Shown: positions 1-53,822 of the stretch, in pieces
Numbering within the stretch: position 1 is the stretch's first letter
How the letters are laid out: each line of letters starts with the position of its first letter
Origin: Cyanobacterium sp. T60_A2020_053
Lineage (GTDB): Bacteria; Cyanobacteriota; Cyanobacteriia; Cyanobacteriales; Cyanobacteriaceae
Direction: 5' to 3'
DNA: 53,822 nucleotides
NCBI GenBank assembly: GCA_015272165.1
Contig: JACYMF010000061.1
Span: 1-53,822 of the forward strand
Position numbers and translations under genes: made by a program
The notes under the pieces: model-generated
Told to the model about the DNA's origin: nothing
Database searches by the model: none
Seen by the model: the letters and a program-made list of their open reading frames with translations, nothing else

Positions 1-1
1 T

Positions 2-178
2 TTTTTTGTTGAGAAATTCAACGGGGGTCTTTCACTCACATTTCAAGATAAAAAGGTTTTCGACCATTTTAAGGCATTATTTCACAACAATTCTAATGAA
101 AATATTGATTTTGCTATATTAATTACAGTTTATCATCCAGATTTTAGGATGTATATTAACAATTTTAACAAGAGGTAA
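2..178 (+). CDS. DUF4258-like protein, 3' part only
   Basis: An open frame enters from the left edge and stops with TAA at 176-178, so only the last 58 residues are visible and the start lies outside the window. The C-terminal pattern, an aliphatic run then T-V-Y-x-P-D and a basic end (NKR), resembles the C-terminus of DUF4258 proteins, which are often encoded just before a YgiT-type zinc-finger gene. The next gene, 8 bases downstream, is exactly that, so a toxin-antitoxin-like pair is likely. Family assignment rests on a short tail and on context. Confidence 0.55.
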   Translation, partial: FFVEKFNGGLSLTFQDKKVFDHFKALFHNNSNENIDFAILITVYHPDFRMYINNFNKR

Positions 179-186
179 TCAATCTT

Positions 187-417
187 ATGCTTCCTATTGA
201 TAAATGCCTGTTTTGTGAAGGCAAATTAAGTCAAAAAATAGTCACAGAAATTATTAAAAATGATGGGGATACTGTTAGTTTAGAAGTATCAGCCCTAGTC
301 TGTGATAATTGTGGAGAAAGATATTATGATCTTGAAACTATGAAAAAATTTGAGTTAATTAAATATAAATGGCTCTTCTACAGTAGTTATGACAAATTAA
401 TAATAAATGATGAATAA
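187..417 (+). CDS. YgiT-type zinc finger protein (MqsA-like antitoxin N-domain)
   Basis: This 76-residue protein has two CxxC knuckles: C7-x2-C10 near the start and C39-x2-C42 within VCDNCGERYYD, the signature of YgiT/MqsA N-terminal zinc-binding domains. No DNA-binding helix-turn-helix domain of full-length MqsA follows, as is usual for short cyanobacterial members. It begins 8 bases after the DUF4258-like gene and is probably co-transcribed with it. In this family the zinc-finger protein is thought to be the antitoxin or partner. The role is inferred from family and gene order. Confidence 0.7.
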   Translation: MLPIDKCLFCEGKLSQKIVTEIIKNDGDTVSLEVSALVCDNCGERYYDLETMKKFELIKYKWLFYSSYDKLIINDE

Positions 418-699
418 AACCTTTGAGAGATAATAGTTTCGGTATTTTAAAAATGCAATTGTTATAAATTTATGGTTGGCATTTCACCTAATACCTGACA
501 CCTAATACCTGACACCTTTTTTTAGACATAATTTATCATACTCAAAGTAGAAACGTAATTAATAATACGGCATTTCTATCAGATAATCCGAAGCAAAAGT
601 CAATGTGTACTATTATTTAGATGTATTATCTGATGGTGGAGGGCGCTGAAGCGAATCATTATTTATGGAGGGAAGAAAATCTTAAAATTTAGTTAAATT
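418..699. repeat. Intergenic repeats: tandem ACCTGACACCTAAT unit and a 10-bp inverted repeat
   Basis: Positions 485-517 hold two copies of a CACCTAATACCTGA unit. The same wording recurs near 4040-4075, 49243-49260 and, reversed, 18449-18509. A perfect 10-bp inverted repeat (ATCAGATAAT at 578-587, ATTATCTGAT at 625-634) could form a stem with a 37-base loop. A GGTGGAGGGCGCTG motif follows at 636-649. No gene is seen here. Confidence 0.5.
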
Positions 700-1086
700 A
701 TGAATAATCTTGAAGATAATGACTTTGAAAACTTAACTAAAGCCATTAAATTAATCCAAAGTCAAGTAAAATGGAAATCAATAAATAAGGCTGAAATCCA
801 TTTAGCTAAAAGAATTAAGCTAGGGCATTTACCAAATAATTCATCACTAGATGATTACCAAAAGGTCATTCAAACAATCATTTTAGATGATGAATCTGAA
901 ATATATATCTTTCAAGATAATAATTGTTTTTATCCAACTGTCACTAATAAAATTGATTATAAATTTTGGATAGTTATGTTTAGTCTTAGTGGAATAATGG
1001 AAACGGCTTTTCCACCTAGTAATCCTGAAAAATATCTCAAGAATAATCCCTTCGTTTATATAGGCAAATTAAAGGAGTTAATCTAA
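700..1086 (+). CDS. Hypothetical protein, first gene of an unknown pair
   Basis: The 128-residue protein is not recognised. It is soluble, AT-rich in codon use, with an N-terminal helical region (about 1-45), then a probable beta-rich part (IYIFQDNNCFYPTV, FWIVMFSLSG) and a conserved-looking TAFPPSNPEKY segment before the C-terminus. That last part loosely recalls small RNase or CDI-type toxin domains ending in a G-x-Y/F strand, but I cannot assign it. Its stop codon abuts the next start codon, so the two genes are certainly translated together. Confidence 0.6.
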   Translation: MNNLEDNDFENLTKAIKLIQSQVKWKSINKAEIHLAKRIKLGHLPNNSSLDDYQKVIQTIILDDESEIYIFQDNNCFYPTVTNKIDYKFWIVMFSLSGIMETAFPPSNPEKYLKNNPFVYIGKLKELI

Positions 1087-1422
1087 ATGAATCAAGTATT
1101 AAATCAATATAAAATAAGTCTTGAGTTTCTTGATGTTAGTGGGATGGAGTATTTAGATTTACTAAGTATTAGAGATGAACTAGCTAATTTGACATTCACA
1201 GATGAAGAACAAAAAATGATAGCAGAATTAGATCAAATTTTAGTGAAAAATAGTAGTTTAATTTATCAAGAGTTGTCTCGTTTTATAGATTTAACTAAGT
1301 ACAGACCAAAAAATCAAATTAATCCTCAACAATGGTGGTGGTATTTAGATGTTTTATCTTATTTACCTGTTAACACTAAGTCGTTTACGATAAAACAAGA
1401 CACTTACTCAGAAATTGCTTAA
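1087..1422 (+). CDS. Hypothetical protein, second gene of an unknown pair
   Basis: The 111-residue protein begins with ATG directly after the TAA of the preceding gene, with zero spacing, which indicates translational coupling. It is acidic and mostly helical in appearance, with a Trp cluster (QQWWWYLDVL) around residues 82-91. No signal peptide or membrane segment is visible. The arrangement, two small tightly coupled genes next to a toxin-antitoxin-like pair, suggests an effector with its partner (an immunity protein or antitoxin). That is inference, since neither protein matches a family I know. Confidence 0.6.
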   Translation: MNQVLNQYKISLEFLDVSGMEYLDLLSIRDELANLTFTDEEQKMIAELDQILVKNSSLIYQELSRFIDLTKYRPKNQINPQQWWWYLDVLSYLPVNTKSFTIKQDTYSEIA

Positions 1423-1446
1423 ATCAAAAATAATTTCTCAACTTTT

Positions 1447-3798
1447 ATGATTAAAATTTTACATATCATCGATTATCACTGTTTAGGTGGCGCAGCGCGC
1501 TCCATGATTGCCATTGCCAAGTATTCTTCCCGTTTAGACAATCAATTTCATCATCAGGTAATATCATTAAAAGCGCCCTTCCCCGATGCCTTAAAATTGT
1601 CAGAGGAAGCCGGAATGGAGTATTTACCATGGCAAGATGAAACGGAAAGAAACGAATTAATCGCCCAAGCGGATATAGTTCATATTCAATATTGGAATAA
1701 TCCAAGAATGTTTGCATTTATGCAATCAGAATTACCTCCAGCTAGAATAATTACTTGGTTTCATGTGGCTGGAGATCACCCACCGCAAATTATTACAAGG
1801 GATTTAATTAATCATGCAGATTTTGCAATACCTTGTAACCCCCACTCCTACGAATTGCCAGTGGTGAAAGCCTTAAAACCAGAAATCAGACAGAAAAAAG
1901 TCGGTATGGTATATGATGCCACTGATTTTGAAAGGGTAGAAAACGTGCAACCTAAAGCCCATCAAGGCTTTAATGTTGGTTACATGGGATCACTATCATT
2001 CAGTAAGATGCACCCTAATTATATCGCCATGAGCGCCCGTGCCAACATTCCAGATGTGAAATTTATTCTTTGTGGCGGTGGCAATATTGAATTATTGAAA
2101 AATCAAGCCAGAGAATTAAACGCAGAGGATAAATTCCAGTTTCAGGGATTCGTAGAAGATATTGCCTCAGAAATTGCCTATTTTGACGTTTATGGTTATC
2201 CCCTCTGTGAAGATACCTACGCCGCCGCCGAGTTAAACTTACAAGAAGCGATGTATGCTGGTATTCCCCCTGTAGTATTCCCCCATGGTGGCGTAAAAAA
2301 ATTAATCATCAATAACTACACGGGTTTAATGGTAGATAGCCCCTTAGAATATAGCCAAGCCTTAGAATATTTGTACCACAATCCAGAGGAAAGAATCAGA
2401 CTAGGTAAAAACGCCAAAGAATATGCCAGTCAGATATTTGGCGCTGAAAATGCTGCCCGACAATTAAACCCCATTTATCATCGCCTGATGGCATCTCCGA
2501 AGAGGGCGCGCGCTTGGAGCATACCTGTGGATGGTAACTTATTAGATGAGCCAGTTTCCTTGTTAGATGTGGTGGATATTCCCCCCGAATTTAAAGGTGC
2601 AAAAACTTTTATTGAATCTATCGGTGATACCGCACCTTATTTTCTCACTAATTTAACATCAAAAAATGATCAAGAATTATTTGACACTGATAATAAAATC
2701 GCTAATTCTTCCATTCTTTTAGGTAGTGGAGAAGGAGGAGTAATTCAATATCTTAATTATTTTCCTAACGATGGTTTTTTAAGATTTTGGACGGCGTTAA
2801 TTCTCGAAAAACAAGGTAATGTGGGAGGGGCGCTGAGACAATTAATGTTAGCCTCTGACAAAGGTTGTAAACATTGGCGTATTTCTTGGTATATTGCGCA
2901 AATGGCTGAATATTTAGGCGAAATTCAGGTTTTACAACAAGCATTAAATAATCTTGATTATTTAGTACCTAATTTTCAACCAGCAGAAAAATTAAAAATT
3001 CGCTTAAATGAATTATTAGAAGCAGAAAAAGAACAAATCAAACTCACAGAGACTAATTATTTAATCTTCCCACATTGGCAAAGTGACGAAGAAGAATTAA
3101 CCGAAGAATTATATAACCTAATTCATAAACTAGCAATTCTCCCCTCGCCCAGTGGGAGAGGGGCAAAGGGTGACGGAATCATAACCCTAATTATTGACAC
3201 CACAGGCATCACCGAAGAAGACGCAAATTTAATCCTTTCTGGTATCGCTATGAATTTGATGTTAGAGGAAGAATTAGACTTAGAAAACTCTTTAGATTTT
3301 GCCCTAATTAGTAACTTAAATCAACAACAATGGTCACAATTACTAACACAAATTACTGCAAAAGTCAACCTAAAAAATGAAAATCAAACAATTATTAATG
3401 AATTAGAAATTGATGATTTAATCACCCTTGATGGTGCCGGAAATAACTATGCAATTTTCCCTGATTGGTCAGCAGATCAAGAACAATTAGCGGAAGAAAT
3501 TGGTCAAGTATTAACTAATTTAGCTGGAGAAAAAAACTGCACTTTATTGGTTAATGTAGATAATATAGATCAAGAAGAAGTGGGCTTATTTTTCTCAGAA
3601 ATTGCCATGAATTTAATGTTAATTGATGGTATTGAATTATTTGATACTGTTAATGTTAGTTTTGTTAATTTTATTTTGGATCAGTGGTCAAATTTAGGAG
3701 GATTAATTAAGGAAAAAATAACAATAGATAGTGAAAATTTACCAGATAATCTATTTACTATAACAATCCTAAATGATTCACAAGAAAATAACATGTAA
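1447..3798 (+). CDS. Family 4 glycosyltransferase with TPR-like and duplicated C-terminal domains
   Basis: The 783-residue protein opens with a GT-B glycosyltransferase module (about 1-350): an N-terminal HIIDYHCLGGAAR loop and a C-terminal nucleotide-sugar-binding part with AAELNLQEAMYAGIPPVVF, typical of family 4. Residues about 440-510 look like TPR helices. The rest holds two homologous units, from about 536 (YLIFPHWQSDEEELTEEL) and about 667 (YAIFPDWSADQEQLAEEI), each ending in a S(G/E)IAMNLML motif. Unit 1 carries an in-frame palindromic-repeat insertion absent from unit 2. The sugar and acceptor are unknown; a role in surface polysaccharide is likely. Confidence 0.85.
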   Translation: MIKILHIIDYHCLGGAARSMIAIAKYSSRLDNQFHHQVISLKAPFPDALKLSEEAGMEYLPWQDETERNELIAQADIVHIQYWNNPRMFAFMQSELPPARIITWFHVAGDHPPQIITRDLINHADFAIPCNPHSYELPVVKALKPEIRQKKVGMVYDATDFERVENVQPKAHQGFNVGYMGSLSFSKMHPNYIAMSARANIPDVKFILCGGGNIELLKNQARELNAEDKFQFQGFVEDIASEIAYFDVYGYPLCEDTYAAAELNLQEAMYAGIPPVVFPHGGVKKLIINNYTGLMVDSPLEYSQALEYLYHNPEERIRLGKNAKEYASQIFGAENAARQLNPIYHRLMASPKRARAWSIPVDGNLLDEPVSLLDVVDIPPEFKGAKTFIESIGDTAPYFLTNLTSKNDQELFDTDNKIANSSILLGSGEGGVIQYLNYFPNDGFLRFWTALILEKQGNVGGALRQLMLASDKGCKHWRISWYIAQMAEYLGEIQVLQQALNNLDYLVPNFQPAEKLKIRLNELLEAEKEQIKLTETNYLIFPHWQSDEEELTEELYNLIHKLAILPSPSGRGAKGDGIITLIIDTTGITEEDANLILSGIAMNLMLEEELDLENSLDFALISNLNQQQWSQLLTQITAKVNLKNENQTIINELEIDDLITLDGAGNNYAIFPDWSADQEQLAEEIGQVLTNLAGEKNCTLLVNVDNIDQEEVGLFFSEIAMNLMLIDGIELFDTVNVSFVNFILDQWSNLGGLIKEKITIDSENLPDNLFTITILNDSQENNM
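3138..3172 (+). repeat. Palindromic repeat inserted in frame within the glycosyltransferase gene
   Basis: The stretch contains CTCCCCTCGCCC-AGTGGGAGAGGGG, the same palindromic unit found between genes at 13693-13731 and 16811-16850. Read in the gene's frame it gives LPSPSGRGAKG. The homologous second C-terminal unit of the same protein runs straight from LTNLAG to TLLVNV without this block, so the segment is an insertion of roughly a dozen residues that kept the frame open. Confidence 0.8.
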
Positions 3799-3848
3799 GG
3801 AGCTTAAGACTTTTTTATATAAAAATTTGGAAAAGTTTTTCTATATTT

Positions 3849-4106
3849 AGGCTTTGCTGAATAAATCAAAACCCTTTTAAAACAAAGGTTTTAAGTATAA
3901 TAAAATCTTAAAAAAGTGCCAGAAATAGCCTTTTTTCCCAAAAAATGCCCTCTTTTCTCTACCCAAATCAAAAATTATTGATACAAATGAGCAATTTATG
4001 AAACATAAATATTTAGCTTAACTCTTTAATTTATAAGCATTTCACCTGATACCTGACACCCGAAACCTGACACCTCCCCTCACCAAAATACTTTTTCAGC
4101 ACACTT
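3849..4106. mobile_element. Non-autonomous element with TTTGCTGAATAAAT / ACTTTTTCAGCA ends
   Basis: This stretch starts with GGCTTTGCTGAATAAATC and ends with AAAATACTTTTTCAGCAC, imperfect inverted ends around TGCTGAA. The first 90 bases and the last 35 are almost identical to the copy at 16858-17027. The interior differs in part and carries the ACCTGACACC repeat. It has no coding capacity. It looks like a miniature transposable element or a decayed one. Confidence 0.6.
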
Positions 4107-4239
4107 TATTTATATATTTTTAAAATGATTTAGGACTGCTATGAAATTCAATTACTTTTATTAATATTTCAATGTTAGATAAACAGAAAATAACTCATTA
4201 TTTAATAACATAAATTAAGTAAAATAATAGTCAGATTAT

Positions 4240-4600
4240 ATGATTGCAATTACTCATACAGAAGGAAAATTAACCTTAAACGATTTTTTAGCTCTTCCGG
4301 AAACGAAACCAGCCCAAGAGTATTTTAACCATGAAATTATCACAAAGCCAATGCCACAAGGACAACATAGTATAATTCAAACTTATTAAGCTGAAACAAT
4401 CAATCAACCAAGTTACTAGAAAACAAAAAGTAGCTTTAGCCTTAACAGAGTTACGGTGTAGGTTCGGAGGGCGCTGGGCTAGGATGGTTAATTGATACTC
4501 AAGATGAATCAGTAATGATTTTTCAACCCATCAATTTCCCCAAATTAAATCAAGACCAGATATTCAATGGTGGGCGGTGTATCACCCTATAAATTTTTTA
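4240..4600 (+). pseudogene. Uma2 family (DUF820) nuclease-like gene, broken
   Basis: Translation from ATG at 4240 gives KLTLNDFLALPETKPAQEY and ITKPMPQGQHS, the typical opening of cyanobacterial Uma2 proteins, then a stop at 4387-4389. Family-like pieces continue out of frame: a KVALALTELRC segment at about 4430-4455 and GWLIDTQDESVMIFQP at about 4480-4530. The central catalytic part is missing. The gene therefore has both frameshifts and deletions. It is a relic, not a working gene. Confidence 0.75.
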
Positions 4601-4654
4601 ACTTGTTTCAATCTTAATTGAAATAACTATAACTGCATTTTTATAAAGCTAAAA

Positions 4655-4894
4655 TTACCATACAGGATCAGAGTAAAGATTTACTATTAATTCATCTTCA
4701 ATGGGTGGTACAGCACTAATACAGGCACAAATGAGGCTACCATCACCCAATTCTACTTCACAGGCATGACAAGAACCCATCAGGCAACCCGTGGGGATAA
4801 ACACCCCAGCGCGCGTCGCCACAGCCAATAAAGGTTCGCCAGATTGGGCTTCTACGACAATATCATCAGGTAAAAATCTTACAAAAACATTCAT
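4655..4894 (-). CDS. Plant-type [2Fe-2S] ferredoxin-like protein
   Basis: This 79-residue protein has the beta-grasp ferredoxin pattern with the cluster loop TGCLMGSCHAC (Cys37, Cys42 and Cys45, spacing C-x4-C-x2-C) and a later CAC pair (residues 57 and 59) supplying the fourth ligand. It is shorter than photosynthetic PetF ferredoxins (about 97 residues), especially at the end, so it is a small accessory ferredoxin, not the main photosystem I acceptor. It lies just downstream of the helical gene at 4939-5925 on the same strand and may share its transcript. The redox partner is unknown. Confidence 0.85.
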   Translation of the reverse strand: MNVFVRFLPDDIVVEAQSGEPLLAVATRAGVFIPTGCLMGSCHACEVELGDGSLICACISAVPPIEDELIVNLYSDPVW

Positions 4895-4938
4895 AAATAG
4901 GGGTAATAGACAATAAATAAGTATTTATTAGAAATGAA

Positions 4939-5925
4939 TTATCTAGGCAAATAGTTTTCATAACGGAAATAAAACTCCTCTCCGGGTATGGGTTTTTGAA
5001 ACTCTGGAGGCTGATCAAATTCAGAGGGGGGATAATGGGAACGAATTTCCTTAATAATTTGATAAAACCTATTCCATTGAATCATTACTTCCAATAACCG
5101 TTGAAACTGCACATAAATGGCTTGATATTTTTGTTTGAGAGCGATATATTGTATCATCCTAGCGTAATCTTCGTCAGTGCTTTGAGTGATGGGTAACTCA
5201 ATAATTTTGCCTAACTGCTCAAACCCATTACGATTAGCCTTGACAAGGGTAACAACATCATTAAAATCCTGCAAATTTTTCCGTAACAAATAAGCTACCA
5301 TATCTGACATTACCCGTAATAGAGATAAATCTTCCACACGGTATTTTTTGAATAGATATAGTAACTTCAATCCTAATTCATCTTGACGGGCTATACTTTC
5401 TAGGGTTGTACCATAAGTAGTAATAGCCATAATACCCTCTTCGGTTTTAATGTCAGGGACAATTTCATGTAATTTTTTCTTCAGATCAGTGATAAAATCC
5501 TCAGAAGAAGGGTGCTTTTCTAATTCTTCGAGAAGAAAATCATAAAATTGCTGTTGCTTTGTGCTACGGTAAGACAGTTCAATTTGTTCTAGTTTTAAAA
5601 AAGCATTTTTCGCCTCAATAGCCACCCAAAATAATGCCACATAGTTTCTCAATCCTTTATACTCACCCATTTCCAACGCAAATAACTGAGATATTTTGAT
5701 AAAACCAACAAACTCAGGTTCAATAAATTGACTATTATCTAAGGCTTTGGCGATGGGCGCTAGAATCCTTAATTCTCCCATAACTCTCTCATGATGTTCT
5801 ACCACTTCAGGGGGAATCTGTTCGTGGGGTTTGTGAATTACTTCTTCTATTTTCTCCAACATAGTTTTATCACCCCATAAAGGACGATTCCACCATGGTT
5901 GTTGATTAGTTTCTGATTCTTTCAT
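4939..5925 (-). CDS. Conserved cyanobacterial helical protein, function unknown
   Basis: A 328-residue, soluble, almost entirely helical protein. The start at 5925 is an ATG; a TTG five codons upstream is possible but less likely. It begins with a Trp/Pro-rich PWWNRPLWGDKTMLEKIEEVI segment and ends with FQKPIPGEEFYFRYENYLPR. I see no catalytic motif, membrane helix or nucleotide-binding loop. It resembles proteins conserved only in cyanobacteria. The nearby ferredoxin gene on the same strand is the only hint of a redox-linked role, and it is weak. Confidence 0.75.
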   Translation of the reverse strand: MKESETNQQPWWNRPLWGDKTMLEKIEEVIHKPHEQIPPEVVEHHERVMGELRILAPIAKALDNSQFIEPEFVGFIKISQLFALEMGEYKGLRNYVALFWVAIEAKNAFLKLEQIELSYRSTKQQQFYDFLLEELEKHPSSEDFITDLKKKLHEIVPDIKTEEGIMAITTYGTTLESIARQDELGLKLLYLFKKYRVEDLSLLRVMSDMVAYLLRKNLQDFNDVVTLVKANRNGFEQLGKIIELPITQSTDEDYARMIQYIALKQKYQAIYVQFQRLLEVMIQWNRFYQIIKEIRSHYPPSEFDQPPEFQKPIPGEEFYFRYENYLPR

Positions 5926-6044
5926 GGATGAATTATTCAAAGTCAGATTAAGATTAACAGGCTAGGAGTTACTATTTTAAGGAAATTGTAGCGTAATTAC
6001 TAATTTTTAACTATGTTGTGTAGAGATGGAAGGTAAAAATTAGA

Positions 6045-6141
6045 AGACCCGAATCTTACGCCCATCGAAAGCATCTCGTATTGCTGCTACCTTCCGGTCC
6101 TGACAAGGTTTGAGCGTTGCGATTGCATAAGTCCGAGTCAC
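6045..6141 (-). ncRNA. ffs: Signal recognition particle RNA (4.5S-type)
   Basis: On the minus strand the stretch contains GTCAGGACCGGAAGGTAGCA, the universally conserved helix-8 loop of bacterial SRP RNA that binds Ffh. The two ends (GACTCGGACTTATGC and GGGCGTAAGATTCGGGTC) pair to give the long terminal helix of a short bacterial SRP RNA of about 97 bases. With Ffh it targets membrane proteins to the Sec translocon. A well-placed promoter lies just upstream. End positions are set by the outer pairing and may be off by a few bases. Confidence 0.93.
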
Positions 6142-6146
6142 TGACT

Positions 6147-6176
6147 ATAATAACGTTTTATCATAGTGGTTGTCAA
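6147..6176 (-). promoter_or_regulatory. Sigma-70 type promoter of the SRP RNA gene
   Basis: On the minus strand TTGACA (6171-6176) is followed after 18 bases by TATTAT (6147-6152), a near-consensus -35/-10 pair. The -10 box ends about six bases before the inferred 5' end of the RNA, a normal distance for a strong constitutive stable-RNA promoter. Confidence 0.75.
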
Positions 6177-6203
6177 ATAGAGTAAAGCTCCTCCTAAAAA
6201 ATC

Positions 6204-7436
6204 ATGGGCAATTTTTCTTTTCGTGGATTGAGACAAACTATTAAGTCTTGGTTGACTCAAAATCAGAACAATAGTGATAATGAAGAAAAAAGCCCTTTTG
6301 TAGAAGTGTCACGGGCGCTGGTTAATAAATTGAATCGAAAAATTGATAATTTATCATCTCCCCAAGGTTATCAGAAAGGTATTAGAGACGAACTTACCCA
6401 GAGGATTGAGGATTGGCAAAATAATCTTGATGGGTCTAATTCTTTGGTGGTTTTGGGTAATCCAGTAGAAAATATTGCTCAGATTATTAGTGATAGTATT
6501 AGTGAATGGCAAAATCCCCTCAAGTTAAAAATTATTACCCCTTTCTCATTACACCAGCGCCCGTCACCCATTACCAACATCAAAAAAGAAATTAAACAAG
6601 CATTCAAAATATCTGCAGACTTAACCATCAAACAGCCTGAAAATCAACAAGAATCGGAGGAAAAACAAGAAGATTTAGAGCAACGTATTTCTTTAATAAT
6701 AATACCCAATTTAGATCAGTGTTTTTTGAGAGCTATCGGTGGCTGGGAAAGTATTATTATTTTGCGCAACATAGTAGTGGATAATCCCCACTGCTTTTGG
6801 CTAATGGGTTGCAATCATTGGGCGTGGAATTTTCTTGACTTAGTGTGTCAAATTAAAGCCTATTTTGGGGAAGGATTGCCCCTACCTAGTTTAACGGGAG
6901 AAGAATTAGGTCACTGGTTAGAAGATTTAGCGCCCACCACCATTGAAGCTCAGTTTTGGAAAAATCTTAACCTTTCTCAAGATGATAGCTCCAATGTCAG
7001 TGAGGAGGAGCGCCGTAAAACTTACTGGCATGATCTTGCCATAGAATCTCAGGGAGTAAGTAGTATTGCGGTTAGTTTATGGCTTCAAAGTTTACGCTTG
7101 GCAAAAGAAGTCGTCGAAAATGAAAATATTAATGATCTTAATATCGAAAACTTAGATTTTCGACAGGTTAAACCATGTTTACCCATGTTACCGCCCCTTA
7201 GTAGTACCGAGCGTTATCTTCTTCATGCCGTCTTGATTCATGGGCGCATTAATCGCCCTCATCTTGCCCTCAGTTTAGGAGAATCAGAAAGTCACATCGA
7301 AGCTAAAATACAAAATCTTTTACGTCTAGGAGTATTGCAAAAACGGTTAGGGGCGCTGGTAGTACAACCTGCCTATTATGAAAAAGTCAAAAATGAATTA
7401 GCTAATAATAATTTTTTTGTCGGGGAATTGATTTGA
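6204..7436 (+). CDS. AAA/STAND-like protein with degenerate P-loop and C-terminal winged helix
   Basis: The 410-residue protein starts just past the SRP promoter, divergent from it. Residues about 75-90 (SLVVLGNPVENIAQII) sit where a Walker A loop would be but lack the GK[S/T]. A Walker-B-like strand (SLIIIPNLDQCF) follows near 163-174. Residues about 330-400 (ERYLLHAVLIHGRINRPHLALSLG...) look like a winged helix. The overall plan recalls AAA- or STAND-type ATPases that have lost nucleotide hydrolysis. Function unknown; possibly a scaffold or regulator. The domain reading is my inference. Confidence 0.7.
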   Translation: MGNFSFRGLRQTIKSWLTQNQNNSDNEEKSPFVEVSRALVNKLNRKIDNLSSPQGYQKGIRDELTQRIEDWQNNLDGSNSLVVLGNPVENIAQIISDSISEWQNPLKLKIITPFSLHQRPSPITNIKKEIKQAFKISADLTIKQPENQQESEEKQEDLEQRISLIIIPNLDQCFLRAIGGWESIIILRNIVVDNPHCFWLMGCNHWAWNFLDLVCQIKAYFGEGLPLPSLTGEELGHWLEDLAPTTIEAQFWKNLNLSQDDSSNVSEEERRKTYWHDLAIESQGVSSIAVSLWLQSLRLAKEVVENENINDLNIENLDFRQVKPCLPMLPPLSSTERYLLHAVLIHGRINRPHLALSLGESESHIEAKIQNLLRLGVLQKRLGALVVQPAYYEKVKNELANNNFFVGELI

Positions 7437-7459
7437 AGGGCAAAGGGCAAAGGGCAAAG
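7437..7459 (+). repeat. Heptanucleotide tandem repeat (GGGCAAA)
   Basis: Just over three copies of the 7-mer GGGCAAA follow the stop codon of the upstream gene. The reverse-complement unit TTTGCCC is reiterated at 18549-18618. Tandem heptamers of this sort are well known in cyanobacterial spacers. The rest of the spacer to 7918 holds the element at 7522-7640, a TGCTGAA-type end at about 7783-7806 and a GGAGGGCGCTTT motif, with no gene. Confidence 0.7.
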
Positions 7460-7521
7460 GTTTCAATGCTTATAAATTAAAGAGTTAAGCCAAATAGTTA
7501 TTTTTCATAAATGGTTCATTT

Positions 7522-7640
7522 ATATCAATATCTTAGTTCAATTTATTGAACGATTGGGCTGTTGGTTCCGTGTAATTCATTACACGGTGGGTAAATTACG
7601 AAGATATTATCTTTTATAACAGATTGTCAGAACTTGATAT
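7522..7640. mobile_element. Two-hairpin dispersed element, copy 1
   Basis: The unit begins ATATCAATATCTTAGTTC, contains a first hairpin (GTTCAATTTATTGAAC) and a second (CCGTGTAATTCATTACACGG, then TGGGTAAA), and ends AACTTGATAT. The ATATCAA...TTGATAT ends are inverted. Related copies lie at 9745-9854, 30462-30566 and 34324-34440. It has no coding capacity; it is probably a miniature inverted-repeat element. Confidence 0.75.
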
Positions 7641-7918
7641 TACAGCATATTTGAAATGAATAAACCACGTTTTTTGTTCCTCGCAAAGGCGCGAAGACGC
7701 AAAGGCAATCTTTGTGACAATTTAAAGTGTGGTTTAAGGAAATAAAAACTGCTGTAAACCTTATCAATCGAAACTTCGGATTTCTTCAGCAAACCCTAAT
7801 TAGTGTCAAATTCTTTTTACTTTTTACTTAAAAAGCGCCCTCCACCGTAGAGTAAACAGAAAGAGGGTTTATAATAAAAAAGAAATAATACAAAAAATTT
7901 ATTAAGGGGGAAATTTTA

Positions 7919-9640
7919 ATGGTTGCAACTCCCATCAAAACCGCAAAACGTTTGACAACTCAGGTGCAAAAAATAGCTACTGATACCACCGTCATCCGTA
8001 GCCTAGACTGGGATAGAGATAGATTTGATATTGAATTTGGCTTACAAAATGGCACAACTTACAACTCCTATGTCATTAAAGGAGAAAAAAACGCCCTTGT
8101 GGACACCTCCCACGCCAAATTTAAAGACTTATACTTTGCAGAATTAGAAAAAGTTATCGATCCACAAACTATCGATTATTTAATCATATCTCACACCGAA
8201 CCAGATCACAGTGGCTTAGTTAAAGATTTACTAGCTATAGCGCCCGATATTACCGTAGTAGCTTCCAAAGTTGCCATCCAATTCTTAGAAGGCTTTGTGC
8301 ATCAAGACTTTAAACGACAAATTGTTAAAAATGGCGATCAATTAGACATCGGTAATGGTCATATTTTTGAATTTATCAACGCGCCCAACCTTCATTGGCC
8401 CGATACTATTTTCAGCTATGATCATGGTACAAATACCCTATTTACTTGCGATGCTTTCGGCTTACACTACTGTAGTGCCGATTTGTATGATGAGGATTTA
8501 AAAGCCATTTCCCCTGATTACCGTTTCTATTATGAATGTTTGATGGGACCTAATGCCAGATCGGTTTTATCGGCAATGAAGCGCATGGCTGATTTAGGAG
8601 AAGTTAATTTAGTTGCCAATGGTCATGGACCTATTTTAAAACATAATGTTCAAGAATTGCTCGACCGTTATCACCGTTGGAGTAGTGAACAAAGTAAAGG
8701 TGATAAAATAGTAATTGTGTTCTATATTTCCGATTATGGTTATAGTGATCGACTTTCCCAAGCTATTGCCAAAGGTATTACCAAAACTGGCGTAACGGTA
8801 GAAATGATCGACCTCAACGGTATTGATATTAACGAAATTCCCGAAGTAGTGGCGGAGGGCGCTGGAATTGTCATCGGAATGCCTCCTTTAACAGATCAAA
8901 ACGCTATCGCTAACAAGATGGGCGCTATCTTAGCTTGTGTCAATAATAAGCAGGTAGTGGGCTTATACGAGTCTTACGGCGGTGATGACGAGCCCATTGA
9001 CCCCCTCTCCTCAAAGCTCCTTGATCTCGGTTTAAATCAAGGATTTGAGCCAATTCGCATTAAAGATACTCCCCACGAAGCCGATTATCAAATTTGTGAA
9101 GAATCTGGGGTGGATTTAGGACAAATTCTCACCAAAAAAGCCAAAATCAGCAAACGAAAATCCCTTGATACCGACTTAGATAAAGCCATGGGGCGCTTAA
9201 GCGGTGGTTTATACATCATTACCGCGCAAAAAAGTGAGACGAAGGGCGCTATGTTAGCCTCTTGGGTAACACAAGCCAGTTTTGATCCTCCTGGCTTTAC
9301 CGTAGCAGTGGCAAAAGATCGAGCTATTGAATCTTTAATGCAGGTAGAAGATAAATTTGTACTAAATATTTTAGAAGAAGGCAAGTATCAAAACTTAATG
9401 AAGCATTTTCTCAAACGTTTCCCCCCTGGTGCCGATCGTTTTGAGGGAGTAAAAACCCAAACTGCGGAAAATCAATCACCCATTTTGGCGGATGCTTTAG
9501 CTTATCTTGAATGTGAGGTAATCAGTCGTATGGACTGCGGAGATCATTGGGTGGTTTATAGTAAAGTTACCACTGGGCGAGTGTCTAAACCTGATGCTTT
9601 AACGGCGGTACATCATCGTAAAGTAGGTAATTATTACTAA
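7919..9640 (+). CDS. flv3: Flavodiiron protein Flv3 (Mehler-like O2 reduction)
   Basis: The 573-residue protein has the three cyanobacterial modules: a metallo-beta-lactamase diiron domain (about 30-260), flavodoxin (about 263-405) and a C-terminal flavin reductase (about 425-573). The diiron ligands are the canonical set: H92, E94, D96 and H97 in SHTEPDHSG, H159, D178 and H236. That set plus the opening RSLDWDRDRFDIEFGLQ marks it as Flv3, not Flv1. With Flv1 it reduces O2 to water using photosystem I electrons, protecting against light fluctuations. An AAGGGGG ribosome site precedes the ATG. flv1 lies about 32 kb away in this window. Confidence 0.92.
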   Translation: MVATPIKTAKRLTTQVQKIATDTTVIRSLDWDRDRFDIEFGLQNGTTYNSYVIKGEKNALVDTSHAKFKDLYFAELEKVIDPQTIDYLIISHTEPDHSGLVKDLLAIAPDITVVASKVAIQFLEGFVHQDFKRQIVKNGDQLDIGNGHIFEFINAPNLHWPDTIFSYDHGTNTLFTCDAFGLHYCSADLYDEDLKAISPDYRFYYECLMGPNARSVLSAMKRMADLGEVNLVANGHGPILKHNVQELLDRYHRWSSEQSKGDKIVIVFYISDYGYSDRLSQAIAKGITKTGVTVEMIDLNGIDINEIPEVVAEGAGIVIGMPPLTDQNAIANKMGAILACVNNKQVVGLYESYGGDDEPIDPLSSKLLDLGLNQGFEPIRIKDTPHEADYQICEESGVDLGQILTKKAKISKRKSLDTDLDKAMGRLSGGLYIITAQKSETKGAMLASWVTQASFDPPGFTVAVAKDRAIESLMQVEDKFVLNILEEGKYQNLMKHFLKRFPPGADRFEGVKTQTAENQSPILADALAYLECEVISRMDCGDHWVVYSKVTTGRVSKPDALTAVHHRKVGNYY

Positions 9641-9688
9641 TTTACAACAGCTACGCCCACCTTTATACATTTTCCCATAAAATCGTAA

Positions 9689-9709
9689 GGGTTGAACATT
9701 GTTCAACCC
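9689..9709. terminator. Palindrome GGGTTGAACA-T-TGTTCAACCC after flv3
   Basis: A perfect 10-bp-arm palindrome 49 bases past the flv3 stop. An identical copy is at 10107-10127 between psbM and ilvE. Its position after a gene suggests transcription termination or transcript-end protection, but there is no long T run, so it may equally be a REP-type repeat. Confidence 0.45.
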
Positions 9710-9744
9710 CCACCCCGATAAATAATTTTGATTATTCTAAAAAG

Positions 9745-9854
9745 AATCTTAGTTCAATTTATTGAACGTAATCTTATTAGCCGTGTAATTCATTTCACGG
9801 TGGGTAAAGTGGGAAGCTAGAATCTTTTTTTAACTACTTATCCGAACTTGATAT
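9745..9854. mobile_element. Two-hairpin dispersed element, copy 2
   Basis: Same order as copy 1: TCTTAGTTCAATTTATTGAACG, a second hairpin with one changed base (CATTTCACGG), TGGGTAAA and the end CGAACTTGATAT. A further piece of hairpin 2 (ATTCATTACACGGTGGGGAAA) follows at 9856-9876, as if a second copy had been partly lost. The remainder of the flv3-psbM spacer shows no gene. Confidence 0.7.
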
Positions 9855-9978
9855 GATTCATTACACGGTGGGGAAACAACGAAGACATAGTGAGAAACCA
9901 GTCAAAATCTACAAAGATTAAAAAAGACAAAATTATGATATGGTAGTTGGTGTTAGTTTTATATAAAAAATAAGAAAA

Positions 9979-10083
9979 ATGGAAGTTAATGATCTAGGGT
10001 TTGTAGCCACCCTTTTATTTGTACTTGTACCTACAGTTTTCCTGTTAATTTTATACATCCAAACTGGAAAAAACGAGGCTTAA
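9979..10083 (+). CDS. psbM: Photosystem II reaction center protein M
   Basis: A 34-residue single-span membrane protein, [19 protein letters not shown] and then [15 protein letters not shown], which matches the PsbM pattern (V-N-L-G-F near the start, a long hydrophobic helix, then Y-I-Q-T and a charged tail). PsbM sits at the monomer interface of the photosystem II dimer and helps stabilise it. The length is normal for the family. The gene stands alone between flv3 and the oppositely oriented ilvE. Confidence 0.95.
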
Positions 10084-10106
10084 TCCTCAATATAATTACA
10101 ACCTAA

Positions 10107-10127
10107 GGGTTGAACATTGTTCAACCC
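10107..10127. terminator. Palindrome between convergent psbM and ilvE
   Basis: The same 21-base palindrome as at 9689-9709 (arms GGGTTGAACA / TGTTCAACCC, 1-base centre) lies between the stop codons of psbM and ilvE, which converge. It could act as a bidirectional terminator; no experiment supports this here. Confidence 0.55.
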
Positions 10128-10137
10128 CTACTCAAAT

Positions 10138-11055
10138 TTAACTACCAACATTGATAACCGTAACCCAATCTTGATACTGAGAATCTCTATGTTCTGTAAT
10201 GGCGCTAAGGGTTTCCTTGATTTTATTAGTGATGGGTTTTTCCGCAGGTAAATGATAATTTTCTACTCGCTTAACAGGAGTTACTTTGGCTGCTGTGCCA
10301 CATAAAAACACTTCATCAGCAATGAATAATTCTGTTTTATCAATATTTCTTTGCTCAACTTCAATACCTAAATTCTGGGCAATGGTAATGATACTATCTC
10401 TGGTGATACCTTCTAAAATATCTTGATCAAAACTAGGGGTAATTAACTTATTTTTTCTTACCATAAAAATATTCATCCCTGTGGCTTCACAGACTTTCCC
10501 CTGAGAATTCATCAAAATTGCTTCATCGAAACCAGCATCTACTGCTTCAGTTTTGGCTAAGGCAGATGTAATATAAGCACCACTGATTTTGCCTCGTAAA
10601 GGTAAACTACGGTCTTCTTGACGATACCATGAACTAATGCGACAACTAATTCCATCAGGGGAGAGATAGTCTCCCATTTCTAACCCGTAAACAAAAAAGT
10701 TTTTCTCAATATTGTGTAGTCGTGGGGCGATACCTAAGTCAGATGTATAAACAAAGGGGCGAATATAAAATGGTTTGGAGGGCGCATTTTTACTAACAAA
10801 ATCTTTAATAACTTGCTCGATTTTATCCGCCCCTAAATCATAATGAAGATATTTAGCGCTGTTGCTGAGTCTTTCACAGTGACGATCTAAACGGAATAAT
10901 AACACTTCTTGAGGGTTGGCGGGGTTAATTGTTCCTCTCAATCCTCCAAATGCACCTGTACCATAGTGTAACGCATGGGTAGCAATGGATATGTTAGCAT
11001 CTTTGAAAGGGACAAATTTGCCTTCAAAGTAGGCAACGGGTAAAAAATCAGGCAT
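10138..11055 (-). CDS. ilvE: Branched-chain amino acid aminotransferase
   Basis: A 305-residue fold-type IV PLP enzyme. Visible are the N-terminal THALHYGTGAFGGLRG stretch, the PLP-binding lysine K156 in LRGKISGAYITSALAKTEA, and CEATGMNIFMV with the conserved glutamate. It interconverts branched-chain 2-oxo acids and valine, leucine and isoleucine using glutamate, the last step of their synthesis in the cytoplasm. The length matches the family. ilvC, for the same pathway, lies at 39.1 kb. D-amino acid or 4-amino-4-deoxychorismate enzymes share the fold but have different N-terminal signatures. Confidence 0.92.
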   Translation of the reverse strand: MPDFLPVAYFEGKFVPFKDANISIATHALHYGTGAFGGLRGTINPANPQEVLLFRLDRHCERLSNSAKYLHYDLGADKIEQVIKDFVSKNAPSKPFYIRPFVYTSDLGIAPRLHNIEKNFFVYGLEMGDYLSPDGISCRISSWYRQEDRSLPLRGKISGAYITSALAKTEAVDAGFDEAILMNSQGKVCEATGMNIFMVRKNKLITPSFDQDILEGITRDSIITIAQNLGIEVEQRNIDKTELFIADEVFLCGTAAKVTPVKRVENYHLPAEKPITNKIKETLSAITEHRDSQYQDWVTVINVGS

Positions 11056-11184
11056 GGTTTAGTCAATGTTTTTTAGTCAATCTCATTATTATACATCACA
11101 ATTATGACTTGATGAAAAAGTGGTTTGAGGAGGGCATTTTCATCGTAAGTATCAAAATGCTTTGCCCTAACCCCTCTCCCATAG

Positions 11185-11399
11185 CAGGGCGTTTTCATTC
11201 TCAAAAATGTTAGTTTCTCAAACTAGCCAATAATCTGAAATTCAGAGGTTTTTAACTACTAATAAATCAATTAATAGTAAAAAATCCTCCTGTCTCCCTG
11301 AATCTCCCCCCTTTTTAAGGGGGGTTGGGGGGGATCATCCTTATATTGTCTTCTTGTCAAAAACAAATCAATTTTGACCCTGACTTTGAAAACACCCTG
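11185..11399. mobile_element. 215-bp miniature transposon, copy 1, with 9-bp target duplication
   Basis: The element runs from CAGGGCGTTTTCATTCTC to GACTTTGAAAACACCCTG, inverted ends related as CAGGG(C/T)GTTTTCA. It is flanked on both sides by CTCCCATAG (11176-11184 and 11400-11408), a perfect 9-bp target duplication created inside a CCCTCTCCCATAGGAGAGGG palindromic repeat. An inner CCCCCCTTTTTAAGGGGGG hairpin lies near its middle. It has no gene and must be moved in trans. The copy at 15484-15698 is nearly identical, in reverse. Confidence 0.9.
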
Positions 11400-11442
11400 C
11401 TCCCATAGGAGAGGGGAGAATATAATTTGAAATTATCACAAT

Positions 11443-12354
11443 TTAATCAAGGATAACAGCGCCCTCCACCTCAATGGATAAGGGTTTGACTTGAGGTTTT
11501 ACCCCCAATTGAGTCCAAGTTGCTTCGATGACTTGTGACACTTGAGAAGTAAGGGAATGATGACAGAGGGTGAGTAAAGTTGGTCCTGCTCCACTAATTA
11601 CCATACCATAAGCGCCCTCCGCCAATACAGCTTTTTCTATGTCGTCATAACCTTTAATGAGACTACGGCGAAAAGGTTGATGAATTTCATCCCCTAATGC
11701 TTCCCGTAACCATGTTTCGTTACCTGTTTCTAAGGCTTTGATTAATAAACCCATGTGAGCGATATTATAAACCGCCTGACTATATGTTAGGGAAGAAGGC
11801 AAAACGGCGCGCGCCTTTTCCGTGGCTAATTCAAAATCAGGAATAGCTAACACAAAACTGATGTCAGGGTGACAGGTTATCGGTACAAATTGCCATCCTT
11901 GTTTACCCTGCACCGAAAGGATGCAATTGCCCAAGAAAGCCGGGATAACGTTGTCGGGATGCCCTTCTATGGCGATGGCTAACTCCATTAATTCTTCAGA
12001 AGTGAGGGGATGGGCGCTGAAGTAATTTGCCCCTAATAAACCCCCCACAATGGCGGTAGCAGAACTTCCCAAACCCCTCGCTAATGGCACTCCTACCTCG
12101 ATTTTTACCTCGACGGAGGGCGCTGGTTGTCCCATTTCTGCATAAAACTTCAAAAATGATTGATATAATAAATTATCTTCTCCTAATTCAATATTTTCCC
12201 CTTCTTTTCCTGAGATAATAAAGGAGGTTTTTTCCGCTAGGGTAAACTCAAAATGGTTATAAAGACTTAAAGCCGCGCCGATACAATCAAAACCAGCGCC
12301 CATATTTGCCGTAGTAGCTGGTACTCTAATTTTGACATTATTACTTTTATTCAT
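11443..12354 (-). CDS. thrB: Homoserine kinase
   Basis: A 303-residue GHMP-family kinase: VPATTANMGAGFDCIGAAL at 11-29, the ATP-binding PLARGLGSSATAIVGG loop at about 90-105 (P-x3-G-L-G-S-S-A), and GAYGMVISGAGPTLL near the C-terminus. It phosphorylates L-homoserine with ATP on the way to threonine, in the cytoplasm. Length and start (MNKSNNVKIRVPATTANMG) fit ThrB. It is a single gene on the minus strand; yggT lies about 120 bases upstream. Several AGCGCCC-type motifs lie within the coding sequence. Confidence 0.95.
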   Translation of the reverse strand: MNKSNNVKIRVPATTANMGAGFDCIGAALSLYNHFEFTLAEKTSFIISGKEGENIELGEDNLLYQSFLKFYAEMGQPAPSVEVKIEVGVPLARGLGSSATAIVGGLLGANYFSAHPLTSEELMELAIAIEGHPDNVIPAFLGNCILSVQGKQGWQFVPITCHPDISFVLAIPDFELATEKARAVLPSSLTYSQAVYNIAHMGLLIKALETGNETWLREALGDEIHQPFRRSLIKGYDDIEKAVLAEGAYGMVISGAGPTLLTLCHHSLTSQVSQVIEATWTQLGVKPQVKPLSIEVEGAVILD

Positions 12355-12471
12355 TGCATTGACTGTTAAAATTTTGTAGGGTGGGCAATAACTTATATGG
12401 GCATATTAAAACTTTAGAATTGTCCATTGTCAATTCGCCCTTACGACTTCACTAATGAGTGCCAAGCCTAA

Positions 12472-12759
12472 TTACCTTAATGCCATCGTAATAATACCTT
12501 GTTGACCTAACAAAACTTCTCTTAATAGGGTAAAAATCCCTAACCACACAATGGGCGTAATATCAATGCCACCGAGAGGGGGAATAACCTTGCGGGTGGG
12601 CGCTAAAAACGGTTCAGTGGGAATATATGCTAACTTATAGGGCAATTCTTTTACGTCAACATTGGGATACCAAGTCATGACGATGCGCCCGATAAATAAC
12701 AACGTCATCACTAATAATAAAATACCTAGTATAATTGAACTAATAACTGCTAAATTCAT
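12472..12759 (-). CDS. YggT/Ycf19 family membrane protein, first copy
   Basis: A 95-residue protein with two hydrophobic spans (about 5-27 and 68-88) around the family hallmark PTEPFLAPTRKVIPPLGGIDITP. YggT-type proteins in bacteria and chloroplasts (Ycf19) are small membrane proteins linked to membrane or thylakoid organisation; the exact role is unsettled. The first roughly ten codons and the leader of this gene are present a second time at 13435-13506, on the far side of the toxin-antitoxin genes. A second family member is at 18073-18354. Confidence 0.85.
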   Translation of the reverse strand: MNLAVISSIILGILLLVMTLLFIGRIVMTWYPNVDVKELPYKLAYIPTEPFLAPTRKVIPPLGGIDITPIVWLGIFTLLREVLLGQQGIITMALR

Positions 12760-12804
12760 AATTTGTTGCTAAAGTTGACTTCTGTTGTACGGTTGAACAT
12801 GAAA
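12731..12804. repeat. Direct repeat, left copy, spanning the yggT start
   Basis: ATAATTGAAC...ACTGCTAAATTCATAATTT...TTGCTAAA.TTGA recurs at 13435-13506 with scattered mismatches. The left copy covers the first codons of yggT (reversed), its leader, and the start codon of the PIN gene. The two copies bracket the PIN toxin-antitoxin genes exactly. Confidence 0.85.
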
Positions 12805-13233
12805 ATTTATTTAGATACTAGCGTATATAATCGCCCTTATGATGACCAAAGCCAAGCCAAGATATACTTAGAAACACAGGCAACAATTATTATTTTTAAT
12901 CTTATCGAAAATCATGAAATAGAATCCGTTAACTCATCTGTTTTAGAATATGAAAACCAACAAAATCCCTTTCCTATTATTCAACAAGCAATTAAAAAAT
13001 ATCTCAAACAAACAACCTTATTTCAGCCCCTAGATGAAACTATCAAACAAAGGGCAAAACAATTAGAAACACAAGGAATAAAAGCTATAGATGCTCTCCA
13101 CGTTGCTAGTTTTGAAGCCTCAAAAAGTGATTATTTTATAACTTGTGACAAACGGTTATTACGATGTCAAATGCTTAACATAAAAGCCATTAATCCCATA
13201 GATTTTATACAGGAATTGGACAATGAAAATTAA
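12799..13233 (+). CDS. PIN domain ribonuclease (VapC-like toxin)
   Basis: The 144-residue protein starts at the ATG at 12799 (MKIYLDTSVYNRPYDD); an in-frame non-ATG start 12 codons upstream would lie in the repeat and is unlikely. PIN acidic residues are visible: the aspartate in YLDTS, a glutamate in SVLEYEN, the aspartate in KAIDALHVASF and another in ITCDKRLL. PIN toxins cut RNA in a metal-dependent way. The next gene overlaps by 11 bases and is the presumed antitoxin, so the toxin comes first. Direct repeats of yggT/psbX spacer DNA flank the pair. Confidence 0.85.
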   Translation: MKIYLDTSVYNRPYDDQSQAKIYLETQATIIIFNLIENHEIESVNSSVLEYENQQNPFPIIQQAIKKYLKQTTLFQPLDETIKQRAKQLETQGIKAIDALHVASFEASKSDYFITCDKRLLRCQMLNIKAINPIDFIQELDNEN

Positions 13234-13420
13234 TCTTAACACAGATCAAGAAATTATCGAAGAAGCATTTAACGTCTTAATTGATCATTTAGACGTGGTA
13301 AAAGTAATGCGTTTTTGGGAAATTTGTCACTTAGGACAAGGTGATTATTCTCATATTAAACGGCAACTATTTGAAGATGAAACCGTAGATAGTCTTTATG
13401 ACAAAATCAAAGGTTTTTAA
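13223..13420 (+). CDS. Probable antitoxin partner of the PIN toxin
   Basis: A 65-residue acidic protein whose ATG overlaps the toxin gene's last codons by 11 bases, so it is translationally coupled. It has no DNA-binding motif that I can recognise; it looks helical, with a HLDVVKVMRFWEICHLGQGDY core. The role as antitoxin is inferred from size, overlap and position. Its stop codon lies 14 bases before the right-hand direct repeat. Confidence 0.7.
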   Translation: MKINLNTDQEIIEEAFNVLIDHLDVVKVMRFWEICHLGQGDYSHIKRQLFEDETVDSLYDKIKGF

Positions 13421-13434
13421 AACAACCATAATAA

Positions 13435-13506
13435 ATAATTGAACCAACGACTGCTAAATTCATAATTTATTGCTAAAATTGATTTCTATTCTAAGGTAAA
13501 ATGAAA
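13435..13506. repeat. Direct repeat, right copy, with relic of the yggT 5' end
   Basis: Read on the minus strand this copy encodes MNLAVVGSII, matching MNLAVISSII at the start of the intact yggT. It is followed by the same leader as at 12731-12804. It leads straight into the psbX upstream region. It is a leftover of the host gene on the other side of the inserted toxin-antitoxin pair. Confidence 0.85.
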
Positions 13507-13543
13507 TTGACTATATTTTAGTAAATAAATAGTATATAAGATT

Positions 13544-13660
13544 ATGACACCTTCTTTAGCTAATTTTCTTTGGAGTTTACTTTTAGGCGGCGCTATTGTA
13601 ATTATCCCTGCTACCGTTGGTTTAATCCTCGTTAGCCAAGCTGATAAAATTCGCCGTTAA
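13544..13660 (+). CDS. psbX: Photosystem II protein PsbX
   Basis: A 38-residue single-span protein, MTPSLANFLWSLLLGGAIV and then IIPATVGLILVSQADKIRR, matching PsbX (start M-T-P-S-L, a hydrophobic helix with I-P-A-T, then S-Q-x-D-K-I and a basic end). PsbX lies at the edge of photosystem II near cytochrome b559 and influences quinone exchange. In the inferred original order it was divergent from yggT. The toxin-antitoxin insertion now separates them by about 780 bases, but the repeat restores its own upstream sequence. Confidence 0.94.
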   Translation: MTPSLANFLWSLLLGGAIVIIPATVGLILVSQADKIRR

Positions 13661-13692
13661 GGCATTTTTGGGGTTAACATCCTTACCCCTAA

Positions 13693-13731
13693 CACCCTCA
13701 CCCCCAACCCCTCTCCCATAGGAGAGGGGAG
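13693..13731. repeat. Palindromic CCCTCTCCCATAGGAGAGGG repeat
   Basis: CACCCCCAACCCCTCTCCCATAG then GAGAGGGGAG, a hairpin-forming repeat between psbX and arsR. The same unit is the insertion target of the element at 11185-11399, occurs at 16811-16850, and is found in frame at 3138-3172. It may also end the psbX transcript. Confidence 0.75.
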
Positions 13732-13761
13732 TTAAATTTTGACTAATATTTTTGATATTTA

Positions 13762-14091
13762 ATGATAGCCACTGACATCGATTCTCAAGCAATTCTCAAA
13801 AAAGGTTTTCAAGCGCTTTCTGATTCCATTCGTTTAGAAGTGTTGGATTTGTTGCGCCATCAAGAGTTATGTGTCTGTGATTTGTTGGAGTCAATCGAAG
13901 TTAGTCAGTCGAAGTTATCTTTTCATCTCAAAACTCTCAAGGAAGCTGGTTTGGTGCGCTCACGGCAAGACGGGCGCTGGGTTTACTATAGTCTCAATTT
14001 ACCTCAGTTAGTGGCGTTGGAGCAGTATTTATCAGACTTTCGGCGCACGGTTTCCCTTTCTAATACCCCGAAAAATTCTTGTTGTGATTAA
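13762..14091 (+). CDS. ArsR/SmtB family metalloregulator
   Basis: A 109-residue winged-helix repressor: ELCVCDLLESIEVSQSKLSFHLKTLKEAGLVRSRQDGRWVYYSLN spans about 39-83 and carries both the ELCVCDL metal-site stretch and the recognition helix. A C-terminal NSCCD adds further cysteines, as in cyanobacterial arsenic-responsive ArsR proteins. It should release DNA on binding arsenite/antimonite or another thiophilic metal. No ars transport gene is adjacent, so its target is elsewhere or unknown. A strong hairpin overlaps its stop codon. Confidence 0.85.
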   Translation: MIATDIDSQAILKKGFQALSDSIRLEVLDLLRHQELCVCDLLESIEVSQSKLSFHLKTLKEAGLVRSRQDGRWVYYSLNLPQLVALEQYLSDFRRTVSLSNTPKNSCCD

Positions 14092-14112
14092 CAAGGGGTT
14101 TCAACCCCTTGT
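14091..14112. terminator. Bidirectional terminator between arsR and PEP-CTERM gene
   Basis: ACAAGGGGTT-TC-AACCCCTTGT forms a perfect 10-bp stem starting at the last base of the arsR stop, between two convergent genes, with A/T-rich flanks on both sides. It is well placed to end both transcripts. Confidence 0.75.
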
Positions 14113-14121
14113 CAAATAAAA

Positions 14122-14787
14122 TTATTTTTTGCGTTTACGAGTGGCAAAGCCCAATAAACCAATGGTAGCTAAACCAACAACAGCACTAGGCTCAGGAATT
14201 TGGGTTAATGTCCAGTTACTAGCGTCGAATGCGAAGATTTCACCAGGATTTTGATCAGAAAAGGAGTCTCCCGCAATAAAGCGATTATCACTCAAAAAGC
14301 TCAAGCTAGCCAATGTATTAAACAATAAACCATCGGCGGGTGGAGTCGTCATCATGCTAGGAAAATAACAGCCTGTAGTATCAGGACAAGCAGCAAAGTT
14401 CATGTTATCACCGCTAAAGGATAAAATGGGAGTACCTAAAGTTTCAGCACCAGCTGTTGTTCCAAAAGGATTGTTTTCATCAAATCCATGATCAAACAGT
14501 TCAGTCAATGCAACAAGGTTAATCAAGTCATCAGATGGTCCAGCAAATACTCCTGCTGTGGTTGTGTCATTGTCGTAAACAACATTGAAGAAACTTGATA
14601 CATCAATTCTATCACTATCAATCGGTGTACCAGTCAAACGACCACTCCAACTTTGATTACTGGCAGTGTCAACATAAGAAAATTCAAACAAAGATGCCGC
14701 TTGTGCCGAGGATACACCAACAAAAGCGCCCGTCACCGTTACCGTCAAACCCAAAACTACCGACTTAGAAGCACGAAAAAATGCCAT
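14122..14787 (-). CDS. PEP-CTERM sorting-signal exported protein
   Basis: The 221-residue protein has a signal peptide (MAFFRASKSVVLGLTVTVTG, then AFVGVSSAQA, cleavage after about residue 30) and ends with PEPSAVVGLATIGLLGFATRKRKK, the PEP-CTERM tripartite signal: PEP motif, hydrophobic helix, basic tail. Such tails are cut by exosortase and link proteins to the cell surface or exopolysaccharide. The middle is acidic and shows no enzyme motif, with a cysteine pair at ACPDTTGC. Its function beyond surface delivery is unknown. Confidence 0.88.
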   Translation of the reverse strand: MAFFRASKSVVLGLTVTVTGAFVGVSSAQAASLFEFSYVDTASNQSWSGRLTGTPIDSDRIDVSSFFNVVYDNDTTTAGVFAGPSDDLINLVALTELFDHGFDENNPFGTTAGAETLGTPILSFSGDNMNFAACPDTTGCYFPSMMTTPPADGLLFNTLASLSFLSDNRFIAGDSFSDQNPGEIFAFDASNWTLTQIPEPSAVVGLATIGLLGFATRKRKK

Positions 14788-15070
14788 ATATTTTCCTCTT
14801 TTTCAGAAAATTTTAATGTTGACTAAATGTATCATAAATCCTCCATAAAGATCACTTTTTTTTTGCGGAAATTATTTAAGTGAGATTACTTAGACAAAAT
14901 TTAAAGAAATGTAAAAAAAAATCAGAGGGATGCTTAATGAAACTTTGGAAACCACAGCACCTTTTTATGGGATCATTGCAAGAATTAGGTCAACCCCTGA
15001 GAAGTTAATATAAGTTAGAGAGTAGTTAGAACTGCGCCCTAATTAACCGATTAATTGAGGTGATTTGATC

Positions 15071-15436
15071 ATGAGTACAGTTACGGACAATGATTTAAAA
15101 GAGCTAAAGGATTTACTTAACTCGAAATTTGACAAAATAGACGATAAATTTGAGCAAATTAACTCGAAATTTGACAAAATAGACGATAAATTTGAGCAAA
15201 TTAACTCAAAATTTGAGCAAATTAACGAAAAAATAGATAATCGCTATCAATTATTAGATAGTAAATTAAATGATATGAAGGTAGAAATCGCTACTATCAA
15301 AGGCGATGTTAATGGATTAGGCAAAAGATTAGATAACCTAGATTTTATCGCTAGAAGTGTGATCGGAGGCACTATCCTAGCACTTTTGCTCGGGTTGACT
15401 AAATTTCTTTACCCTGACTTATTAAAATCTCTTTGA
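15071..15436 (+). CDS. Coiled-coil protein with C-terminal membrane anchor
   Basis: The ATG at 15071 is preceded by TTGAGGTGA; a TTG two codons upstream is less likely. The 121-residue product is a long coiled coil (about 5-90) built from a 14-residue unit, NSKFDKIDDKFEQI, twice exactly and then a shortened NSKFEQI. A single membrane span (about 95-112, IGGTILALLLGLTKFL) follows. The 42-base DNA units at 15117-15200 are nearly identical, so unit number may vary by slippage. Similar small coiled-coil membrane proteins are common in cyanobacteria; function unknown. Confidence 0.8.
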   Translation: MSTVTDNDLKELKDLLNSKFDKIDDKFEQINSKFDKIDDKFEQINSKFEQINEKIDNRYQLLDSKLNDMKVEIATIKGDVNGLGKRLDNLDFIARSVIGGTILALLLGLTKFLYPDLLKSL

Positions 15437-15483
15437 AAAGTCATTAAATCTTGTTTTGATCCCCCCTAACCCCCCTTAAAAAG

Positions 15484-15698
15484 CAGGGTGTTTTCAAAGT
15501 CAGGATCAAAATTGATTTGTTTTTGACAAGAAGACAATATAAGGATGATCCCCCCCAACCCCCCTTAAAAAGGGGGGAGATTCAGGGAGACAGGAGGATT
15601 TTTTACTATTAATTGATTTATTAGTAGTTAAAAACCTCTGAATTTCAGATTATTGGCTAGTTTGAGAAACTAACATTTTTGAGAATGAAAACGCCCTG
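15484..15698. mobile_element. 215-bp miniature transposon, copy 2, with 9-bp target duplication
   Basis: This is the reverse complement of the copy at 11185-11399, nearly identical over its full length. It starts CAGGGTGTTTTCAAAG and ends GAAAACGCCCTG. The flanks CTTAAAAAG (15475-15483) and CTTAAAAAG (15699-15707) are a perfect 9-bp duplication, created within a CCCCCCTTAAAAAGGGGGG hairpin repeat. The sequence from 15708 to 15832 leading to por holds no gene. Confidence 0.92.
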
Positions 15699-15817
15699 CT
15701 TAAAAAGGGGGGAATTTCAGGAAAATTCCGCAAAAAAGAGGGGAATTTCAGGAAAATTTGAAACTATTAAAACAGGTTTTTAGGGTAAAATTGAAACTTT
15801 TAAAATACTTTCTATAA

Positions 15818-16804
<987 letters not shown>

Positions 16805-16810
16805 AAATTT

Positions 16811-16850
16811 CCCCTCACCCCCAACCCCTCTCCCAGTGGGAGAGGGGAGG
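16811..16850. repeat. Palindromic CCCTCTCCCAGTGGGAGAGGG repeat after por
   Basis: CCCCTCACCCCCAACCCC followed by TCTCCCAGTGGGAGAGGGGA forms a strong hairpin just past the por stop. This AGTGGGAG version is the one found in frame inside the glycosyltransferase gene at 3138-3172. It probably also serves as the por terminator. Confidence 0.75.
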
Positions 16851-16857
16851 ATGTTAT

Positions 16858-17027
16858 TAGGGTTTGCTGAATAAATCAAAACCCTTTTAAAACAAAGGTT
16901 TTAAGTACAATAAAATATTTAAAAAGTGCCAAAAATAGCCTTTTTTCATCCCAATCAAAAATTATTAATTCTAAATTCTAAATTCTACATTCCCTCCCCT
17001 CACCAAAATACTTTTTCAGCACCACCT
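16858..17027. mobile_element. TGCTGAA-type non-autonomous element, second copy
   Basis: GGGTTTGCTGAATAAATCAA at one end and ATACTTTTTCAGCACCACC at the other are imperfect inverted ends. The first 85 bases match the copy at 3849-4106 almost exactly. A TAAATTC heptamer run (16978-16993) sits inside. Related ends occur near 7783, 18421, 44126, 49268 and 51112. The remaining 100 bases to the PHP gene show no gene. Confidence 0.6.
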
Positions 17028-17131
17028 ATTTATATACACCATAAGAAATTTCCATCGTTTTTTTGAGTAAGATTAAAAAAAAATCGGTCAATGGGGGTAA
17101 ATTTTTGTTAAATTAAACTTAACAATCTTTA

Positions 17132-17857
17132 ATGGTGAGACAATCTATGCTATTGAGCAAAGAAAAAAAACCTTTCTTCTCGATGGGGATTAAATCTAGT
17201 AATATAAATCAACTCAAATCAGTTTTCGCTACTATCAATGCCGATAGCTGTCCTTTTCAATACAATTTTCATTTGCATACTAATTGCTCTGACGGACAAT
17301 TAAGCCCTGAATCCTTGATGGAACAAGCGTTACAAATTGGGCTACAAGATTTGGCTATTACGGATCATCATAGCGTTAAAGGTTATTTTCGTGCTTGTGA
17401 ATGGATGTTTCGCAAAAAATCCCTTAATCCGGGTTTAAATTTACCCCATCTGTGGACTGGCATTGAAATTACCTCTAATCTTAATGGTACTAATGTTCAT
17501 ATTCTCGGTTATGGATTTGACCCAGACTGTTCGACACTACAAAAGTATCTCACGGGGGAAAGTCCAGAGGGTAGGGATGCTCAAGCTCGACAGGTGATTA
17601 ATGTATTGCATGAGGCAGGGGCGCTGGTGGTATTAGCGCACCCCGCCCGTTATCGGCGCCCGGCGGTGGAATTAATTGAAGAAGTGTATCAGTTAGGCAT
17701 TGACGGTGTAGAAACTTACTACTCCTACGGTAATTCTCAGCCTTGGCAACCCAGCGCCCGTCAAACTGAGACAGTAAAAACCATGGCGGATAAATACCAT
17801 TTATTACAAACCTGTGGCACTGACACCCACGGAAATAATATTCTAGTGCGACTCTAG
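17132..17857 (+). CDS. PHP domain phosphoesterase
   Basis: The 241-residue protein shows the PHP metal motifs in order: HLHTNCSDG (H47, H49), ITDHHSV (about 77-83), a central glutamate (GIEIT), VLAHPAR (about 168-174) and TDTHG near the end. PHP proteins of this size hydrolyse small phosphoesters such as nucleoside 3',5'-bisphosphate or ribose cyclic phosphate; the substrate here is unknown. The TAG stop lies inside the 9-bp target duplication of a miniature transposon. Before that insertion the gene would have ended overlapping the convergent yggT stop. Confidence 0.85.
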   Translation: MVRQSMLLSKEKKPFFSMGIKSSNINQLKSVFATINADSCPFQYNFHLHTNCSDGQLSPESLMEQALQIGLQDLAITDHHSVKGYFRACEWMFRKKSLNPGLNLPHLWTGIEITSNLNGTNVHILGYGFDPDCSTLQKYLTGESPEGRDAQARQVINVLHEAGALVVLAHPARYRRPAVELIEEVYQLGIDGVETYYSYGNSQPWQPSARQTETVKTMADKYHLLQTCGTDTHGNNILVRL

Positions 17858-17860
17858 AAG

Positions 17861-18070
17861 CAAGGCGTTTTCATTCTCAAAAATCTCAGTTTCTAAAACT
17901 AGCTAGTAGTCTCAAATTCAGAAGTTTTTTACTACTAATAATTAATAGTAAAAAATCTCCCTTTCTCCCGTAATCTCCCCCCTTATTAAGGGGGGTAGGG
18001 GGGGATCTTCCTTATATCTGCTTCCCCTGCTAAACAAATCAATTTTGATGCCGACTTTGGAAAAACCCTG
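17861..18070. mobile_element. 210-bp miniature transposon, copy 3, at convergent stop codons
   Basis: A more diverged copy in the orientation of copy 1: CAAGGCGTTTTCATTCTC to GACTTTGGAAAAACCCTG. The flanks CTCTAGAAG (17852-17860) and CTTTAGAAG (18071-18079) are a 9-bp duplication with one mismatch. Left-hand TAG ends the PHP gene; right-hand TTA (read on the minus strand) ends yggT. It is older than copies 1 and 2, judging by divergence. Confidence 0.88.
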
Positions 18071-18072
18071 CT

Positions 18073-18354
18073 TTAGAAGCCTCCAGCGCCCACCAAACCA
18101 ATCAATAAGTTAGGCAGTAATTGAAGCACAAAAATAGCTAAGATAGCGCTAAAATCGATGCCTCCGAGGGGGGGAATAACGGAACGAAAAATATTAAGAT
18201 AAGGATCGGTGATGGGCGCTAGAAAGGAGATAATTTTTCCAGCCCATTCGGCACTTTGAAACCAGCTTAATAAAATTCTGACAAATATTAATACTAAATA
18301 CAGTTGAATAAAATTAACGACGGTGTTCACCATCAAATAAGTAATACTGTTCAT
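18073..18354 (-). CDS. YggT/Ycf19 family membrane protein, second copy
   Basis: A 93-residue protein with hydrophobic spans at about 5-28 and 68-90 and the family core PITDPYLNIFRSVIPPLGGIDFSAI. It shares V-I-P-P-L-G-G-I-D with the copy at 12472-12759, but the rest is well diverged, so these are old paralogues as in most cyanobacteria. Its stop codon lies in the target duplication of the adjacent miniature transposon. No operon partner is evident. Confidence 0.85.
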   Translation of the reverse strand: MNSITYLMVNTVVNFIQLYLVLIFVRILLSWFQSAEWAGKIISFLAPITDPYLNIFRSVIPPLGGIDFSAILAIFVLQLLPNLLIGLVGAGGF

Positions 18355-18420
18355 AATTATCCTAAAATTTTCAGTAACTATTCAATCTTAACGGAATTTT
18401 TGGCTAACTCATCATTGTTA

Positions 18421-18629
18421 ATTAGGGGTTGCTGAAAAAGTATTTTGGTTAGGGGAGGTATCAGGCTTCAGGTATCAGGCTTCAGGTGTCAGGTTTCAGG
18501 AGTCAGGTGAAATCCTTATCTTATAAATTAAAGAGTTAAGCCTTTAAACCTTTGCCCTTTGCCCTTTTTTTTCCTTTGCCCCTTGCCCTTTGCCCTTTGC
18601 CCTTTGCCTTTTGCCCTTTTAAAAAATTA
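18421..18629. repeat. Repeat cluster: TGCTGAA end, TCAGG tandem and TTTGCCC heptamers
   Basis: An AGGGGTTGCTGAAAAAGTAT end (18424-18443) is followed by reiterated GTATCAGGCTTCAG-type units to about 18509 and then by TTTGCCC heptamers (18549-18618). These are the same words seen at 485-517, 4040-4075 and 7437-7459. There is no gene in the yggT-raf1 spacer. Spacer variation and lack of a fixed repeat rule out a CRISPR array. Confidence 0.65.
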
Positions 18630-19679
18630 TTAATCATCCATTTGCCAAGGCTGGGTTAAATTGTCCTCATCAAGAATTTTTCTAGGTTTCATAATTACCA
18701 ATAATCTGCCCAAAATTTTCTCCGTGGGGCAAGAAGCAAACCAATTAAAAGTTAAATTACCCTCATGATGGGCTAAAAAATAATGTTGAGCATTCCACTC
18801 AGTGGCATCTAAATCTACCACCACTAGAATAGGTTCAATTTTTCCCCCTGTATCCTTCGGTAAATCATTACTTTGAGCGAATATCACCACCGGATGTTGA
18901 GCTTGTAAGATAACTTGCCAAGAAGGAACAGAAGCCACACTACCACCTTGGGGTAATGTTACCATGCTGAAAGGCTCAATGGGTTCTACGGGGGGAATTT
19001 TCTCTAAATCTGCCACCGTTAATGGAAATTTCCCCACCACAGGCAAAATACAAGGTAATTGTTCATCATCTTCCAGACGATACAGGGGAAGAAGAGGGGC
19101 GCTGGAGGTTTGAGAGGGGGAGGCAATATCCGTCAATAGCTTTTCTAATTGACTTCGGGCATCCTGAGAGTGAGCAAATTTTAAACCTTCCCCAATTAAA
19201 CGGGCTTTATCGGCAATGCTTTTTTTATTCTTAGCATTTTTCCAATATTGATAAGCTACTGCATCCCCCGGATGAGAGGTAAAACCCATAGGAATTTGAG
19301 CAAGATGGGCAAAAAATTTCATTGCCTTTGCCACTTCTTTCGCCCCGTCAATGTTTAATTTTTTCTCTTGACAAAGCAAACTCGCTTCTTTTCTTTCCTC
19401 ATGATTGAGAATGCGTAATTCGTATAATACATCACTGCGAGGACCTTGATAATAGGTTAAGGTATCTTCTTCAACTCCTTGGGTAACCAAACTATCATAA
19501 ACCTGTGAGGCTACTATGACTAAATTTTGTTGACTATTTTGTAAGCCTGTTTGCTCAAAGATTTCTTGGGGAGTAATGCCCATTCCTCTTAATTGGTGGC
19601 ATTTTTTGCCCCAATCCACCCAGTTACCTTCTTTGTGTAATAGTGATCTTAATAGTTCTTCTTTTTCTGTTTCTGTCAT
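18630..19679 (-). CDS. raf1: Rubisco accumulation factor 1 (Raf1)
   Basis: The ATG at 19679 (MTETEKEELLRSLLHKEGNW) is preferred over a TTG three codons upstream, giving 349 residues. The N-terminal helical domain (about 1-190, including FFAHLAQIPMGFTSHPGDAVAYQYW) and C-terminal beta domain (about 205-340, PLYRLEDDEQLPCILPVVG) follow the Raf1 plan. Raf1 is a dimeric chaperone that clamps Rubisco large-subunit dimers during assembly, in the cytoplasm. No rbc genes are in the window, as is usual. Confidence 0.92.
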   Translation of the reverse strand: MTETEKEELLRSLLHKEGNWVDWGKKCHQLRGMGITPQEIFEQTGLQNSQQNLVIVASQVYDSLVTQGVEEDTLTYYQGPRSDVLYELRILNHEERKEASLLCQEKKLNIDGAKEVAKAMKFFAHLAQIPMGFTSHPGDAVAYQYWKNAKNKKSIADKARLIGEGLKFAHSQDARSQLEKLLTDIASPSQTSSAPLLPLYRLEDDEQLPCILPVVGKFPLTVADLEKIPPVEPIEPFSMVTLPQGGSVASVPSWQVILQAQHPVVIFAQSNDLPKDTGGKIEPILVVVDLDATEWNAQHYFLAHHEGNLTFNWFASCPTEKILGRLLVIMKPRKILDEDNLTQPWQMDD

Positions 19680-19838
19680 AATATCCAAAGATTAAATTCT
19701 GATTATAGTTTAACCAGTTTATCCTTTCTTCATACGGTGGAGGGCGCTGGAAAATAGAATGATCATTATCGATTAACTAATAACGTGAATATGCAAAAAA
19801 TCTTAATTTAACAATTTATTACTCCGAATATAAAGATA

Positions 19839-21044
19839 ATGAAAAAAATAATGTTGTTTGACCCAAAAATTGGGGGTCATCACTCCAGTTATCTACTTTA
19901 TTTGATTACCTATTGGTGTCAAAACAAACTAGATGGAGAATTGCATATTGTTACTTCGCCTCAATTTCCCAATCAACATCCTGAAATTATTAACTTAATT
20001 GAAAATTACGATACGATAATTAAACTTATTTACATTGAAACTCACGAATATGAACGATGGGAGCAAACATCCAATGTATTTCGTAAAATCTTTTTAGAAT
20101 GGAACATTTATGTTAGGTATGCAAAGATTATTGAGCCAGATTATGCAGTGTTAATGTATTTAGATAATTTGCAAATACCAATCTTGTTGGGGAAATCATC
20201 CCCATGCCCGTTTTCTGGGATTTATTTTCGTCCCACATTCCATTATTTCAAATTTAGCAATTATCAACCTTCTTGGCAAGACAAATTAAGAGCATTGAGA
20301 CAAAAAATAATTTTATTTCAAGTTTTAAAAAAGTCTAAATTTCAGAAATTATTATGTTTAGATTTCTATGCTGTCGATTACATAAATCAAAAATGTTCCA
20401 ACAAAAAAGCCATACATCTAGCTGATCCCATAAGAATTAAACCAGTTAATTTTGATCTACTAAAACAGCTTAAAAGTAATTTAAAAATAGATTCAAATCG
20501 GATTGTTTTTCTTCTTTTTGGTCGTCTTTTTCCTCGCAAGGGTATTTATGATGTTTTATTCGCTTTAGAATCTTTACCAAAAGAAATTGGCAAGAAAATA
20601 ACTTTGTTGTTAGTAGGAGAAATTCCTCCCGATCAAAAACAAAGATTATTAAGTCTCACGGCAAAAATTGGTAAGGACAATGAAATACAGATTATTGGTA
20701 ATTATGGTAGAATACCTGAAGATGAAGTTAGCTTATATTTTTCTTTGTCTGATGTTATTCTGGCGGTGTATCAAAATCATGTTGGTATGAGCGGTATTTT
20801 ACTTCAGGCGGCGGGCGCGAGAAAACCAGTTATTTCCTCAGATTATGGTCTGATGGGAGAAATAGTGAGAAAATACAAGATGGGATTAGCTATTGATTCA
20901 TCAAATCAGCAAGTTTTAGTCGATAGTTTGACCGAAGTGGTCAATCAACCTGAATTATTGCATCTTGATACTCAATTATTAGATCAACTCTTGGAAAAGA
21001 ATGATGTGGATAAATTTTGCCGAACCATTTTTAATGTTAATTGA
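19839..21044 (+). CDS. Family 4-like glycosyltransferase
   Basis: The 401-residue protein has a GT-B build. The C-terminal half shows FLLFGRLFPRKGIYDVLFAL (nucleotide-sugar domain start), then LSDVILAVYQNHVGMSGILLQAAGARKPVISSDYG, the acceptor/donor loop with a GxxE-like turn. The N-terminus, MLFDPKIGGHHSSYLLYL, is the usual glycine-rich strand-loop of the family. It opens an AT-rich polysaccharide cluster to 25.8 kb in which orientation alternates. Donor and acceptor unknown. Confidence 0.8.
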   Translation: MKKIMLFDPKIGGHHSSYLLYLITYWCQNKLDGELHIVTSPQFPNQHPEIINLIENYDTIIKLIYIETHEYERWEQTSNVFRKIFLEWNIYVRYAKIIEPDYAVLMYLDNLQIPILLGKSSPCPFSGIYFRPTFHYFKFSNYQPSWQDKLRALRQKIILFQVLKKSKFQKLLCLDFYAVDYINQKCSNKKAIHLADPIRIKPVNFDLLKQLKSNLKIDSNRIVFLLFGRLFPRKGIYDVLFALESLPKEIGKKITLLLVGEIPPDQKQRLLSLTAKIGKDNEIQIIGNYGRIPEDEVSLYFSLSDVILAVYQNHVGMSGILLQAAGARKPVISSDYGLMGEIVRKYKMGLAIDSSNQQVLVDSLTEVVNQPELLHLDTQLLDQLLEKNDVDKFCRTIFNVN

Positions 21045-21098
21045 TAACAATTAACACAAAAAGCTAGTAAATGGTATTTTATGTTTGTTTTTATGAAT

Positions 21099-21947
21099 TC
21101 ATAAAATATCATTTGATTTAGAGTGTAGTTTATCAAGATTAATATTTTGAGTGTAAGTAGGGCGACCACACAGTAATGATTGTCTTAAAAATCTTAACCC
21201 GTAATGCCCTAAATTACTGAAACGCCATTTTATTAGATCAATTTTATTAACAGCATTAATTTTTTTGCTCATTAACTCCGCTATCTTTTTGCCTTCTTGA
21301 CGATGCTCATCCATACGAGAAGAACTTAATTGATTTTGGTGGAGACGAAAACAAGCCACAGGAAAGTCATCTAAAAAACTAAACTTTGCTCCTTTTTGTA
21401 AAGCTCTGACAAAAAAATCTCGATCACCACTGAGAAAGTAACTTTCATCAAATCCATTGAGGGAGTCAAAAAGAGTTTTACGAAAAATAGTAGTTTGTTG
21501 AGAAAAACCTAATGTAGAAGATAAAAAGGCAGATTCGATATATTGAGGCTTACAGGGTTCATAAGAATAAACAAAACGCCCATACTCATCGGTATAATCA
21601 CAGCGCCCGTAAACTACATCAGCATTTTCTTTATTTCCCAAAGCGATTAATTTAGCTAAACTATCACAGTATAACCAATCATCAGAATTTATATAAGCAA
21701 CCCATTCCGTTGTGGCGTTTGCCAAACCACAGTTAATGGCACGATAAATATTTCCTTTTTCTGCATAAATAGTCTTTACACCCCATTTTTGACAAATTTC
21801 TAAAGTGCTATCCGTAGAACTGCTATCAACGACAATAATATTGACATCAACATTTACTTGATTTTTCAAAGAGTGTAATGTCGTGTCAAGGGTGAGGGCG
21901 CTGTTTAAAGTGGGAATTGCGTAAGTAATTTGATGTAAATATTTCAT
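21099..21947 (-). CDS. Family 2 glycosyltransferase
   Basis: A 282-residue GT-A protein: ITYAIPTLNSALTLDTTLHS at the start, VNIIVVDSSSTDST, and the metal-binding NSDDW (about residue 88-92) of family 2 enzymes; then FRKTLFDSLNGFDESYFLSGDRDF with the catalytic-region ED/D-type residues. It transfers a single sugar in polysaccharide synthesis at the cytoplasmic face. It is convergent with the preceding glycosyltransferase and in line with the polymerase-like gene upstream (22025-23449), so those two may share a transcript. Confidence 0.88.
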   Translation of the reverse strand: MKYLHQITYAIPTLNSALTLDTTLHSLKNQVNVDVNIIVVDSSSTDSTLEICQKWGVKTIYAEKGNIYRAINCGLANATTEWVAYINSDDWLYCDSLAKLIALGNKENADVVYGRCDYTDEYGRFVYSYEPCKPQYIESAFLSSTLGFSQQTTIFRKTLFDSLNGFDESYFLSGDRDFFVRALQKGAKFSFLDDFPVACFRLHQNQLSSSRMDEHRQEGKKIAELMSKKINAVNKIDLIKWRFSNLGHYGLRFLRQSLLCGRPTYTQNINLDKLHSKSNDIL

Positions 21948-22024
21948 CTTAATTAAATAAAAAAATGCTTCTCATCGATTTTAATAGTGCAAACTGTTTT
22001 ATCTAAGTTATCACTAATATTAGT

Positions 22025-23449
22025 TTATAGTAATAAATCCATACAATGTTTGATATAATCGAATAAATCGGCATTTAATGGCCTCGCTTCCCAAAATGTG
22101 ACTTGACCTATTCGCTCTTGCAAAAATGCATTAAAATTAGTGGCTTGTTCTCGATACAAATTTCTGATGAATACTGCACTTGTTAAACATAACTGAGTCA
22201 AAAAAAGATAATATTGAATATTTTTAGTTTGTATTTGATTGGACATAATAGGAATTAAATAAAAAAATCCTGTCAGACAGGTCAAAAAATAAACAAGTCT
22301 GAAATTGAAACCAACAAAAAAAACAATTAAAAAGCTAATTAATAAAGTTATAAAATAGATTAATAAATTATATAAAGCTGGATTATTTTTAAAATTATTA
22401 GATGTTTTATTAAAGTTTATATTAAAAATATAAATAAGAAAAATGATTAAATTAATAATCAGTAAAGTCTCTCTACTTTGAAAATTTTCATTTCCACTTA
22501 AATAGAGATTTGCCCTGCCTTGTAAGGTATTGTTGCCAAAAGCAGATAAGATTGATAACAAAAAAAATAATACTTCGCGCCCAAACAGGATTAAAGTAAT
22601 GGTTGAACCAGTCAATATTACTCCCAGTAAATACTTATTTTTATTACTAGCTAAACTTTTTTGAATAAATTGTAAATTCCCAGAAGAAAGCTTAAAAAAC
22701 AATAAAGGCGTTAACAATAAAGATGTACTGTGAGTAATAAATGTAACTACAAATAATGAAGAAAATAGCAAAAAATTTTCTGTGAATAAGAAAATGATGA
22801 TAAATACAAAAGAAAAGGTCTGGCGGAAATAGAAAAGTTGATTATAGTAACCATAACTCATAACGTTAATAAGAATCACTAACGGATAATATTTAGGAAC
22901 AAACTTATAGGTTAGGATTATAAAAGAACTGTTAATCAGGAAAGCTGAAAATAGTAGAAAACTATTAGAATCTAAACCTAAAAATAACATTATGTATTTA
23001 ATTGTTATCAGTGTTGTTGGTTCTTGTCCAATTTGTCTTAAATACTCTAGAGATTTGATCAAATTAAGATTAAAAATATCTTGAAACCACTGAAAATATC
23101 TTTGAGTATCTCCATAAACAAAGATGGTACTATTATAAATACTCAAAATTAAAATACAGGTAAATAAAATAGCTACTATATTGAATTTTAATGTTCTTTT
23201 CTGTAATAATTGCTGGAATTTATTATCTAAAATATTTTGTTGCAGAGCTAAATCTGATTCTTCTATTTGTAAATAAATTAATAAAGGAATCAAGGACAAT
23301 ATTGGAATATATAATAAAAAAAATAAACCGATAAATAGAACAATTAGTTGATAAGATTTAAAAGAAGCAAATAGTTGAAGAATTGCACAATTCAAGGTTG
23401 TGACTTTATTTTGTTGAAGTTCGCCAGAATCAAAGATTCTATTTATCAT
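22025..23449 (-). CDS. Polytopic membrane protein, EpsG/Wzy-like polysaccharide polymerase
   Basis: A 474-residue, very hydrophobic protein with roughly 10-12 predicted spans (for example about 33-55, 91-112, 150-175, 200-240, 270-300, 330-350, 365-410). Between the third and fourth spans lies FVYGDTQRYFQWFQDIF, like the loop after the first spans of EpsG-type proteins. Such proteins join repeat units into chains in the membrane. The assignment rests on topology and neighbours (glycosyltransferases on both sides); sequence similarity in this class is always weak. Confidence 0.7.
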   Translation of the reverse strand: MINRIFDSGELQQNKVTTLNCAILQLFASFKSYQLIVLFIGLFFLLYIPILSLIPLLIYLQIEESDLALQQNILDNKFQQLLQKRTLKFNIVAILFTCILILSIYNSTIFVYGDTQRYFQWFQDIFNLNLIKSLEYLRQIGQEPTTLITIKYIMLFLGLDSNSFLLFSAFLINSSFIILTYKFVPKYYPLVILINVMSYGYYNQLFYFRQTFSFVFIIIFLFTENFLLFSSLFVVTFITHSTSLLLTPLLFFKLSSGNLQFIQKSLASNKNKYLLGVILTGSTITLILFGREVLFFLLSILSAFGNNTLQGRANLYLSGNENFQSRETLLIINLIIFLIYIFNINFNKTSNNFKNNPALYNLLIYFITLLISFLIVFFVGFNFRLVYFLTCLTGFFYLIPIMSNQIQTKNIQYYLFLTQLCLTSAVFIRNLYREQATNFNAFLQERIGQVTFWEARPLNADLFDYIKHCMDLLL

Positions 23450-23717
23450 GTTCTAATAATGTAAAATAACTAATGGAGTTGTTGCAAGACAGCTTTTTAG
23501 GTAATACAGTCATCGAAGCAGTAAGAAGATTAATTACCAAAAAATATTTTTTGTAAGTATTACTTTGCCTATTCTTAGTGATTCATTATACAATAAGATA
23601 GGAACAATAGGGCAAGAATGATAAAACAGCGGTGTTAATGAGCATAGTGCTTTTTTTATTTTTTGTCCCTGTTTTCAATTCTGAATCAGATTAATAAAAG
23701 TAGTTTTAATATTATCA

Positions 23718-24890
23718 ATGAAAGTAGCCCACATAATCCCATCCATTGCCCCTGTTAGAGGAGGTCCCAGTAAAGCAATTATTGAAATGGTGGACGCACT
23801 GCAAAATAAAGGAGTATGTGTAGAAATTATTACAACTAATGATAATGGAAATAATCTATTAAATGTGCCTTTATATCGACAAACTGTTTATGAAAAAGTA
23901 CCAGTGACATTTTTTCCCCGTTTATGTCTATCAAGTAAGGCCATTCAGGAATTTAATTTTGCATGGTCATTAACCAAATGGTTATGGGGACATATTTCTG
24001 ATTATGATTTAATTCATGTACACACTCTATTTAATTATCCTTCAACTATTGCTATGGTTATAGCAAAATGGCGAAAGATTCCCTACATTATTCGACCATG
24101 TGGTATGCTATTGAAATGGTCATTGCAACAAAAAGCAACCAAGAAAGAATTATATTTAAAACTAATAGAAGAAGCTAATATCAACTATAGTCAAAGGATA
24201 CACTACACGGCACTACAAGAAAAAGAAGAAGCACAAGTTCTTAATTTAAAAACAAAGGATTTTATTTTACCTTTAGGTTTAACAATTCCTGAATTAATCC
24301 CACGCTCGAAAGAAAAACTAATCAATCTTTACGATATTCCAAAAAATATACCAATAATTTTATTTTTATCTCGTATTCATGAAAAAAAGGGGCTTGATTT
24401 TTTAGTTAATGCCTTAGGTAAATTATCCCTTGATTTTCGGTTAATTATTGCGGGAAGTGGTGAACCAGACTATGAAGATAAAATAAAAAATTTAATTACC
24501 AGTAACAATTTAAAAAATAAAGTAATTTGGGCCGGTTTTGTAGAGGGAGAATTAAAAAATACTTTATTACAAGGTTCAGATTTATTTGCGTTGACTTCCT
24601 ACTCAGAAAATTTTGGTATTGCGGTTTTGGAGGCTTTAGCTTCTGGCTTACCTGTGGTGATTACGCCGGGTATTGCTTTATCTTCTATGGTTAAGGACAA
24701 TGATTTAGGCTACATTTGTGATTTAGATATTGATTCTATTTACTTAGCTATAACAAGGGCTTTAAGTAATCCAGAAAAGCTGGAAGATATGAGTCGGCGT
24801 GGTCGTAAATTTATTCAGAAAAACTACAGTTGGGATAAAATTGCGAAGGATTTAGTTGATGTTTATAAAGAAATTATTAAGGATAAATAA
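23718..24890 (+). CDS. Family 4 glycosyltransferase
   Basis: A 390-residue GT-B enzyme. It opens with VAHIIPSIAPVRGGPSKAII (acceptor-domain glycine-rich loop). The donor domain begins near IILFLSRIHEKKGLDFLVNAL (about 210-230) and contains SYSENFGIAVLEALASGLPVV, with the E-x7-E motif that holds the sugar nucleotide. It is a retaining glycosyltransferase, likely adding one residue of a surface polysaccharide. It is divergent from the polymerase-like gene; the 268-base spacer carries only a short unexplained open stretch (23473-23553). Confidence 0.9.
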   Translation: MKVAHIIPSIAPVRGGPSKAIIEMVDALQNKGVCVEIITTNDNGNNLLNVPLYRQTVYEKVPVTFFPRLCLSSKAIQEFNFAWSLTKWLWGHISDYDLIHVHTLFNYPSTIAMVIAKWRKIPYIIRPCGMLLKWSLQQKATKKELYLKLIEEANINYSQRIHYTALQEKEEAQVLNLKTKDFILPLGLTIPELIPRSKEKLINLYDIPKNIPIILFLSRIHEKKGLDFLVNALGKLSLDFRLIIAGSGEPDYEDKIKNLITSNNLKNKVIWAGFVEGELKNTLLQGSDLFALTSYSENFGIAVLEALASGLPVVITPGIALSSMVKDNDLGYICDLDIDSIYLAITRALSNPEKLEDMSRRGRKFIQKNYSWDKIAKDLVDVYKEIIKDK

Positions 24891-24969
24891 AGTATTAGTT
24901 TATTTTTGTTTATCCCAGCGCCCTCCCCCCAACCTTAACAACTGATTACCTTGCAACATTTTTAATTTC

Positions 24970-25785
24970 TCAATCTATATAAAAATGATTAGTATATTGA
25001 CTCTTATATAACTTATCTAAATATTCGGTAGGGAAAGAAATATTTTGCTTAAAATCTTGATATAAATTACTATAAGAAAACTGTTGTTTTTCAGTAATAT
25101 TACTAGGAATAATTTGAAAATAAGGTAAATTTAAAAATTCTTTGATCGCTTTTTCTTTTTCGTTATTATTTAACTCTAACTTGAGAATTAATAACTCGAT
25201 ATTATCTTTTTTAATAACAAGAAAACCCTTTTCTTTAGGGAAAGGAAAATCATAAACATCAATGTTAAAATTTTTTTCTATTTCCTCTTGAAACCAATTC
25301 AAACATAAAAAATGATCAGGATAATATTGGAAGAAAAGATTTTGCAGTTCAGATAAAGTTAAATTAGGTTTTAATTGTTCAGCTAATTCGTTATAACTTT
25401 TTAATAAAGGTGGCATTCTTAATGTTTGAAATTCATCATTTAATTTAATAAGTTGAAAAAAATCAGAAATATTACGTTGAACAGGCTCTCTCACTGAGGT
25501 AATAATTTTAACGGGTGTTTTAATTTCTTGAATACGCTGTAAGAGTAGCTTATTTTTTTTTGCTAAATAAGGATAATTATAGTAATCATAATTCTGGGTA
25601 AGAGTGTGAAGACGATATACTCCTTTATAACCTACATTTTTTAAAGAGAAAAAAAGAGATTCTGAACCAGTTTTAGCCATTTGTAAAATTAATAATGGTT
25701 GAGAATTTTTAATTACTAGGTAATCATAATAAATTTTAAATTTCTCTCTTAAAAATAATTTACTTTTTTTTATAAAAATACTCAT
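24970..25785 (-). CDS. Sulfotransferase-like protein of the polysaccharide cluster
   Basis: The ATG at 25785 is chosen over a TTG four codons upstream, giving 271 residues. LLILQMAKTGSESLFFSLKNVG near residue 30-50 resembles the 5'-phosphosulfate-binding loop, and KIITSVREPVQRNISDFFQL (about 93-112) the 3'-phosphate site (R-x7-S) of PAPS sulfotransferases. Proteins of this kind occur in capsule clusters. Probable role: sulfation of a surface sugar. The PAPS assignment is moderate. It is strongly AT-rich, like its neighbours. Confidence 0.65.
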   Translation of the reverse strand: MSIFIKKSKLFLREKFKIYYDYLVIKNSQPLLILQMAKTGSESLFFSLKNVGYKGVYRLHTLTQNYDYYNYPYLAKKNKLLLQRIQEIKTPVKIITSVREPVQRNISDFFQLIKLNDEFQTLRMPPLLKSYNELAEQLKPNLTLSELQNLFFQYYPDHFLCLNWFQEEIEKNFNIDVYDFPFPKEKGFLVIKKDNIELLILKLELNNNEKEKAIKEFLNLPYFQIIPSNITEKQQFSYSNLYQDFKQNISFPTEYLDKLYKSQYTNHFYID

Positions 25786-25967
25786 TTTGTTTGTCAATAA
25801 TAATTTATTTATGACGATGATAAATTGAAAAGGATAGAGTTTACAGTGTCAACTCTTTTTTTGTCAATTAGAAATTCCCAATAATTATTTTAATAAAATT
25901 CCCCAGTATTCACGAAAGGTCACTTAATAGATAAAATAGTAATTGATTACCCCTACAGTCAAGATAT

Positions 25968-26768
25968 ATGGATGAAATTCCCACCGCACTAAGAGAGAAA
26001 AATCGATCATCCCTGAAAAACCAGTCACTTTTTATAAGTGGGAAGGGCGCTGGAATTAAAACCGTGATTTGGTTTGTCATCGGTATTATTACCGTAATTA
26101 TACTGTCATTTTCTTTTGGTAAATTAACCAATCGCAATCCAGCGCCCGTCGCCGTAGAAAACACCAAACCAGCGCCCGTCACCATTGAGCAACCAAACAT
26201 ACCACAAGAAGAAGAACAAGTCGTTAATCAAGAAATCATCCCAGAAAACATTTTAGGGCATTTAGCCTACGAACAAGCGCCCGTTAGCGAATTAAAAGCT
26301 ATTACGGCTGACGGCAGAATCCGTTTAAGAGTTAAAAGTGCCGAAAAATATATCGAAATGGCTACAGACGCGCGCCGACAAGGGATTAATCTCATACCAA
26401 TTTCAGGATTTCGTGCCATTGACGAACAAGAATACCTCTTTTTTGAAATCAAACAACAGAGAAATCAAGGGGTATCAGAAAGAGCCGAAGTCAGCGCACC
26501 TCCCGGTTATAGTGAACATCATACCGGCTACGCCATCGATATTGGTGACGGTGACAACCCAGATACTAATTTAAGCATTAGCTTTGAAAATACTCCTGCT
26601 TTTCAATGGTTACAACAAAATGCCCCTCGTTATAGTTTTGAGTTATCTTTTCCCCGTGATAACCTACAAGGTATCAGTTATGAGCCTTGGCATTGGCGTT
26701 TTGTTGGTGATACTCACAGTTTAAAAACTTTTTATCAAGCTCGACAAATTACACAACCACTACAATAA
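25968..26768 (+). CDS. VanY-type D-alanyl-D-alanine carboxypeptidase (M15)
   Basis: The 266-residue protein has an N-terminal membrane anchor (about 32-50, VIWFVIGIITVIILSFSFG), a Pro-rich linker and an M15 peptidase domain (about 90-260). Zinc motifs are visible: SEHHTGYAIDIGDG (H-x6-D) and PWHWRFVG (H). LIPISGFRAIDEQ is the usual substrate strand. It trims the terminal D-Ala of peptidoglycan peptides in the periplasm. The linker contains PAPVAVENTKPAPVTIEQP, two PAPV units each encoded by an AGCGCCCGTC motif. Confidence 0.92.
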   Translation: MDEIPTALREKNRSSLKNQSLFISGKGAGIKTVIWFVIGIITVIILSFSFGKLTNRNPAPVAVENTKPAPVTIEQPNIPQEEEQVVNQEIIPENILGHLAYEQAPVSELKAITADGRIRLRVKSAEKYIEMATDARRQGINLIPISGFRAIDEQEYLFFEIKQQRNQGVSERAEVSAPPGYSEHHTGYAIDIGDGDNPDTNLSISFENTPAFQWLQQNAPRYSFELSFPRDNLQGISYEPWHWRFVGDTHSLKTFYQARQITQPLQ

Positions 26769-26806
26769 AACAATGGATAATTGATAATGGACAATTGATA
26801 ATTGAG

Positions 26807-26856
26807 GATTTACGCACTGATGATTGAGTATTAAAACTTCATAACTCATAATTCAT
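26807..26856 (+). repeat. 50-bp repeat, left inverted copy
   Basis: GATTTACGCACTGATGATTG, then AGTATTAAAACTTCATAACT and CATAATTCAT. It matches the reverse complement of 28737-28786 at all but two positions. Shortened copies occur near 30355-30395 and 43136-43160. ATAACTCATAATTC tandem units extend it to about 26882. The remaining spacer to 27048 holds no gene. Confidence 0.8.
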
Positions 26857-27048
26857 AACTCATAACTCATAATTCATAATTCATTTGCCCTCACAACTCC
26901 ACTTTTTTGGCAACACCTAAATAGTTTTGTGAACAGAGTGTTGCCTTCTATGAAGCAATAGTTAAGAGAATCTAAACAAATATATCTATAAAAAGCCCCT
27001 CTTTTCGTCTATCTACATGGATTCTAGGCAATAAACCCTTGATCCCAG

Positions 27049-27408
27049 ATGATTGATAATGAAAAAGAAGGATTAAATTTAAAAAATTTTTATAGTAAGC
27101 AAATGATACCGAATAATTGTACCTCAGCTTGTCGTTATTGTCGCTTTTATCATCCCGAAGGACGACGAGGGGGAATGTGTGATCAACTCAATGTTACAGT
27201 ACAAAGTAACTGGAAATCGTGTAGTTTATCTGTTCCAGCTTTTGGTCATTCTTGGCAACCAGTGCGAGAATTGGCTTTATTAGAAAAATCGTTTTCGTTG
27301 GGGTGCGCTACTCCTAAACTTGAGGAAGTCCCCACCATTTCTCCTCAATTTACTGATCAAATACTGACATCGATTAAAACATCTGAACTATCAAAAACTT
27401 CCTCATAA
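27049..27408 (+). CDS. Cysteine-rich cyanobacterial protein, function unknown
   Basis: The 119-residue protein has a compact cysteine pattern: C24-x3-C28-x2-C31, then MCDQL and WKSCSL, and a later GCATPK. The central CRYCRFYHPEGRRGGMCDQLNV reads like a metal or iron-sulfur site. An internal ATG at residue 19 is another possible start, since the preceding residues are less family-like. Similar short proteins seem conserved in cyanobacteria, but I know no function. It stands alone upstream of bioF. Confidence 0.7.
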   Translation: MIDNEKEGLNLKNFYSKQMIPNNCTSACRYCRFYHPEGRRGGMCDQLNVTVQSNWKSCSLSVPAFGHSWQPVRELALLEKSFSLGCATPKLEEVPTISPQFTDQILTSIKTSELSKTSS

Positions 27409-27589
27409 GTGACAAGGAAGCAATTTTTCAGTGGAAAACATTAACATTAACAAATAATTATTAAAAATAAAATCATATATCTTTTCAATTAATAATTATT
27501 ACTTTTTCCCTCCCCTATGATTTTTTCGGATTAAGTTATAATAATTAGACTGCCAAATTTTGTATCTTGGCGGTTATGGTTCAATTTAG

Positions 27590-28747
27590 ATGTCATCTTT
27601 GCAGAATTATCTTAGTAAATCTTTACACACCATTAAAAAAGCTAATTGGTATCGTCACGAAAAAACCATTAGCTTTTTATCCCATAGCCTTGTGGAAATA
27701 GAGGGGAAGTGGTTAGTTAACTTTGCTAGTAATGATTATCTTGGTTTAGCTTCAGATAGCCGTGTGATAACAGGTGCATTGGAGGCTATTCAAAAATATG
27801 GCACCGGTAGCACGGGTTCAAGATTACTAAGTGGTCATCGCCCGTTACATCGTCAACTGGAAGAAGCCTTGGCACAATGGAAAGGCTCAGAGAATGCCTT
27901 GGTGTTTAGTTCAGGCTATCAGGCTAATCTCGGCACGATTAGCGCCCTTGTGGGCAAAAAAGATTTAATTTTAGGTGATGAATACAATCATTCCAGTTTA
28001 AAAAATGGTGGAAAATTGAGTCAAGCCCATTGTATTGATTATGGTCATAATAATTGCCAAAACTTGGTAAATTTATTAACTCAACATCGTCATAATTTTC
28101 GTCATTGTTTGATTACGACGGATACGGTATTCAGTATGGATGGAGACATAGCGCCCCTCGCCGAATTACTAGATATTGCTAATCATTTTGATTGTTGGTT
28201 ATTGGTGGATGAAGCCCATGCCACAGGGGTTTTAGGGGTGACGGGCGCTGGATGTGTGGAGCATTTTCAACTCAAAGGGGATAATCTCATTCAAATTGGC
28301 ACACTCAGTAAAGCCATCGGTAGTCTAGGAGGTTATGTGGCAGGGAGTAACCTCCTGGTCGAATTTCTCCGTAACCGTTGCCCCACTTGGATTTATACCA
28401 CAGCGCTTTCCCCTGGGGATACGGGCGCCGCCCTCACCGCCGTACAAATTATACCCAGCGCCCTTCACCTTAGACAACAATTATGGGATAATATCAACCA
28501 CTTTAAAAAGTTAGCTAAAATACACCAGATTGAGTTTATGGACAGTGATTCAGCTATTTTATGTTTAAAAACTCCTAATGCTGAAACTGCTCTAGGATTA
28601 GCTCAAAAGCTCAATTTAGAAGGGTTTTTAGTTCCAGCCATTCGTCCCCCTACCGTTCCTAGTAGTCGCTTACGATTTTCCCTGATGGCTACCCATAGTC
28701 AAGAAGATTTAACCTCGTTAATGAAAATTATGAGTTATGAATTATGA
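27590..28747 (+). CDS. bioF: 8-amino-7-oxononanoate synthase (biotin synthesis)
   Basis: A 385-residue alpha-oxoamine synthase: NFASNDYLGLA (44-54), GTGSTGSRLLSGHRPLHRQLE, VDEAHATGVLG (207-217) and the PLP lysine K241 in IGTLSKAIGSLGGYV. It joins pimeloyl thioester and L-alanine to give 8-amino-7-oxononanoate in the cytoplasm. The last codons and the TGA (MSYEL, stop) lie in or just before the inverted repeat at 28737-28786, so the C-terminus has been set by repeat DNA. KBL and serine palmitoyltransferase share the fold; size and motifs favour BioF. Confidence 0.9.
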   Translation: MSSLQNYLSKSLHTIKKANWYRHEKTISFLSHSLVEIEGKWLVNFASNDYLGLASDSRVITGALEAIQKYGTGSTGSRLLSGHRPLHRQLEEALAQWKGSENALVFSSGYQANLGTISALVGKKDLILGDEYNHSSLKNGGKLSQAHCIDYGHNNCQNLVNLLTQHRHNFRHCLITTDTVFSMDGDIAPLAELLDIANHFDCWLLVDEAHATGVLGVTGAGCVEHFQLKGDNLIQIGTLSKAIGSLGGYVAGSNLLVEFLRNRCPTWIYTTALSPGDTGAALTAVQIIPSALHLRQQLWDNINHFKKLAKIHQIEFMDSDSAILCLKTPNAETALGLAQKLNLEGFLVPAIRPPTVPSSRLRFSLMATHSQEDLTSLMKIMSYEL

Positions 28748-28786
28748 GTTATGAAGTTTTAATACTTAATCATCGGTGCGTAAATC
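28737..28786 (-). repeat. 50-bp repeat, right inverted copy overlapping the bioF end
   Basis: Reverse complement of 26807-26856 with two differences. It begins within the last bioF codons. The copies face each other across the 27049-28747 segment, about 1.9 kb apart. Confidence 0.8.
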
Positions 28787-28821
28787 CTAAATTCTAAATT
28801 CTAAATTCTAAATTCTAAATT
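28787..28821. repeat. Heptanucleotide tandem repeat (TAAATTC)
   Basis: About five units of the 7-mer TAAATTC run from the edge of the 50-bp repeat. The same heptamer appears at 16978-16993. There are no spacers between units, so this is a simple tandem array. Confidence 0.85.
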
Positions 28822-28896
28822 GTCTCAGCGCCCTTCGCTTTCACCTGAAAAGAATTGCTATAGTGGCATACATCACTGTTGATTGAATTAGTTTGT

Positions 28897-30345
28897 ATGT
28901 TAAAAAAGTCTTGGTTAAAAATAATTATTAGTCTGATTCCCTTGTGGGTAGAAGTTGCATTATCAACGCCCCTTGCCGCCGCCAATGACGCTTATTGCCG
29001 TTTTGATCAAAATGCGATCAATGAAAAAACAAAATTGCGAGAACAAGCTATCAATGGTAATGCCAATCAAAAACGAGCCTATCAACAAATAATCCAACGC
29101 CATAGCCAAATGTTAAAAGATTGTCGTAACCGAAATTGGTTAAAAGAACAAGCTATTTGGTTAAGAATTTATCCCTGTGATGTCATGGATGGCTCCATAG
29201 AAAAAGTCTTGGATCGCATTGTAGACTTAGGTTATAACACTGTTTATGTAGAAGTTTTTTTCGATGGTAGAGTATTACTGCCACAAAATGCGAATAATAC
29301 AGTATGGCAAAGTGTAGTCAATAAACCGGGTTATGAAAATCGAGATTTATTTGCCGAAACCTTACAAAAAGGTAAAGAGAGAGGGTTAAATATGTATGCT
29401 TGGCTATTTTCCCTTAATTTTGGTTATTCCTATAGTATTAGACCAGATCGCACCGCAGTTTTAGCTCGTAACGGTAGAGGACAAAATAGCTTGGCGGTAG
29501 TAGATGATGGCTCACAAGTCTTTGTTGACCCCTATCACCCCCAAGCCCGACAGGATTACAGTCAATTACTCCAAGCAGTTTTACAAAGAAGACCCGATGG
29601 CGTATTATTTGACTATATTCGTTATCCTCGTAGTGCCGGCGCTGAATCCGTAGTAAGTAATGTGAAACAATTATGGATTCATAGCGAAGCATCGAAACAA
29701 GCTCTTTTCAGACGGGCGCAAAATCGGCAAGGGCGCTGGTTATTAGAACGTTATGTTAATCAAGGATTTATCAATAACAATGACTTAGAAGAAATGCGCC
29801 GACTTTTTCCCGATGAATTAACCCCAGTATGGCAGGGGAGAAGCCCCATTGCCCCCAATGATTTGGCTACTTTACAAGTTGATATATGGTATTTTACCGT
29901 TGCCCATGCAGCGCAAGGAGTAGTTGATTTTCTTGATTATGTTAGTAATCAGGTGAAACAAAGAGGAATACCAGCCGGCGCTGTATTTTTCCCCGAAGGT
30001 AATCAACCCGTAGGGCAAATTGGTTTTGATTCTAGGGTGCAACCTTGGGATAGTTTTAGTCAGAGTTTAGAATGGCATCCCATGTCCTATGCTTTATGTA
30101 GTGGTGCTCAATGTATTACCCAGCAAGTGCAGAGAGTCATTGACAGCGCCCGTAGCCCTAGCCAAGTCAAACCGGTTTTAGCCGGATATTGGGGCAGAAA
30201 CGATGGCAAGCGCCCTTCCCTTGAAACCCAAATGCAGGGTATTCGTAACAGTAATCGGGGCGTTACTTCCATTTCCCATTTTGCCTATTCTTGGATTGAG
30301 GCAGAGCATACCAGAGAGCGCGAACGCTGTCCCATGATGGAATAA
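28897..30345 (+). CDS. Exported GHL10-type glycoside-hydrolase-like protein
   Basis: From the ATG at 28897 (an in-frame TTG upstream would break the signal peptide) the protein has 482 residues, with a signal peptide MLKKSWLKIIISLIPLWVEV...LAAA. The body follows family-10-like (GHL10/DUF187) hydrolases: IVDLGYNTVYVEVFFDGRVL, GLNMYAWLFSLNFGYS, VLFDYIRYPRS and MSYALC, elements of a TIM barrel. It probably cleaves cell-wall or exopolysaccharide sugars in the periplasm. Substrate unknown; true GH10 xylanases differ in the catalytic strands. Confidence 0.82.
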   Translation: MLKKSWLKIIISLIPLWVEVALSTPLAAANDAYCRFDQNAINEKTKLREQAINGNANQKRAYQQIIQRHSQMLKDCRNRNWLKEQAIWLRIYPCDVMDGSIEKVLDRIVDLGYNTVYVEVFFDGRVLLPQNANNTVWQSVVNKPGYENRDLFAETLQKGKERGLNMYAWLFSLNFGYSYSIRPDRTAVLARNGRGQNSLAVVDDGSQVFVDPYHPQARQDYSQLLQAVLQRRPDGVLFDYIRYPRSAGAESVVSNVKQLWIHSEASKQALFRRAQNRQGRWLLERYVNQGFINNNDLEEMRRLFPDELTPVWQGRSPIAPNDLATLQVDIWYFTVAHAAQGVVDFLDYVSNQVKQRGIPAGAVFFPEGNQPVGQIGFDSRVQPWDSFSQSLEWHPMSYALCSGAQCITQQVQRVIDSARSPSQVKPVLAGYWGRNDGKRPSLETQMQGIRNSNRGVTSISHFAYSWIEAEHTRERERCPMME

Positions 30346-30461
30346 TGGTAATTTAGAATTTACGCACCAATTGAGTATTAAAACTTTTTACTTTTTATAC
30401 CAAGTTCATTTGATCAGCCGAAGGCTGCCGCTGCGCGATCACTTATCAATCAGTTAAAAAT

Positions 30462-30566
30462 AATCTTAGTTCAATTTATTGAACGGAATACTATTGGTTC
30501 CGTGTAATTCATTACACGGTGGGTAAATTACGAAGATATAATCTTCCAGAACACATTACTTGATAT
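30462..30566. mobile_element. Two-hairpin dispersed element, copy 3
   Basis: TAATCTTAGTTCAATTTATT, hairpin 2 CCGTGTAATTCATTACACGG with TGGGTAAATTACGAAGATAT, and the end TTACTTGATATTACA. Closest to copy 1, with which it shares TTGGTTCCGTGTAATT. The rest of this 431-base spacer (30346-30776) contains a shortened ATTTACGCACC repeat (30355-30395) and an AAGTTCATTTGATCAGC piece but no gene. Confidence 0.72.
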
Positions 30567-30776
30567 TACACTGGGAGAGTAAAAACCCATCATTGTCCAT
30601 TCACTCTTATGCCTTTTGCTCAATCGGAACAAATATTATAGTATTGAGTCAAAAAAAGATAAATAATAAAAACAAATCTGAAGAAAGTATTAAATTATAC
30701 CCTTCACATTTTCATAGATCAGTTTATACTTAGGTATCAATGATTGAAAAATTAACTCTTTCGAGGAAAAAAGCCC

Positions 30777-31277
30777 ATGGGTAATCTTCTTAAAAATAAA
30801 TCTTCTCTTGATGGGGTGACGGGCGCTGAGTTATTTCCCAGCAGTCAATCTAGCCACATACTTCCCGACTATACCCCTCAAGGGGATAGGGGTTCGGCTT
30901 GGCAAATAGCGCCCGACTTACTGAGCAGTTTCGGTTATGCTTGGGCTGGTGTGCGCTATGGATTCAAAACCCAGCGAAATTTCCGTATTCATTGTCTTAT
31001 GGCAGTGGTGGCAATAGGTTTTGGCTTTTATCTCCACGCCACCGCCGTGGAAATGGCTGTGATTACCCTTACCTGTGCCATGGTTATGGTATTGGAATTA
31101 CTCAACACTGCTTTGGAATCCGTGGTGGATTTAACAGTAGGGAAAACCTATCATCATCTCGCTAAAATTGCCAAAGATTGTGCGGCGGGCGCTGTTTTAG
31201 TCTCAGCTATTTGTGCCTTATTAGTAGCCAGTTTCATTTTGTTACCTCATGGGTTAAACTTAATAGTCTCAATCTAA
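30777..31277 (+). CDS. dgkA: Diacylglycerol kinase family membrane protein
   Basis: The 166-residue protein has a soluble N-terminal extension (about 1-50) and then a DgkA core: SFGYAWAGVRYGFKTQRNFRIH, a span, and MVLELLNTALESVVDLTVGKTYHHLAKIAKDCAAGAVL with the catalytic glutamate region (E-L-L-N-T-A-x-E). Three spans are visible. It phosphorylates diacylglycerol or undecaprenol in the inner membrane; the cyanobacterial substrate is not settled. The amidotransferase gene 22 bases downstream suggests a joint transcript. Confidence 0.9.
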   Translation: MGNLLKNKSSLDGVTGAELFPSSQSSHILPDYTPQGDRGSAWQIAPDLLSSFGYAWAGVRYGFKTQRNFRIHCLMAVVAIGFGFYLHATAVEMAVITLTCAMVMVLELLNTALESVVDLTVGKTYHHLAKIAKDCAAGAVLVSAICALLVASFILLPHGLNLIVSI

Positions 31278-31299
31278 ATCAGACAGAGGAGCAAAAAGT

Positions 31300-31899
31300 T
31301 TGATTCTGGTTATCGATAACTACGACAGTTTTACATATAATTTAGTTCAGTATTTAGGGCAATTAAGTATTGATTTCGCTATTGCCAAAGAAATCAAAGT
31401 GTATCGTAATGATGAAATCACCCTAACACAACTAGAACAGTTAAACCCTGATGCCATCGTGATTTCACCCGGTCCGGGTAATCCCCAATCCGCAGGAATT
31501 TGTCTGGAATTAGTCCAAAAATTTGCCTCCACATACCCCATCTTAGGAGTATGTTTAGGACATCAAACCATTGGCGAAGCCTACGGCGGTAAAGTTATTT
31601 CAGCGCCCTCCCTCATGCACGGTAAAACCTCATCTATCAACCATAATAATCAAGGGGTATTTACCAATTTAAAAGATTCTTTCCAAGCCACTAGGTATCA
31701 CAGTCTTATCGTAGAAAAATCGACACTTCCCCCCGTTTTAGAGATGACAGCTTGGACGGATGATGATTTAATCATGGGTATTCGTCATCGAGATTTCCCT
31801 TGGGTGCAAGGGGTACAATTTCATCCTGAAAGTATCCTCACTGATTCGGGATTACAAATTCTGCGTAATTTTCTGCAATCCATTGTTGAACTTCCCTGA
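31300..31899 (+). CDS. Anthranilate/aminodeoxychorismate synthase glutamine amidotransferase
   Basis: The start codon is TTG at 31300, preceded by AGAGGAGC at a good distance; no ATG is available before ILVIDNYDSFTYN, the invariant family opening. The 199-residue class I amidotransferase has VISPGPGNP, the nucleophile C85 in LGVCLGHQ, and VQFHPESILT with the catalytic histidine and glutamate. It feeds ammonia to chorismate-using partner TrpE or PabB. The partner gene is not here, so I leave trpG versus pabA open; cyanobacteria often use one protein for both. Confidence 0.92.
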   Translation: MILVIDNYDSFTYNLVQYLGQLSIDFAIAKEIKVYRNDEITLTQLEQLNPDAIVISPGPGNPQSAGICLELVQKFASTYPILGVCLGHQTIGEAYGGKVISAPSLMHGKTSSINHNNQGVFTNLKDSFQATRYHSLIVEKSTLPPVLEMTAWTDDDLIMGIRHRDFPWVQGVQFHPESILTDSGLQILRNFLQSIVELP

Positions 31900-33835
<1,936 letters not shown>

Positions 33836-33941
33836 TCGATAATGCCTTCCACTTATCCTTTTGAGAATCCGGTGGAGGGCGCTGGTTGATGAAGTTTTGT
33901 TGGGTTACGCCATCGCTAACCCAACCTACAAATTAAATTAT

Positions 33942-34037
33942 CGAATAATAAAGGGTTTAAAATCAAATTTTTTAAGACGTAAGCAAAAAAACAAGGTAGT
34001 CTAAGCTATCTTTAAATTTACCTTTGCCCTTTTGACT
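33942..34037 (+). repeat. About 100-bp direct repeat, left copy
   Basis: CGAATAATAAAGGGTTTAAA...TTTTAAGACGTAAGCAAA...CTAAGCTA... and the end TTTGCCCTTTTGAC. It recurs at 34630-34738 with differences in the last third. The pair brackets a small gene, a two-hairpin element and tRNA-Arg. The left copy touches the stop codon of the small gene. Confidence 0.7.
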
Positions 34038-34209
34038 AATCTTCGGGAAAAGTAGCTTGTAATTCTTCCACTAACTCTTCTAATTCCTCCAGTGCTTGAT
34101 TTACGTCTAAGCGCAAATTACCTATATCTGGTTTTTCTAATAATTTCGTTAATAATTCACGCCCAGAAGCAATAGTTTTAACTTTTTCTTTGATAAGTGC
34201 TTGATCCAT
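34036..34209 (-). CDS. Small acidic helical protein, unknown
   Basis: From the ATG at 34209 the product has 57 residues, MDQALIKEKVKTIASGRELL through EELVEELQATFPED, two amphipathic helices with an acidic end. An upstream in-frame start (34257) would add 16 residues with no family look. No motif is recognised. It could be a small conserved cyanobacterial protein; the good codon use and normal start favour a real gene. It lies inside the direct-repeat pair described at 33942-34037. Confidence 0.6.
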   Translation of the reverse strand: MDQALIKEKVKTIASGRELLTKLLEKPDIGNLRLDVNQALEELEELVEELQATFPED

Positions 34210-34323
34210 AATTATTGCGGTTAATTTTTCCTTCAGTATAGTATAGTGTCGAGTCATATTTACTTATTTGACACTCGAAAAACTAACAATCAAGCTATCG
34301 TAACAAGGCAAGGCAATGGGGCA

Positions 34324-34440
34324 ATATCAATATCTTAGTTCAATTTATTGAACGAAAAATTATTAGCCGTGTAATTCATTACACGGTGGGTAAACTGCGA
34401 AGAGATAACCTATTTGTAACTAATTATCCTAACTTGATAT
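34324..34440. mobile_element. Two-hairpin dispersed element, copy 4
   Basis: ATATCAATATCTTAGTTCAA, hairpin 1, CCGTGTAATTCATTACACGG with TGGGTAAACTGCGAAGA, and the end CCTAACTTGATAT. The ends are complete on both sides, as in copy 1. It lies between the small gene and tRNA-Arg. Confidence 0.75.
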
Positions 34441-34513
34441 GACAAGGGGAGCACATCCCCTTGCCTTCTCTTGGTGATATACAATTAATTAATTTTGTAC
34501 GATAACTTAAATA

Positions 34514-34586
34514 CGAGTACGAGAGGAATCGAACCTCTGACACCCAGAACCGGAATCTGGTGCTCTATCCCCTGAGCTACGCACCC
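34514..34586 (-). tRNA. tRNA-Arg (anticodon CCG)
   Basis: On the minus strand the 73-base sequence folds as a full cloverleaf: acceptor GGGTGCG pairing with CGTACTC (two G-T pairs), D arm GCTCAGGGGATAGAGC, anticodon arm CCAGA-TTCCGGT-TCTGG with anticodon CCG, and T arm AGAGG-TTCGATT-CCTCT. It reads the arginine codon CGG. The CCA end is not encoded. The variable loop is short, as in class I tRNAs. Confidence 0.95.
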
Positions 34587-34629
34587 ATCACCAACAATCA
34601 TAACATTTTTTCTTACGGTTATCAATTAC

Positions 34630-34738
34630 CGAATAATAAAGGGTTTAAAACCTTGTCTTTTAAGACGTGAGCAAAGAAACATAGTAATTCAAGCTAATTT
34701 GACATTTACTGTTGCTTTTTACCCCTTGCCCTTTTGAC
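34630..34738 (+). repeat. About 100-bp direct repeat, right copy
   Basis: CGAATAATAAAGGGTTTAAA...TTTTAAGACGTGAGCAAAGA...CAAGCTAATTTGAC... and the end TTGCCCTTTTGACC. The partner is at 33942-34037, same orientation. The stretch between here and the CIRCE element holds only the presumed groES promoter region. Confidence 0.7.
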
Positions 34739-34826
34739 CCGAAAATGCCATAGAGAAAACTAAATTTTTAGGTTCGGAAACCCGTACAATTACTACCATT
34801 GCTATGGTTGATCAATTTCGGTTAAA

Positions 34827-34853
34827 TTAGCACTCGTAAGGTGAGAGTGCTAA
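34827..34853 (+). promoter_or_regulatory. CIRCE operator (HrcA site) of groESL
   Basis: TTAGCACTC-N9-GAGTGCTAA is a perfect consensus CIRCE inverted repeat, 53 bases before the groES start. HrcA binds it and represses groESL until heat stress. No hrcA gene is in the window. Confidence 0.97.
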
Positions 34854-34906
34854 AAAAATACTCCACCGCTAAAGTTAAACAAAGAAAAACAAGGAGTAAA
34901 CTATCA

Positions 34907-35218
34907 ATGGCAGCAATTACCATTAACGTATCCACCGTAAAACCATTAGGTGATCGTGTATTCGTCAAAGTTAGCGAAGCAGAAGAAAAAACTGCTGGTG
35001 GTATCTATTTACCTGATAATGCTAAAGAAAAACCCCAAGTTGGTGAAGTAGTCACCGTAGGCGATGGTAAAGTAAATGATAAAGGAGAGCGCACTCCTGT
35101 AGAAGTAAAAGTTGGTGATAAAGTTCTCTACTCTAAATATGCTGGAACTGACATCAAATTAGGTAGCGATGACTATGTTTTACTCTCCGAAAAAGACATT
35201 CTCGCTGTAGTTTCCTAG
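34907..35218 (+). CDS. groES: Co-chaperonin GroES
   Basis: The start is the ATG at 34907 preceded by AAGGAG; an upstream GTG in frame would lie within the CIRCE element. The 103-residue product, [20 protein letters not shown]..., has the GroES mobile loop ([20 protein letters not shown]) and the closing [13 protein letters not shown]. It caps GroEL to enclose folding proteins. It is followed by groEL after 151 bases, forming the usual operon under CIRCE control. Confidence 0.96.
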
Positions 35219-35348
35219 AAAGGGCAAAAGACAAAAGTTAACTTTACGCTCAAAGTGTTGTTTTGTCTAATGCTTGAATAAAATCAATGGGTTAAGGTAC
35301 GCAACCCAGAAAAACTGAAACAGTACCACAAATTATTACAAATTATAG

Positions 35349-36995
<1,647 letters not shown>

Positions 36996-37055
36996 TCCTT
37001 GAAATTTTGTTGTGTTGGGTTTCATTCTTTAACCCAACCTACAAGATAAATAAAT

Positions 37056-37082
37056 GGGTGGGCAATGCCCACCCTTTTTTTA
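37056..37082 (+). terminator. groEL terminator
   Basis: GGGTGGGCA-A-TGCCCACCC (37056-37074) followed by a T run is a textbook intrinsic terminator 60 bases past the groEL stop. An upstream weaker hairpin, TTGGGTTT...AACCCAA, is at 37013-37038. The strong hairpin occurs again at 38984-39002. Confidence 0.88.
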
Positions 37083-37162
37083 TGTAAAAATATATTATTG
37101 TTTATAATTTCGTTAACTATTGAAAATGTTAGTATTATATTAATTAAGTCAAAGAGGTAGTT

Positions 37163-38014
37163 GTGGTCAAAATTTTTTCTCCAAAACAGCAAAATCCGAA
37201 TTTTTTATCAAATAAACTCATTGGTATAGACGAACAAAAAAAAACATTAGAAGCATTTTGTCAATTTGTTTGGTCACAAGATTGGCAAGAACAATCTAAA
37301 ACACTTCATTTTATGTCAACTATCCTATTATATGGTCCTCCTGGTACTGGAAAAACCTCATTGTTAAAAGAAATTGCCAACAATTTTGAAATAAATGGTA
37401 TTAAATATTATCGAGAAAGTTTAGACCTTTTAGTTGACAAAGAGTTGGGGGAAACATCAAAAGCAATTAAAGAGTTATTTGACCAAATTATTGAACAGGG
37501 AAAATGTGGAAAAAAAGTATTTTTACAGTTAGATGATATAGATTCCGTGTTATCTTCCCGTTTTATGAGTAATGAATCATCAGGAGTGAGACGAGGAGTC
37601 AATACATTCTTAATACAACTCGATGAATTATTACAAATAGAATTTGAATATACGCCTATAATTGCGGCTACAACAAATATGTTTTCAAATTTAGATTCAG
37701 CTATTAAAAGGAGATTTTCCTTAAAGATTAAAGTTGATCCTATTTTAAATAGAATGCAACTTGAGGATTTGTTAAGTCCTATTGAAAAAATAATTGGTAG
37801 TCAATTACAAATTAATTATGATTTAATAGAAAGTATTACTAAAGAAAAAAAACTTACTCCCTATGATATTATATTAGTTATGCAAAAGTTATTTTTAAAT
37901 AGCTTAATTGGAAATGAAATTAAATTTCAACAGTTTACTGATGAATTAAATAGTTCTGAATCTTCAAAAGTCTCTTTTGAAAAACAAGAACAGGCTTATT
38001 CTTTACTTCAATAA
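37163..38014 (+). CDS. AAA+ ATPase of a four-gene accessory operon
   Basis: The start is GTG at 37163 after AGAGGTAG. The 283-residue protein is a single classic AAA module: Walker A GPPGTGKT (58-65), ELGETSKAIKELFDQ (the usual GES-type stretch, about 94-108), Walker B VFLQLDDIDS (119-128) with D125 where most have glutamate, sensor 1 AATTN (N172), and arginine finger AIKRRF (R183, R184). No N-terminal recognition domain or protease motif. It resembles Vps4/p97-like AAA domains. It heads an operon with three small unknown genes, and is AT-rich compared with groEL. Confidence 0.85.
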   Translation: MVKIFSPKQQNPNFLSNKLIGIDEQKKTLEAFCQFVWSQDWQEQSKTLHFMSTILLYGPPGTGKTSLLKEIANNFEINGIKYYRESLDLLVDKELGETSKAIKELFDQIIEQGKCGKKVFLQLDDIDSVLSSRFMSNESSGVRRGVNTFLIQLDELLQIEFEYTPIIAATTNMFSNLDSAIKRRFSLKIKVDPILNRMQLEDLLSPIEKIIGSQLQINYDLIESITKEKKLTPYDIILVMQKLFLNSLIGNEIKFQQFTDELNSSESSKVSFEKQEQAYSLLQ

Positions 38015-38023
38015 AGGAGGATT

Positions 38024-38251
38024 ATGACAGAGACAAGAAGTTCAGGAAGGAAAGCTATTGATTCATACATAAAACATGAGGATATAGTTGATAATGCCGT
38101 TAAATTAGGTCAAAAGAATGGCTTAAAAGTAGAGGCGACTCAGGGTAATGACTCAAAAGGGGACATCAAAGTAGCAAAGGAAGATTCAAAAAAATATTTG
38201 GATTTACTAGCAGATACTATTGATAAAAATCAAGCAAGGAGAAATAAGTAA
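38024..38251 (+). CDS. Small protein of the AAA operon, unknown
   Basis: A 75-residue basic protein nine bases after the ATPase stop, with a strong AAAGGAGG ribosome site. It contains KNGLKVEATQGNDSKGDIKVAKED (about 30-53). That stretch loosely resembles the G-x-x-V...G-D-I/V part of restriction-nuclease-like folds, but no full motif is present. Its last base is shared with the next start codon (TAATG), so translation is coupled. No known family. Confidence 0.75.
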   Translation: MTETRSSGRKAIDSYIKHEDIVDNAVKLGQKNGLKVEATQGNDSKGDIKVAKEDSKKYLDLLADTIDKNQARRNK

Positions 38252-38475
38252 TGTCTGAAAATTCTGATTATATTGAGGTTAAATCATATTCTTCGGCTAT
38301 CCCTCCAAGTAAAGCAAAAAAAATAGCTAAACAAGGAGTTTCAGGAGTTATCTCAGGTGGTCGCATATCTGATGAATCAAAAAAGATATTTAATAAGCAT
38401 GGTATATGGCATAGAGAAAATGTTGAACCTAGTGATTTAGAATCTGAAAGTAGAGAAATTGAAAAGGAGAATTAG
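38251..38475 (+). CDS. Small protein of the AAA operon, unknown
   Basis: A 74-residue protein beginning MSENSDYIEVKSYSSAIPPS. E-V-K at 9-11 recalls the E-x-K half of a PD-(D/E)xK nuclease site; the following SKAKKIAKQGVSGVISGGRISDES region looks like helix-strand-turn. If so the preceding protein could supply the aspartate; this is speculation. It overlaps the previous stop by one base and ends one base before the next gene. Confidence 0.72.
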   Translation: MSENSDYIEVKSYSSAIPPSKAKKIAKQGVSGVISGGRISDESKKIFNKHGIWHRENVEPSDLESESREIEKEN

Positions 38476-38476
38476 T

Positions 38477-38887
38477 ATGGATTTTGACTTTTATGATAAA
38501 AAATTAAAACCAGTTGGGACAGTTAGTGTGGGGGCGGAATTAATGAAAAAAATTATGTCAACTACAACTATTCCTAAATTAGAAACTAATGGAGAACTTC
38601 CTCTAGATAGTTCTCTTGATAATGACGAAGACGAACTCAGTGATTTGATTACATTGTCAACTATTGAAAAAGATTTTATTGGTAAAGAATTAAGTGAACT
38701 TTTATCTGGGGAATTTTATAAGGAAATTGAGGAAAAAAAAGGAAATTCAATATCAGATTATGATGAAACAGTAAAAAAGAAAGTATCCGATGACAATAGA
38801 AATACTTACAAAAGCAACCCGCAAGTTGTTGTAGAGTTGCTTTCATATCTTGTAAATGACGATATTACTCATTTTCGTTTAGGTTAA
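38477..38887 (+). CDS. Last gene of the AAA operon, unknown acidic protein
   Basis: The ATG at 38477, one base after the previous stop and preceded by AAAGGAGA, gives 136 residues, MDFDFYDKKLKPVGTVSVGA.... The protein is acidic with a likely disordered middle (ETNGELPLDSSLDNDEDEL) and a helical C-terminus (VVVELLSYLVNDDITHF). No motif is recognised. It might be the substrate or adaptor of the AAA ATPase; nothing in the sequence proves it. Twenty-nine bases after its stop begins the second groEL tail. Confidence 0.75.
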   Translation: MDFDFYDKKLKPVGTVSVGAELMKKIMSTTTIPKLETNGELPLDSSLDNDEDELSDLITLSTIEKDFIGKELSELLSGEFYKEIEEKKGNSISDYDETVKKKVSDDNRNTYKSNPQVVVELLSYLVNDDITHFRLG

Positions 38888-38916
38888 TAAGCTAGGCTGC
38901 ATTTAATTGGCTATTT

Positions 38917-38958
38917 AAAGGTCAAGCCCTTGCTGGTGGCGGTGACTTCGACTACTAA
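38917..38958 (+). pseudogene. Second copy of the groEL 3' end
   Basis: Forty-two bases encode [13 protein letters not shown] and a stop, matching the end of groEL (36954-36995) with four base differences: one changes Pro to Leu, three are silent (TTC/TTT, GAC/GAT, TAC/TAT or similar third-base changes). There is no start or body. The pattern of silent changes suggests the copy came from a related groEL, or has been here a long time. Confidence 0.9.
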
Positions 38959-38983
38959 AATTTAGTTAGTTTAGATAATTGTA

Positions 38984-39008
38984 GGGTGGGCATTGCCCAC
39001 CCTTTTTT
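38984..39008 (+). terminator. Duplicated groEL-type terminator after the AAA operon
   Basis: GGGTGGGCA-T-TGCCCACCC followed by six T residues, the same hairpin as at 37056-37074 apart from the central base. It lies 25 bases after the second groEL tail and should end the AAA operon transcript. Confidence 0.85.
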
Positions 39009-39059
39009 ATGGTTTTAAAAATAAAAAATTAAATTTATGTTTCCCAAAGCTATGAGAAC

Positions 39060-39077
39060 AAGGGGCTTAAGCCCCTT
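39060..39077. terminator. Palindrome AAGGGGCTTAAGCCCCTT after ilvC
   Basis: A perfect 18-base palindrome 15 bases past the ilvC stop on the minus strand. The identical word is found after ispG at 44201-44218. It probably terminates ilvC, or is a REP-type unit used as such. Confidence 0.6.
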
Positions 39078-39092
39078 GCCATATGTAAAGAA

Positions 39093-40085
39093 TTATTTTT
39101 TCAACCAACTAAACATAGCGCGCAAATCCTTCCCAACTTCTTCGATGGTTTGTTCAGCTTCCTGACGGCGCATGGCAGTAAAACCGGGTTTACCCGCTTG
39201 ATTTTCTAAGACAAACTCTCTGGCAAATTGTCCAGATTGAATTTCACTGAGAATTTTTTTCATTTCTGCACGGGTTTGATCAGTAATGACTCTAGGTCCT
39301 CTGGTATAATCACCATACTCAGCAGTATTAGAAATACTATTGCGCATATTTGCCAAACCGCCTTCCACGATTAAATCAACAATCAATTTAACTTCGTGTA
39401 AACACTCAAAATAAGCTAACTCAGGTTGATAACCAGCAGAAACGAGGGTATCAAAACCAGCTTTAATCAACTCAGACAAACCACCACATAATACCGCTTG
39501 TTCACCAAATAAATCGGTTTCGGTTTCTTCACGGAAACTGGTTTCTAAAACCCCAGCGCGCGTCCCACCAATGCCTTTGGCATAAGCCATAGCACGATCA
39601 CGGGCTTCTCCAGAAGCGTTTTGATATACAGCAAATAAACAAGGTACACCTTGACCTTGTTCATAGGTACGTCTGACTAAATGACCTGGTCCTTTGGGCG
39701 CTACCATTACCACATCCACATCTTCGGGCGGAACAACTTGCCCAAAATGAATATTAAAACCGTGCGCAAATAATAAGACTTTACCTTTGGTTAAATAAGG
39801 GGCGATTTCTGTTTCGTAGATCGTGCGCTGGACTTCATCAGGTAGTAAAATCATAATCCAGTCAGCAAGGGATGATGCTTCGGCAACGGTATGAACTTTC
39901 AAACCGGCTGATTCTGCTTTGGGTTTTGATTTACTGCCTTCGTAAAGTCCAACAATAACATTAACACCGCTTTCTTTTAAGTTGAGCGCATGGGCATGAC
40001 CTTGAGAACCATAACCGATAATTGCCACTGTTTTATTAGCAATTAGGTCTAAACTGGCATCATTATCATAGTACATTTGAGCCAT
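39093..40085 (-). CDS. ilvC: Ketol-acid reductoisomerase (NADP+)
   Basis: From the ATG at 40085 ([20 protein letters not shown]) the protein has 330 residues, the class I length; an in-frame start 13 codons upstream lacks conservation. The NADPH loop is [19 protein letters not shown], followed by [33 protein letters not shown] and [14 protein letters not shown] with the metal-binding acids. It isomerises and reduces acetolactate to dihydroxyisovalerate for valine, leucine and isoleucine. It works upstream of IlvE at 10.1 kb. Confidence 0.97.
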
Positions 40086-40205
40086 AAAAAATTTACCTCT
40101 ATAACATTTTATTTTATTCAGCAACCTTCTATGATAACCGAAATGAGTTATGAATTATGGATTATGAATTATGAATTATAATCTCCCCTTCTCCTTGTCT
40201 AAAAA

Positions 40206-41168
40206 TTACTCCTCCAGCGCCCCTCGCCGACTAAGGAATTGCCGTTGATTGATTAGATAAATACTAACTAGGGTAAAACTAACCCCTAACCATTGCAATA
40301 ATGATAATGTTTCCCCCAACCATAAATTACCAAAAGTTAAGGCAAAAACAGGGGTTAAAAAAGTTAAAGCGCTCAAGCTGGTAATATTTCCCTTTGAAGC
40401 TAAGTAAAAAAATAAACCATAAGCCACTGCACTACCTAAAATTGTGGCATAACTTAAAGACAACCACCCTGACACATCAAGGTTAAGCCATTGTGAACTC
40501 TCGTGGAGGGCGCTGAGAGCCAACAAAACCAATCCCCCCAAAATCATGTGCCATCCTGTGGCTACAACTGCATCAACATGACGAGATACAAAAGGAATCA
40601 TTACTGTGCCAATAGCCATAGAAACAGAAGCCAGTAACATCCACCACTCGCCATTATTGAGTAAATCTTGAGCATCAAAAGCTAAATGGCTCCAATTACC
40701 ATGTAACAAATCACTAATCCACACATCAGGTAAACCAATTAAACTGATGCCCAAAATACCCATCGATAAACCTAACCATCCCCACAAACCGATCATATCC
40801 TTAAATAACCAACGACACAAAACCGCTACTATTAGAGGTTGAGAATCAATCATTACTGATCCTAAACCGGCGCCCGTGCGCTGTAAACCCCAAGTTAAAA
40901 ATCCTTGAAACATGGCGCCGTCAACTAGACCAAAAATAAAAATCCACCCCCAAGCCTTCCATGATTGAGGCTGTGATTTGCCTTTCAAAACAGCAAATAA
41001 TAACACCAATATTCCCGCTGGAAGAATACGAAAACCTCCTAAAAAAAATGGTGTTGTCTGGGGAATAATATCCTTCATGGCTACCATAGCCGTACCCCAA
41101 AGAAAAAAGGGTAAAATTAAAACTATGGGGTTAAAAGATATGGGTAATGAATTTTGATTAGATTCCAT
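40206..41168 (-). CDS. DMT/EamA family transporter
   Basis: The ATG at 41168 (MESNQNSLPISFNPIVLILP) is more likely than one 26 codons upstream, since the spans start right after it. The 320-residue protein has ten hydrophobic segments in two EamA halves: PFFLWGTAMVAMKDIIPQTTP near the start and AYGLFFYLASKGNITSLSALTFLTPVFALTFG in the second half. Such carriers export metabolites or amino acids across the plasma membrane; the substrate is unknown. It is divergent from flv1 with about 200 bases between. Confidence 0.9.
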   Translation of the reverse strand: MESNQNSLPISFNPIVLILPFFLWGTAMVAMKDIIPQTTPFFLGGFRILPAGILVLLFAVLKGKSQPQSWKAWGWIFIFGLVDGAMFQGFLTWGLQRTGAGLGSVMIDSQPLIVAVLCRWLFKDMIGLWGWLGLSMGILGISLIGLPDVWISDLLHGNWSHLAFDAQDLLNNGEWWMLLASVSMAIGTVMIPFVSRHVDAVVATGWHMILGGLVLLALSALHESSQWLNLDVSGWLSLSYATILGSAVAYGLFFYLASKGNITSLSALTFLTPVFALTFGNLWLGETLSLLQWLGVSFTLVSIYLINQRQFLSRRGALEE

Positions 41169-41365
41169 TAATTTCACGGTTGTTACATTTCTTAATATTA
41201 TCAAAAAATTAACGGGTAATTCATTACCAATGTAGAAACTTTCCATACAACGCCTCGATTGAAATGTTAATTATCTATTTTTTAGGAAGACTTAGTTAGA
41301 GCAAAGCAGGAAATGCCCCAAGATTTGCTAAGTTAGAGAAAAAGAATATCGGGAGTAAAGATCAG

Positions 41366-43111
41366 ATGACAAAAGCCAAAGATGTACAAATAGCGCCCGT
41401 CGCCCTTGATACGAGAGTGTTTCGTAGTCGTACATGGGATCGGTTAAAATTCGAGGTAGAATATAGCTTGAGTCGAGGTACAACCGCTAATTCTTTTGTT
41501 ATCAACGGGGATAAAATCGCCCTTTTTGATCCGCCGGGGGAATCTTTTACTGATATTTTCTTGGATGCTTTGGCACAAAGAATCGAATTAAGTACCGTTG
41601 ATTACGTCATTTTAGGACATATTAACCCCAATCGAGCCGTTACCATTAACGCTCTTTTACAAAAAGCACCCTCCATCACTTTTATCACATCCAATACGGG
41701 GGCAAAATCTTTACAAACGATATTTGATAATAATTTCGCTGAAACCAGCGCCCGTCACCCCCTCAAAATCCAAGCCGTCAAAACCGAATCATCCCTTGAT
41801 TTAGGTAAAGGGCATATCTTAGAATTTTTGACCACTCCTAACCCCCGTTATCCTGATCAACTGCTCACTTTTGACACTAAAACAAATGTATTATTTAGTG
41901 ATAAATTATTCGGCGCCCATGTGTGTGGCGATCAAGTTTTTGATGAGGGTTGGAGTATTTATCAAGAAGACAGAAGGCATTATTTTGATTGTGTTATTGC
42001 CCCTTATACCACTCAAATAGGCAAGGCTTTAGAGAAAATTAAAGAAAAACCCTCCCACATTTACGCCCCTAATCATGGTCCTCTGGTACGTTACGGATTA
42101 ACAGAATTGACGGGGTTATATCAACAGTGGTTAGCAAGTCAGCAAAACCAAACCCTCAATGTAGCCTTAATTTATGCTTCCGCTTATGGTAATACTGCCA
42201 CGTTGTCGGGTGCTATTGCTAGAGGTATCACCAAAGCAGGGGTAAGGGTGGAATCCATTAACGCTGAATTTGCCTCCAGTGAGGAGATTAAAACCGCTAT
42301 TCAAGAGTGTGACGGCTTCATTTTTGGTTCGCCTACTCTCGGAGGTCACGCGCCGACACAGATTCAAAGCGCCCTCGGCATTGCTTTAGCTAATGGGGAT
42401 AGTAATAAGTTGGTGGGCGCTTTTGGTTCGTTTGGTTGGAGTGGGGAAGCCATCGATTTATTAGAAAATAAGTTTCGAGATGGTGGTTATCGTTTCGGTT
42501 TTGATACTATTCGAGTTAAATTTAAGCCCACTGAGGCGGTATTAAAAACCTGTGAGGAAGCCGGTACAGATTTTGCCCAAGCCTTGAAAAAACGCAAAAA
42601 AGCCCTCAAACCGAAAGAGTCTGCCGTAAATACCCTCGCCGCGCGTACGGAACAAGCCATCGGGCGCTTGGTTGGTTCGTTATGTGTTGTCACCACTACT
42701 CGGCAAGAGGTGAAGGGCGCTATGGTGGCTTCTTGGGTATCTCAAGCGACTTTTAACCCTCCCGGTTTAACGGTGGCGGTGGCAAAGGAAAGGGCTATCG
42801 AATCGTTATTGCCCATCGGTAGTTATTTTGCCCTCAATATTTTGGAGGAAGGGAAGCATATTGAGTTAATGAAGCATTTTCTTAAACCTTTTGCACCGGG
42901 GGAAGATCGTTTTGTTAATGTAGAACATGATATTGCCGATAATGGTAGTCCCATTTTAAATCAGGCTCTGGCTTATGTGGAATGTGAAGTGAAAAACCGT
43001 TTAGAATGTGGCGATCATTGGGTTTTGTATGGGGTGGCGCGCGCTGGTAAACTATTAAAAGATGATGGTATTACCGCGGTGCATTACCGTAAATCTGGTA
43101 CACACTATTAA
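41366..43111 (+). CDS. flv1: Flavodiiron protein Flv1 (Flv3 partner)
   Basis: The 581-residue protein has the same three modules as Flv3 and aligns along its length, but the diiron ligands are replaced: the H-x-E-x-D-H box reads HINPNR (H85, N87, N89, R90), the next histidine position is R161 (NPRYPD) and the aspartate position K180, while NHGPL keeps its histidine. These changes are typical of cyanobacterial Flv1. It joins Flv3 in light-driven O2 reduction to water. It is a single gene; the AGCGCCC-type motif is frequent within it. Confidence 0.92.
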   Translation: MTKAKDVQIAPVALDTRVFRSRTWDRLKFEVEYSLSRGTTANSFVINGDKIALFDPPGESFTDIFLDALAQRIELSTVDYVILGHINPNRAVTINALLQKAPSITFITSNTGAKSLQTIFDNNFAETSARHPLKIQAVKTESSLDLGKGHILEFLTTPNPRYPDQLLTFDTKTNVLFSDKLFGAHVCGDQVFDEGWSIYQEDRRHYFDCVIAPYTTQIGKALEKIKEKPSHIYAPNHGPLVRYGLTELTGLYQQWLASQQNQTLNVALIYASAYGNTATLSGAIARGITKAGVRVESINAEFASSEEIKTAIQECDGFIFGSPTLGGHAPTQIQSALGIALANGDSNKLVGAFGSFGWSGEAIDLLENKFRDGGYRFGFDTIRVKFKPTEAVLKTCEEAGTDFAQALKKRKKALKPKESAVNTLAARTEQAIGRLVGSLCVVTTTRQEVKGAMVASWVSQATFNPPGLTVAVAKERAIESLLPIGSYFALNILEEGKHIELMKHFLKPFAPGEDRFVNVEHDIADNGSPILNQALAYVECEVKNRLECGDHWVLYGVARAGKLLKDDGITAVHYRKSGTHY

Positions 43112-43180
43112 TAACAATTGATAATAGACAATTTAGAATTTACGCACTGATTATTAAATAAACATCTATAACAATAAGAA

Positions 43181-43229
43181 TTTTTGCACCGTGAAACAGG
43201 CATCTTACTTCTATTTCTGGAGAAGTCTA
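43181..43229. repeat. GTGAAACAGGCATCTT repeat, copy 1
   Basis: ATTTTTGCACCGTGAAACAG, GCATCTTACTTCTATTTCTG and GAGAAGTCTA. Copies are at 49153-49206 and 52287-52339. The core ACAGGCATCTTGCCTGT in the second copy is a hairpin; here it is partly decayed. Confidence 0.65.
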
Positions 43230-43323
43230 ATATCAAGTTCGCTTAAATAGTTACAATTAAATTCTTGCACAACGCTAAGAAAATCAACATTTCTATTTAT
43301 AAGTGATCATCCGAACTTGATAT
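43230..43323. mobile_element. 94-bp miniature element with perfect 12-bp inverted ends
   Basis: It begins ATATCAAGTTCG and ends CGAACTTGATAT, a perfect terminal inverted repeat, with an AT-rich interior and no gene. The ends match those of the two-hairpin elements (AACTTGATAT). A broken IS630-type transposase gene begins 147 bases away. Confidence 0.85.
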
Positions 43324-43339
43324 AATATGCTTTTCTTTT

Positions 43340-43402
43340 ATGCAATTAAAACATAAGATTACAGGTACTACACGAGGATAGTAAAACTTCAAAATTGTCA
43401 AT
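43340..43402 (+). repeat. Dispersed repeat GCAATTAAAACATAAGATTA, copy 1
   Basis: GCAATTAAAACATAAGATTA, CAGGTACTACACGAGGATAG and TAAAACTTCAAAATTGTCAA. A near-identical copy lies at 51214-51276, in the same orientation. The unit is non-coding. Confidence 0.75.
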
Positions 43403-43469
43403 TTTAGCAATTTTTATCCTTATGAAGTACAATCAGTTTAGATTTTAATTGAAACTAATGTAAACAAAG

Positions 43470-44039
43470 ATGAAATCATACTCTGTTGAGCTTAGACAAA
43501 AAATAATTGATGTTTATTTACAAAATAAAGTCTCCATCAGAACATTAGCACAAAGATTCTCCGTGGCAAAAAGTTTTGTTCAAAAGATTATTAAACAATA
43601 TAAAAATACTGGTGATATTTCCCCTCTGAAGAGAGGAGGGGCAAGTCAATGTAAAATTAAAGATAACAACTTATTAGTTTTAGAAAATATCATCAAGAAT
43701 CATAATGATTATACATTAATAGAACTTTGTGAATTATTTACTTTAGAAAATAGAATTAAGCAATATTTATGGAGCGGTAAATGGATTAACTTTTGAGGCT
43801 TTTATAGTGAGAAAATTAGTACCAAAATTATGGAAAGGAGCTTGTGTAGTAATGGATAACGCCAAAATTAATTTAGGGAAAAGTATTAGAGAAGAAATAG
43901 AAAAAGTCGGAGCAAAATTAATATATTTATCACCCTATTCACCAGATTTTTTACCCATAGAGAATTTTTGGTCAAAGAAAAAGTAAGTAAAAACGATATT
44001 CATGGTTGGTTTACTCATTGCTGTTGCTATACCTCATAA
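43470..44039 (+). pseudogene. IS630 family transposase, internally deleted
   Basis: The first 90 or so codons give a helix-turn-helix region (SYSVELRQKIIDVYLQNKVS, then LAQRFSVAKSFVQKIIKQY). The match then breaks near 43745. A later piece, in another frame, resumes with GLTFEAFIVRKL and VVMDNAKINLG, LIYLSPYSPDFLPIENFWSKKK (43773-43986), the DDE C-terminal part. A last fragment, GWFTHCCCYTS and stop, ends at 44039. The middle with the first catalytic aspartate is lost. It is inactive. Confidence 0.88.
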
Positions 44040-44200
44040 CGATAAAAAAACGCTATATATAAATAACTACAGAATCATTATAATTATGTCCTTAATAGCA
44101 GTGATTAACCGCTCTAATTTTCTAATTAGGGGTTGCTGAAAAGATGGGAAGTGAGAAGTGGGTAGTAAAAAAGTTTATAAATTCTGTCAAATTTTACGAC

Positions 44201-44218
44201 AAGGGGCTTAAGCCCCTT
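44201..44218. terminator. Palindrome AAGGGGCTTAAGCCCCTT after ispG
   Basis: Identical to the 18-base palindrome after ilvC (39060-39077), placed 16 bases past the ispG stop. An AGGGGTTGCTGAAAAG repeat end lies just beyond at 44126-44141. Confidence 0.6.
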
Positions 44219-44233
44219 ATTAGAACACAAATA

Positions 44234-45442
44234 CTAAGGATCAACCCAGCGCCCGTCATCCTTGATTAAATTGATCAATTCTGCCACGCCATCAGCTTCG
44301 GGAACTTTTTTGATTTCATCGCGCCCACGATACAAAGAAATAAAACCGGGTTGTCTGCCCACATAACCATAATCAGCATCAGCCATTTCTCCCGGTCCAT
44401 TGACGATACAACCCATCACGGCAATATCTAAACCCGTTAAATGCTTAGTAGCTTCGCGCACCTTGTGCAAAACTTCCTCTAAATTAAACAAAGTACGACC
44501 ACAGGAAGGACAAGCCACATATTCCACCATGGTTTTACGCAACCCTAAAGCCTGTAAAATACTATAACAAACAGGGATTTCTTTTTCGGGCGCTTCTGTG
44601 AGCGAAACTCTAATGGTGTCGCCGATGCCTTCCGCTAAAAGGGTGGCAATACCAGCAGTAGATTTAATACGCCCGTATTCCCCGTCTCCTGCTTCCGTTA
44701 CTCCTAAATGTAAAGGGTAATCCATGCCGAAATCATCCATTCTTTTCGCCATCAAACGATAAGCAGCCAACATGACAGGCACTCTTGAGGCTTTCATGGA
44801 AATGACTAGATTACGAAAATCGAGGGATTCACAAATGCGGATAAATTCCAAAGCAGATTCCACCATCCCTTCAGGGGTATCACCATAGGTAAAGAGCATT
44901 CTTTCCGCCAAAGAACCATGGTTAACGCCGATACGCATGGCTTTTCCTTGATCCCTTAAGGAAATCACCAAGGGTTCGAGAGTTTCCCTAATTTTGTCGC
45001 CAATTTGCTCAAATTCGCTGTCACTGTATTCCGTGCGATCATTTTTCGGTTTTTCAAAAACGTATAAGCCCGGATTGATGCGCACTTTATCAACGTGTTT
45101 GGCAACCTCAAGGGCAATTTTCATGCCGTTATGGTGAACATCTGCCACAATGGGAACAGGTTGATAGGTAGAGGCTAATTTTTCTTTAATTTCTGCTAAG
45201 GCTTTGGCGTGTGCCATACTAGGCACAGTAACGCGCACAATTTCGCAACCGATTTCATGGAGACGGCGAATCCCTGCCACAGAACCATCTATATCGAGGG
45301 TGTCTTCATTAATCATCGATTGTACTACCACGGGGTTATTACCTCCCACCATGACGTTACCAACTCTCACAGGGCGTGTTTGACGGCGGTGAATAGTGGT
45401 GTCAAAGAGGTGGAGGGCGCTGGGTTTTTCGATAGTTTGCAT
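44234..45442 (-). CDS. ispG: 4-hydroxy-3-methylbut-2-enyl diphosphate synthase
   Basis: A 402-residue protein with the GcpE plan: [19 protein letters not shown] at the start, a TIM-barrel ([16 protein letters not shown]) and a C-terminal [4Fe-4S] domain with CPSCGRTLF and [17 protein letters not shown] carrying three cysteines plus a glutamate ligand. It makes HMBPP from MEcPP in the plastid-type isoprenoid pathway, with ferredoxin as electron donor in cyanobacteria. It supplies precursors for carotenoids and chlorophyll tails. Single gene. Confidence 0.97.
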
Positions 45443-45631
45443 AGATTTACAGGGATAACTGCTATATTTCCTTTTTGTTAATTATTTTACCTTTAAAGGG
45501 GTAAGCTCAAAAGGTTAAAAATTAATGTTATTGCTTTTAAGAGATTATCCCACTATAGTTTTGTCAGAATAAGAGTATGATTTCCAAGTCTTAAATTAAG
45601 AGAAAATAGTTGTAAACAGAAGTAGATAAAA

Positions 45632-45997
45632 TCAAGAGGCAATCTTAGTTTCTTTTTTAGTTAAACTTTCTTCTAATAGCGAATTAATTAAACTATTTAT
45701 AGTCATCTTCTCTTTTTTTGCTAATGTTTCTAAACGTTGGTATAAATTTTCAGGTATTTGCTGAATAAAATTATCCTTGTTTTTCTTGCTACTCAACGGT
45801 TTAGGAATCGGAAAACCCATACTTTCTAAAGCATTAATAGTTTCTTGTAAAGCGTCAAAACCGTTTTTCATTGCTTCTTCTGGAGTTTCACCGTCAGAAA
45901 TACATTCATTAAAATCAGGAAAAGAAATTAAATAACCACCGCCTTCTTCTTCCCTTAATGGTCTTATTTCAAAAGAATATAAAAATAAATTATTCAT
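45632..45997 (-). CDS. hicB: HicB family antitoxin
   Basis: From the ATG at 45997 the protein has 121 residues. EEGGGYLISFPDFNECISDG and TPEEAMKNGFDALQETINALESMG make the HicB partial RNase-H-like fold; the C-terminal YQRLETLAKKEKMTINSLINSLLEESL is a ribbon-helix-helix DNA-binding domain. It neutralises HicA and represses the operon. It follows hicA by four bases on the minus strand. Confidence 0.92.
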   Translation of the reverse strand: MNNLFLYSFEIRPLREEEGGGYLISFPDFNECISDGETPEEAMKNGFDALQETINALESMGFPIPKPLSSKKNKDNFIQQIPENLYQRLETLAKKEKMTINSLINSLLEESLTKKETKIAS

Positions 45998-46001
45998 AAC
46001 T

Positions 46002-46226
46002 TTAATTCTCCACAAAATCGATAAACTTTTTAATATAAATTGGTTTAATTGGACCATGTGCAGGTATTGGTAATGTTTTCCCATCACTTCTAACAAAAAC
46101 CACATGAGAAGTACCTTTTTGTCTCCATTCTATACCAATATTTTGTGCAACAGTTTTCACGTTTTCAATCCGCCAATCATGGAGATTGAGTTTCATTTTT
46201 GCTAAAATTCTATCAGCTTTGCTCAT
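46002..46226 (-). CDS. hicA: HicA family mRNA-degrading toxin
   Basis: A 74-residue double-stranded-RNA-binding-like protein. GIEWRQKGTSHVVFVRSDGK holds the catalytic histidine (H41), and PIPAHGPIKPIYIKKFI is the family's closing segment. The N-terminal half is a little longer and more divergent than in typical HicA, but the partner gene makes the assignment firm. It cuts mRNA when free of HicB. It is the first gene of the pair, transcribed leftward. The 194-base spacer upstream shows nothing recognisable. Confidence 0.88.
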   Translation of the reverse strand: MSKADRILAKMKLNLHDWRIENVKTVAQNIGIEWRQKGTSHVVFVRSDGKTLPIPAHGPIKPIYIKKFIDFVEN

Positions 46227-46420
46227 TATCAGTATTTTTGAGAATATGGGGTAATGCTTGATTTTAGAAATAATTTCGGATAATTTAAAATATCCATAAC
46301 TTTTCCGCTAATTTTTTTCCCATAACTCATTATCCTAGTAAAGTTAAGTTTTTGACAAAGTTAAGTTAGATATTTAATTTACAAACCAAGATGGATGAAT
46401 AGATTCTTTACAAATGCGTC

Positions 46421-47533
46421 TTACCTTAAAACGGATTGATAAAACTGGGAAAATTGCTCTTGAAAGACTTTAACGCTATATTTTTCAGCATTGAGACGAC
46501 ATTGATAAGGGTTGAATAAGGATTTTTTTTCCTCAAATATCTTGACTGCTTCCATTAGAGATTCCTTATTTTGTTCTTTAAATAATACACCTGTACCATT
46601 TTTTGGATATTCTCGAATATCTAACACTGTTTCCCCAGCGCCCCCCACCGCATAAGCAATTACAGGTGTACCACAGGCTTGAGCTTCCACTATGGCAATA
46701 CCAAAATCTTCTAACGCCCCATACACAAAACAACGCGCTTTTGCTAAATAATATTTCATGGTGGCAAAATCAACGCGCCCTAAAAAAGTAATGTTACTTT
46801 TTGCCATGGATTTGAGGGAGTTATATTCACCACCATCACCGATAATTAGCAATGGTTTGCCCAATTCGTTAAAGGCTTCTACTAATAAACTAACTTTTTT
46901 GTAGCTCACTAATCGACACACTGTAATGTAAAAATCTTCTTTTTCCACCTGTAAAGGAAAATCATCCACCGCCACAGGAGGATAAATTACCGTTGCTTCA
47001 CGCCCATAACAGCGCCCGATGCGCTTGGCGATGTGGTGAGAATTAGCAATGAAATAATCCACTCGATGACTAGAAATTACATCCCATTGCCGTAGTTGAT
47101 GTAATATGTAACGAGCTACAAAACTTTTAAAGCCTTTACCGCTATCCCGTAAATAATCAAAAGTTAAATCCCAAGCGTAACGCATGGGGGAATGGCAGTA
47201 ACAAATATGTACTTGATAAGGAGTAGTAATCACTCCCTTAGCTACAGCATGGGAGGAAGATATAATGACATCGTACCCTGTTAAATCTAACTGCTCAATA
47301 GCTAAAGGAAAAAACGGTAAATATTGCTGAATGTGACGGGCGCTGGAAGGCAAATGCTGTAGAAATGTTGTGCCAATTTTTCGCTTATATAAATAGCTAT
47401 TAGGATTAGTGGATTCAAAGTCAATCAAAGCATATAAATCAGCAGAGATAATGTTTAAAATTTCCTTAACTACTAATTCTGCACCCCCTGTGGCATAGGG
47501 GGTTAACCATTCATGAACTAAAGCCGTTTTCAT
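46421..47533 (-). CDS. Family 4 glycosyltransferase (mannosyltransferase-like)
   Basis: A 370-residue GT-B enzyme: ALVHEWLTPYATGGAELVVKEIL at the N-terminus, CYCHSPMRYAWDLTFDYL (a hallmark of WbaZ/MtfB-type enzymes), FYITVCRLVSYKKVSLLVEAF and ALEDFGIAIVEAQACGTPVIAY with the E-x7-E motif. It likely adds mannose or a similar sugar to a surface polysaccharide or glycolipid. The ssb gene lies two bases upstream on the same strand, so they are co-transcribed, a chance pairing in functional terms. Confidence 0.9.
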   Translation of the reverse strand: MKTALVHEWLTPYATGGAELVVKEILNIISADLYALIDFESTNPNSYLYKRKIGTTFLQHLPSSARHIQQYLPFFPLAIEQLDLTGYDVIISSSHAVAKGVITTPYQVHICYCHSPMRYAWDLTFDYLRDSGKGFKSFVARYILHQLRQWDVISSHRVDYFIANSHHIAKRIGRCYGREATVIYPPVAVDDFPLQVEKEDFYITVCRLVSYKKVSLLVEAFNELGKPLLIIGDGGEYNSLKSMAKSNITFLGRVDFATMKYYLAKARCFVYGALEDFGIAIVEAQACGTPVIAYAVGGAGETVLDIREYPKNGTGVLFKEQNKESLMEAVKIFEEKKSLFNPYQCRLNAEKYSVKVFQEQFSQFYQSVLR

Positions 47534-47535
47534 GC

Positions 47536-47883
47536 CTAAAATTCGTCATTACTAGACTGATTATCTCTCTTTGAGCCTAATAAGTCTAAACGATCTACTT
47601 TAATAACAGGTTTAGAACGATTAGCGCCAGTACTGCGATCGCTCCAAGTCTCGATTTTTAAACTACCTTGCACACCAATCAAACTACCTTTTTGAGCGTA
47701 ATTGGCAGCAATTTCTGCGGTTTTTCCCCATAATTCTAATTCAAACCAATCTGGTTGATCATCTTTTTTGCTGACACGATTAACTGCCAAAGTCAGCCGA
47801 CATTTGACACTTCCAGAATCAAAGTAACGAACTTCAGGACTTGAGCCAGTGCGCCCTACCAAATGAACTAAATTTAAACCCAT
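47536..47883 (-). CDS. ssb: Single-stranded DNA-binding protein
   Basis: A 115-residue OB-fold protein: GLNLVHLVGRTGSSPEVRYFDSGSVKCRLTLAVNR, WFELELWGKTAEIAANYAQKGSLIGVQGSLKIETW. It is short for an SSB and lacks a long Gly-rich linker, but ends SSNDEF, an acidic-hydrophobic tip that resembles the partner-binding tail, in keeping with short cyanobacterial SSBs. It binds single-stranded DNA in replication and repair. Only HIP1-type octamer (GCGATCGC) in the window lies within it (47635-47642). Confidence 0.92.
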   Translation of the reverse strand: MGLNLVHLVGRTGSSPEVRYFDSGSVKCRLTLAVNRVSKKDDQPDWFELELWGKTAEIAANYAQKGSLIGVQGSLKIETWSDRSTGANRSKPVIKVDRLDLLGSKRDNQSSNDEF

Positions 47884-47967
47884 AATTTTTCTATAGACTC
47901 CCTAACTAGATTATTTGTATTATAGTCTCATATTTTGCCTGACTCCGTAACATCAGTAAAATAATTT

Positions 47968-48339
47968 TCATGACTTATAACTGACCGTAATAGATTTATG
48001 AGTTTCTGAAAAAAGTTTGATAAAGAAATGAAGATATTGTTTAGAGTGATTAATTTCTTCTTCTTCAAAATTAAAATCTTGAAATAAACTATAAAAATTT
48101 AGATATTCCATATCATAAACGATTCTTACTTGTTCTTTTTGCCATAATAAGTCGGCAGTAAGTCTTAAATCAATAGCTTCGGCGATACTTTTTTGAGCAT
48201 CAGAAACCTTGAACTTTACTAAAAATTGAGGACGTAACCATAATTTTTTTCCTTTAGAAATATTATCAATAACTTGACAAGAGAGAGAATAATCAAGTAC
48301 ATCTAAACAAACAATTTGACTAGGAATAAAATCACTCAC
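47968..48339 (-). CDS. Hypothetical protein, start uncertain
   Basis: An open frame ends at 47968 and extends back to 48528, but its upstream part overlaps the SDR gene and looks non-coding. No ATG is available after the SDR stop; a GTG at 48339 would give 123 residues beginning SDFIPSQIVCLDVLDYSLSC. The product is mixed alpha/beta, with an NISKGKKLWLRPQFLVKF stretch; family not recognised. Either the gene uses GTG or its 5' end was lost. Confidence 0.5.
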   Translation of the reverse strand: MSDFIPSQIVCLDVLDYSLSCQVIDNISKGKKLWLRPQFLVKFKVSDAQKSIAEAIDLRLTADLLWQKEQVRIVYDMEYLNFYSLFQDFNFEEEEINHSKQYLHFFIKLFSETHKSITVSYKS

Positions 48340-48424
48340 AAGTTTATAATTAGGCGTAAAAACAACAATAACTATTGAATAGTAATTGATAATGAATAAT
48401 TCAAACTTTGTCCTTTTGACGGGT

Positions 48425-49078
48425 TTAGCTAGAAAATAATTCTTGCCAATCCATAGATTTAGCTTCCGCTTGAGCGACAATTTCCAAAATACGATTATTA
48501 GTTTCAGGATAGAATAATGACTCAACACAAACTTCTGCTACTTTTTGACGAGGAATTGAGCCTTCAAATAATGTATCAGCGCCCTTCACCACCACAGGAT
48601 AATTATTTTCCTCATTTTTTAGCCCTCCCGGTCTAATTATGGTATAGTCCAAGCCACTGGAAATTAAATATTTTTCTGCTTGTTTTTTCCAAAATAAGAC
48701 TAAACCAAATAAATTGAGAGGATGGAAAAAGCGCGACACACATAAAGAAGTTACAAAAATAAAACGTTTAATTTGAGCGTCTTTAGCGACATTAATTAAC
48801 TTTTTGCTACCCTCATAATCCACTTGATAAAAAACGGTCGGATTAAGCTCAGGGGTTGCCCCTGTAGCGCATATCACCGTATCACAAGTTTTCACGGCGG
48901 AAGCATAGGTTTCTGGTTTTAACACATCACCCACCACTAATTCTACTTCTAGTGGTAATAATTCTTGGGCTTTTGCCTTATCTCTGACTAAGGCACAAAC
49001 TGAAATATTTTTTTTGACTAACTCGGCAACAATTTTTTTGCCCGTTTTCCCTGTGGCGCCCGCTACAAATACTTTCAT
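48425..49078 (-). CDS. NAD(P)-binding SDR family protein (Ycf39/Tic62-like)
   Basis: The start is the ATG at 49078 (MKVFVAGATGKTGKKIVAEL); residues upstream in frame come from repeat DNA. The 217-residue protein has the atypical Rossmann loop GATGKTG, VVGDVLKPETYASAV, CATGATPELNP, FVTSLCVSRF in place of a Y-x3-K site, and YTIIRPGGLKNEE. Such proteins act as NADPH-dependent regulators or reductases, often at thylakoids. Substrate unknown. Confidence 0.85.
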   Translation of the reverse strand: MKVFVAGATGKTGKKIVAELVKKNISVCALVRDKAKAQELLPLEVELVVGDVLKPETYASAVKTCDTVICATGATPELNPTVFYQVDYEGSKKLINVAKDAQIKRFIFVTSLCVSRFFHPLNLFGLVLFWKKQAEKYLISSGLDYTIIRPGGLKNEENNYPVVVKGADTLFEGSIPRQKVAEVCVESLFYPETNNRILEIVAQAEAKSMDWQELFSS

Positions 49079-49152
49079 TCTGAATATATGACTAACTAAA
49101 TTACTACTTTTATCATAAAGCAGTAACTCATCAATTAGACTTTTCCCACAAT

Positions 49153-49206
49153 TAGGATTTTTGCACTGTGAAACAGGCATCTTGCCTGTATTTCTGAAGA
49201 AGTCTA
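49153..49206. repeat. GTGAAACAGGCATCTT repeat, copy 2, with hairpin
   Basis: AGGATTTTTGCACTGTGAAA, then CAGGCATCTTGCCTGTATTT and CTGAAGAAGTCTA. ACAGGCA-TCT-TGCCTGT can form a 7-bp hairpin. It is followed by CACCTAATACCTGACACCTG and a TGCTGAA-type end at about 49268-49290. Confidence 0.7.
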
Positions 49207-49293
49207 TTAAGATATATTTTTTGTCAATTCTTTCACCTAATACCTGACACCTGAAACCTCCCCTCACCAAAATACTTTTTCATCAAACCCTAT

Positions 49294-49674
49294 TTAATCT
49301 TGGATATATTCTTCCCCTGTTTTGAGAGCAATCTCTGCTCGCATAAATTCTCTGCCTAAATAACCAGCATGATCTAACATGGTGACGGGCGCTGGTTTAG
49401 TTTTTTCCAATAATTGAATACAAATCTCTTTGGCTGTTTTTCCTGTAAACACACGATTAGCCTGTCGTACTTTTCCCCCTTTACAAGCAATAACTTCCCC
49501 AGTGTCAGGATCAACAGCTAAACCTTGATCATTGATGGCATTGGTATAATGTTCAGCACAAATTAACTGTTTTTCTCGATCTACATAAATTATAAAGTAA
49601 CCTTCAGGGTCTAGTTCAATGAAACGATTAGAAAGGTGATTATCTGAAGTTGATAATTGTAATAATTTAGTCAT
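49294..49674 (-). CDS. DUF4346 protein
   Basis: A 126-residue protein matching the cyanobacterial DUF4346 pattern: FIELDPEGYFIIYVDREKQLICAEHYTN, LAVDPDTGEVIACKG, then RVFTGKTAKEICIQLLE and LDHAGYLGREFMRAEIALKTGEEYIQD. The family also occurs at the end of some archaeal pterin-related proteins, but its role in cyanobacteria is not known to me. It is soluble with no cofactor motif. Single gene. Confidence 0.8.
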   Translation of the reverse strand: MTKLLQLSTSDNHLSNRFIELDPEGYFIIYVDREKQLICAEHYTNAINDQGLAVDPDTGEVIACKGGKVRQANRVFTGKTAKEICIQLLEKTKPAPVTMLDHAGYLGREFMRAEIALKTGEEYIQD

Positions 49675-50220
49675 CTAATTTTTTCTCAAAACTTTTCTAG
49701 TTTTGGCGAGATTTATTAATTTCTCCCTTTTTCTGTAACTATTTTAACCAAATTTTCCTGAAAGATTGTCAATATTACAAATATTGGCATATAGCAATAA
49801 TAAATGAGTTGTGAAAATTATTTTATCCTAAAAGGCAAGAGGCAACGGGGATGGTATCTTCAATGTTTTTTTTAATAATTCATTTTCACGAATGATTTAA
49901 GACTGCTATAGAAGTTCCATTAATTTTTTAGTCAATGTAATTGGTGGATTAATTGCTTATAGATGGCAAGATAAAAAACTGAAATTACAATGGGAAAAAG
50001 AGGATGTAAACTCATTTCATTATCAGGATTAGTAGTTTAAATTGATAATTCAAAATACATAAAAATACATTGGAAAGAGATACCAGTTCCTTCTCGTTCA
50101 TAGCAAAATTCACCAATGTCAGAAATCAAATACTTTTTTATTAATGCCCCACAGGGGGAATGAATAGCTTAGTAAATTTAGTTACAATTACCCAAGTAAT
50201 ATTAATTAATACATTAGAGA
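49675..50220. other. Spacer without a clear gene
   Basis: No gene or strong structure is seen. A short open stretch ending at 50032 (GGLIAYRWQDKKLKLQWEKED) reads like the tail of a lost membrane protein but has no body or start. An A/T-rich segment follows, and the lipoprotein promoter must lie in the last 100 bases. Confidence 0.4.
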
Positions 50221-51063
50221 ATGAAGAAAGTTTTAACTCGCAAATTGACAGGATTCTTATTAGTGGGTATTTTGTTATCTAGTTGTAGTGCAGAACAAAC
50301 CACCACTAATAATGATAATGCTGAGAGTTCCAGCGCCCCTCAAACCGGCGAATCATTTTTACGACTAACGGCAAATGGAGAAGATTTTGTCAGAGAAGGT
50401 TTTGTCACTAAAGATGGCTGGAGCATTGACTTCGACAATGTTTACGTTACTATCAATAATGTTACCGCTTATCAAACCGAACCGCCTTTTAATGCTGAAT
50501 CAGAAGATGAACTACAAGCTACCGAATCGGTAACACTTGTCAGTAGCCCTACTGCCATTGATTTAAAATTAGTTAACGAAAGTAATCCTACCGTATTAGT
50601 AACCGAAGTACCAGCGCCCCCCGGCACTTACAATGCTCTTAGCTGGGAAATTTATAACGAACCAGATAATCCAGAAGCATTGATTTTAAAAGGAAAAGCC
50701 ACCAAAGATGGCGAGACAGTGGGCTTTTCTCTTAGTTTCCCTGTCAATATTAGCTACAGCTGTGGCGAATTTGTGGGAGATGACAGAAAAGGAATTTTAG
50801 AAGAAAATAGTACAGCAGAACTAGAAATGACCTTTCATTTTGACCATATCTTCGGAGATGCTGAGTTAGATGCCGAAGATGAATTAAACCGAGGGGCGCT
50901 GGGATTTGCACCCATGGCACAACTAGCAAAAGATGGAACTTTAGAAGTAAATTTGGAACAATTACAACGTAGTTTAACCCCAGAAGAATACGAAAAGCTC
51001 GATAAAAGTGTCTTATCATTAGGTCATGTTGGAGAAGGCCATTGTCGCATGGATAATAAATAA
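50221..51063 (+). CDS. Lipoprotein, DUF4382-like
   Basis: A 280-residue protein with a lipoprotein signal: MKKVLTRKLTGFLLVGILLSSC, lipobox L-S-S-C with Cys22 as the lipid-attachment residue. The body has WSIDFDNVYVTINNVTAY and PAPPGTYNALSWEIY, a beta-sandwich pattern of DUF4382-like proteins, and an acidic FHFDHIFGDAELDAEDELN with histidines, possibly metal-binding. CGEF and GEGHCRM give a possible disulfide. It acts in the periplasm or outer membrane; function unknown. Confidence 0.8.
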   Translation: MKKVLTRKLTGFLLVGILLSSCSAEQTTTNNDNAESSSAPQTGESFLRLTANGEDFVREGFVTKDGWSIDFDNVYVTINNVTAYQTEPPFNAESEDELQATESVTLVSSPTAIDLKLVNESNPTVLVTEVPAPPGTYNALSWEIYNEPDNPEALILKGKATKDGETVGFSLSFPVNISYSCGEFVGDDRKGILEENSTAELEMTFHFDHIFGDAELDAEDELNRGALGFAPMAQLAKDGTLEVNLEQLQRSLTPEEYEKLDKSVLSLGHVGEGHCRMDNK

Positions 51064-51111
51064 TGAACAATTGATAACGGACAACGGATAATTGATAATG
51101 AAAAACTGTTA

Positions 51112-51276
51112 ATTAGGGTCTGCTGAATAAACTCAGAAGTGTTGATTCATAAGGGTTAAGACATATTATAAGCATCTAAAAATATCCAAAATAACCCTTT
51201 TTTTTAATAAAAATGCAATTAAAACACAAGATTACAGACACTACACGAAGATAGTAAAACCTCATAATTGTCAATT
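51112..51276. repeat. Composite of a TGCTGAA-type end and the GCAATTAAAAC repeat, copy 2
   Basis: AATTAGGGTCTGCTGAATAA opens a stretch that resembles the 3849 and 16858 elements (ending ATAACCCTTTTTTT near 51209). It runs into GCAATTAAAACACAAGATTA (51214-51276), the second copy of the repeat at 43340-43402. No gene is present. Confidence 0.6.
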
Positions 51277-52084
51277 ATCCATTGTCCATTACCCTCACCG
51301 CCTCCACAAATTGAGAAACCCTAGTGGGGTCAATAGTTTCTTGAATATTACCATGACGTTTTAAAGAACTAGCCACAATTACCCCATCAGCGCCCGTCAT
51401 CAACTCAGCAATATTATCCACATCAGCACCACTACCAATCAAAACAGGCGTACCTCTAACAGCCTGTTGTGCCGACTTTAAATCATCTAAACTAGGAGGT
51501 AAGCCCGTTGCACCGCCAGAAATAATCACCCCATCCGCCAACCCCCTTTCTACCGTATCTTGAACCGCCGTTACCAAATCAGCCCCCACTCCGAGGGGAT
51601 AAGCGTGTTTAACCAACACATCCGCAAAAATTGCCACATCCTGCCCCAATTCACGCTTATATCGCTGTAACTGTTGAGCCTGACCTTCAATAATACCTTG
51701 ATCCGTCACCATAGCGCCCGTATAGACATTAACCCGAATAAACTTAGCCCCCACACAAGAAGCGATAGCCATCCCCGTCATACCATCATTACGGAGAACA
51801 TTTAAACCAATTGGTAACATCACTAAATTCATAATCCGATCTACAATCAAAGTCATGGCACTAATAACAGCTGGATCAACTTGATTTTTAGCAAAAGGAG
51901 CATCAAAAAAATTTTCCACAATAATACCATCAACTCCCCCAGCTGCTAAAGCAGTTGCTTCCTGTTCAGCCCTTTCCATAACGCCGTGTAAATCGCCATT
52001 CCAACGAGCCGAAGTGGGTAAGGGCAATAAATGTACTACCCCAATAATGGGATTTTTCTTGCCAAAGATTGTTTCAGTTATCAT
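51275..52084 (-). CDS. btpA: BtpA family protein (photosystem I biogenesis)
   Basis: A 269-residue TIM-barrel protein: KKNPIIGVVHLLPLPTSARW at the start, GVDGIIVENFFDAPF, ASCVGAKFIRVNVYTGAMVTDQGIIEG, and VIISGGATGLPP with TPVLIGSGADVDNI, the family's phosphate-binding-like loops. In cyanobacteria BtpA stabilises photosystem I reaction-center proteins at thylakoids. Homologues in other bacteria appear to be sugar or nucleoside enzymes, so the biochemical activity is open. Confidence 0.92.
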   Translation of the reverse strand: MITETIFGKKNPIIGVVHLLPLPTSARWNGDLHGVMERAEQEATALAAGGVDGIIVENFFDAPFAKNQVDPAVISAMTLIVDRIMNLVMLPIGLNVLRNDGMTGMAIASCVGAKFIRVNVYTGAMVTDQGIIEGQAQQLQRYKRELGQDVAIFADVLVKHAYPLGVGADLVTAVQDTVERGLADGVIISGGATGLPPSLDDLKSAQQAVRGTPVLIGSGADVDNIAELMTGADGVIVASSLKRHGNIQETIDPTRVSQFVEAVRVMDNG

Positions 52085-52286
52085 AAAAGTTGAGATAAAA
52101 TTTCCTCTGTGAGGAACTGTAATATAGTTTTTTTATTTTCTTCGCAAGTTATCATTTTAATGGTGCATGGCAAAAGTGCCAAATTAATTAAGCGCAATTG
52201 ACAATGGATAATTGATAATTGATAATTGATAATTATGAGGTTGATCATTTCACTGTCGTATCCATTATTTTGTTTTCTTAAACAAT

Positions 52287-52339
52287 GAGGATTTTGCAGG
52301 GTGAAACAGGCATCTTGCTTGTGTTTCTGAAGATGTCTA
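52287..52339. repeat. GTGAAACAGGCATCTT repeat, copy 3
   Basis: AGGATTTTGCAGGGTGAAAC, then AGGCATCTTGCTTGTGTTTC and TGAAGATGTCTA. The last three bases are the stop codon (reverse) of the ankyrin gene, so the repeat abuts or includes the gene's end. Upstream of it, 52201-52230, are ATTGATA tandem units. Confidence 0.65.
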
Positions 52340-53593
52340 ATGCTCTTTTAAAAACTCAGCTACTTGATGAAATTGATTATATTCTGCCAAACTTTCTGCC
52401 GTATGCCCTTGATTATTACGATGATCAATGTTAATACCTTTTACTTCAACTAATAATTTAACACCTTCTAAATGTCCTCGGTGAGCAGACCACATCAAAG
52501 CGGTGCCTCCCCCTTTATCTACTAAATTTACATCAGCACCATATTGTAATAAACAACGAATCATATCCAGATTATTTTGATCGCACATTTTCATTAAAAC
52601 TGTTTTACCATCAGCCAAACGAGCGTTAGGATTAGCGCCCTCCTTCAAAAGAATATAGATAATATCAAGATAATTATTAACAGTGGCGATACTTAAAGGC
52701 GTTTCTTGGTGATTACTATGATTAGGATTGGCACCATATTTCAATAATTCTGCCACAATTTCTCCATGCCCTTGTAAACAAGCAATGAATAAAGGAGTAT
52801 CCTTTTGTCGATTAATTACATTCACCAGCGCCCCTCTTTTTAGTAATAACTTAACTAAATGAAAATGTCCCTCCAAACAAGCTAAATGAAGTGCAGTTTC
52901 CCCATCAATATCCTGTAAATTAACATCTGCACCCTTATCCAACAACATCGTGACAATTTTTATATTGCCTTGCCCACAAGCATTCATTAAGGGGGTAAAA
53001 TCATCTCGATTACCTCGATTAACGTCAATATCTTGATTTAATAAAGTTTTAACCAAAGAAGTATTATTGTAGTCAATGGCAGTATTTAAAGCGCCCTCCC
53101 CCGTATAAAAATCAGCCCCCTTCTTAACTAAAAATGACACAATAGAAGCATGATTAGCCTTGATAGCGAGGTATAAAGGATTATCACCATCCAAATCTTG
53201 GTGATTAATAGAAGCACCAGCATCAACTAACATTGCCACTATTTCCCCATAACCTCGATAAGAGGCAATCATTAACGGTGAAGTATCATCATTATTAGTT
53301 AAATTAACATCAGCACCATATCTAATGAGCAACCGACATATATGGTTGAGGTGAAGGGCGCTGGCATAAAGCAAAGGTGACATTAAATGAGGATGATTAC
53401 GAAAATTAACATCAGCACCCGACTTTAACAACAACTCCACCATCGAGAAATTTTTGCGCCACACTGCATAAATTAAGGGAATATTGTGCCTATCATCAAC
53501 AACATTGACATTGCAGTCCTTCAGTAGCAATGACTGAACTAAAACCAAATTATTTTCCTTAACCGCCTGATGTATTGTTGCAAGAATATTCAT
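52337..53593 (-). CDS. Ankyrin-repeat protein
   Basis: From the ATG at 53593 (MNILATIHQAVKENNLVLVQ) the protein has 418 residues and is made almost wholly of about 12 ankyrin repeats of 33 residues, each with a D-x-x-G-x-T-P-L-x-x-A-like core (DGETALHLACLEGHFHLVKLLLKRGA is the clearest). There is no signal peptide, span or enzyme domain, so it is a cytoplasmic protein-binding scaffold. The partner is unknown. Copy number of the repeats may change by recombination. An in-frame start 34 codons upstream is unlikely. Confidence 0.92.
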   Translation of the reverse strand: MNILATIHQAVKENNLVLVQSLLLKDCNVNVVDDRHNIPLIYAVWRKNFSMVELLLKSGADVNFRNHPHLMSPLLYASALHLNHICRLLIRYGADVNLTNNDDTSPLMIASYRGYGEIVAMLVDAGASINHQDLDGDNPLYLAIKANHASIVSFLVKKGADFYTGEGALNTAIDYNNTSLVKTLLNQDIDVNRGNRDDFTPLMNACGQGNIKIVTMLLDKGADVNLQDIDGETALHLACLEGHFHLVKLLLKRGALVNVINRQKDTPLFIACLQGHGEIVAELLKYGANPNHSNHQETPLSIATVNNYLDIIYILLKEGANPNARLADGKTVLMKMCDQNNLDMIRCLLQYGADVNLVDKGGGTALMWSAHRGHLEGVKLLVEVKGINIDHRNNQGHTAESLAEYNQFHQVAEFLKEH

Positions 53594-53822
53594 AAAGTCA
53601 ACCACATAAGCCCAGAATGAGATGCAAACATTAATATTTTCTTTGAGTTGTCTATATATTAATCTATCATGACCATTAGGAAGTGACAGAATCATGATTT
53701 ACGGTGGAGGGCGCTTGTCCTTAATCGAATTCTCCAAAAATAGAATTTTGCATCGTAGTTCGTTCGGGCTTCTAGCCCGAATAAATTAGTAGGGTGAGCA
53801 TCGCCCACCAAAACCAGAAGAT

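Follow-up and report, generated by a model that had tools for sequence, protein, structure and literature searches.

What kind of system is formed by a gene for a small AAA+ ATPase and the three still smaller genes that follow it behind groEL in Cyanobacterium sp. T60_A2020_053, and which of the four genes is its core? A sequence-only reading of the window (the whole stretch of 53,822 nucleotides that was analysed, contig JACYMF010000061.1) had proposed a self-contained accessory system built around the ATPase, possibly anti-phage or protein-remodelling, with a dedicated adaptor and substrate. We find that the four genes are a horizontally moving cassette of cyanobacteria, whose core is the trio p2-p3-p4 and in which the ATPase is coupled but dispensable. 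For the activity of the trio we offer a tentative answer.

The four genes and their site behind groEL

The genes are as follows, with positions given in window coordinates:

37163..38014, + strand: AAA+ ATPase of one module, 283 aa, starting with GTG; IetA and TRIP13 are the closest curated models
38024..38251, + strand: p2, 75 aa; predicted alpha-beta-beta-alpha; family-invariant T39, G46, D47, D54
38251..38475, + strand: p3, 74 aa; predicted beta-alpha-beta-alpha-beta; family-invariant E9, K11, I39, K44, E56
38477..38887, + strand: p4, 136 aa; assigned to no known family; a second copy in tandem at seven related loci

The tight coupling that had been read from the letters is confirmed in its coordinates and motifs, in the single base (38251) common to p2 and p3, and in the gap of one base between p3 and p4. 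The start of p4 is likely the ATG at 38477 rather than an upstream TTG. Inspection by eye places purine-rich ribosome sites 5' of p2 (aaaggagg) and of p4 (aaaaggaga), and names groEL, to which the cassette is directly 3' on the + strand, and ilvC as the neighbours. The G+C content of the cassette is 29.5%, a value as low or lower in 34 of 521 equal-length stretches of the window. When compared with G007, a genome of another genus in the same family, all four genes have dN/dS values of 0.07-0.20, indicating purifying selection. The description of the three small genes as belonging to no recognised family also stands: in Pfam and NCBIfam no match of p2, p3 or p4 passes a curated cut-off, and the window's three proteins have no match in PHROGs or PADLOC.

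The sequence on either side of the cassette retains what may be a trace of its arrival:

36953..36995, + strand: groEL 3' end; the upstream of two copies, 91% identical, of a 43-bp direct repeat
37056..37080, + strand: terminator-like hairpin between groEL and the cassette; matching copy at 38983-39003
38916..38958, + strand: displaced second groEL 3' end, the downstream copy of the 43-bp repeat, found by repeat search
38983..39003, + strand: terminator-like hairpin 3' of the displaced groEL tail; resembles the stretch behind groEL in relatives

The displaced tail and the sequence after it are like the stretch that lies directly 3' of groEL in cassette-free relatives. The simplest reading of these repeats is that the cassette would have arrived in the window with its own groEL tail, pushing the native tail aside. 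No integrase gene adjoining the cassette in the window was seen by eye. G007, the only other genome of the family with the ATPase, carries the cassette in the same place 3' of groEL, and no second groEL tail is present at its locus. Between the window and G007, the synonymous divergence of the four genes taken together is 0.308, and that of the neighbouring core genes is 0.75 (ilvC), 0.82 (groEL) and 1.10 (groES); as the value for the operon is far below those for its neighbours, the operon moved recently, after the two lineages split.

A mobile trio with a dispensable ATPase

The sequence-only reading had named two outcomes that would count against it, an ATPase that is a core gene in all relatives and small genes that are absent or unlinked, and neither occurred. 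The ATPase is present in 2 of the 15 genomes of the family, the window's own included; of 386 sampled genomes of the phylum, a search at E 1e-18 found it in 5. On these counts we reject a core housekeeping gene. The trio adjoins the ATPase in all five of the latter. We read 37 loci, the window and 36 others. Ten have an intact ATPase and two (L177 and L197) a fragment of it; at the other 25 none was detected, where absence refers to the fetched stretch, some of these stretches reaching a contig edge. At each of the ten loci with an intact ATPase, p2, p3 and p4 follow it complete and in order; these loci were collected mainly via p3, and all five genomes from the ATPase search are among them. 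(The coordinates of the L008 match are those of G142, a genome of the same taxonomic order as the window.)

The position of the genes varies from genome to genome. The full operon lies between purA and rplY (named by eye) in G540, G538 and G532, so that a fixed functional tie to groEL is not general, and at further loci the cassette is found elsewhere again. What had been proposed as a self-contained accessory module thus behaves as one: its four genes stay together while their genomic positions change.

The proposed place of the ATPase at the centre of the system does not hold, because the trio persists without it at 25 of the 37 loci, with fragments at 2, and is still under selection at those that were compared. 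Trio-only loci have dN/dS values of 0.10-0.35 in 17 of 18 comparisons, drawn from six hand-picked pairs, the eighteenth being without a valid dS. Between two very close full operons, which differ by few changes, p2-p4 have values of 0.40-0.63, a point against the explanation that we favour below. Within one family the purA-rplY site holds the full operon in the three genomes named above and the trio alone in others (e.g. L025, L026, L028 and L195), and therefore the ATPase alone was lost or gained there. When nine trio-only genomes were searched with the ATPase profile, the best matches were IetA-type proteins in G362 and G140, and the rest were mostly FtsH-sized. An unlinked ATPase of the family was considered for these genomes and rejected, as the ten loci from this search have no p2-p4 match. 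It is possible that a distant ATPase acts in trans in trio-only genomes.

Relatives of p3 were found in 12 of the 386 genomes with one sequence and in 15 with a profile; one of the 15 profile matches, in G375, is chaperonin-like and was left out of the relatives. Matches to p3, remnants included, occur in 26 of 61 genomes of the G053 family and in 5 of 145 of the G253 family. The search beyond cyanobacteria compared the single p3 of the window with genome contigs, and its reach is that of close relatives. Among mobile elements, the p3 and p2 profiles have no match in IMG/VR, one p3 (L191) has none in phage records, and one p3 (L030), one p4 (L191) and the window's ATPase at E 1e-15 have none in plasmids. 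The ATPase profile matches at least 44 viral loci with 25-46% identity, apart from two short P-loop matches. In the titles and passages that our literature search covered, there is no paper on the p2-p3-p4 trio.

The state of the individual genes bears on one explanation of how the trio could persist alone. The first copy of p4 is intact in 36 of the 37 loci. Either p2 or p3 is damaged at five loci (L023, L181, L182, L187 and L078), at four of which p4 is whole; a trio remnant is found in G203; and near the trio in L008, L027, L179 and L185 there are genes that we take, by eye, to be toxin-antitoxin-like or XisH-XisI-like pairs. These observations, together with the tandem p4 at seven loci and the purifying selection on a compact trio that stands alone, are what one might expect if p2-p3 were a toxin of unspecified chemistry, p4 its antidote and the ATPase an optional regulator, with no need for a nuclease. 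The bias towards an intact p4 is weak, however, with only five damaged loci and a second p4 copy that is itself broken at three of the seven loci that have one, and no toxin, antitoxin or DNA-binding family rose above cut-off in the library searches. We consider an arrangement of this kind quite unlikely.

The ATPase, its relatives and the groEL site

The ATPase matches Pfam AAA at E 1.5e-22, far beyond chance, and carries Walker A (GPPGTGKT), Walker B (FLQLDDID), sensor 1 (TTN) and the arginines of IKRRF. The motifs are intact, as had been claimed, and the Walker B reading DDID is correct for the window but extends only to G007 and L008, the other seven of the ten family members having LDELD. 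In all ten, the IKRRF arginine pair and the sensor-1 N are invariant. Pore loop 1 reads KELG, PALG or PSLG, without an aromatic residue in any of the ten, whereas it reads FVG or YVG in four FtsH-type proteins of the same genome and carries F in the IetA of G362. Because this loop has no aromatic residue, we infer that the family probably works by switching or remodelling, not by threading and unfolding.

Among curated models the ATPase matches IetA best (PADLOC E 4.2e-28; NCBIfam 7.2e-23), followed by TRIP13 (5.2e-17). When PADLOC was run on the window's cassette, the ATPase alone matched, to these same two, and p2, p3 and p4 had no match at E up to 5. Against the NCBIfam model NF042959, the ATPase scores 81.3 bits with a cut-off of 510; the cut-off is no test of membership, because the true IetA of G362, which stands beside IetS, also misses it with 227 bits.

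Should the cassette then be counted as an IetAS system, or as a CBASS system with TRIP13 and HORMA, whose partners have gone unrecognised? The likeness to IetAS lies in an ATPase of the same AAA class and in the place directly 3' of groEL, which both kinds of cassette occupy in different cyanobacterial families. Indeed, G362 has a true IetAS there, with IetA (PADLOC E 4.9e-82) and the IetS protease (8.5e-58) directly 3' of groES-groEL. But on PADLOC's model of IetA the window's ATPase reaches 97 bits, compared to 274 for the IetA of G362; it has 283 residues instead of 351 and is missing the pore-loop F. Where G362 has the subtilisin-like IetS, the cassette has three small unrelated partners. 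The TRIP13/Pch2-HORMA pairs of CBASS resemble it in that an AAA ATPase of one module stands next to small conserved partners, yet p2-p4 have no HORMA or CD-NTase match. With no protease, HORMA or cyclase match for the partners in Pfam, NCBIfam or PADLOC, membership of either system is contradicted and we regard it as highly improbable. As an analogue for the cassette ATPase, the switch-type remodelling of TRIP13/Pch2 is plausible.

A further comparison is with the ternary NTP-dependent conflict systems of multicellular bacteria. The parts of two papers that we draw on (PMC7159879, PMC10907252) describe an AAA ATPase with partners, MoxR, vWA and VMAP, restriction-endonuclease effectors being among the partners, and report such systems in cyanobacteria. 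As far as these parts describe them, the ternary systems share with the cassette the idea of an AAA protein and a conflict effector, but not the components, since p2-p4 match no MoxR, vWA or VMAP in Pfam or NCBIfam. The sole match of this kind is that of the ATPase to bpMoxR in Pfam, below the model's cut-off.

The groEL site itself may be informative. In G140 a shortened IetA is found 3' of groEL, and no second groEL tail is visible at the groEL site of this genome or of G362; these two came to light among the nine trio-only genomes searched with the ATPase profile. One site thus hosts, in two cyanobacterial families, two distinct AAA cassettes, of which one is a known anti-phage system. The likeliest cause is that the site 3' of groEL is a hot spot for conflict genes, the alternative being shared expression with the chaperonin. 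A putative function of the cassette in defence against phages is plausible, with the IetAS pair of G362 as indirect support.

p2 and p3 as parts of one unit

In all three genomes of genus g31 (G140, G526 and G527), p2 and p3 are fused in one unbroken frame, which in G527 runs over L199:3259-3717. The two proteins look like parts of one unit; for the roles of dedicated adaptor and substrate, which had been suggested for the small proteins, we found no evidence. Both parts carry strictly conserved residues: T39, G46, D47 and D54 of p2 in 32 of 32 rows, with H18 in 31, and E9, K11, I39, K44 and E56 of p3 in 33 of 33. The rows are non-redundant. Broken sequences (p2 of L023 and L181, p3 of L187) were left out, as were duplicates and both L077 and L078; the patched p2 of L182 is included among the p2 rows.

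The model of p2 is alpha-beta-beta-alpha (pLDDT 70.5, two sequences), with D47 just ahead of the second strand, and that of p3 is beta-alpha-beta-alpha-beta (pLDDT 72.8, two sequences), with the E-x-K motif in the first strand. The core of PD-(D/E)XK nucleases has the order alpha-beta-beta-beta-alpha-beta. Placed one after the other, the separate low-confidence models follow this order, except for the last helix of p2. From the D to the E there are 46 residues in all three fusions, with a helix between them, which is long for the PD-(D/E)XK fold.

Profile comparison points in the same direction for p3. Against cyanobacterial Mrr_cat, hhalign gives p3 a score of 25.6, which none of 200 column shuffles reached (two of the 20 rows were omitted from this alignment), and with more rows 26.7, which none of 150 reached. 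It lays Y-I-E-x-K of p3 over I-Q-A-K of Mrr, so that the Q-x-K strand and the TTGxFT segment of Mrr align with the E-x-K strand and TTGxIT of p3. Mrr differs from p2-p3 in that the version in the cassette extends over two genes of about 70 residues each and has the extra helix between D and E-x-K. For p2 alone the match to Mrr is not significant, 33 of 200 shuffles scoring as high. The natural fusions have no match at all in Pfam, and neither fusions nor consensus match a Pfam nuclease; NucS_C appears at E 0.097 in 1 of 12 p3 members, and PADLOC on the p2-p3 consensus returns only BrxL, a weak match (E 0.0037, 14 bits). Among the best 50 rows for p3 in a viral model library, Mrr is at rank 4 and restriction endonucleases at ranks 27, 46 and 50, with RNA polymerase subunit 5 at ranks 11, 12, 18 and 40 and one thermosome at rank 17. 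Among the matches listed from this library, dCMP deaminases are commoner than nucleases.

Other folds were also matched. Rows for dCMP deaminase occur for p3 in the Foldseek list as well as in that of the viral library. Structural rows for p2 have secretion-ring domains at the top and ACT-like domains lower, all with Z of 6.0 or less, and we do not believe them. We also judged matches of p2 or p3 to DUF6899, uridylate kinase, MarR, an MCM winged helix and a designed barrel to be due to chance.

The best match of p3, in fold and in profile, is to another kind of protein, the apical domain of group II chaperonins (thermosome, CCT). Among the PDB matches listed for p3, chaperonins take 43 of 50 rows in Foldseek and 47 of 50 in VIA, with Z up to 8.6, and the lidless Mm-cpn (3j02) is 24% identical over 68 aligned residues at 2.8 A. 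Pfam Cpn60_TCP1 matches the window's p3 at E 3.2e-4, and 4 of 12 members at E up to 5. In hhalign, nine haloarchaeal thermosomes with one bacterial chaperonin give p3 a score of 36.0 (probability 68%, none of 150 shuffles as high), which beats the 26.7 for Mrr, and the column of E56 is E in 4 of these 10 chaperonins, as counted by eye. p3 might then be a tiny lidless apical domain that binds protein, with p2 and p4 completing the unit and the ATPase releasing or remodelling it. Against this, no Foldseek match of p3 falls under E 0.001 (best E 5.9e-3, for a model with pLDDT 72.8), and best Z values of 7-8 are common for models without a clear match. The Pfam match weakens to E 0.035-0.05 on the family consensus, and for the window's p3 it stays below the curated cut-off of PF00118 (20 bits compared to 34.3). 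GroEL itself scores only 18.3 against p3, and none of the 10 chaperonins, again by eye, has K at the position of the invariant K44. p3 also differs from a chaperonin in being a stand-alone protein of 74 residues with neither lid nor equatorial ATPase domain, and in its further invariant charged residues. An apical-domain reading explains the fold match of p3, not p2, and leaves the p2-p3 fusion and D47 and D54 of p2 unexplained. We consider it unlikely that p3 works in this way.

We slightly favour a nuclease, since one hypothesis then accounts for both the fusion and the invariant D, E and K. On this reading, which we hold tentatively and short of calling it probable, p2 and p3 are the halves of one PD-(D/E)XK domain, p4 is their partner, and the ATPase remodels or switches them, making up an ATP-gated conflict module. 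D47 of p2 and E9 and K11 of p3 would be catalytic, to judge from their conservation and predicted positions. The first helix would come from p2, as would the strand that begins with the acidic D47; p3 would contribute the E9-x-K11 strand followed by helix-strand-helix-strand. p2-p3 would be the active unit, which p4 may bind and either restrain or target, and the ATPase would serve as an optional ATP-driven switch or remodeller of the p2-p3-p4 complex that does not thread substrates. The module as a whole might be toxin-antitoxin-like or act in defence. A more specific picture, in which a nuclease domain spread over two genes of about 70 codons joins a third protein and a non-threading AAA+ switch in a mobile immunity system at the groEL/IetAS site, is in our view somewhat unlikely.

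The cassette is accessory, mobile, conserved as a set, and unusual. Its trio is conserved and under selection, yet has no name in the four libraries searched (Pfam, NCBIfam, PHROGs and PADLOC). Thanks to the natural p2-p3 fusion, the architecture can be tested directly on proteins of very small size, and the repeated absence of the ATPase provides natural experiments on what the ATPase contributes. The presence of two different AAA cassettes 3' of groEL makes this site worth surveying for defence genes. If the split nuclease is real, an effector of unusually small size would be under the control of an AAA+ switch; if p3 is instead of chaperonin kind, a bacterial AAA module would be using a free-standing miniature apical domain.

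The groEL 3' end

The AAA+ ATPase cassette of the window lies between two diverged copies of the groEL 3' end, and because this duplicated tail, which has its own terminator, flanks the cassette, we suggest that the groEL 3' end is an entry point for DNA in the window's lineage. The same position is held by IetA-IetS, or by a shortened IetA, in two cyanobacterial genomes that carry the small genes p2-p3-p4 (the trio) alone.

Window 36953-36995 and 38916-38958: groEL 3' end, two diverged copies
L209:2244-8084 (G362): IetA-IetS anti-phage pair, immediately 3' of groES-groEL
L210:1197-3778 (G140): shortened IetA, 3' of groEL

Genes beside the trio, and a p3 profile hit

At other loci the trio has neighbors that, by eye, resemble XisI and XisH (directly adjoining) or an AbrB-MazF pair with a minimal nucleotidyltransferase (downstream); an ORF near the trio of L185 is presumably XisI-like as well. 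Separately, the p3 profile search brought up a chaperonin-like protein whose longer matches to haloarchaeal thermosomes show about 22-25% identity.

L179:4890-5635 (G463): XisI and XisH look-alike ORFs
L027:5809-7008 (G132): AbrB-MazF and minimal nucleotidyltransferase look-alikes, 3' of the trio
L079:972-2420 (G375): chaperonin-like protein, 482 aa

Variation within the operon

The Walker B motif DDID is limited to the branch made up of the ATPases of the window, G007 (another genus of its family) and L008, a further full-operon locus; the other seven have DELD. Within one cyanobacterial family p4 has a second copy in tandem, intact at four loci (L025, L182, L183, L186) and broken at three (L026, L184, L187). 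The purA-rplY interval of family f7 (L025, L028, L192-L194) is a single chromosomal site whose content differs between genomes: all four genes of the operon, p2-p3-p4 without the ATPase, or remnants. It constitutes a natural series for the presence of the ATPase.
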